Shown: positions 1 to 32,119 of the stretch, in pieces | How positions within the stretch are numbered: the stretch's first letter is position 1 | Layout: the number at the start of each line of letters is the position of its first letter | IMG/VR virus record: IMGVR_UViG_3300050015_000512 | Span: 1 to 32,119 of that record | Strand: one strand, 5' to 3' | DNA length: 32,119 nt | Source of the DNA: a virus | Notes under the pieces: generated by a model | Seen by the model: only the letters and a program-made list of their open reading frames with translations | What the model was told of the DNA's origin: nothing | Database searches by the model: none | Position numbers and translations under genes: made by a program

Positions 1-670
1 CAACCACCCAATCCGCAAACTTCTTACCGATACTGCCTGCCGTGGTCATTGTGGTGGTGAGCACACTCCAGACTGCCGTTGCGGTGTCGGTGGTGAGAGT
101 ACCAAACCCGGTCAATGTGCGCGTGCCGACAGCCCACACTGCCGCCGCGACTCCACTGATGGCCGTCGTGATGGTTGATGTTGCGCTGGTTACGGCGTCT
201 TGTGTCGCGATTTGCGTTGAGGGCAACACGCCAAGCAGGTTCCTGAGCACTGTCAGTGCGGAAGTTGTGCCACTGGCAATCTGTGCCCATATCGCGGTAA
301 TCGCCGCCGTTGAGAGCGCAATACCACTTGACACGAAGCCCGCGATACTCGTGTTTGACGTTCCGATATTCGTCGCTAGCGCGCTTGTCCACGTTGCCTC
401 AGGGTACACATCAATCTCAACCGGCATATCACCAGTAATGATGATTGACGCATGGAGACAGGTACAGGACGCCTCGCCGGTCGTTGAGAGGTAACTCCAC
501 TTGTGCGTTGAACCAATGCGTGTCAGTGTTCCCTGTGCCGTCGCATCCCCGCCGCCATCTTGTGAGAGCAGGATATTAGCCAGTGTCAGCGTCGTGGTGG
601 TATCCGTCACCCCCGCAAGCGTCACAAGAGGGATCGTCATTCTGATTGCGGTGTTATAAAACAGTGCCAT
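1..670 (-). CDS. Tail fibre/collar-type protein, 3' end outside window
   Basis: The open frame starts at ATG 670 behind AAGGAGATAAC and stays open to the left edge (223 codons), so the C-terminus is missing. I do not recognise a named family. The N-terminal 100 residues are rich in Thr, Ala and Gly and beta-prone. The rest is Ala/Thr-rich with two copies of an 'AVW...T.T' pattern and a 'GSIGKKFADW' stretch, a style common in the C-terminal parts of phage tail and baseplate-appendage proteins. The start lies 1 base past the stop of the lectin-like gene at 672, so the two are probably co-translated. Position at the end of the late operon supports a virion surface or host-contact role; this is inference. 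A minus-strand frame at 24-392 is only an out-of-frame shadow. Confidence 0.72.
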   Translation of the reverse strand, partial: MALFYNTAIRMTIPLVTLAGVTDTTTTLTLANILLSQDGGGDATAQGTLTRIGSTHKWSYLSTTGEASCTCLHASIIITGDMPVEIDVYPEATWTSALATNIGTSNTSIAGFVSSGIALSTAAITAIWAQIASGTTSALTVLRNLLGVLPSTQIATQDAVTSATSTITTAISGVAAAVWAVGTRTLTGFGTLTTDTATAVWSVLTTTMTTAGSIGKKFADWVV

Positions 671-671
671 G

Positions 672-1817
672 TTATCTCCTTGTGATAGGGCCGAAGGGGG
701 AACCGTTGACGCGGCGCATATTGGGGATGAGAATCGTATTCATGATTTCCGCCCCAAACGTCAGGTAAGTGCTTGGTGCCGATTGGTTATTGTACTCGGT
801 GGCAATCCATGCGGCTGAATGATATATATTTGCAACCCGGATTTCATCTAAAGATCCCTTAGTAATATCAGTATATCCGAAAGCACCCCACCCGCCCAGC
901 ATTAATGGATGCGGTGTAGTTCCCATTACTTGCGTTGTTGCGACTCCACTACCCATTGGCGCACCATCAAGGTACAGATCGAGACGTGTACCACTCCATG
1001 TGCCAGTGAGATAGTGCCAACTATTGAGCGGTATACTCTGTGTCGCAGTATATACTGTACGTGTTCCATTAACGCCACTAGCTACACTTGTATTTAGGCA
1101 ACCAACAGCATCGACACTGAGATAATATAACAGAAATGGAGTTTTAGCTGCATCTCCAATATTATTAAAAGGTTTACCAATGAAGACACTGCCATCTAAA
1201 GAATAACCATAGCCCGTTAAAAATACCCAAACACTTAGCGAAAATGCGCTCAATTGATTGAGGCTTGTAGCATCAGGCACACTAATATAACTGCCACTGG
1301 CGTTTTGAATACCGTTGTATAATTGTCCTTGGCCAATTTTTCCCGTTGTTATGTTAGGTTCATTCGTAGATTGACCACCGTTGTTATTAAATGACGTTGA
1401 GTCCTTGTAATCCCCTATTGTTCCTGTACCAGTCTGATTCATGTGCCACACCCCCACATACCCGTTCCCCCAGACCGCCTGCTTCTGCGCCGTGGTGTAT
1501 CCGGTAGCCGCAGCGTTGCCATAGTAAAGATAGATGACAGTATCGACAGATGCGGAGAGCGTCGTAAGGAATACCCATGCGTCAAGCTCGTGATTCGCCT
1601 GCGAAAAATACTCAATCTCCGCATTAATCAGCGTGACGCCATCGGCAGCGGTGAAAAGCAAATCATTGCCAGACGCGAGCGCGTGCGTGAATATCGTATT
1701 CCCTGCATCAGTCAGTTTCACCAACACAGGGAAATTAGATTGGTCTCCGTTATTCACCATGCTTTTTGAGATGGTGATTTGCTGGCGATATTTATAGTTT
1801 GGGCTGTACCAGGCCAT
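672..1817 (-). CDS. DUF2341 + LamG-like lectin-domain tail protein
   Basis: 381 aa, ATG at 1817 behind AAGGA. The first ~105 residues (WYSPNYKYRQQITI..., NFPVLVKL, DLLFTAADGV, IYLYYGNAAA) match the DUF2341 beta-sandwich pattern. Residues ~125-355 follow the LamG/concanavalin A-like jelly-roll layout: GVWHMNQTG, then IGQGQLYNG, YISVPDATSLN, FSLSVWVFL, a G-T-W-SGTRLDLYLDG strand and the closing SLDEIRVAN...YHSAAWIATEYNNQ. Such domains bind glycans or make adhesive trimers. No catalytic residues are evident. The gene overlaps the stop of the upstream 49-aa mini-gene by one base (TAATG) and is followed directly by the fibre gene at 670. I infer a tail-tip or fibre receptor-binding protein; a decoration role cannot be excluded. 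Confidence 0.8.
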   Translation of the reverse strand: MAWYSPNYKYRQQITISKSMVNNGDQSNFPVLVKLTDAGNTIFTHALASGNDLLFTAADGVTLINAEIEYFSQANHELDAWVFLTTLSASVDTVIYLYYGNAAATGYTTAQKQAVWGNGYVGVWHMNQTGTGTIGDYKDSTSFNNNGGQSTNEPNITTGKIGQGQLYNGIQNASGSYISVPDATSLNQLSAFSLSVWVFLTGYGYSLDGSVFIGKPFNNIGDAAKTPFLLYYLSVDAVGCLNTSVASGVNGTRTVYTATQSIPLNSWHYLTGTWSGTRLDLYLDGAPMGSGVATTQVMGTTPHPLMLGGWGAFGYTDITKGSLDEIRVANIYHSAAWIATEYNNQSAPSTYLTFGAEIMNTILIPNMRRVNGSPFGPITRR

Positions 1818-1966
1818 TATGATTTATCCTTGATGAGTATGCATTCCCCGCGCTCCCGCTTTGGGCAGACTTTCGTTCCCTGCAGACACGGTGGTAATGC
1901 TGCGAGATATTCGGGACGCGGGGTGTAGGGCGGTTCGGCGATTGGCGGTGATGTGGGTTTCCGCAT
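1817..1966 (-). CDS. 49-aa Pro/Cys-containing mini-protein
   Basis: Small frame of 49 codons filling the gap between the muramidase and the lectin gene. Its ATG (1966-1964) shares one base with the muramidase stop (TGATG), and its TAA shares one base with the next start (TAATG), so it is translationally locked between both neighbours. The N-terminal half is proline-rich (KPTSPPIAEPPYTPRP); the C-terminal half has three Cys (PPCLQG, VCPKRERGEC) and is basic. There is no membrane segment and no recognised family. A GAAGG about 14 bases upstream is a poor SD, so translation would depend on coupling. Filling the gap without waste supports a real gene; the function is unknown. Confidence 0.6.
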   Translation of the reverse strand: MRKPTSPPIAEPPYTPRPEYLAALPPCLQGTKVCPKRERGECILIKDKS

Positions 1967-2574
1967 CAGGAAAACAACGCCTTCAGCGCGGCGCTATCTC
2001 CATTAAAGTAGCTTCGATCCACATTCCCCACAACGCCGGGGATAGTTGATGTGCTCGTATGCTGCCACAAAGTAAAACCAGCAGGCCATGCCTTAGGTAC
2101 GTCGGGAGCTTTCGTGCTGTAACGTGCCAACCATAACCCGCATTTCGATAGGGTGGTGGTGTCGGGCGTAGTGATGCCTTGCGTGAGTATTTGCACGGCG
2201 AGAAAGGCTTGTCCTGAATAAAGTAGGGGATAGTGCCCGCATACCTGCTTGATACGATTGACAAACGCCACCGCTCCACTATACGTCATATCGGTGGTCT
2301 CCCAATCAAGTACTCTCAGATGACAACCCTGCGTCACTGATATGAAGTGGTCGGCTTGTGCAACCGGATCACCCCTATCAGCGAAGTGATACGCCCCAAA
2401 GAGGATACCAACTGCCGCCGCCCGTGCCTTCCGATCTGCAAAGCAGATATCCACCATGCCCGTCCCCTGCGTGGCCTTATGAATCACCGCTTGAATGCCT
2501 GCCGTTTTGAATTGATGGAAGGAATTCGGAGTGAGTGTGTTATTATGGGACAAATCCAATACGGTATCTAACAT
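1966..2574 (-). CDS. GH25 muramidase endolysin
   Basis: 202 aa from the ATG at 2574, chosen over an upstream in-frame ATG (2634) because AAAGGGG lies 6 bases before it and the protein then begins at the family's own start (MLDTVLDLSHNN). Glycoside hydrolase family 25 features: DLSHNN in the first beta strand with the conserved Asp, VIHKATQGTG, FGAYHFADRGDPVAQADHFI, the catalytic-type LDWETTD, YPLLYSGQ and a C-terminal LWLARYST...LWQHTS...GNVDRSYFNGD. It should cleave the beta-1,4 MurNAc-GlcNAc bond of peptidoglycan. There is no signal peptide and no separate wall-binding domain, so release to the wall needs a holin, which fits the membrane proteins encoded just upstream. It overlaps the 34-aa membrane mini-gene by 7 bases. 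Confidence 0.93.
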   Translation of the reverse strand: MLDTVLDLSHNNTLTPNSFHQFKTAGIQAVIHKATQGTGMVDICFADRKARAAAVGILFGAYHFADRGDPVAQADHFISVTQGCHLRVLDWETTDMTYSGAVAFVNRIKQVCGHYPLLYSGQAFLAVQILTQGITTPDTTTLSKCGLWLARYSTKAPDVPKAWPAGFTLWQHTSTSTIPGVVGNVDRSYFNGDSAALKALFS

Positions 2575-2672
2575 AGTATCCCCTTTCGTTGGCGCGGTCT
2601 GCGCATATTCATGGAATAAAACAACGCCGCGCAAAACAGCATGAGTGCGACAAGGTAGCAGAGTAGAAACAT
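2568..2672 (-). CDS. 34-aa single-span membrane mini-protein (holin/spanin-like candidate)
   Basis: A 34-codon frame between the DUF1003-like gene and the muramidase. Its ATG overlaps the upstream stop by one base (TGATG), and a strong SD (CCGGAGG) sits 7 bases before it. Residues 2-20 are almost wholly hydrophobic (FLLCYLVALMLFCAALFY), followed by MNMRRPRQRKG, a strongly basic tail of the kind that fixes an N-out/C-in orientation. It ends 7 bases into the muramidase gene in another frame. Size, topology and place in a lysis cassette suggest a pinholin-like protein, antiholin or lysis regulator; which of these is not determinable from sequence. Confidence 0.68.
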   Translation of the reverse strand: MFLLCYLVALMLFCAALFYSMNMRRPRQRKGILC

Positions 2673-3112
2673 CAGCGCACCTCCGGGACTTCCCCTAACG
2701 CGATGAGGTGTTGCAATCGCGCATCACCCATAAAATCGAGTTTCTCATTCAATGATTGCAAATCTTCACGAATGGCCTTAATTTCTTCCGCTTGCGCTAA
2801 CTCATGTTGGTAGTGAGCTTCTGCTCTTGCCCGATCATGTTTTTCTGACAAATTGCCCGACACGAGCAATAGGGGGCCGGTTGATAATTGGATCCAATTA
2901 CTTACCAACAGCCACACAACGCAGGCAGGCAACGGGTCAAAATGCACGATCTTGAGCGCGTTTAATCCCACCCATAGCACAGTCCATACCTGCACAAGAA
3001 TGAAGGCTAGTGGGGTGCCGAAGTGATCATTGACCCAGAGGGTGAAACGAATCATTGGAGTATAGTTTTCGTCTTCGTATTGCTGATTTACATTAATGGG
3101 TGTATGCGCCAT
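2672..3112 (-). CDS. DUF1003-like membrane protein, putative holin
   Basis: 146 aa, ATG at 3112 with GAGGTGAG just upstream. Two hydrophobic segments (about residues 33-53 and 62-86) flank a short polar turn containing FDPLPA, then comes a long charged helix: SEKHDRARAEAHYQHELAQAEEIKAIREDLQSLNEKLD. This layout (two spans, xDPxP turn, DR-RAE-DY-like stretch, E-EI--L---L-KL coiled helix) is that of the DUF1003 family of bacterial membrane proteins, whose function is not established. Here it sits between a tail-anchored coiled-coil protein and an overlapping membrane mini-gene plus muramidase, so a holin or holin-accessory role is the natural inference. The stop is shared with the mini-gene start (TGATG). 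Confidence 0.75.
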   Translation of the reverse strand: MAHTPINVNQQYEDENYTPMIRFTLWVNDHFGTPLAFILVQVWTVLWVGLNALKIVHFDPLPACVVWLLVSNWIQLSTGPLLLVSGNLSEKHDRARAEAHYQHELAQAEEIKAIREDLQSLNEKLDFMGDARLQHLIALGEVPEVR

Positions 3113-3120
3113 GTCTCACC

Positions 3121-3492
3121 TCACTTAATATGCGACAGAATATACGTCAACGCCGTGCCGAGCGCGGCGGCAGCAATCGTAATTGCGGCGATGAGGATCT
3201 TAAAGAGCCAGTCATGCAATTCGGCACTAATCGCGTTCATACGGTCAAAGACCTTGGTGAGTTCCTCGCTATGTTTCGTTGCGAGATTTTCAGCGATATG
3301 CGCCGTTTCGGCATGGAGTTTATCGGCTACCTGCGCAGTTTCCATGCGCAACTCACTCGCGACACGTGTCGTTTCCGTGCTTAATTCCGCCGCAACCTTT
3401 GTCACTTTGTTATCTTGTGCATGCATAGCACGCTCCAAGGCGGGACATCCAGTCGTAAGAGGGTCGCACAATCGTGCTTCATTGCCTGTCAT
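3121..3492 (-). CDS. Tail-anchored hendecad coiled-coil protein, lysis-cassette associated
   Basis: 123 aa, ATG at 3492 behind AGGAAAGGA. Residues ~26-92 form a long helix with clear 11-residue periodicity: LSTETTRVASE, LRMETAQVADK, LHAETAHIAEN, LATKHSEELTK. This hendecad pattern makes right-handed coiled coils. Residues ~95-118 are a hydrophobic C-terminal anchor (LFKILIAAITIAAAALGTALTYIL). The architecture recalls XhlA-type hemolysin and holin-partner proteins of phage lysis cassettes, although sequence identity to them cannot be claimed. It is the first gene of the lysis cluster and ends 8 bases before the DUF1003-like gene, whose SD overlaps its stop. Confidence 0.72.
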   Translation of the reverse strand: MTGNEARLCDPLTTGCPALERAMHAQDNKVTKVAAELSTETTRVASELRMETAQVADKLHAETAHIAENLATKHSEELTKVFDRMNAISAELHDWLFKILIAAITIAAAALGTALTYILSHIK

Positions 3493-3525
3493 AGAATATC
3501 CTTTCCTAAATCGGCAGGGAAGGTG

Positions 3526-3597
3526 ACGCCTCCGGCAATAGGCCGAGGGCGTGAAAGATTTAGGGGGAAGCGATTCGCCTAACTTCTCACTTCCCCC
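3526..3597. promoter_or_regulatory. Two intergenic hairpins upstream of lysis cassette
   Basis: The 150-base gap between the tail protein (ends 3643) and the lysis cluster (starts 3492) holds two dyads. At 3526-3552, ACGCC/GGCGT plus CGGC/GCCG with one wobble and one mismatch leaves a 5-base loop. At 3563-3597, GGGGGAAG is perfectly matched by CTTCCCCC around a 19-base loop. Neither is followed by a T tract on the minus strand, so simple intrinsic termination is unlikely. Control of lysis-gene expression or mRNA processing is the inference. Confidence 0.45.
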
Positions 3598-3642
3598 GCG
3601 CCGGAAACCCCGAAGGGTCGTTCTGTATGTCGTCCGGCAATA

Positions 3643-6600
3643 CTAACTGTCAGGGAACCACGTCTCACACGTCGCGCTGTCGGCTTCGACCATCAGCGGG
3701 CTTTGCGCATTTCCCAACGTGACATTCACATCATTCAACAGCATCACGGATTTCGTGCCATCCCAAAACGCGGTTGTCGCCAAGGCGTTTGACGCATCTA
3801 TGATACCAATAAGTTGCCCCGGCGTACAGAAGATACCCGCCCATGCCGGTTTACCGATATTATAACACGCGTGTCCAGTTTTGCGCCGGTTGTATTCCGC
3901 AATCACTGCCCGGTTGACATCATCCTGCGTCGTCTGCGAGGTATCACACTTCCAGTCTTGCAGTATCGCGCCCACGGTGTTATCCGCCGTCCCACTCACG
4001 CTATCGGTATCGGTGAGGGATGCATACAGTGGATTGCCTTCCGGGGTTGCGCCCTCAATCGTCACCATATTTATCATCGCCGAGCCGTCACGGGTTAAGG
4101 TGGTATCCGTGAGGGCATAGAGTTGATTCGGTGTCGCGGTGTTGAACGTATCGCCCACGGGCTGCGCGCCATACGCCTGCTGGTAGAGATACAATAACCC
4201 ATCCATGCCGAATTGACATTGCACATTCGGGAAGCGTTGCTGAATCTTTTGTACCCAACTATCCGCCGTGTCTCCCGGTGCGGGTTGCCAGATCGACTGG
4301 TAGTAGCGTTTACCGGGATCGGTGAGGATGAGTGTGGACAGATCGCCATAGGTCGAGTACCCCACATTTCCGGACGGCTGAAACACTATCGGCAATGTCA
4401 CGCCGCTGTAATACCGAATATCCGTGGGCAACACGCCTGCAAAGAGTGCAATCAGTATCAGTGCATCATCCACACGATACCCGTCAAGGCAACACATCCT
4501 GCCCATCTTGTTCCCAAATGTCACATAGCGATTATGCGCACGTAACTCCATCTGGTAGGGGTGCTGGTTACTATCGTACATCCCGCCCTGTTGCTGTTCA
4601 AACTGCGTGATACCCGTCATGCGCCGTATCCATGCGCCATGCCCCGCAACTCCATCAGTCACATAGTCCGGGTTGGTTATTGCGCGTGTGGTGGTATCCT
4701 GCATAATGTAGGCAATATCTATCGTGACGGCGAGTTGCCCTACCGGATAGCCATTCAGTAATGGGTAACCTGCTGCTGTCCACATATCCGCCAAGGCTTG
4801 TAACATTGTCACGCCATTGAGCGTTGACGTAGTGCCGTTGACGGTCATTGTCACATCGTCTTTCACTAGGTGATGATTGAAGTGAAGTGTCGCCTGATTC
4901 GATGCCCATACCTTGCAGAAGGACGCCTGCCCGTGATCGTACCAGGGCATGACATCCAACCAGCAGGTAGTGCCCAACGTCCCGAATTCCGGCATACGAA
5001 TGATCTCAAACTTGCCAATCATCGGTGTTTGCGATGAGGACGTTTGCGATAACTGTCCATTCGATGAGGTGGGTTCCGGCGTTAAGCCTTCGCACGTATC
5101 GTTATCAATTGCAATATTCAGGATGCTATCGGTGCCGTCGTGATTCGCCGTCAGACAGATCGCTTCATTCAAAGTGGACGGTGTGTACAGCGTGGTGAGA
5201 TACGGGTCTTGGGAGAGGATGTATGCTGTCCTCAAGGCCAACGTATCAAGTGAGTCGGTTGTTTTCGCCGGTATCGCATAGTCTACGGATTCCCAGACGG
5301 TAGCGATAATGGATGTGGGCGCGTCCGCAAAGCCTTCCGCCCCCTGTATCGCACAGTTGAAGCGCGGATACATGACGCCTTTCGCTTTGCCGGTGAAGGT
5401 GATGATATCCGATACGAGCGTAATATCAAACAAATTCGTGAGATTGCTGTCGGCAGTGAGCGCGGCAAGAATACTAACGTTGAAGTCGTGCGATGTATCG
5501 CCATCAGTGATATTGACGGTAATCCCGAAGCTCTCATACACTCCATCAACCGTGAGAATTACAAAGGCTTGTCCGCTACTCGTGGCCGGGCCACCGCTCG
5601 CACTTTGCTCTGCTTTGAAGTAAGAGTTTTGCGGGAGGCCGGTGGCTGTGACGGTGACTTTCGCGTTGCCGTCTTTCGTGATACTGCCATCAAAGGTGCG
5701 CGTGGCCGTGGAGAGGGATTCGACAATATCACCCGCCCCTGTGAGATTTAACTGAAACCGTGCCTTCGTGCCGTCTATCGCCGGGACACCGACGGGCCGG
5801 TAGAGGGTGACGGTTGCGCCGCACGTCGCGGCAATATCACCGTATGTCCGGTAATACCACCCGCTACCGCCTTCTGCCGTCGTGAGAGGACGCGGCATTG
5901 TCGTACCGGGGCCACACGGGTCGGGATCAAGTGCGTTACCGTCCCCGTCAATAGGGATAGCCTGTCCAGTATCAATGTAATCCGTGACGATGTATGCAGG
6001 ATTTTCTGTACCGCCATTAGCGAATTGGAACGTATCGACCGAGAGTGTCAAGCTGCCGGAAGACGCCGTAACGGTGACTTGTCCATCGCCGATCACGGAA
6101 TTGCTGATGATCCATGTCGAGCGTAAGCACGTTGACGAGATACGCATATCCCCGTTTTGCTCGACAAATATCCATTCAATATTCGTGCTATGCTTGTACG
6201 ATTCTACTTCAACATCACTGGACTTGCACGGATACTTCTTGCCGTTTTTATCTATCACAACCGGGGATGCGTCAAGATTCCATGATAAAACCCACCCGTC
6301 GCCAAACGTGATACTCCATTGCGTATCCGGTAACGGTGAGGCGTCTCTTTGACAGTAAGCCATCCACGGCGTCTTATCGGGAATGATCGTGTTATAGGTG
6401 ATACTACTTGCCTGCGAGGTATCAACACACTTCACGCATTGCCTGCGACCGGCAGGCGTGACTTCTACGAAGGCATTGCTATTAACGGTGAAATCGGAGA
6501 GTTTACGATCAGATGCTATTGCCCAGCGCTCTCCGTTTCGTGGGAGAGTCATCCAGCATAGCAATGTCTTATTCATTCCGGCGTCATTTGCATCTTCGCC

Positions 6601-6738
6601 AGGGTAGCGAATCGCCATGACTTCATCCGGGTAGTTTGGTAAGAATTGCCATGCAAAACTTCCTACTGTTTGCACTCCCAAATTTTGCTTCGCGCCGACC
6701 GCTATCCTGATATTTGTTCCGATAGGCTGTAAAGTCAT
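3643..6738 (-). CDS. Large tail-tip/baseplate-hub candidate with Ig-like insert
   Basis: 1031 aa from ATG 6738 (AGGGG 7 bases upstream); an in-frame ATG 27 bases earlier overlaps the previous gene and has no better SD. I do not recognise a named family end to end. The N-terminal third looks like a beta-rich virion domain (RIAVGAKQ, VMAIRYPG, WMTLPRNGERWAIASDRKL). A central region (~430-545) carries a module also seen in the 604-aa decoration protein (LTTLYT...DGTDSILNIAIDN...G.T...TS). The C-terminal ~400 residues (TFGNKMGRMCCLDGYRVDDALILIALFAGVLPTDIRYY..., VQKIQQRFPNVQCQFGMDGLLYLYQ, VIAEYNRRKTGHACYNIGKP, FCTPGQLIGIIDAS) resemble hub-type tail proteins in layout. Its place, after the tape measure and the repeat protein and before lysis genes, fits a tail-tip role. 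Confidence 0.62.
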   Translation of the reverse strand: MTLQPIGTNIRIAVGAKQNLGVQTVGSFAWQFLPNYPDEVMAIRYPGEDANDAGMNKTLLCWMTLPRNGERWAIASDRKLSDFTVNSNAFVEVTPAGRRQCVKCVDTSQASSITYNTIIPDKTPWMAYCQRDASPLPDTQWSITFGDGWVLSWNLDASPVVIDKNGKKYPCKSSDVEVESYKHSTNIEWIFVEQNGDMRISSTCLRSTWIISNSVIGDGQVTVTASSGSLTLSVDTFQFANGGTENPAYIVTDYIDTGQAIPIDGDGNALDPDPCGPGTTMPRPLTTAEGGSGWYYRTYGDIAATCGATVTLYRPVGVPAIDGTKARFQLNLTGAGDIVESLSTATRTFDGSITKDGNAKVTVTATGLPQNSYFKAEQSASGGPATSSGQAFVILTVDGVYESFGITVNITDGDTSHDFNVSILAALTADSNLTNLFDITLVSDIITFTGKAKGVMYPRFNCAIQGAEGFADAPTSIIATVWESVDYAIPAKTTDSLDTLALRTAYILSQDPYLTTLYTPSTLNEAICLTANHDGTDSILNIAIDNDTCEGLTPEPTSSNGQLSQTSSSQTPMIGKFEIIRMPEFGTLGTTCWLDVMPWYDHGQASFCKVWASNQATLHFNHHLVKDDVTMTVNGTTSTLNGVTMLQALADMWTAAGYPLLNGYPVGQLAVTIDIAYIMQDTTTRAITNPDYVTDGVAGHGAWIRRMTGITQFEQQQGGMYDSNQHPYQMELRAHNRYVTFGNKMGRMCCLDGYRVDDALILIALFAGVLPTDIRYYSGVTLPIVFQPSGNVGYSTYGDLSTLILTDPGKRYYQSIWQPAPGDTADSWVQKIQQRFPNVQCQFGMDGLLYLYQQAYGAQPVGDTFNTATPNQLYALTDTTLTRDGSAMINMVTIEGATPEGNPLYASLTDTDSVSGTADNTVGAILQDWKCDTSQTTQDDVNRAVIAEYNRRKTGHACYNIGKPAWAGIFCTPGQLIGIIDASNALATTAFWDGTKSVMLLNDVNVTLGNAQSPLMVEADSATCETWFPDS

Positions 6739-6739
6739 A

Positions 6740-9700
6740 TCATCCCCTGTTCCAGCGAAGCCCACGGTCGCATGATAATATTCGCGCTATCGTGCCGTCC
6801 GTTGTCACATAGCTAATGCAGAGTTGCCCACTGGCGAGTGCTTTGATGGTTAATCCGGTGATATTCGCGATTGTCCACGCAACACGTTTGACGCCCACAA
6901 TCCCACCGACCGGACAATTGGCATACTGAATCATGCCATTCTCGTAGGTCGCGTAATGATGGGTATTCCCGCTGTCGATGCAATCAGCAAGTAATCCGGT
7001 CGTGGTAGTGGTTCCGCCGCCCCCGCCTGTTCCGCCACCGCCGCCCCCGCCGTCACCGTTATCTCCAATGGTATATATTGCTTCCGCTTCGGCGCTATCA
7101 GCATAACCCGCCATCTGGGCAACAGCCAGCGCTATCGTGTTCTCACTGATGGTGAGTGCTCCTGTATATGGCAACCATACAGCTTCTGTCTTGTTACTCT
7201 CGTCCTTCTTGTACGTCATCACTAGAATTCGCGCTCCGGCAGGGGCTGCGCAGGTTACCACCACTGATTGAGATACAGCATAAGTTCCTGTACCCGGTGA
7301 AAAAACCGGCGTTGCGCACTGAGGAGTATCACTCAAAATATTGAAATACCCAGAAGAAATCGCGCTATCGGTGAGTAATGGATCAGTAGCATTATAGGCA
7401 ATGGCCTGCAATAAACAGGATGTGGATTGCAAGAAGGGCGCGCTATATTCCGTGCCGTTGGTGCGTGTTGGCGCACTACCGTCCGTCGTATACTTTATGG
7501 TTACCCCTGCCGTGTTGCATGATAGTGTAATAGTCACTGCTGGGGTAGGATTACCACCTAAACCATTAGGTAACGGTGAACATGTTGGCTGTGCGCACAG
7601 TAACGCGGTGAGTCCCTCTGTACATAAATCAGGCCAGTACGATGTGTCATAGGCCATTGCCGTAAGTAGATTGACATTCTGATAATGCAATATGGGTAAA
7701 GGAGTTCCCGGATAAAACGTAATCTGTCCATTTTCATCACCCGCAACACGTGACGGAACGCTACCGTCCTGCATGGACAGATGAATAAGGGCATTCATAC
7801 GGGGGTCTAACTCTGCGCCATACGTGAACCCTTGCGTTGGCGTTGACACATCGAAACAGCTAATGGGATTCGTGAATTGGTGCGGTAATGGAGAAAGCAT
7901 TGGGGTAAAACATACCCATGGCGTGTTGTACGTTCCGCTGGCTATCCCGCTATCCGTATCCCCTGCATGTATGGCTATCGCCTGTAGTAACTCGCTACCT
8001 TGTGTCATCTGAATCGGTACAGTGTACACCGGCGAGGCGGCTGTCGGTATCGTGCCGTCAATGGATACGTGAATTGTTGCCCCGGACGTACCGCACGTAA
8101 TCGTCACAAGCGGCGCGGTGGTGAAGGTGCCCGGCCCCGGCGAAAACACAGGGGTATCTACGCCGGTTGGCGGGGTAATCGTATAGGCTTCGCTCATCAC
8201 GCCGCTATCGTTGTAGCCGTTTAATATCGCGATAGCTTTCACGGTGCAATTCGAGGAGATGAGAAACGGTGCCAGATAGCGGTTGCCGTTGGTCGCGCTC
8301 GGGGTAGTGCCGTCAAGCGTGTAAAAAAGACTCGCTCCCAAAGTTGTGGAAGCGAGTGTAACAGTTTGATTCGTGCTATACGTGCCCCCCGGTGGGCTTG
8401 CCGTAGGCGTCGCACACGTCGGCAGGGTGATGGTGTAATCCGCACTCCCCACGGCGCTTTGAAACACCACATCGCCATTGCCATTCAACACATAGCCCAT
8501 GGCCTTGAGGGTAGACGTATTGTCAAACGCTATCGGCTTACCGTCCCACAGATTGCCATGCGTCGGGGTGGGATCGGTGGTATCTAACGTCCACCGCACA
8601 TAGATATTCGGATTCCCGGCAATGTAACTGGTACCCGCCGTGCTGACAATATTCACCGCGAAGGGGAGTGACGTGTAGGCGCCGGCCACCGGATTGAATA
8701 ATGGCGTATCGAGTGTCGCGGCGGTAATGGTATACGTGGCGCTCTGTATCCCAGACGGGAGTAACTTCCCTGTATACCATGATAACCCGTGTTGTGAGAC
8801 GGATGTCCCGTCAATGAGGCAGATTGCCTTCACGGTTTGCGTTACGCCTATCGCGAGCGTGTGGGGGGCCAGTACCGGCGTTCCATGTGTGGCGGTAGGG
8901 TCTGATCCGTCTACCGTGTACATCACATAGACATTCGGATTACTGCCGCTGATAATCAGAGATTGCTGTCCGGTGTAACTTCCGCCCGCAAGCGAGAAGG
9001 TGGGTGCGTTGGCTGTCGGATAAGTATACGCGGCTGTGATAACGGCGCTGTCAGTGTAGCCGGTGCAAACGCCTATCATTTTGAGCGTTAGGCCGGGCGC
9101 GATGTAGATGTAGCCCCCACTCGCGATAGTCGTACCGTGACTGTCGGTAGGTGTTGAATTGTCGAGGGTATAGATGATATGCGAGGCAAGTGTTGCGCAC
9201 GTCAGTTGGGCTGTCGTAAGGCCGGGTATCACGCCTGCCGCGACGGATACGGTGGGAGATGCGCAGGTAGGGAGGGGGCTGGTCGCCGCCCCGATATTCG
9301 TCCACAAATCTGCCGCGCTCACGCCGTATACTTGCGCGTCGGGCAGGATTATCAGGCTGATGCTGTGCCCGGCGTAATAGGATGCGTACCCCTGTGGGAT
9401 GGTTAAGGAAAAACTGGTAATCGGCACGGATGGGAGATCTGCTGCGGCCACCGTAATAATAGCGCGCACAGTCTCATATCCATTATTGCCTAATTGGATA
9501 TACCAGGTGTCTACCCCATAAGATGATGGTGGTTCAAGCCCGACGCCAACACTATCAACGGTAGATGCCGATGCACCACCATTGAACGACACGACGACAT
9601 TCGTACCACTGTTAGAACCAAACGACATATACTTCGAAGGGTCCGATTCCAACGATCCCATCACGAAAAACGGCATACCCAAACCGTTCGCCTTATGATA

Positions 9701-10069
9701 AGCAATCGCAGTGTTCAGGTCCGCCAATTCCTCCGGAGATAGCCCCGCGCCCAATACCACATCGGACGTATTGTCCGGCAGAGGCGAAGTCTGTTGCAGG
9801 ATTATCCCTTGTGTAATGTCGGTGATAGGCATGAGTGACGTTCCTTGCGTGATGTTGCGATGGAATTGCGTTGAGCAGAAATTGGCGAGTGACGGGGACG
9901 GCGTGACGGCAGGTATCATTGCGGTAACAGCAACGATATGATGCTTTGTCCTCTCACCTTCAAAAAGTGGGGACAGGCCGATACATAAACCGGCGATGAG
10001 TAACAGAAAAACGGTCGCGTTGGCGAGGTGAATCTTTACGATTCCGGGTAAGCGTGATAAGATAGACAT
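6740..10069 (-). CDS. Repeat-rich virion surface protein with chitobiase C-terminal-type (Ig-like) repeats
   Basis: 1109 aa, ATG at 10069 with AGGAAG 9 bases upstream. Residues 17-36 are hydrophobic after a Lys (signal peptide or anchor), odd for a cytoplasmically assembled tail protein. A second start at 9832 (Met80, MPITDITQG, AAGGA 9 bases upstream) would remove it and may be the true start. From ~260 to ~1000 there are about seven or eight degenerate beta-sandwich repeats of the chitobiase/beta-hexosaminidase C-terminal type: 'P.FSP..G.Y...Q.V.I.....GA.I.YTLDG..PT..NG..Y..P......T.KAIA...GY.DS....A.YTI'. A Gly/Thr linker (~1002-1025) leads to an 84-residue C-terminal domain. Such repeats bind carbohydrate or act as spacers. 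It is the first gene after the 10.1-10.9 kb control region and overlaps no neighbour. Confidence 0.72.
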   Translation of the reverse strand: MSILSRLPGIVKIHLANATVFLLLIAGLCIGLSPLFEGERTKHHIVAVTAMIPAVTPSPSLANFCSTQFHRNITQGTSLMPITDITQGIILQQTSPLPDNTSDVVLGAGLSPEELADLNTAIAYHKANGLGMPFFVMGSLESDPSKYMSFGSNSGTNVVVSFNGGASASTVDSVGVGLEPPSSYGVDTWYIQLGNNGYETVRAIITVAAADLPSVPITSFSLTIPQGYASYYAGHSISLIILPDAQVYGVSAADLWTNIGAATSPLPTCASPTVSVAAGVIPGLTTAQLTCATLASHIIYTLDNSTPTDSHGTTIASGGYIYIAPGLTLKMIGVCTGYTDSAVITAAYTYPTANAPTFSLAGGSYTGQQSLIISGSNPNVYVMYTVDGSDPTATHGTPVLAPHTLAIGVTQTVKAICLIDGTSVSQHGLSWYTGKLLPSGIQSATYTITAATLDTPLFNPVAGAYTSLPFAVNIVSTAGTSYIAGNPNIYVRWTLDTTDPTPTHGNLWDGKPIAFDNTSTLKAMGYVLNGNGDVVFQSAVGSADYTITLPTCATPTASPPGGTYSTNQTVTLASTTLGASLFYTLDGTTPSATNGNRYLAPFLISSNCTVKAIAILNGYNDSGVMSEAYTITPPTGVDTPVFSPGPGTFTTAPLVTITCGTSGATIHVSIDGTIPTAASPVYTVPIQMTQGSELLQAIAIHAGDTDSGIASGTYNTPWVCFTPMLSPLPHQFTNPISCFDVSTPTQGFTYGAELDPRMNALIHLSMQDGSVPSRVAGDENGQITFYPGTPLPILHYQNVNLLTAMAYDTSYWPDLCTEGLTALLCAQPTCSPLPNGLGGNPTPAVTITLSCNTAGVTIKYTTDGSAPTRTNGTEYSAPFLQSTSCLLQAIAYNATDPLLTDSAISSGYFNILSDTPQCATPVFSPGTGTYAVSQSVVVTCAAPAGARILVMTYKKDESNKTEAVWLPYTGALTISENTIALAVAQMAGYADSAEAEAIYTIGDNGDGGGGGGGTGGGGGTTTTTGLLADCIDSGNTHHYATYENGMIQYANCPVGGIVGVKRVAWTIANITGLTIKALASGQLCISYVTTDGTIARILSCDRGLRWNRG

Positions 10070-10100
10070 GACATTTCACTTCCTTTCAGGTGATGTGTCG

Positions 10101-10131
10101 GCCTCCGTGACGTTTCACCCGTTGCGGAGGC
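10101..10131. promoter_or_regulatory. Inverted repeat in leader of the 10069 gene
   Basis: GCCTCCG at 10101-10107 is perfectly matched by CGGAGGC at 10125-10131 around a 17-base loop. It lies between the predicted minus-strand promoter (10141-10168) and the SD of the repeat protein, so it would fold in the 5' leader. It could be an operator or an mRNA-stabilising hairpin. On the plus strand it is followed by GTTTCTATT, so a weak plus-strand terminator is another reading. Confidence 0.45.
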
Positions 10132-10140
10132 GTTTCTATT

Positions 10141-10168
10141 ATCTTACCACTTATTCACCATACGTCAA
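10141..10168 (-). promoter_or_regulatory. Predicted sigma70-type promoter for tail-fibre/lysis unit
   Basis: On the minus strand TTGACG (10168-10163) is separated by 16 bases from TAAGAT (10146-10141), close to the -35/-10 consensus. Transcription would begin near 10134 and run into the 1109-aa gene. The promoter sits downstream of a strong terminator for the preceding unit (10648-10691), as expected for a separate late transcript. The call is from motif reading only. Confidence 0.55.
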
Positions 10169-10211
10169 GCAATAATTCCTCTTTGTCTCAATAATGCTAA
10201 AATACAGTCTC

Positions 10212-10352
10212 TTGGCCTAATTGTGCTAAACCGTGTTGATTTCGATATCTTGGCCGGATTCTTATATATGCTGGCCGGATTCTTATACTCGTACTTTGAT
10301 CGCGAAAGTATTTTCGGCATCAAATACTTCGTGGTTGGCCTTATTGTGCTAA
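10212..10352. repeat. Four iteron-like 18-bp direct repeats (TTGGCCnnATT...)
   Basis: Four copies in one orientation: 10212-10229 (TTGGCCTAATTGTGCTAA), 10250-10267 (TTGGCCGGATTCTTATAT), 10271-10288 (CTGGCCGGATTCTTATAC) and 10335-10352 (TTGGCCTTATTGTGCTAA). The outer pair match at 17 of 18 positions and the inner pair at 16 of 18; all share TGGCCnnATTnTnnTA. A partial copy, CAATAATGCTAA, lies near 10190. An inverted repeat (CGAAAGTATTT 10303-10313 with AAATACTTCG 10322-10331, one bulge) lies between the third and fourth copies. The stretch is AT-rich relative to its neighbours. This looks like a protein-binding array (regulator or replication initiator). Confidence 0.7.
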
Positions 10353-10647
10353 TACTTTCTGAAAATTAGCCCGATATTGCTAGACATGCCCTTTTTGAGT
10401 CGAATATACTCTGGGGGTAGGGACGGGACGGGGGACGAAGGGCGACGAGGGCTCTGAAAGGTAAAAGGCTCGGGCTGGGCTGATGCTGATGCCTCAACCT
10501 CCAAACTGTAGTTGCACTGATACATAAGAGACGGTGCCCCTAGAAGCGTATCCCCTAAGTGCCAAAATACCCAAAAGAGAGCAGGTGGGGAATTTTGACG
10601 CCGACAGACATAACGCTTTTTGTATTATTCATCATTGCCCCTTCACC
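10353..10647. other. Non-coding stretch without recognised gene
   Basis: Nothing convincing is coded here. A G-rich, purine-biased run occupies about 10410-10470 (GGGGTAGGGACGGGACGGGG). Short open frames on either strand lack an SD and show no protein-like composition. The stretch separates the repeat array from the terminator downstream of the tape measure gene. Confidence 0.5.
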
Positions 10648-10691
10648 AAAAAAAACCAACAGGGAGAAGATTTTTCACCCCTCCCCTGTTG
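10648..10691 (-). terminator. Intrinsic terminator downstream of tape measure unit
   Basis: On the minus strand CAACAGGG (10691-10684) pairs with CCCTGTTG (10664-10657), and this is followed after one or two bases by eight Ts (10655-10648). It lies about 210 bases past the tape measure stop and ends the head-tail transcript before the next promoter at 10141-10168. Bases 10692-10904, between the two, contain only short frames without credible starts. Confidence 0.75.
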
Positions 10692-10904
10692 TCGGTCGGG
10701 CTATTTAACACCGCTACGCTGCGCCCCGCCCCATTGCTAACCGGCGTGTTTCCCATCCGTGTACGCCAGTCGTTCTATCGCGACTATCCATTGTCGCCAT
10801 ATTCGTTGCTGTGTGATGCGAAAACTGCCCAAATGGAATAATCCTCATTCATCGAGAGAAATCGCGTGTAGCAGGCGATATGGAAGGATATGGCGGGGTG
10901 TAGG

Positions 10905-13900
10905 TTAGCCGGGTTGATAGCCACGGGTGAGTGTACCCTTCTGGTATTCCACCATACTCAATATCTCCCCGACTCCCTTTTTGACTATTTTCGTCACAGC
11001 GGCAGTGAGATTCAGGTTATCATCAATCCCTACCTGAATACCAAGCGTTGCGGAAAGGTGCGCCTGTGCATTCTGTGCAAGGTTATTTGCGAGGGGCACT
11101 GCCCTCACATTAGGGACAATGCCTGCTGTAGAGATATTGGCGAGTGCAGCAGAAGGTGTCGCGTGAAAAGCCATCCCAAACTTTGCGCCAGCCTCAAAAT
11201 TACCGATGTGCGTCAACTCATTGAGGCCAAATAGCGAATCAATAAGGCTTTTTGACTTCTGCAAATCGGCAATGAGTCCTTTCGCGCCAATATCACGGAA
11301 TTTCTCGTTTGCCGCTTCAACATCTGCCCGCCATGCGGCTTCTAATTCCACTTTCTTCGCAGCGTCGGCGGTGGCGTACTCTAATTCCTTTTCCCATTTT
11401 GACTTCTGCAAATCAGCTTGCACTTGCGCGATATCCACGGCGCGCATCACATCCTGATTGCCTGTCAACGCCGCTTGCAGCTCAGCCTGCCGTCGCATAT
11501 CACCCATTTTACCATTGAGCGCGATATCCTTGTCCGACAGCGCGGCTTTCTGTGTTGCTAACCCGATTTGCTTTTGCAATTCATCCGTGATTTTCTGCTG
11601 AGCGATCTTGGCTTCTTCCGTCTTCTCTGCCCCCTGTAATTCCAAGAGTGCAGATTGTTTTTCATACTCGATTTTTCGCTCAAAGAAGGTGATGGTATCG
11701 GTATAGTACTTCGCTGTTGCGGTATCGCCCTTTTCCTGCGCGGCAATAATCAACGGTTCGTACTTCATCTTTATGGCGGTTTTTGCCATCTCGGATTTGG
11801 TATCAACCAGCAATTCCGCTAACTGTTCATTGATACGCGATTTGGCTGCTGGATCGGTGGCAATACCGAGTTCGATATTCAGTTGTTTGGATTTGCCGGT
11901 ATACAGACTTTCAGCAATGCCTAGTCCTTGATTACCCAGCCATCCGTAATCATCTGCTGTCACTTGTTTTGTCAGCAGTTTCATGTACTCTTCATCGTCA
12001 TGCTTTTTAATTTCAGCCAGACGCTTGATTGCCGCTTCGGTATCCTTGACTTGTTTCTCGTGGGCTTTAGCTTGCGCGTCAGCATACGCGAGATCGGTTG
12101 CCGCGTCCTTGGCTTTGAAGTCAGCGATGTTTTTTAGTGAGGCGTATTTAGCATCGAGGTTGCTCTTGTCGATATCGTACTGTGTTTTAATCGCATCAAT
12201 ACGATCTTTGTCATTTTGCTCATCGAGTTTCGCCGTCGCCTGCTGCATGGAAGTATAGAGATCAAGGGCTTCCGTTTGTTGCGACACTTGCAATTTGTCA
12301 TCAGCGATAATCCGTTGCTGAGTATTCGTATCCTTATCGCCATGCACGTGCGTAAGATGCTCTTCTTCGAGCGCGAGTTTTTGAGTCGCCTCGGCAAGTT
12401 TATTCACCATATCCACGCGGGATGCATCATCCGACGCATTATAGGACGCGCCGGGCGTGCTGTTATCAAGCGGCTTGGCATCCTTCATCTGTTGATCGAG
12501 AACAACAATATCGCGCTCGTCTTGCAGTTGCTTCCCAAGCGCATTAATCATTTCGGCATCAGACCCGGTATACCCACCCTTCAATGCCGCCATGAGATCG
12601 GTATGCTCATCCTGATACAACTTCTTGCGTAACGCATCACCTGCCGTCGTGTCGCCATGAATGGCCCCGAGCGCATAGGCCGCAATCATTGCCGCAATTT
12701 CCGCTTTGTGTTGGCCTTCAATCTTCGATTGCAACTCAATCAAGTCTTTGGCGGCAGTGACACGATCTTTATCGAGTGTCTGCTGATTCTGTAAATCCGC
12801 CATGTCCTTCAGGAGTTTCAACCGTACCCGCATGGATTCGTTGGTTTTATCCCATGCCGTCGTTTCGATACCGAGTTGTGTGGCTGTGACGGAAAATAGG
12901 CTATTGATTTGATTGGTCACAACACCTAAACGGTCAGCGACATCAATACCCTTCTTCTGTTTGTCGATTAACTCATTATAGTTATCAGACAACTTCTGAA
13001 GCGTATCAGCCTCTTTCGTGCGCAAGGATATCTGACTATTCACGATGGTAAGATCATTTTCGGCTTGCGTGAGTCCTGCTGCCGCTTCATGCGCTTTCTT
13101 CATCGCGTCAGCAACTAATTCGTAGACTCCAACCGCCGCCATGAGTACCAGTATCGGCCACGATCCGGTCACGAGATTGAGTGCGGATTGCCCTGCTGTC
13201 TGTAACCACGTCGCTTCAGTCAATGCAGTCATGCGAGCAGACGCCATTTCTTCCGCCGTGGTGAGCACCACAGTGCCTTCCGCTGTTGTATAGGTAGATT
13301 CTCCTAATGTTACCATGGTGGCTTTTAATACACCGGCTTCTTCCGTGACGCCTGCCATCGCTAACTTCACCCGATCCCACCCCATCGCCATTTGCGCTAA
13401 ACCGCTATCACCACGCGCCATATTGCCCATGATATTAATCATACCGGCAAACCCAGACATTAACGGGCTTATCATGCTGGTGAGCAACTTAAACGTCATT
13501 GCCCATTCCAATATCGTGCGCGTGACAGGATTCTGTATTAGCCAACCGCCAATTTTCAGGAAGAAACCGAGTATCTCTTTTAATCCATCAATCACCGGCG
13601 CAACATCGTTCACGACATCAGTGAGGGTTTTGGCAATCGCTTCGCCGTAATGACTGAAGCTATCCAGTCCACTTCCCACACCCTTGAATAACCCTTCCAA
13701 CGCCGGAATCATCGGTGTCCCTAACGCAATCGCGGCATTCCAGGCTTTCGTGAGCAGGTTGCTGAATTGCCCCGGCAAGGTATTCATCATCTTGTCCATC
13801 GCGCCCGCAAACTGCTTTTCCATGCCTGCTAATAACGCGTCACGGACATCAGTCGAGGAGATCGTGCCATCTTTGATATCAGACTTAATCTTTTCGATAC

Positions 13901-14702
13901 CCTCATGGAAGGACTTGCTGAGAATGTCGTAGGGATTCAAGCCAGGGATATCGCGCGCCATATACTGTAACACGCGCCCTGCCGGGACACCTGCTGACAA
14001 CTCCATCAGCATCCGGTTAAACTTGCCGATATCCTCCGCCGTCGCGCCCAATGCGCTCGCGGCATCCCCTTCCGCTTTGATGGAGGGAATGATCTGATCA
14101 ATGGAGACTTTCGCCGCCATGAGTTGCCGCGACCATCCCACTTCTTCCGGGAGGGTAAACGGCGTATGCGGCTCAAATTGACGCAAGGAGGTGAGGAAGG
14201 ATTGTGCCGCCGCGTCACTGCCGACCAGGGTAGACATCCCGGCTTGGAGACGCTGAAAATCACCGGACAGTTTGAAGGTTTCAAAGATGGCCAGTCCCGC
14301 GCCCAACGCGCCCATCCACTGAATGCGTTTCTCCATGTAGGAGAAGGCATTCCCCGCGCTGACGGCTGCTGTCCCCGCCGCGCCGGTAGACGCCGCCAAC
14401 TCTTCGCCGGAGACGCTTGCGGTGGTCATGGTTGCACCCAGCGTGACAGTGGTACCGCTTAACGTGGCGGTAGACGCTTCCAACGCCGCAATACGCGCTT
14501 GCGCATCCGCTAACGCAGCATTCATGGATTCGATACCGGGGACGGAACCCGCGCCAACGGTATTCAGTGACGCCGCCGCCGCCCGTCCTGCCCCCGCCAA
14601 TTGCTCCAACCAGCGAATCGCTTGCGCTGCCCCTGCCGCCAATCCTGCCGGATCGATCATCCATCCTACTAATACATCTCCACCAACATTTCCAGTAGGC
14701 AT
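10905..14702 (-). CDS. Tail tape measure protein
   Basis: 1265 aa, ATG at 14702 with AAAGGA upstream. It is the longest gene in the window, directly after the G/G-T chaperone frames, which is the conserved position of tape measure genes. Residues ~150-330 match the tape-measure N-terminal pattern (LSGDFQRLQAGMSTLVGS, SLRQFEPHTPFTLPEEVGWSRQLMA, ALGATAEDIGKFNRMLMELSAGVPAGRVLQYMARDIPGLNPYDIL). Hydrophobic segments lie around residues ~395-425 and ~505-530 (SWPILVLMAAVGVYELVADAMKKA). The following ~500 residues are highly charged and helical with long coiled coils (QKLALEEEHLTHVHGDKDT, DAQAKAHEKQVKDTEAAIKRLAEIKKHDDEEYMKLL). It sets tail length and helps DNA ejection. At about 1.5 Angstrom per residue the tail would be near 190 nm (family-based estimate). 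Confidence 0.93.
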   Translation of the reverse strand: MPTGNVGGDVLVGWMIDPAGLAAGAAQAIRWLEQLAGAGRAAAASLNTVGAGSVPGIESMNAALADAQARIAALEASTATLSGTTVTLGATMTTASVSGEELAASTGAAGTAAVSAGNAFSYMEKRIQWMGALGAGLAIFETFKLSGDFQRLQAGMSTLVGSDAAAQSFLTSLRQFEPHTPFTLPEEVGWSRQLMAAKVSIDQIIPSIKAEGDAASALGATAEDIGKFNRMLMELSAGVPAGRVLQYMARDIPGLNPYDILSKSFHEGIEKIKSDIKDGTISSTDVRDALLAGMEKQFAGAMDKMMNTLPGQFSNLLTKAWNAAIALGTPMIPALEGLFKGVGSGLDSFSHYGEAIAKTLTDVVNDVAPVIDGLKEILGFFLKIGGWLIQNPVTRTILEWAMTFKLLTSMISPLMSGFAGMINIMGNMARGDSGLAQMAMGWDRVKLAMAGVTEEAGVLKATMVTLGESTYTTAEGTVVLTTAEEMASARMTALTEATWLQTAGQSALNLVTGSWPILVLMAAVGVYELVADAMKKAHEAAAGLTQAENDLTIVNSQISLRTKEADTLQKLSDNYNELIDKQKKGIDVADRLGVVTNQINSLFSVTATQLGIETTAWDKTNESMRVRLKLLKDMADLQNQQTLDKDRVTAAKDLIELQSKIEGQHKAEIAAMIAAYALGAIHGDTTAGDALRKKLYQDEHTDLMAALKGGYTGSDAEMINALGKQLQDERDIVVLDQQMKDAKPLDNSTPGASYNASDDASRVDMVNKLAEATQKLALEEEHLTHVHGDKDTNTQQRIIADDKLQVSQQTEALDLYTSMQQATAKLDEQNDKDRIDAIKTQYDIDKSNLDAKYASLKNIADFKAKDAATDLAYADAQAKAHEKQVKDTEAAIKRLAEIKKHDDEEYMKLLTKQVTADDYGWLGNQGLGIAESLYTGKSKQLNIELGIATDPAAKSRINEQLAELLVDTKSEMAKTAIKMKYEPLIIAAQEKGDTATAKYYTDTITFFERKIEYEKQSALLELQGAEKTEEAKIAQQKITDELQKQIGLATQKAALSDKDIALNGKMGDMRRQAELQAALTGNQDVMRAVDIAQVQADLQKSKWEKELEYATADAAKKVELEAAWRADVEAANEKFRDIGAKGLIADLQKSKSLIDSLFGLNELTHIGNFEAGAKFGMAFHATPSAALANISTAGIVPNVRAVPLANNLAQNAQAHLSATLGIQVGIDDNLNLTAAVTKIVKKGVGEILSMVEYQKGTLTRGYQPG

Positions 14703-14714
14703 AATACGTTTCCT

Positions 14715-14981
14715 TTAGGGCAACAGAATCAGGGAAGGGGGTTGTTGAATCCCATACTTCCGGGCATTGGCAAACCAATTGGCGGTATGCTCAGCCGACG
14801 CGGGTTTGTCCTCTTCCGGCATGGCATTCATCCAATTGTAGGCGTCAATCATTTCGGCGTATTCGCGGAGCGTGAGTTCCCAGAGCGGGTCGTAGTCTTT
14901 AGCTTGACGATATCCGAGGACGCCGTAGATGTTTCGCGTGAAGGTTCGCCGACTCCAGGGATTGTCGTCGGCGCTTCGGCG
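14715..14981 (-). CDS. Tail assembly chaperone T-domain, expressed as -1 frameshift extension
   Basis: An 88-codon frame with no start of its own, entered by -1 slippage from the G-like gene at 14981-14987. Translation after the slip begins RRSADDNPWSRRTFTRNIYG and continues through YDPLWELTLREYAEMIDAYNWMN to the stop at 14715-14717, 12 bases before the tape measure start. Joined to residues 1-151 of the upstream gene it makes a fusion of about 239 aa, the lambda gpG-T arrangement. The WELTLREYAEMIDAY stretch is typical of T-like parts that bind the tape measure. Without frameshifting, this coding-looking sequence would be unexplained. Confidence 0.82.
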   Translation of the reverse strand, partial: RRSADDNPWSRRTFTRNIYGVLGYRQAKDYDPLWELTLREYAEMIDAYNWMNAMPEEDKPASAEHTANWFANARKYGIQQPPSLILLP

Positions 14982-15433
14982 TTTTTTTCATCACCCGCCG
15001 GGAGGTCATCGGGCATCTCTTTCGGTGAATAATCGGACGTGAGTTGTACCACGAGTTGATAGAGTTTCCAGAGTCCAGCCCGGTAATTCGGCGCGATGGA
15101 CATCTCTAATGCATCAAACAGGATATCCATCGTTAAACCGGGCCATTCGCGCAGCAAGCAGGCCACACAGAATTGCATCAGGTTTTCAAAGGTTTGTCCG
15201 GGGTGAGGATCACAAGGGGGTTCCGGGGGTAAATGATCAGGAATGGCAAACCCGTAGTATTTCGCTTGCTCATAAATCTCAATCAGGTTGCCATTGGTGA
15301 GACTCTGCATAATCGTCGCATACGAGCGTCCCGTCGCTTCCTGTACGACAATCGTGGCCATGGGTGATAACTTAGCATGATACTCTTTGCCGTTGATTTC
15401 AAACGGAATGGGGTCGTTGGTATAACTGCTCAT
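14849..15433 (-). CDS. Tail assembly chaperone (gpG-like)
   Basis: 194 aa from ATG 15433 (AAAGAAG upstream); an upstream in-frame start at 15595 would run through a terminator and is rejected. The sequence begins MSSYTNDPIPFEINGKEYHAKLSP, a typical opening of siphovirus tail chaperones ('FE.NGKEY'), followed by helical segments (TIVVQEATGRSYATIMQ, ILFDALEMSIAPNYRAGLWKLYQLVVQL) and an acidic, Pro-rich end. The last ~43 residues, after the slippery site, are Ser/Thr-rich and look non-conserved, as expected when the alternative frame carries the T domain. The partner is the tape measure protein downstream. Confidence 0.87.
   Translation of the reverse strand: MSSYTNDPIPFEINGKEYHAKLSPMATIVVQEATGRSYATIMQSLTNGNLIEIYEQAKYYGFAIPDHLPPEPPCDPHPGQTFENLMQFCVACLLREWPGLTMDILFDALEMSIAPNYRAGLWKLYQLVVQLTSDYSPKEMPDDLPAGDEKNAEAPTTIPGVGEPSRETSTASSDIVKLKTTTRSGNSRSANTPK
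14947..14987 (-). promoter_or_regulatory. Programmed -1 ribosomal frameshift signal
   Basis: Slippery heptamer A_AAA_AAC (minus strand, 14987-14981), in frame as GAA-AAA-AAC of the G gene. A 7-base spacer (14980-14974) follows, then a perfect 7-bp GC-rich stem, CGCCGAC (14973-14967) with GTCGGCG (14953-14947), around a 13-base loop. Heptamer, spacer and stem all fit the classical -1 signal. The -1 frame then stays open for 88 codons up to the tape measure gene. Confidence 0.88.
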
Positions 15434-15461
15434 GATGACTTCTTTCTGTAGGGTAGATAGC

Positions 15462-15495
15462 AAAAAAGCGGGGAGAGAATTACTTCCCTCCCCGC
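15462..15495 (-). terminator. Intrinsic terminator after major tail protein
   Basis: On the minus strand GCGGGGAG (15495-15488) pairs with CTCCCCGC (15475-15468), then six Ts follow (15467-15462). It lies in the 82-base gap between the major tail protein and the tail chaperone. Partial termination here would give much more tail tube protein than chaperone and tape measure, the usual stoichiometry need. Confidence 0.82.
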
Positions 15496-15515
15496 AGATG
15501 AAACACGACCGACGA

Positions 15516-16148
15516 TTAATCCGTCGGGTTGACGAGCGCCGTGTACACCATGTTTCCAATGGTCGCGCCGGTAGTCCACTGTACTGGATAGCCATTCACT
15601 TGCATGGTAAATTTCAACTTCATCTCCTCATCCAGTTTCCCGACATCCTGAGGATTGAGAATGTTGACGTTATAGGCCATCGGCACTAAGTCAATCGGAG
15701 AGATATGCACAATATTGACATTGCGCGCCGTGCCGATTTGATCTTTCATGGCATAAATATACGCCAAACAATCAATCAATAGTCCGGTGGTGGGGGTGAT
15801 GAGTGTCCCAGATGCGACGGTCGTGACGCCGGTGGCCAGGTCGTAGACGGTGGACGCGCCCGGCGTGGAGAATCCACTGGTCTGGGTGGCGTTTGCGATG
15901 TGGTACGCTTCGGTTTCCACATCGAAATCATAGTCGATAGCCGTCACGATCCCATTCCGGCCAGGACGCCCCGCCGTATCAACTTGCAACCAGTTTTTGA
16001 CGGTATCCTTGTTTTTTTTCTCACACGTAGTGATCGGGATTTGGACGGTCATCGGGACGGTCGTGGCCGACGGCAAGAGCAACCAGAGTTGCTGAGTCGC
16101 GCCGAGTGCGGGGGAACTGCCAAACGGGACAGCAGGATTAGTCGCCAT
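15516..16148 (-). CDS. Major tail (tube) protein
   Basis: 210 aa, ATG at 16148 with a strong SD (AAGGAG, 6 bases before). The order tail-completion gene, this gene, terminator, G/G-T, tape measure is the standard siphovirus tail module, where this slot codes the tube subunit. The sequence is beta-rich with Thr/Val strands (MTVQIPITTCEKK, GIVTAIDYDFDVETEAYHIA, MKLKFTMQVNGYPVQW) and begins with a flexible Ala/Pro/Ser segment. No specific family signature is recalled, so the call rests mainly on position, length and the attenuating terminator immediately downstream. An alternative would be a tail sheath, but the length is too short and no second tube gene follows. Confidence 0.78.
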   Translation of the reverse strand: MATNPAVPFGSSPALGATQQLWLLLPSATTVPMTVQIPITTCEKKNKDTVKNWLQVDTAGRPGRNGIVTAIDYDFDVETEAYHIANATQTSGFSTPGASTVYDLATGVTTVASGTLITPTTGLLIDCLAYIYAMKDQIGTARNVNIVHISPIDLVPMAYNVNILNPQDVGKLDEEMKLKFTMQVNGYPVQWTTGATIGNMVYTALVNPTD

Positions 16149-16169
16149 AGTGATTCTCCTTGTGAAGTG

Positions 16170-16655
16170 TTAAATCGTGATCGGTACGGGATCGACGTTG
16201 ATGAAATACAAGTTGACGACGGCCTTCCATAGCCGGGGGTCTGCGTCGCGTACCGCCCCCACGATGTTTAAGTTTTGCACATCCCATAACTGCATACGCC
16301 AGCCGGGAATACTAAAGTTAAAGCCTTGCCGTGCATGAAGTAGTGATCCGTAGGTTTGTTGAATGACTTCTGCCCGACTGCGACACAACTCAAAGTCAAA
16401 ATCGTAGTAGGCCACTTGCACGGGATACTTCAACCAGCGATTCGTATTTGTCCATGCCAGTTTTGTCGAAAAGGGCGTCAACACGCATTGCGGTTTATAG
16501 GTATCGGTGGGTTGATTCAGCGCGTCAAACCCGGTGCCGTCGCCAATCATGCGATTCACCCAGACGCGTTGCGGCGACCACCAACCAAGTCCTAACCCAC
16601 CTTCCCCTGTTGCGGCGATAAAATGGGCCGCTATGGCGTCAATCGGTTGCGACAT
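16170..16655 (-). CDS. Tail terminator/completion protein candidate
   Basis: 161 aa from ATG 16655 (GAGG 9 bases upstream), which overlaps the preceding glycosyltransferase gene by 17 bases; a start 60 bases earlier gives an unlikely basic extension. The protein begins MSQPIDAIAAHFIAATG, a helix typical of tail terminator proteins at this locus, and continues in beta-rich segments (WWSPQRVWVNRMIGDG, RWLKYPVQVAYYDFDFELCRSRAEVIQQTYG, VVNLYFINVDPVPITI). It stands immediately before the major tail protein, the usual position of tail terminators that cap the tube and bind the neck. Family membership is by position and fold-like pattern only. Confidence 0.6.
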   Translation of the reverse strand: MSQPIDAIAAHFIAATGEGGLGLGWWSPQRVWVNRMIGDGTGFDALNQPTDTYKPQCVLTPFSTKLAWTNTNRWLKYPVQVAYYDFDFELCRSRAEVIQQTYGSLLHARQGFNFSIPGWRMQLWDVQNLNIVGAVRDADPRLWKAVVNLYFINVDPVPITI

Positions 16656-17523
16656 GGGCTTTGCCTCGTTTGCGCGGTTTCGATGCGACAGGGGGCGTAA
16701 TAGGCGTTTCTGCAAGGTTTTCTACGGCAGGCGTGATGATTGCCACCGGCGGTAACAACGGATAGACAATCTGTTGCGCTTCTTCCAGGTAGTCCGGCAG
16801 CATCACGTGTACCGCAAGTCGGCTTTGGAGTATCCAACGCCGGATGCCCTGCGCGCCGAGTTGCTGAAAGAAGTGCCATTCATCGCCATAGATATCAGCC
16901 GTATACGTTGCTGTCGTCTCAATACCACGCCGTGACAGCAGAAACACACCACCACCACACGCGACTTCGCGTAAGCGGTCGGGCAAACAATGCCACCCGG
17001 TAATGAGATTTTCCGGCCTGCCCCCACGATCAAACGCGCCATTCGTATAGCGATTCCATGAGATATCCCAGCGAATACCCTGCCGTATATGATTGTCAGT
17101 ATAGAGTAAGGGGGAGACACAATCCACCTGACACGCCATGAGACGTTGCAAGCAATCCGGGAATAGGAGTACGTCGCTTTCCATGGAAAACCAGCCATCG
17201 CAGGATGTTCGGCGAATGGCCCGTAAGACGATATTCCGCACATCAGCGATATGCTGTAACCCTGATTGGCGATGTGTAAAATCACGTGAAGACGTGTTAT
17301 CTTCGTGCGGATCAGTCAATTTCAAGAGGAGAGAATCGGGAAAGGTATCGCTGTGCTGTTGCAGAAAATCTTCAAGTAAGGCGACGGTATTATCTGTGCT
17401 GGCATCATCTACAAACAGTAATGAGACTTTGTGACCGCTGGTCTGCAACGCCAATAGACAACGCAGGTAATCCGGGAGACACCAGGCGCGATTTTTGAAT
17501 AAGGTGGAGAGAATGAATTTCAT
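16639..17523 (-). CDS. GT-A fold (family 2-like) glycosyltransferase
   Basis: 294 aa, ATG at 17523 overlapping the upstream stop by 4 bases (ATGA). The N-terminus is a classical GT-A nucleotide-sugar fold: MKFILSTLFKNRAW, then LLFVDDASTDNTVALLEDF (VDD.S.DNT) at residues ~35-53 and HIADVRNIVLRAI (~91-103). At residues 115-117 an ESD in GWFSMESDVLLFPDCL replaces the usual DxD metal site. Further motifs are ACGGGVFLLSRRG and IYGDEWHFFQQ. The C-terminal ~50 residues are Pro-rich and basic (PPVASKPRKRGK). It would transfer sugar from a nucleotide donor; target unknown. Its place inside the neck/tail-completion module is unusual and suggests virion protein glycosylation or an inserted accessory gene. 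Confidence 0.83.
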   Translation of the reverse strand: MKFILSTLFKNRAWCLPDYLRCLLALQTSGHKVSLLFVDDASTDNTVALLEDFLQQHSDTFPDSLLLKLTDPHEDNTSSRDFTHRQSGLQHIADVRNIVLRAIRRTSCDGWFSMESDVLLFPDCLQRLMACQVDCVSPLLYTDNHIRQGIRWDISWNRYTNGAFDRGGRPENLITGWHCLPDRLREVACGGGVFLLSRRGIETTATYTADIYGDEWHFFQQLGAQGIRRWILQSRLAVHVMLPDYLEEAQQIVYPLLPPVAIITPAVENLAETPITPPVASKPRKRGKAHVATD

Positions 17524-18071
17524 CGTGCTACCAGTTTTCCTGTTTGTTTTCCGAGTGCGATTTTGAGTGCCGGGAAGCCGACATCACGGACAGGTTCACT
17601 TAAATAATGATCTTTCGCGCTGGCTTTCGAGTGATTCATCGGTGTTTCGTGCTGGAATAGGGCATATTCAAAACCGCGAGTACCACAATAGGCATGGAAT
17701 GGATTCCCTGAATCTTGTCCAAAATACAACGAATATTGCATGTGAAATTCTACATCATTTTCGAGGAGTGGCTCACCCTTGCTCGTGAGACGCATGGGGA
17801 CAATTTCGGCATGTTCTGTCGGCGTAATAGAATCCATCCACAAGAGAATTAACTCTTCTTGCGTCATTGCCATGATAGATGCTTCACCCGTGGCTTCTGC
17901 TTGATGAAAATATCGCTCATACATATCGAAAGGTATTTGCTCGTCAACTACCGGCATGAGTATTTCAGCGGTTTCAGTATAGGCTTCCTTAACGGCTTCT
18001 GCCGCCCGTGCCATCACGCCTTCGAGGATTGCAATTGGCCCGGATACATCAAAGTAATTGCCTGTTGCCAT
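17520..18071 (-). CDS. Neck/minor head-tail protein candidate (HK97 gp10-like position)
   Basis: 183 aa from ATG 18071, which shares a base with the upstream stop (TGATG) and has GAGGG just upstream; a start 3 bases earlier is equally possible. The N-terminus MATGNYFDVSGPIAILEGVMARAAEAVKEAYTETAEILMPVVDEQIPFD gives a long amphipathic helix followed by a D.QIP.D element, as in gp10-like tail-completion/neck proteins ('V..A...I...AK..APV.TG.L'). The remainder is acidic with aromatic strands (VEFHMQYSLYFGQDSGNPFHAY) and ends basic. It sits between two glycosyltransferase genes, both of which overlap it. The role is inferred from position and the helix pattern; identity is uncertain. Confidence 0.55.
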   Translation of the reverse strand: MATGNYFDVSGPIAILEGVMARAAEAVKEAYTETAEILMPVVDEQIPFDMYERYFHQAEATGEASIMAMTQEELILLWMDSITPTEHAEIVPMRLTSKGEPLLENDVEFHMQYSLYFGQDSGNPFHAYCGTRGFEYALFQHETPMNHSKASAKDHYLSEPVRDVGFPALKIALGKQTGKLVAR

Positions 18072-18784
18072 CATGCCCTCGTTTTGCAATACTCCCGCAT
18101 GGCCTTACGGTCGCCTGTCGCCTGTATTGCCTTGTACTCACGCAGGATCGTCATGCTGTGGGCGTAGTGGGCATTCTGTGATGTTTGTTCACTACTACGC
18201 GGATGTTTGATGTGATAAATGGGTGCACCGAAACGATACGTCGGCCCCACCGCGCCATTAACGGCACAATGAAAGGCGTCATCTTCACAACCCCACCCAT
18301 ACATGCGGTCATCGAAGCCATGCACGATATCAAATGTCTTGCGCGTGACGGCAAAGAAGAGTCCGCAAAAATCACGTAACGGATACCCTTCCGTATCGCG
18401 ATTCAGCATTATGTCTGGCATAGGCGACGAAGGGGGGAATTGCAATAGGAGTTGTGTGCGTAATGAGCGTAGCCAGTACAACCGGTCAAGGGAAATCAGC
18501 GACCACCCAGACTTCAAGCATGTCACGATATCAAGGATAGTGGACGGGGCAAGTAAGGCGTCCGCATCAATACAGATGAGGGTATTCGTGCTGGCGTGTT
18601 GCACTGCATTATTCCGCATACGACTCAGGTTGACTGCCGGGCTGTCCGCGTCGTCTACCCCGGTACACACTTCTGCCATCGGCAAATGATACCGATAAAA
18701 AGACGACAGCCAGGCATAAATGGCTTGCCGGCGTGAATCATCACTCTGAAAGGGAATACAGATTGAAAATAATGGTTTTGCCAT
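18071..18784 (-). CDS. Galactosyltransferase/GT-A type glycosyltransferase
   Basis: 237 aa, ATG at 18784, two bases after the upstream stop, with AGGG as SD. GT-A pattern: MAKPLFSICIPFQSDD at the N-terminus, LSRMRNNAVQHASTNTLICIDADALL with the DAD metal site at residues 73-75, then FCGLFFAVTRKTFDIVHGFDDRMYGWGCEDDAFHCAV (~139-175). The 'GFD..M.GWG.ED..' acceptor-site motif is shared with GT7-type galactosyltransferases and chondroitin polymerase-like domains. The protein is soluble and has no membrane span. It differs clearly from the second glycosyltransferase two genes downstream, so the pair is not a recent duplication and may act in sequence on one glycan. Confidence 0.85.
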   Translation of the reverse strand: MAKPLFSICIPFQSDDSRRQAIYAWLSSFYRYHLPMAEVCTGVDDADSPAVNLSRMRNNAVQHASTNTLICIDADALLAPSTILDIVTCLKSGWSLISLDRLYWLRSLRTQLLLQFPPSSPMPDIMLNRDTEGYPLRDFCGLFFAVTRKTFDIVHGFDDRMYGWGCEDDAFHCAVNGAVGPTYRFGAPIYHIKHPRSSEQTSQNAHYAHSMTILREYKAIQATGDRKAMREYCKTRA

Positions 18785-18785
18785 G

Positions 18786-19181
18786 TTACCCTAATCCCTT
18801 CAGGCTTAACGACCAGTCAATGAGTTTTCCATCAATACGATGGGCAATCGCGGCTTCGATGATATAGGTGGTATGGTCAAGCATACGTCCCTGCTGGCTA
18901 ATTTGCGCAATCGCAGCACCCTTGGCATCATCGGCATAGGTAAACGCGCTGGCCTCAACGGAAAACCGCTTGCCACTCATCCAGGCTTCTGTGCCGACCG
19001 CCACTTCTTCACGCCGAAAACCCTCTTCTGTCCGACAATGCACGATGTAGCTACGTCCGGATGTGATTACTTGCGGTACCTGCGTAACTAAAGTGCCTTT
19101 CAGAGTAATGCGACACGTCAACGGAAACAACTGTGGCATCACCGCGCGAATGCCCGCTAATGTTTTGTTGTCGAAAAGCAT
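18786..19181 (-). CDS. Head-tail stopper/joining protein candidate
   Basis: 131 aa from ATG 19181 (AGAGGA 6-7 bases upstream). The pattern is an N-terminal helix (MLFDNKTLAGIRAVMPQLFP) followed by a small beta barrel: TCRITLKGT, GRSYIVHCRTEEGFRREEVAVGTEAWMSGKRFSVEASAF, then RMLDHTTYIIEAAIAHRIDGKLIDWSLSLKG. This is the layout of SPP1 gp16/HK97 gp6-neighbour stopper proteins, which in that fold define strands and an OB-like barrel. It begins 12 bases after the adaptor gene ends and precedes the first glycosyltransferase. Function is inferred from order and predicted fold. Confidence 0.6.
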   Translation of the reverse strand: MLFDNKTLAGIRAVMPQLFPLTCRITLKGTLVTQVPQVITSGRSYIVHCRTEEGFRREEVAVGTEAWMSGKRFSVEASAFTYADDAKGAAIAQISQQGRMLDHTTYIIEAAIAHRIDGKLIDWSLSLKGLG

Positions 19182-19192
19182 AGCAAGTCCTC

Positions 19193-19609
19193 TCACTGGG
19201 AGCGATATCCGCCCATGTCACCGGGAATGGTATAGGACGGTAACGGACGTGCGGGGTCGGCGGTTTGTGCTGCCGTCTGTTTAATCGCGGCAACATAGGC
19301 ATTGGTATTGGTCGCGAAGGGGTCGGGTAAGAATCCTGACCGCGCTTCATCACGCAAGTCTTCCCAGACTTTCACCTTGCTTTTCCATTGGACTTCAATG
19401 CCATAATGTTCTTGAAAGAAGGAAGGTTGATTGCCGTACCGAATCACGAGACGTTCGCAAATGAAGGCAATCGCTTGACGGTAACCGACAGTATTCAGTA
19501 GTGCGGTAATCTCTTCATCATGCAATATCGCATTGGAGGGATCGGTATCGTCAATAAGAAAGCGCACGAAGTCTTTATAGGTGGGAAGTGTGTAATTGTA
19601 TGAAAGCAT
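19193..19609 (-). CDS. Head-tail adaptor (gp6-like connector)
   Basis: 138 aa from ATG 19609 with GAGG 6 bases before; a longer frame to 19699 runs into the plus-strand promoter region and is rejected. The opening YTLPTYKDFVRFLIDDTDPSNAILHDEEITALLNTVGYRQAIAFICERL is characteristic of phage head-tail connector proteins ('L.DTDPS...L.DEEI..LL'), which form a helical ring under the portal. The C-terminal part is Ala-rich and flexible (NAYVAAIKQTAAQTADPARP). It is the first gene after the plus-strand mini-gene interruption, so it needs read-through from the capsid genes or its own promoter; none obvious was found. Confidence 0.78.
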   Translation of the reverse strand: MLSYNYTLPTYKDFVRFLIDDTDPSNAILHDEEITALLNTVGYRQAIAFICERLVIRYGNQPSFFQEHYGIEVQWKSKVKVWEDLRDEARSGFLPDPFATNTNAYVAAIKQTAAQTADPARPLPSYTIPGDMGGYRSQ

Positions 19610-19634
19610 GGTGCGCCTCGAATGGGAAAACGTG

Positions 19635-19663
19635 TGGACATAATGGGGAAAATATGTTACACT
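19635..19663 (+). promoter_or_regulatory. Predicted plus-strand promoter of the moron-like mini-gene
   Basis: TGGACA (19635-19640), 17-base spacer, TACACT (19658-19663): 5 of 6 and 4 of 6 matches to the -35 and -10 consensus with ideal spacing. The predicted start near 19670 is followed by a 7-bp inverted repeat (TGCCCTG 19678-19684, CAGGGCA 19702-19708) and then the SD of the plus-strand gene. The dyad could be an operator or a leader hairpin. Confidence 0.52.
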
Positions 19664-19677
19664 GACGGATAGATGAA

Positions 19678-19708
19678 TGCCCTGACGATGGTGGCACATC
19701 CCAGGGCA
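19678..19708. promoter_or_regulatory. Dyad in the leader of the plus-strand mini-gene
   Basis: TGCCCTG (19678-19684) is perfectly matched by CAGGGCA (19702-19708) with a 17-base loop. It lies just after the predicted transcription start and ~18 bases before the AGGAGG site, a typical place for a repressor operator or a regulatory leader stem. Confidence 0.45.
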
Positions 19709-19740
19709 CGGCCAACACCTTAAAAGGAGGTATCAGCGCC

Positions 19741-19905
19741 ATGAGTATACCACTACCTATCCCCAAAATCAAGTATCTGCCCCGTGACATCCCTATCGGT
19801 GCCATCTTTGGGAGATGGACAGTCATAGGAGAAGATGTGTTGTTTCGTATTCTACGTTATATAGAAGAATTCAAATACTCCACATGGATGTCGGTTACGC
19901 CATAA
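19741..19905 (+). CDS. 54-aa moron-like protein, opposite strand to the head operon
   Basis: A plus-strand gene in an otherwise all-minus block. ATG 19741 is preceded by a near-perfect SD (AAAGGAGG) 10 bases before it and by a predicted promoter at 19635-19663, and it is followed by a strong terminator at 19972-20012. The product is 54 aa and begins MSIPLPIPKIKYLPRDIPIG. A central 'IGAIFGRWTVIGE' stretch resembles the 'G..FGR.TV' element found at the N-terminus of some phage HNH/AP2-type DNA-binding proteins, but the protein is too short for a nuclease domain. It ends in EEFKYSTWMSVTP. Function unknown. Self-contained signals and reverse orientation fit the definition of a moron (independently expressed cargo gene). 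Confidence 0.68.
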   Translation: MSIPLPIPKIKYLPRDIPIGAIFGRWTVIGEDVLFRILRYIEEFKYSTWMSVTP

Positions 19906-19971
19906 CGACACCGTTACTTTCGATCTATGGAAAAGCAATTGGACATAAACAATTAAAATTGCGTAAATAAG

Positions 19972-20012
19972 ATATCGGGGAATGTGTTAATTCGGACTAC
20001 ATTCCCCGATAT
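19972..20012. terminator. Strong, probably bidirectional terminator between capsid gene and mini-gene
   Basis: A perfect 14-bp stem: ATATCGGGGAATGT (19972-19985) with ACATTCCCCGATAT (19999-20012), loop of 13 bases. On the plus strand TACTCTTTG follows; on the minus strand CTTATTTACGCAATTTT follows. It stands 3' of both converging genes, the major capsid gene (stop 20036) and the plus-strand mini-gene (stop 19905), so it can insulate both. Confidence 0.78.
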
Positions 20013-20035
20013 TACTCTTTGCGTCTTGCTATTTA

Positions 20036-21079
20036 CTACCCAACGCTTAGAATTATGACTCCGTTTGGAAAATAAATAGCCGGTCCCCCGTTGTGCCCAC
20101 GGTGAATCACGATGTTGCGCGGCACGAGATCGGGATCATCCACGATCTTGATATACGGCCCGGCATCGAAGTTCGGGTTTTGCGCATTACGCGTCTGCAC
20201 GTATTCACCCAGCACGTCGTTATTCGGGCGCGTCCCAATCAACACGACCTTGTTATCCGGGATGTAATACTGCCATACTTGGGAATCATCGAGATAGCCG
20301 TCGTTCATCACAATCGGCGCGGGCAATCCGAAGTTCTCAAACAAGTTCGCGATATCGGACATACCCGGCAAGAGTCCCTTCATGCCCGCCACAATGCGCG
20401 TCCCGAGCGAGACGGAATTGATGATGTAATTGAATGTGCGGCGATTCATGTACATCTTGGCGTTGGTGCCGAATCGGCAACTGGTACCGGCTTCGTAGAG
20501 TTGCTGCACAGCCTGCAAGTCCTGCAATGGTTTACTGGTCGCGACGGTGGCCCATGGCACATTCGCGAGGCCGTCTGTGGTGTCGGTGTAGGAAATCTTG
20601 CGGATATCATACTGCCCGTTGACCTGTGTGGCTCCGGTACCAGGGGCAATCACGGTGATGACGCCGGTCGTCAGCAACGTCCAAATATTGCTGCGCACGC
20701 GAGTGACTTCACGCCCAACCAGTTGCTTCAGGCGCTCGACTACGAGATCATCGATGTTGATCACTGCACCCGGTGCGTTATATGGCGCACGGGTGGTGAG
20801 TTCGCGCTCGGATATCACTTCCTGTTCCCCATAGACGCCGGGAGCCATCGCATACATGCTCGCGCCAAGGGCCTGCACACGCGGGGCCTGTCCGTCAAGA
20901 CCGCGCGCCGCCTGCAATCCAGAGATGTTTTCCTTCATCACCCATTCAATGTTATGGACGGGTTTTGCCGTGATGGGAAAGTCCGCGAAGATCGGATCAG
21001 CCGACAGCATAGCTTCGGACATCAAATCCGGTTCGAGCAATTTCAGCTCATAATTGGTAGGATACTGTACTTGATACAT
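20036..21079 (-). CDS. Major capsid protein (lambda gpE-like)
   Basis: 347 aa, ATG at 21079 with AAGGAG upstream. The features are those of the Phage_cap_E family (HK97 fold): N-arm (YELKLLEPDLMSEAMLSADPIFADFPI), an extended loop with EVISERELTTRAPYNAPGAV (INIDDLVVERLKQLVGREVTRVRSNIWTLLTTGV follows as the spine helix), MYMNRRTFNYIIN, then the conserved C-terminal DDSQVWQYYIPDNKVVLIGTRP and GPYIKIVDDPDLVPRNIVIHRGHNGGPAIYFPNGVI. Length is close to gpE (341 aa). It follows the decoration genes and ends at a strong terminator, as expected for the most abundant virion protein. It forms the hexamers and pentamers of the head. A 336-codon plus-strand frame across it is only its antisense shadow. Confidence 0.93.
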   Translation of the reverse strand: MYQVQYPTNYELKLLEPDLMSEAMLSADPIFADFPITAKPVHNIEWVMKENISGLQAARGLDGQAPRVQALGASMYAMAPGVYGEQEVISERELTTRAPYNAPGAVINIDDLVVERLKQLVGREVTRVRSNIWTLLTTGVITVIAPGTGATQVNGQYDIRKISYTDTTDGLANVPWATVATSKPLQDLQAVQQLYEAGTSCRFGTNAKMYMNRRTFNYIINSVSLGTRIVAGMKGLLPGMSDIANLFENFGLPAPIVMNDGYLDDSQVWQYYIPDNKVVLIGTRPNNDVLGEYVQTRNAQNPNFDAGPYIKIVDDPDLVPRNIVIHRGHNGGPAIYFPNGVIILSVG

Positions 21080-21134
21080 AGCCTGTACTCCTTAAAGATG
21101 TGAAATGGTAGCCGGAGCGACCGGCCATGTCGCG

Positions 21135-22949
21135 TTATCGGAGATAGAGCACTCCGGTAGAAGTCGTGCCTGCTACGAGGCGTCCTAAGACACTCACGGC
21201 ATTGGCGTCCAGTCCCGTGAGGTCTTGCGTAAAGAAAAACCCGAGGACATAGACGGGTACCGAGAGATCTTTTCTGATAAACGGCGGCAACATCGGGACA
21301 TTCCCATACGTGACGCGCCCTAATGCGTCCGTCTTGAAGTTCGCGGGTGCCAGTCCAACCGGAATCTGCGAGCCATCGGTTTTGGCGAACGCGGTATTGG
21401 TTCGTGGTGTCGCAATGGAGGCTAACGACGCGCTGAAGTTCGTGATGTTACACGCCACAACCGTTGTAGCCTGTGCGGCTAACATGCCGTCCACGTAGTA
21501 GTTGATACCCGCAGCACCTGTGGGCAGCGCAATTTCAGCAGGGGCAGCGCTAAACGCCGTCTTGCCATCCGCGAGAGAATGCAGGGTTACCGGTGAGGGT
21601 AATGTTTCCCCGCCCAGAGCATTCACGAACGTATAGCAAATGGCATAGTCAATGCTTGACGCTACGCCGGTCGTAGTATTCGCCGAAGTGGCCGCTGTCG
21701 TCACACCCGCGCTATTCCCATTGGCAATAGCGATATTGAGCGTGCCATCGTTACCGGTCATGATGCGTTGTGTGAGGATGATAGCCGACGTGGAACCACC
21801 TACCGTGTAGTAGGTGGTAAGTGCGCTATCCGCATTTAACGCCGCGCGTATAGCCGTCGCAAGTTGATCGGCTGTCCATCCCGCTGTGACTGGAACCGCA
21901 TACGTTTTCGGAGTACCGACTAATGCCGCTGCTGTGACAATGACATTGGCATAGCTACTGGCAATCGTACCGACAACGGTCATGGTCGCAACTTCTGCTG
22001 TGACACCGACATCGCCGGGGGTTGTGATCGCGGATACGGCTGTGGTGAGTCCGGCGCACGTTCCATTGGTTACGGTGATGGCTAACGTCGAGTCATTTGC
22101 GGCGGTAGTTTTGGCTGTCACGGTAATGACTGCCCCGACATTCGCGGCGGTGAACATATCATTGAAATGTCCACTGCCGGTATCGCCATTCATCGCGGAG
22201 CAGAGTTTCACAGCAACCTGTGTGGCTGTGTCGGCTGCGGCGACGGCAACACTATAGGTTTTCGGCGATCCATTCATGCCTGCTGCGGTCACCAGTAAGG
22301 TGGCCACTCCTGCCGCCGTGGTAATGGTGGTGATTGCGGCTGTGGCGGTTTCCACTTGCGCCGTCCCGCCCCCCGCAAATGCCCCACCGGTATTGATATC
22401 CGTAATGGTGGGGCCAGTCGTGGGATCGGTGATTTTTGTGCCATTGTAGGCCGTCATCGTGCCCTGCGTGACACCCGACGTGGTATGCACGACGGTTGCT
22501 GTTGCCCCCCCGCCGGAGAGCGTGGCGGTTGCCGTCATCAGCGGTAAGACATAATTTGCCATGGCCCCACCAAAGGTGATGGCATAGGGCGTTCCGCCGC
22601 CGCTCGCCCCGACGCCGCCGGTAATCACCACCGTGGCGAGGTGATAGCCCGCTGACTCCAACAGGGCATCTATCGCCGTGGTGAGGAGCGTGGTGGAGAT
22701 ATTGAAGGCCAATGCCGCTGTCGTATAGGTGGCGTTATCCAGACCCTTGATGGACAGCGTAAAGGTGCCACTCACAGCGTCCACCGTGATCGTCTGCACG
22801 TCACTGGTAGATACGCCGGTAAATGCCGCCACAACTTGCCCCTGCACAATGGCTTGATTCGGGGCAAAGTTAAGCGACATCGGGATAGCATCTTCAGGAT
22901 TATAGGCGGGTTGGAGTTGTCGGCCAGTGTAGTTAAGCAGAGCTAACAT
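21135..22949 (-). CDS. Large capsid decoration protein with Ig-like inserts
   Basis: 604 aa, ATG at 22949, AAGGAG upstream. The N-terminal ~175 residues (LALLNYTGRQLQPAYNPEDAIPMSLNFAPN...) and C-terminal ~85 residues (KTDGSQIPVGLAP..FKTDALGRVTYGNVPMLPPFI, VYVLGFFFTQDLTGLDANAV) are paralogous to the 255-aa neighbour. The C-terminal part has the Gly/Pro-rich beta pattern of gpD-like head decoration domains. In between are about 330 extra residues with at least two ~95-residue Thr/Ala-rich beta repeats: 'GSPKTYSVAVAAADTATQVA...NDSTLAITVTNGTCAGLTTA' and 'GTPKTYAVPVTAGWTADQLA...NDGTLNIAIANGNSAGVTTA', then a short fibronectin-like 'CYTFVNALGGETLPSP'. A role as a surface-displayed, adhesive version of the decoration protein is inferred. 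Confidence 0.75.
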   Translation of the reverse strand: MLALLNYTGRQLQPAYNPEDAIPMSLNFAPNQAIVQGQVVAAFTGVSTSDVQTITVDAVSGTFTLSIKGLDNATYTTAALAFNISTTLLTTAIDALLESAGYHLATVVITGGVGASGGGTPYAITFGGAMANYVLPLMTATATLSGGGATATVVHTTSGVTQGTMTAYNGTKITDPTTGPTITDINTGGAFAGGGTAQVETATAAITTITTAAGVATLLVTAAGMNGSPKTYSVAVAAADTATQVAVKLCSAMNGDTGSGHFNDMFTAANVGAVITVTAKTTAANDSTLAITVTNGTCAGLTTAVSAITTPGDVGVTAEVATMTVVGTIASSYANVIVTAAALVGTPKTYAVPVTAGWTADQLATAIRAALNADSALTTYYTVGGSTSAIILTQRIMTGNDGTLNIAIANGNSAGVTTAATSANTTTGVASSIDYAICYTFVNALGGETLPSPVTLHSLADGKTAFSAAPAEIALPTGAAGINYYVDGMLAAQATTVVACNITNFSASLASIATPRTNTAFAKTDGSQIPVGLAPANFKTDALGRVTYGNVPMLPPFIRKDLSVPVYVLGFFFTQDLTGLDANAVSVLGRLVAGTTSTGVLYLR

Positions 22950-22961
22950 GACATCTTCTCC

Positions 22962-23729
22962 TTAGCGCAAAAAGATTACGCCTTCAGCAACAGTCCCTTT
23001 GATGAGTTTTCCGAGGCCGACAGTGATTGCATTGGCATCTAATCCCACCAAGTCTTGCGTGAAGAAGAAACCAAGGACATACACCGGGATTGTCTTGTCC
23101 ACTTCGACATACGGCGGAAGGTTGGGCACGTTGCCATAGACGATACGCCCGAGGGCATCCGTCTTAAACGCGGCAGGCGCAACGCCAACCGGCACTTGCG
23201 ACCCATCGCTATGCCCGGAGGCGTAATCGCGGAAGGTTCCCAGGGTAATACCGGTTGTGGTATGCACCACAACGGCGGTGCTGGTACCAGTCAAGTCTAC
23301 CGTCGCACCGACGATCAACGGAACCGGAATACCGGCTAACGCGCCGGCAAAAGTCATCACATACGGCGCGCTGCCACTCGCAGAGCCGGGGCCACCCGTG
23401 GTGGTGACGGTACCCAAGTGGAAACCCGCCGTTTCCAACAGCGCGTTGACCGCAATGGTGAGGTCGGCGGCGGCGATGTTATACAGTAGGCTGGCTGTGG
23501 TGTAGGTGTCGCCGTCAATGCCGGTGATGGATAACGTGAAGTGCCCACCCGTCGCGGTGACGGTCAGGGTTTGCACGTCGTTAGTGGTCGCCGTCGAGAT
23601 CGCGCCCACCAATTGCCCTTGCGCAATGGTGAGGTTGGGCGCAAAGTTGACATTGATGGGAATGGCGTCTTCGGGGTTATAGGCTGGATTCAATTGCCGG
23701 ACGTTATATTTCAATAAGGCTAAAGCCAT
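22962..23729 (-). CDS. Capsid decoration/stabilisation protein
   Basis: 255 aa, ATG at 23729 with AAGGAG upstream, 12 bases before the larger paralogue. It has the common N-terminal part (ALLKYNVRQLNPAYNPEDAIPINVNFAPN, DVQTLTVTATGGHFTLSITG...LLYNIAAADLTIAVNALLETAGFHLGTV) and the common C-terminal part (GHSDGSQVPVGVAP, FKTDALGRIVYGNVPNLPPY, VYVLGFFFTQDLVGLDANAI, LKGTVAEGVIFLR-like end), joined by a short linker. The position between scaffold/protease and capsid genes is that of lambda gpD. I infer the 'core' decoration protein that caps capsomer three-fold positions. Confidence 0.75.
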   Translation of the reverse strand: MALALLKYNVRQLNPAYNPEDAIPINVNFAPNLTIAQGQLVGAISTATTNDVQTLTVTATGGHFTLSITGIDGDTYTTASLLYNIAAADLTIAVNALLETAGFHLGTVTTTGGPGSASGSAPYVMTFAGALAGIPVPLIVGATVDLTGTSTAVVVHTTTGITLGTFRDYASGHSDGSQVPVGVAPAAFKTDALGRIVYGNVPNLPPYVEVDKTIPVYVLGFFFTQDLVGLDANAITVGLGKLIKGTVAEGVIFLR

Positions 23730-23777
23730 GATATGCTCCTTGTGTGTGAATGGGTCAACGAGGGAAGGGAAGGTGAT

Positions 23778-23805
23778 ATCTCAGCCTAACATTAGGCTTT
23801 GAGAT
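23778..23805. promoter_or_regulatory. Hairpin over the scaffold/protease stop codon
   Basis: AGCCTA (23783-23788) pairs with TAGGCT (23793-23798) around a 4-base loop, extended by ATCTC/GAGAT after a 2-base bulge. It spans the stop of the protease/scaffold gene on the minus strand. With no T tract it is more likely an mRNA-processing or expression-balancing stem than a terminator. Confidence 0.35.
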
Positions 23806-24406
23806 TGGCGTGCTTTCTCAAGGTGCTCATGCGCTCTGCCGAAGGGGTGCCAGTGGGTTGCGCACCAAAGGAGACGAGTTTGCCGTCACGCGCTTCATTC
23901 TCCAGTCGTTCGGCGAATAACGCAGGATTGGCAGGCAGGGCATTAACGAAGTCCACCAGGGCTTTGACGCCATCACCATTCCGCAAGTCTCCGTCCGCTG
24001 TGAAGGTGACGATACCGGCATTGTCCGCCTTGTGCAGCGCGGTAAACGCGGCAATGAAGGCATCGGATTGCGCCGGGGTGACTTTGCCAGCCGCAATCGC
24101 ACTGGTAAACAGCGCGGTGGCCTCACTCTTGACCTGTTTGGCCTTCAGCCCGGTAATCATGCGATCTTCCACCGGCGTCGGCACAACGGTTGCCGTCATC
24201 TTGGCTTTGGCGTCCTCTTCGGCTTTCTTCTTCTTGGCATCCGCCGCTTCTTGTGCAGCGGTTTCGGCATCTTCGGCATCTTTCTTGGCTTTGGCTTTGG
24301 CCTCAGCGTCAGTCGGTGCGACGAATTGAGCGAGTTCGGCCTCACTCAAATCTTCGGGGGTTTTCCCGCCAGTGAATAAGGCGAGGAACTGCTCTTTGAG
24401 AGTCAT
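23792..24406 (-). CDS. Nested scaffold protein (internal start within protease gene)
   Basis: Met226 of the protease gene (ATG 24406, MTLKEQFLALFTGG) is preceded by AAGGAG with a 9-10 base spacer, a better site than many true starts here. Translation from it gives a 204-aa protein that lacks the protease domain and has a charged coiled coil (AEAKAKAKKDAEDAETAAQEA, KKKKAEEDAKAK, ~20-70 from the new start) and a helical C-terminus (LRKHANLKA). This is the lambda C/Nu3 and Mu I/Z arrangement, in which the scaffold is the in-frame C-terminal part of the protease gene. Scaffolds direct capsid assembly and are then digested by the protease. Confidence 0.75.
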   Translation of the reverse strand: MTLKEQFLALFTGGKTPEDLSEAELAQFVAPTDAEAKAKAKKDAEDAETAAQEAADAKKKKAEEDAKAKMTATVVPTPVEDRMITGLKAKQVKSEATALFTSAIAAGKVTPAQSDAFIAAFTALHKADNAGIVTFTADGDLRNGDGVKALVDFVNALPANPALFAERLENEARDGKLVSFGAQPTGTPSAERMSTLRKHANLKA

Positions 24407-25081
24407 GGATGTATGCTCCTTATGGTGTAATTCGCCTACCTGAGGCGGAAGAGTAAATGCGGCGGTGAGTGTTGCATCAGATATTCTTGGATTATTTGTC
24501 AGGGCTAACCCGGAGATCGTCTTGGTTGCCCGATCCCACGTCAACGAGGCCTGTAGCGACGGGCCAGCTAGTTCACGTAATTGTTTAGGGATGAGCATAG
24601 TGCCAAGGATATTCTCGTTTTGACGCCACACTTTTATGAGTTGTCCGAGTTTGCCATCCAAAAAACCTTTGTTGTGTTCGTAATCCGCGTTGACAGGTTG
24701 CGTAAAGGCTTTGATTGCGATATCGCATTCATCGGCGCCAAGCGAAAAATCCTTATCCTCAAACGTTCCCAGGTTAAATAATTTGCCCGTATAGGGAATA
24801 TCATCGTATCCAGAGACACCAGCATCGACAAATTCAACCGGGATATCAACAGAAAATGCTGCCGAAAATTCAGAATCAGCGTCAACGCCTTGTTTTTGCG
24901 CAAGGGTATGCATCCGTGCCGTGATGGTTTTTTGCTCTTCTTCCGAATATTCCGCTTTATTTTTGGGCATACCCCAATAGCGCAATGCTGCCCGCGCACG
25001 TTCCGGATTATCCATGGGATATTTTCGTTCAGACGGTATGGCGAAGTCAGGTTCTTGCACTTCAGGGTACGGTGTTTCCAT
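23792..25081 (-). CDS. Prohead protease (Mu protein I-like) with scaffold domain
   Basis: 429 aa, ATG at 25081 behind AAGGAG. Residues ~15-67 (IPSERKYPMDNPERARAALRYWGMP...EEEQKTITARMHTLAQKQG) form a short helical domain also found on phage and prophage proteins handling capsids. Residues ~76-210 match Mu gpI-type serine protease: FSLGADECDIAIKAFTQPVNADYEHNKG (candidate catalytic His136 in DYEHN), WRQNENILGTMLI, then ASLTWDRATKTISGLALTNNPRI (candidate nucleophile Ser179). The C-terminal half is the scaffold, also made separately from ATG 24406. The protein cleaves scaffold and possibly itself in the prohead. Catalytic residue assignment is from pattern, not alignment. Confidence 0.85.
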   Translation of the reverse strand: METPYPEVQEPDFAIPSERKYPMDNPERARAALRYWGMPKNKAEYSEEEQKTITARMHTLAQKQGVDADSEFSAAFSVDIPVEFVDAGVSGYDDIPYTGKLFNLGTFEDKDFSLGADECDIAIKAFTQPVNADYEHNKGFLDGKLGQLIKVWRQNENILGTMLIPKQLRELAGPSLQASLTWDRATKTISGLALTNNPRISDATLTAAFTLPPQVGELHHKEHTSMTLKEQFLALFTGGKTPEDLSEAELAQFVAPTDAEAKAKAKKDAEDAETAAQEAADAKKKKAEEDAKAKMTATVVPTPVEDRMITGLKAKQVKSEATALFTSAIAAGKVTPAQSDAFIAAFTALHKADNAGIVTFTADGDLRNGDGVKALVDFVNALPANPALFAERLENEARDGKLVSFGAQPTGTPSAERMSTLRKHANLKA

Positions 25082-25238
25082 AGCAATCTCCTTGGATATT
25101 CACCCGGCGATGCTGGCCGACATTACGACACGGCGATTCTCAACACGCAACAAGATAACCGACACAGCAGAGGTCTTACGAGGTAATCAATGAGCAACAA
25201 CCCTGGTTGGGCTATCTGTGTCATCGCCGAGTGAATGA

Positions 25239-26147
25239 TTATGTGCGTTTCAGACGAGCATCAATGTCATCAGCGATATCACGAAGCAAGTCCATATCCG
25301 CTAACGGAAGATCACCGGACAGTGATTCAATAGCATTTGCGGCGGCGCGTAGCATATCAGGCGTGAGGAGGCTTTCTCGCAATCCCGAACCTAATGACGG
25401 GAAGGTATCGTCTTCCCGAGTTTTTTCTTCATTGTCGTTTTGTATTTCATTGAGTCGGGATTGAAGATTACAGTTGGCGCGATGCAATGTTTGAATAGCT
25501 TTGATCGCCGTTTGTGTTGCCATATACCCTTGCGGGTTCACAGAATGTACTTCGATGCCCGCGTGAATCAGGCACGCGTATAACCGCTCGTTGGCAAAAC
25601 GATAATCGGCATTTTCCTTAATAATGGCTCCCACCGGAGACATTGGATTAATCATATCAAGGAGTTCGGGATAGTTGATAAGTTTTAAGTCTTTCCCAAC
25701 CAATCCGGTGACCATTTTTACGAGCAACGTGATGGCTTCCAAAAATTCATTGTTACCACGCATATTACATTTATCGCGTGCAATCAATGGCGACATTTGT
25801 TCCGTCGCATCATTAATCGTATTGCGATAATACTGATTGTCGAGTTTTGCCTGTCGGAGATTAATTTCAGTTTGTTGCACGTCAAGATCAGATCGTTCCA
25901 ATGCTTTCTTTTCGTGCTGTAATTGAGCAATGGTGGCAGACTGAGTATCAATTTTCTCTTTTGCGGCAATCATTACTGGAATAATCGCCTGTAATGCAGA
26001 ACAATTTCCCCCTGCCGTTAATCCTGATCTCACGCCAATCACTTCACTGACAATGCCCGGAAAGTCTCGCACAATGACATTGGCAATTTGCTGAATCTCT
26101 TCATTCGTCACGTCGAGTTGTTGTTGCAATTCTTTTTCTGTTGTCAT
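25239..26147 (-). CDS. Coiled-coil protein of unknown function in head module
   Basis: 302 aa, ATG at 26147 with AAAGGG 7 bases upstream. I do not recognise the family. Residues ~1-28 and ~65-110 are coiled-coil forming (EKELQQQLDVTNEEIQQIANVIV; KEKIDTQSATIAQLQHEKKALERSDLDVQQTEINLRQAKLDNQYYRN); the middle is helical (NEFLEAITLLVKMVTGLVGK, YPELLDMINPMSPVGAIIKENADYRFANERLYACLIHAGIEVHSV), and the end is acidic (ADMDLLRDIADDIDARLKRT). Base and codon composition is more AT-rich than its neighbours, and hairpins flank it (26184-26212 upstream). Between a head-morphogenesis gene and the protease one expects no conserved gene, so this may be an accessory insertion. It could be an internal head protein. 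Confidence 0.6.
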   Translation of the reverse strand: MTTEKELQQQLDVTNEEIQQIANVIVRDFPGIVSEVIGVRSGLTAGGNCSALQAIIPVMIAAKEKIDTQSATIAQLQHEKKALERSDLDVQQTEINLRQAKLDNQYYRNTINDATEQMSPLIARDKCNMRGNNEFLEAITLLVKMVTGLVGKDLKLINYPELLDMINPMSPVGAIIKENADYRFANERLYACLIHAGIEVHSVNPQGYMATQTAIKAIQTLHRANCNLQSRLNEIQNDNEEKTREDDTFPSLGSGLRESLLTPDMLRAAANAIESLSGDLPLADMDLLRDIADDIDARLKRT

Positions 26148-26183
26148 GGTTGCACCCTTTTATTCGCACCCTAACATATCAAT

Positions 26184-26212
26184 CCCCGGTGAGGGGTGCA
26201 GACTCACCGGGG
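26184..26212. promoter_or_regulatory. Perfect 10-bp hairpin between head gene and coiled-coil gene
   Basis: CCCCGGTGAG (26184-26193) pairs perfectly with CTCACCGGGG (26203-26212), loop 9 bases. A second small palindrome (CCCGTT-A-AACGGG, ~26219-26231) lies beside it. On the minus strand the stem is followed by ATTGATATG, not a T run, so it may be a Rho-independent terminator only in weak form, or an RNase processing/stability element that sets relative expression of the two genes. Confidence 0.5.
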
Positions 26213-26250
26213 TACTCACCCGTTAAACGGGGAGCAGGCTATTCAGTTGT

Positions 26251-27279
26251 CTATGTGCGTTTCAGTGCGTCCGTATATTGCGCCGGGGTAATCTTCCCGA
26301 TTGCACGTAACACCTTCATACTGGTGAGGCGGTAGAAGGTTTCGCCGTTGGTAGTTGTCGCTGTCACCAGATCATCTAACGTCACGATCCCGTCGCGGTA
26401 TAACCGATACGCACCCATTCCTAACATGGCCTGCTTGTCAGCAACGGACAGTGTGTTAAACCATGCACGGGCGTCTTGTGGGGTATAGGGATTATCACCA
26501 GCGACAATCGGTGTCGCAAAACATCGACATGAATCATGCAAGGGAGAAAAGACTTCCTCTAACGTATGTTCCGTTCCATCAAGGCAAACGCAACAGACAC
26601 ATGTTTTCCGGTCTAGCACAGCATTATAAAGCCAGCCCGTGACCGCATCAGGATTCGCGTGATAGGATTCCACCAGCCCATCCCCGTAACTCTGCCAACT
26701 TTCCGACCGCGCAATACTGATCACATCATTGCGCGTGGTGTGCGTAATCGAATCAGTGAGTGCCGTCTTGAATCGCGAAGGTGAAAGTTTTGCCGGTGAT
26801 ATAACAGGCAATGTCAACACGTCATGGATACGGGATGTAGTCGTTTGTGCGAGGACAGTATACCGATTCACGAAACCGCCTATGCCGCGTGTGCGATGGG
26901 AGATGGTGGCAAGTGTGTTGTCAGACAGGGCTACCCACAGTCCAGTATACCCCATGGCGCGTATCAGCGATAAGGCGTGTGCCGAGCCCGCGTCCACGGC
27001 TGTGCGCTTGCTCTCATAGACCGATGAGGAGGCCATGGGAGCCACACGTGTCAATTCATGGCCTATGAGCGCCAATAACGCAGCAATGGCTTCCCGTTGT
27101 CGCGTTGTCCATTGATGTTCGTTCGCCGGTAGATCATTCGCGATGGCAGGATGGGCGTCAAGAAAGGCCAATATCATCGCTTCAGGGCGATGATATAGCA
27201 ACGCAATCGCAACAGCCAGTTCCCGTTCACGGCGCAACTGCTCATCGCGCTTCTCATTCATCAATTGGCGCGTGGTCAT
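26251..27279 (-). CDS. Minor head protein (Mu gpF/SPP1 gp7-like)
   Basis: 342 aa from ATG 27279, 8 bases after the upstream stop; a GTG start at 27327 would overlap the preceding gene. The C-terminal half carries the Phage_Mu_F signature: RNDVISIARSESWQSYGDGLVESYHANPDAVTGWLYNAVLDRKTCVCCVCLDGTEHTLEEVFSPLHDSCRCFATPI. The CxCC-C...H.....H..CRC residues form the metal-binding core, and W, D and RT in 'GW.Y.AVLDRKTC..C' are family-typical. The N-terminal half is helical. Such proteins bind the portal, are packaged in a few copies and assist ejection or assembly. A C-terminal extension (YTPQDARAWFNTLSVADKQAMLGMGAYRLYRDG...) resembles the tail of Mu F-like proteins that read 'F..L....Q..ILG..R..L...G'. 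Confidence 0.88.
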   Translation of the reverse strand: MTTRQLMNEKRDEQLRRERELAVAIALLYHRPEAMILAFLDAHPAIANDLPANEHQWTTRQREAIAALLALIGHELTRVAPMASSSVYESKRTAVDAGSAHALSLIRAMGYTGLWVALSDNTLATISHRTRGIGGFVNRYTVLAQTTTSRIHDVLTLPVISPAKLSPSRFKTALTDSITHTTRNDVISIARSESWQSYGDGLVESYHANPDAVTGWLYNAVLDRKTCVCCVCLDGTEHTLEEVFSPLHDSCRCFATPIVAGDNPYTPQDARAWFNTLSVADKQAMLGMGAYRLYRDGIVTLDDLVTATTTNGETFYRLTSMKVLRAIGKITPAQYTDALKRT

Positions 27280-27287
27280 GGCAACTA

Positions 27288-27470
27288 TCACTTTCCGATA
27301 CGTCCGGCAAAGTTTGTCCGTATCCACTCGACAGCCCGTTTGCGTTTAGCGTTGGATGCGGCACTATCCGGGGTAAGCGGATCGTCAAGTAGCAGCATCC
27401 GCGCATTGATATCATCGCCGTTCGCTTCTTCATACTTCCGCTTGGCGCGGTGGTAGTTTTGGTGGCTCAT
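27288..27470 (-). CDS. 60-aa protein resembling a fragment of the large terminase
   Basis: Starts at ATG 27470; a TTG 18 bases upstream is a less likely start. Residues 26-57 (LLLDDPLTPDSAASNAKRKR, AVEWIRTNFAGR) align with TerL residues ~192-222 of this phage (IFDDPLSADQASSNAEREHT, NAWIRSSFLTR): DDPL, D, A, SNA, R, WIR and F are identical, so it covers the Walker B region plus the following helix. The N-terminal 25 residues (YHRAKRKYEEANGDDINARM) are not clearly shared. No Walker A or nuclease part is present. It may be a decayed duplicate or a remnant of an inserted terminase; a regulatory mini-protein that binds the packaging motor is the alternative. It lies between the portal and the minor head protein, with only a weak SD. 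Confidence 0.6.
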   Translation of the reverse strand: MSHQNYHRAKRKYEEANGDDINARMLLLDDPLTPDSAASNAKRKRAVEWIRTNFAGRIGK

Positions 27471-27524
27471 GTCAGACTCACAAGGCAAGGGTGATGGCTT
27501 TTTTTGCTTGCGCTTTGGCGATTC

Positions 27525-29132
27525 TTATTCGCCGCCGCCGCTATCATCAGTACTCCCCACTCCGCTTGGTAACTCGCCTGTCTTCACCGGCGCGGGATCA
27601 ACGAGCGACTGAAAATGCTGATTCGCTTCCGTCGCTTGCGCGGCCCGGAGCATATCTTCGGCGGTAATGGCTTCTTGGTCACGTTCCGGTAAGCCGATTT
27701 GCGCATCAATGCCGGTATACTGTGAAGGATGGACGTATTGCGCGTTTGCCAGATTCGCGATCATGTTGCCGTATTCCACGGTGTCGCGGTCATTGTTCGC
27801 AGAGAGCATCAGCAACGGGGTAAAGGCATCCGCGTCCGCTTGCCCGTAATTCATCGCCACATACGGTGTCAACACGTCACGGTAAAAGGAGATTTCGACT
27901 TCCCGCTGTATGTAATTCGTGAAGGTGTCGAGCAAGTCTTTACTGGTGTCGCTATCGGCCTTGCTGCCGTGTTGCGCTTCCATCAACGCACGAGGCGCCA
28001 TGATAATGGCCTGGATCATTTCGGTGTTATACAATTCAATCGACTTCAGATACGGCTCACCAGCGCCTTGGGCTTGTAAGACTTCAAACGACTTCACATT
28101 CCGTAACGCAATCGCTGAGGAATTCGCAAACTGCAGCAAGCGCGTGGTAATCAATTCTTCCGGCGAGATCATCTTGAGCGTGCCATTGGCATTGCGCACG
28201 GCATTGCCGAGCGCGTCCACTTCATTGACATCACGGGCATTTTCATCAATCAAGGCAATCAGGGAGGGGGTGGCAAACTGCAACAGGTATTTGTAGTAAT
28301 TCTCCCAATTGTGTTGCTTGGAATACCATGCGTGATACGCGGGACGCAACAGTGAGCGACCGCGCGGATCTGACTGATGGGTAAAAATGGTGAGGTGCCA
28401 AAACTTACTACGCGGCAACACCCATTCCACCGGGACAATGCCTGCCGCTTTTTCCGTGGGTACCACACCCAAAAATTCAAGGAAACGATCACACACATAC
28501 GCGAAACGATACCGACTCTTGACGCGAATAGTTTTCAGCGTCACCTTCCCATTTTTTGGCGCGTTATACACCAGCTCCGCCAGTGAGTGTCCAAACGCCA
28601 TGCAATCCAGCATATCACTGATAATCGCAGATATCCGGTCTTGCAAGCACCCCATCGAATCTTTGACAAACGCCAGTATCTCTTCACTGCGTGCATAATC
28701 CGTGGTGGCTTGTGGATCAGTCACCCATGCCGAGGGTTTCTGCATCCGCCCAACAAACCGTACCCCAGAGGACATGGCTTGCACTTTTAAGGCTTGAATC
28801 GATGAGGCGACCGCCGGATCATTCATCATCTTCTCATAGATATCAATCCCAAAATCGCGTTCCACATCATCAGATGGGCGCGGCAAGGAGCGTAGATAGT
28901 TTTGCAGGATTGGGCCGTAGTAGGAATTCGCTCCGATTTGTCCTGGTAGCGTTTCAAGCGTATTGTCTACTGGCTTATTCGAGACGAGTTGATCTAATTT
29001 CTCGACTGTCTCTGCTGTCATGCTGCCGGAAGGATTTAAGGCCACGGGATTATATTTCGTCGCATCGTTCCGCACGGCGTCATTGCCAAAGGTCACGAGG
29101 TGATTATTCCGTTGTCGGCGCGAACGAGCCAT
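27525..29132 (-). CDS. Portal protein (DUF935/Mu gp29-like)
   Basis: 535 aa, ATG at 29132 with AGAAGGA upstream. It follows the large terminase by 18 bases, as expected. The sequence contains the DUF935 portal pattern: YGPILQNYLRSLPRPSDDVERDFGIDIYEKMMNDPAVASSIQALKVQAMSSGV at residues ~70-125, ISDMLDCMAFGHSLAELVYN, ARYRFAY-like RVKSRYRFAYVCDRFLEFLG, WHLTIFTHQSDPRGRSLLRPAYHAWYSKQHNWENYYKYLLQFATPSLIALI (wing/clip), then an Ala/Asp-rich C-terminal tail with SSVD-like acidic end. It forms the dodecameric DNA channel at the head vertex and anchors terminase and adaptor. Length matches the family (about 450-550 aa). Confidence 0.92.
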   Translation of the reverse strand: MARSRRQRNNHLVTFGNDAVRNDATKYNPVALNPSGSMTAETVEKLDQLVSNKPVDNTLETLPGQIGANSYYGPILQNYLRSLPRPSDDVERDFGIDIYEKMMNDPAVASSIQALKVQAMSSGVRFVGRMQKPSAWVTDPQATTDYARSEEILAFVKDSMGCLQDRISAIISDMLDCMAFGHSLAELVYNAPKNGKVTLKTIRVKSRYRFAYVCDRFLEFLGVVPTEKAAGIVPVEWVLPRSKFWHLTIFTHQSDPRGRSLLRPAYHAWYSKQHNWENYYKYLLQFATPSLIALIDENARDVNEVDALGNAVRNANGTLKMISPEELITTRLLQFANSSAIALRNVKSFEVLQAQGAGEPYLKSIELYNTEMIQAIIMAPRALMEAQHGSKADSDTSKDLLDTFTNYIQREVEISFYRDVLTPYVAMNYGQADADAFTPLLMLSANNDRDTVEYGNMIANLANAQYVHPSQYTGIDAQIGLPERDQEAITAEDMLRAAQATEANQHFQSLVDPAPVKTGELPSGVGSTDDSGGGE

Positions 29133-29150
29133 AATGTATCCTTCTCGCCA

Positions 29151-30776
29151 TTAGCGAAAGAGTCGTTTGGCGTGTTCGGCCAATTCGGGACGTGCCGGGG
29201 AAACGATAGGGTACCGTGGTCGGAACTGATAGCTTTGATAGCGATTCAACATCTGACTAAATGCATCGCACATATCGTCGTGAGCCGCTGTTGGAAAGCC
29301 TGCTAACTCTTCAATAAAGTCATGCACCCAGGGAAAGCACGCGGGGTGAGGCAGGTAAATATTCCCGGATTCCACGGACGGCGCGACGGCATTGGCGCGC
29401 GATTCTTTCCCGCCTTCAGGATTCACGGGTATCACACCCATAATAGCTTGTGAGAGGGCTTTAATAATCGCTGGCCCATTGGCCTTATCTTCAATCAATA
29501 CCGTAAAACTTTGCGGGTAGAGGAGCAGTAATTCGTGAATGGCATCCATCGTGCGTTGCGCGTCCATGCGTCCCCGGCGTTGGTCAAGCAGATATTTATT
29601 GGAGAGGTGGCACGCCCAGACTTGTGCGACCACGAAGTCCGATGTCGCAATATCCTTCAACGTACAGTCTACCGAGATCGCGCCATCGACTAACGCGCCG
29701 GGTAACGGTTCCTGGTGACAGGTGATTGTGCTGTTGTCTTCCAGTTTACACACCACCGGCGGGGGTAACGTGCCTTGCGGATACCAGAACCGCCACCAAT
29801 GCCGCTTAAACAAGCCGCCTTCCGCCGGGGAGGGGCGTTGTTGGAATTGCCCTGAATACCCGTAACTGCCCAAGTCAAGTTTCTTTTGCGCTAACACCTT
29901 GGGGGGCAGTCGTTCAGGGAACAACAAATCCCCTTCTTCGCGAATGACTTGCCTGCCAGAGATCGGGAAGGAAATGATCTTGCGTTTTTCCGATTCCGCT
30001 TCCAAGCAGAGGATTGTCCATGACGGATCATCCAAGAAAATCCCTGTCGTATCCCGTTCATGGAGCCGCTGCATAACACCCACAAACCGCGCCGTGCGTT
30101 CATCGTTGACACGGGTGAGAAACGACGACCGTATCCACGCGTTCGTGTGTTCACGCTCAGCATTGGATGAGGCTTGGTCGGCGCTTAACGGATCATCGAA
30201 AATATTGATATCGCCGCCCTTACCCGTCGATGTACCGCCGACCGAGGTGGCAATCATCATGCCGCGTTGCGTGTTGGAATACTGCACCTTGACGTTGGAA
30301 TCGCGTGACAACTGCACATCAGGCCAGAGCGCACGATACCAGCTACTTGTGAGGAGTTGGCGACGATCCACGCTATGATCTTCTGAGAGTCCTGAGGAAT
30401 AACTCGTAAACATCAAGCGAAGGGTTGGCTGTTTGGCCCAGCACCAACACGGCCAAATTTTTGTGACTAAGGTTGATTTGAGTGTGCGGGGAGGCTGGTT
30501 AATGATCAGGCGCGGGATGTGTCCAAGAAAGACGGCTTCCAGATGCTCGCAGATACAATCGATATGCCAATTGTGGACATAGGGGGTACCGGGTTCCAGT
30601 ACCGTCCACGCACCCAAGGTAAACGCCGCTAACGAGGATTCATAATCTTTGATTTCTTGTGGTTTATTCTTCGCGCCCATCAGCCCCGTGCTGATGGCTT
30701 GATCCCACATTGTGCCTAAGTCGCATTCCGATGTCGGCACAGAGTTCGATTGCAGTGTGTTCAGCCCTTTGCGCAT
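29151..30776 (-). CDS. Terminase large subunit
   Basis: 541 aa if started at ATG 30776 (TAGGA 8 bases before), overlapping the preceding gene by 113 bases; ATG 30710 or 30680 are alternatives that would shorten it by 22 or 32 residues. ATPase part: Walker A-type QPPRTLKST (94-102), Walker B INIFDDP (190-196), 'VGGTSTGKGGD' before it, coupling region FVGVMQRLHERDTTG. Nuclease part: SVDCTLKD (D370), LIEDKANG (E429) and AAHDDMCDAFSQML (D500-D504), the RNase H-like metal ligands. The pattern is that of terminase_6/GpA-type packaging motors found with DUF935 portals. It translocates and cuts DNA at the portal. Confidence 0.95.
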   Translation of the reverse strand: MRKGLNTLQSNSVPTSECDLGTMWDQAISTGLMGAKNKPQEIKDYESSLAAFTLGAWTVLEPGTPYVHNWHIDCICEHLEAVFLGHIPRLIINQPPRTLKSTLVTKIWPCWCWAKQPTLRLMFTSYSSGLSEDHSVDRRQLLTSSWYRALWPDVQLSRDSNVKVQYSNTQRGMMIATSVGGTSTGKGGDINIFDDPLSADQASSNAEREHTNAWIRSSFLTRVNDERTARFVGVMQRLHERDTTGIFLDDPSWTILCLEAESEKRKIISFPISGRQVIREEGDLLFPERLPPKVLAQKKLDLGSYGYSGQFQQRPSPAEGGLFKRHWWRFWYPQGTLPPPVVCKLEDNSTITCHQEPLPGALVDGAISVDCTLKDIATSDFVVAQVWACHLSNKYLLDQRRGRMDAQRTMDAIHELLLLYPQSFTVLIEDKANGPAIIKALSQAIMGVIPVNPEGGKESRANAVAPSVESGNIYLPHPACFPWVHDFIEELAGFPTAAHDDMCDAFSQMLNRYQSYQFRPRYPIVSPARPELAEHAKRLFR

Positions 30777-31470
30777 GTTCGATTCCTAAATTCATGAGTT
30801 CGAGAATACGGCGTCCCACCAGCGAGAGGCGTACCGCCTGTACGACGGAGGCAATCTTCGCATTCACCTGATCGATAGCCATATTTTCCCGCATGAATTG
30901 TATGTGCCGGTCTTGGGTTTCCGACACTTTGCGCCGTTGCTCAATCCAGGGTAGTGATCCGTCACGCGCCTTCATTTTCGCCGTACCGTCAGCAATCACA
31001 TCACCCATCGCGTCATGCAACGTCACGGCTTCATCCGCGCGCCCATCAAGTAGCGCTTTGCCGAGTTGTCGGTGCAGTTTAGTGAGATCTTTCCATGCCG
31101 TTGCCGACTCGCCCGCCTGTTGTTCCGCGAGTATTTGGGAGATATTGGCATCACAGAGCGCGAGGAGGCGGTCACAGTTGGTAAGTTCTGGATCGTCAAG
31201 ATAGCGTTGCATTTCTGCCGCAATGTCAGGCGCGGCTTCAAGCCAGGGGTGCAGGAAACTCTCACGAATCGCTAATTGATCTTCACGGGGGATGATCGCT
31301 TTGATATTTGGCCCATCGGGGCAGAGCGGGCGATTCTCAGGAAAGGCGTTATCTCTGTTCCCGCCGTGTCGCGCGCAACGTGTACTGCCGATCTCGGCAT
31401 ACCGATTACAGCTATTGCCGTTCGTATACTCGTAACTACAGAGTAACCGTCCCACTTCTTTCTTTTCCAT
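30664..31470 (-). CDS. Zinc-finger-containing terminase small subunit candidate
   Basis: 268 aa from ATG 31470, 4 bases after the upstream stop; a TTG 33 bases earlier overlaps that gene. The N-terminus carries LLCSYEYTNGNSCNRYAEIGSTRCARHGG, a C..C..C..H arrangement likely to bind zinc and possibly DNA. The rest is strongly helical and charged: PREDQLAIRESFLHPWLEAAPDIAAEMQRYLDDPELTNCDRLLALCDANISQILAEQQ, TAWKDLTKLHRQLGKALLDGRADEAVTLHDAMGDVIADG, IEQRRKVSETQDRHIQFMRENMAID. I do not recognise a named family, but the position directly before and overlapping the large terminase, with a DNA-binding-type N-terminus and oligomerising helices, is that of a small terminase. It would recognise the packaging site. 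Confidence 0.62.
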   Translation of the reverse strand: MEKKEVGRLLCSYEYTNGNSCNRYAEIGSTRCARHGGNRDNAFPENRPLCPDGPNIKAIIPREDQLAIRESFLHPWLEAAPDIAAEMQRYLDDPELTNCDRLLALCDANISQILAEQQAGESATAWKDLTKLHRQLGKALLDGRADEAVTLHDAMGDVIADGTAKMKARDGSLPWIEQRRKVSETQDRHIQFMRENMAIDQVNAKIASVVQAVRLSLVGRRILELMNLGIEHAQRAEHTAIELCADIGMRLRHNVGSSHQHGADGREE

Positions 31471-31474
31471 GACA

Positions 31475-31672
31475 TCAACCGATCTGTTTTTCGAGGAATT
31501 CAATGCCCGCTAAGGCATGCATCAATCCGTCCGCGTAATGCGCACAGTGCAAGCACCGGGTGTTGTCGCGTTGCCGACAGTCGTCACATTGCCCCGCATC
31601 CCGTTTCTCGGCATTCTCTTCCCGCATAATGTGGGCAATCGCCGTATACGCAGTCGGATCGTGTCGCGGCAT
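31475..31672 (-). CDS. 65-aa Cys-rich zinc-ribbon-type protein
   Basis: ATG at 31672 with GGAG 8 bases upstream, ending 5 bases before the putative small terminase start. The sequence has DAGQCDDCRQRDNTRCLHCAHYADGLMH: two CxxC pairs about 9 residues apart, the spacing of a zinc ribbon or small zinc finger. The remainder is helical (PTAYTAIAHIMREENAEKR; LAGIEFLEKQIG). It is the first gene behind the promoter/attenuator region, so it leads the packaging-head operon. Possible roles are a small DNA- or protein-binding regulator of late genes or packaging; no family can be named. Confidence 0.62.
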   Translation of the reverse strand: MPRHDPTAYTAIAHIMREENAEKRDAGQCDDCRQRDNTRCLHCAHYADGLMHALAGIEFLEKQIG

Positions 31673-31697
31673 ATGACATCTCCATCAGCGGGATACC

Positions 31698-31736
31698 AAA
31701 AAAGTAGCCGGTTGCGTGTACAAATCCGCAACCGGC
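31698..31736 (-). terminator. Hairpin/U-tract terminator or attenuator in operon leader
   Basis: On the minus strand GCCGGTTGCG (31736-31727) pairs perfectly with CGCAACCGGC (31716-31707), loop 10 bases, then TAC and six Ts (31703-31698). It lies after a predicted promoter (31808-31836) and before the first gene (31672), so it can attenuate the late operon, or it may end the upstream methyltransferase transcript. Confidence 0.78.
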
Positions 31737-31807
31737 CTATGAGAAGGGGTCACCAATGAGACGGGAACAAAAGGGAGGTAATACCTTTGGATACCGTCGG
31801 CAACTTA

Positions 31808-31836
31808 CAATTACCATATCCGCAACCGTTTGTCAA
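31808..31836 (-). promoter_or_regulatory. Predicted promoter of packaging/head operon
   Basis: A perfect -35 TTGACA (minus strand 31836-31831), 17-base spacer, then TAATTG (31813-31808) as a weaker -10. An 11-bp sequence in the spacer (CGGTTGCGGAT, 31828-31818) recurs in the terminator hairpin ahead (31734-31724). The region upstream, to the methyltransferase stop at 31877, is AT-rich as expected for a promoter. Confidence 0.58.
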
Positions 31837-31876
31837 GCATTTTTCTATTAAAGTGCGAAAATATTTTTATGACATA

Positions 31877-32119
31877 TCAGAGCGCAAGGCGCGTCTGGCA
31901 TTGTGCGTCACGAATCCTTTTTTCGGCTATGGCTAAATATTCTTCACTGCAATCTATATAAATACTCTTTCTATCAAGCAGAGCGGCCATCTTCGCTGTC
32001 GTACCACTTCCTCCAAAGCAATCCAATACAACATCGCCGGGGTTGCTCCATGACAGGATGTGGTCGCGGCGAGGGCTTCGGGAAATACCGCGGGATGGTC
32101 TACGTTGTCGGATGAGTCA
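31877..32119 (-). pseudogene. 3' end of DNA methyltransferase (N6/N4), apparent frameshift
   Basis: Minus-strand coding of the N6_N4_Mtase family, 5' part outside the window. Reading from the edge, one frame gives DSSDNVDHPAVFPEALA, and a second gives DHILSWSNPGDVVLDCFGGSGTTAKMAALLDRKSIYIDCSEEYLAIAEKRI to the stop at 31877-31879. The two join only if one base is missing near 32066-32072 (GCCCTCGCCGCGAC reads correctly as GCCCTCGCC-CGC-GAC). HP.VFPE.L....L and LDxFxGSGTT are the SAM-binding motif I block that follows the catalytic motif in beta-type enzymes. Two reading-frame halves of one domain show either a true disabling mutation or a base error. Identity as a methyltransferase is secure; the type (N6 or N4) is not. 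Confidence 0.8.

Follow-up and report, generated by a model that had tools for sequence, protein, structure and literature searches.

A small plus-strand frame beside a phage capsid gene is very probably a relic of a zinc-ribbon/HNH endonuclease gene

The sequence analyzed here, an IMG/VR virus record of 32,119 bp (the window, taken at its full length), carries all of its large genes on the minus strand, including those for the terminase, a Mu-like portal, a MuF-like protein, a protease, the capsid, the tape measure, and the endolysin. The major capsid protein gene (20036 to 21079, minus strand), recognized by its family match to Phage_cap_E, is followed downstream by a minus-strand gene at 19193 to 19609. 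This neighbor had been labeled a connector in the initial annotation, which is unproven, its only match being to phrog_1732, of unknown function (E value of 1.1e-5). Between the two genes lies a segment of lower GC content (0.44 for 19615 to 20030, below the 0.52 of the window), which carries a plus-strand open reading frame (ORF) of 54 codons, from ATG to stop at 19741 to 19905. Beyond the capsid-proximal genes, farther downstream in the late block, a galactosyl-transferase-like gene (18071 to 18784, minus strand) matches phrog_1721, of the moron/host takeover category (E value of 1.3e-9), and is a better cargo candidate than the 54-codon frame. A 336-codon open frame on the plus strand (20093 to 21103), antisense to almost the whole capsid gene, is probably a composition-driven shadow frame.

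The 54-codon frame had been described as a moron-like mini-gene with its own expression signals, and several of these are indeed present. A good Shine-Dalgarno sequence (AAAGGAGG, 19723 to 19730, plus strand) precedes the ATG by 10 nt, and the leader contains a 7-bp dyad (TGCCCTG/CAGGGCA, 19678 to 19684/19702 to 19708). The promoter-like pair TGGACA-17-TACACT (19635 to 19663, plus strand) is present, but pairs of this type occur at chance level, with 3 observed versus 2.8 expected in 19000 to 21000. A perfect 14-bp inverted repeat (19972 to 19985/19999 to 20012) lies between the frame and the capsid gene, and folding of 19960 to 20024 indicates a strong hairpin (dG of -31 kcal/mol; z = -7.05 versus shuffles). 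As the proposed terminator it fares less well, with no clear plus-strand T-run and no listing in a simple terminator scan; it is possibly a terminator for either strand. Two 22-nt stretches in direct orientation, 77% identical and with common TTGGACATAA-like ends, lie near both ends of the insert (19622 to 19643 and 19927 to 19948), and could be either chance or an insertion trace. A second plus-strand ORF of 51 amino acids (19815 to 19970), unmentioned in the initial annotation, overlaps the 54-codon frame; the homology described next is divided between the two.

Searched as a whole, the 54-amino-acid product has no relative encoded in 50,697 phage records and none confirmed in IMG/VR. The proposed tblastn search was run with the 54- and the 51-amino-acid products against the phage records and returned nothing usable, pattern searches of IMG/VR with each fragment gave no confirmed relative, and no stand-alone protein homologous to the 51-amino-acid frame was found. 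The segment has no match in Pfam, NCBIfam, or Rfam. Matches to an Aeromonas "homing endonuclease" (E value of 3) were dropped, as they ran antisense to that gene.

Homology is found when the two frames are read in succession. The first 31 codons of frame 0 (MSIPLPIPKIKYLPRDIPIGAIFGRWTVIGE, 19741 to 19833) match the N terminus of phage zinc-ribbon/HNH endonucleases (...IPIGxxFGRWTVIG), and the homology of the 54-amino-acid product is confined to this part. From ~19833, the frame of the 51-amino-acid ORF matches the C-terminal helix-turn-helix (HTH)-like end of these endonucleases (RCVVSYSTLYRRI...AITTP), and this stretch (RCVVSYSTLYRRIQILHMDVGYAITTP...) runs with its stop from 19833 to 19970. 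In pairwise comparison with intact viral relatives, frame-0 residues 15 to 30 are identical at 10/16 positions to residues 9 to 24 of L015 (RDIPIGAIFGRWTVIG / KDIKVEDSFGRWTVIG), and residues 10 to 28 match residues 11 to 29 of L201 at 9/19, including IPIG and GR.TV (IKYLPRDIPIGAIFGRWTV / VNYSVPNIPIGMKWGRLTV). Residues 7 to 33 of the other frame share 11/27 with L015 (193 to 219), 12/27 with L201 (200 to 226), and 14/27 with L202 (201 to 226; RCVVSYSTLYRRIQILHMDVGYAITTP / RCVVSYGTLRDRLKS-GMSPEEAITKP). The phrog_1065 profile likewise matches the C-terminal frame (E value of 8.6e-4), and the phrog_374 and phrog_3377 profiles have no match anywhere in the record, relic included. With both L201 and L015, the halves align collinearly to opposite ends of the intact protein, the core being unmatched in the alignment; for L202, the BLAST match is at the C-terminal end only. 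Measured against intact relatives, the zinc ribbon and HNH core are missing, amounting to ~150 to 170 codons or ~450 to 510 bp; against L015, L201, and L202, the loss is ~170 codons. The N-terminal homology ends, and the C-terminal homology begins in a changed frame, at a putative deletion junction placed by alignment at 19828 to 19838, and the last 23 codons of the 54-codon ORF (DVLFRILRYIEEFKYSTWMSVTP) seem to be the C-terminal part of the relic read out of frame.

The stretch IGAIFGRWTVIGE had been said to recall HNH/AP2 proteins; the HNH lead was correct, but AP2 was not found, no intact relative tested having a Pfam AP2 match. Screening IMG/VR for DNA that encodes the FGRWTVIG-type motif yielded 18 viral contigs. 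In 18/18 the frame runs into a zinc ribbon, and all of these exact matches fall in zinc-ribbon or HNH proteins. In several contigs, the frame also reaches the HNH core (YGGRGI.VC, DRIDN..GYEPGNCRW) and the C-terminal HTH-like end, and such intact carriers are phrog_374/3377 HNH endonucleases. Intact members include L015 (7848 to 8531), L201 (2438 to 3124), L202 (2435 to 3154), and L203 (1512 to 2147), the first three of which also match phrog_1065, at or including the C-terminal end. L201 lies directly upstream of a terminase gene, and L203 lies inside a tail/endolysin block. The family is common, since two of its proteins have matches in 771 and 828 phage records. One 62-kb viral contig (IMGVR_UViG_3300025864_000016, the source of L042 and L202) harbors two or more distinct HNH endonuclease genes of the subclade, a few kilobases apart, both ending in an RCVV.Y-type C terminus. 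In L045 and L122, the zinc-ribbon module is doubled ahead of the HNH core. Three contigs (L006, L016, and L019) encode identical 75-amino-acid stand-alone FGSWTVIG zinc-ribbon proteins, possible minimal derivatives of the same endonuclease family. Like the relic, these carry the N-terminal motif (FG.WTVIG) in a short ORF, but they retain the zinc ribbon, whereas in the window ORF the motif is followed by no cysteine.

Set against the PHROG 374/3377 HNH endonucleases, the segment keeps the N-terminal GxxFGR[WL]TV motif (IPIGxxFGRWTV) and the C-terminal HTH-like end (RC.(V/I)SY.TL..R....AIT.P, of the form RC.VSYSTL..R....AIT.P), in the same order and, as in the family, near late genes. It differs in that the two ends stand in different frames, the reading frame changing at ~19833, and in lacking both the zinc ribbon (CxCxCG ... 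SCGC), absent from all frames of 19600 to 20040 and from the alignment, and the HNH core (RC...YGGRGI.VC ... DRIDN..GY.P.NCRW). Because zinc ribbon, core, and uninterrupted frame have all gone, we regard the segment as a pseudogene derived from a PHROG 374/3377-type family and not as a member of it.

We therefore read the segment, with a probability of about 0.88, as the decayed remnant of a free-standing zinc-ribbon/HNH endonuclease gene of the PHROG 374/3377 family, which stood next to the capsid gene until an internal deletion destroyed it. The lost gene was probably a homing endonuclease. Free-standing homing endonucleases cut the DNA of gene-free relatives near conserved genes, and their own genes are thereby copied in. 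In phages such genes are reported to be enriched near terminase and capsid genes (PMC10448857). Such a gene would have inserted on the plus strand, presumably by homing, into the space that separates the capsid gene from the following late gene. A deletion inside it would then have removed both the zinc ribbon and the HNH catalytic core, so that the N-terminal start now runs directly into the C-terminal HTH-like end, out of frame with it. The Shine-Dalgarno site and the start codon, along with any promoter or terminator, would be leftovers of the signals that once expressed the gene. Transcription of the segment would yield a 54-amino-acid peptide of 31 relic and 23 out-of-frame codons; this would have neither the zinc ribbon nor the nuclease or DNA-binding part and so most likely has no function. 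With two gene ends fused out of frame and the middle lost, the segment is in all likelihood a dead relic rather than a novel anti-defense or exclusion gene.

Among other readings, it is improbable that the segment encodes a domesticated mini DNA-binding protein, either the 51-amino-acid frame (19815 to 19970) or a ~76-amino-acid -1 frameshift product, which would keep the HTH-like end and regulate, for instance, the capsid gene. The C-terminal part is free of stops and matches phrog_1065, and there is a parallel in CapR of Vibrio phage satellites, which shares a domain with homing endonucleases, being homologous to their DNA-binding domains (PMC10448857). However, inspection of the sequence reveals no properly spaced Shine-Dalgarno site for the ATG at 19815 and no canonical -1 slippery heptamer near 19831, and a stand-alone homolog is lacking, as noted above. 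A programmed -1 frameshift was set aside for want of such a heptamer near the junction, and its product would still be without the core. We consider it just as improbable that the deletion derivative has been retained for a small regulatory or immunity role, the 51-amino-acid HTH-like end or the 54-amino-acid peptide working against the intact endonuclease or on the capsid gene.

Slightly less probable again is the reading first proposed, in which an intact 54-amino-acid moron serves superinfection exclusion, anti-defense, or lysogeny. The intact start, the good Shine-Dalgarno site, the hairpin behind the frame, the opposite strand, and the lower GC content all speak for it, and the insert does look foreign, as reverse cargo beside a capsid gene would. 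What does not hold is a self-contained, intact mini-gene: homology covers only the first ~31 of 54 codons and picks up again in another frame, so the frame is not intact relative to its homologs. The product has no relative in the phage records and no Pfam or NCBIfam match, the promoter pair is at chance frequency, and there is no evidence for any of the three functions.

Each half is short (~19 and ~27 residues) and alone weakly significant. As relatives L004 to L021 had been selected through the N-terminal motif, some circularity attaches to the N-terminal match to L015 but none to the C-terminal match. An initial profile test had the same partial circularity at the N terminus, some members having been retrieved by FGRWTVIG, and it was redone with profiles built from relatives retrieved solely by core motifs (SCGC, GGRGI.VC). 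Among 1154 open segments in the window, the locus scores best with both the N-terminal profile (10.3 bits; E value of 0.029) and the C-terminal profile (14.3 bits; E value of 0.0022), and the two matches abut on the same strand in the right order. When the whole window was shuffled 300 times with dinucleotides preserved, an N-type match as good occurs in 30 (10%) and a C-type match in 2, and the pair, defined as both types in order within 900 nt, occurs in 0/300; the product of the shuffle rates and the distance limit is ~1e-5 per window. Two accidental short similarities in an ordinary noncoding spacer, which the weakness of each match alone might suggest, are thus the least probable reading of all.

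Relatives of the virus were sought with its capsid and terminase proteins. Terminase relatives were found, but capsid-region synteny is absent among them, and none of the relatives found has an intact gene or an empty site at the relic's position. In a distant relative, Microcystis phage Mwe-Yong1318-1, whose capsid is 27% identical, the capsid gene and the gene that follows it on the same strand are ~50 bp apart, versus ~427 bp here; because that following gene has no detectable relation to its counterpart in the window, the short gap lends weak support to an insertion.

As a decayed endonuclease gene, the segment has precedents. The HNH-AP2 (group V) genes of Xanthomonas oryzae phages Xp10, OP1, and Xop411, hegG and hegJ of T5, and mobA of T4 likewise decayed after insertion, some with loss of the nuclease domain: six HNH-family proteins of the Xanthomonas phages have lost the HNH domain, and the T5 heg genes and T4 mobA are degenerate and broken (PMC2248197). 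Those genes belong to HNN-AP2 or other HEG types, and small indels broke several of them, whereas the relic is of the zinc-ribbon/HNH type with an internal out-of-frame deletion. By analogy, an inserted gene on the opposite strand, with its own Shine-Dalgarno site and an out-of-frame deletion, would fit the decay of fixed homing endonuclease genes, a known fate of a known type of element.

The relic is otherwise ordinary, and it adds one more case in which HNH-type selfish genes settle beside phage capsid or packaging genes and then decay. It also corrects the moron call: a gene can be gone and still leave behind a convincing start codon, Shine-Dalgarno site, and hairpin, and recognizing such relics requires looking for homology split across two overlapping frames.
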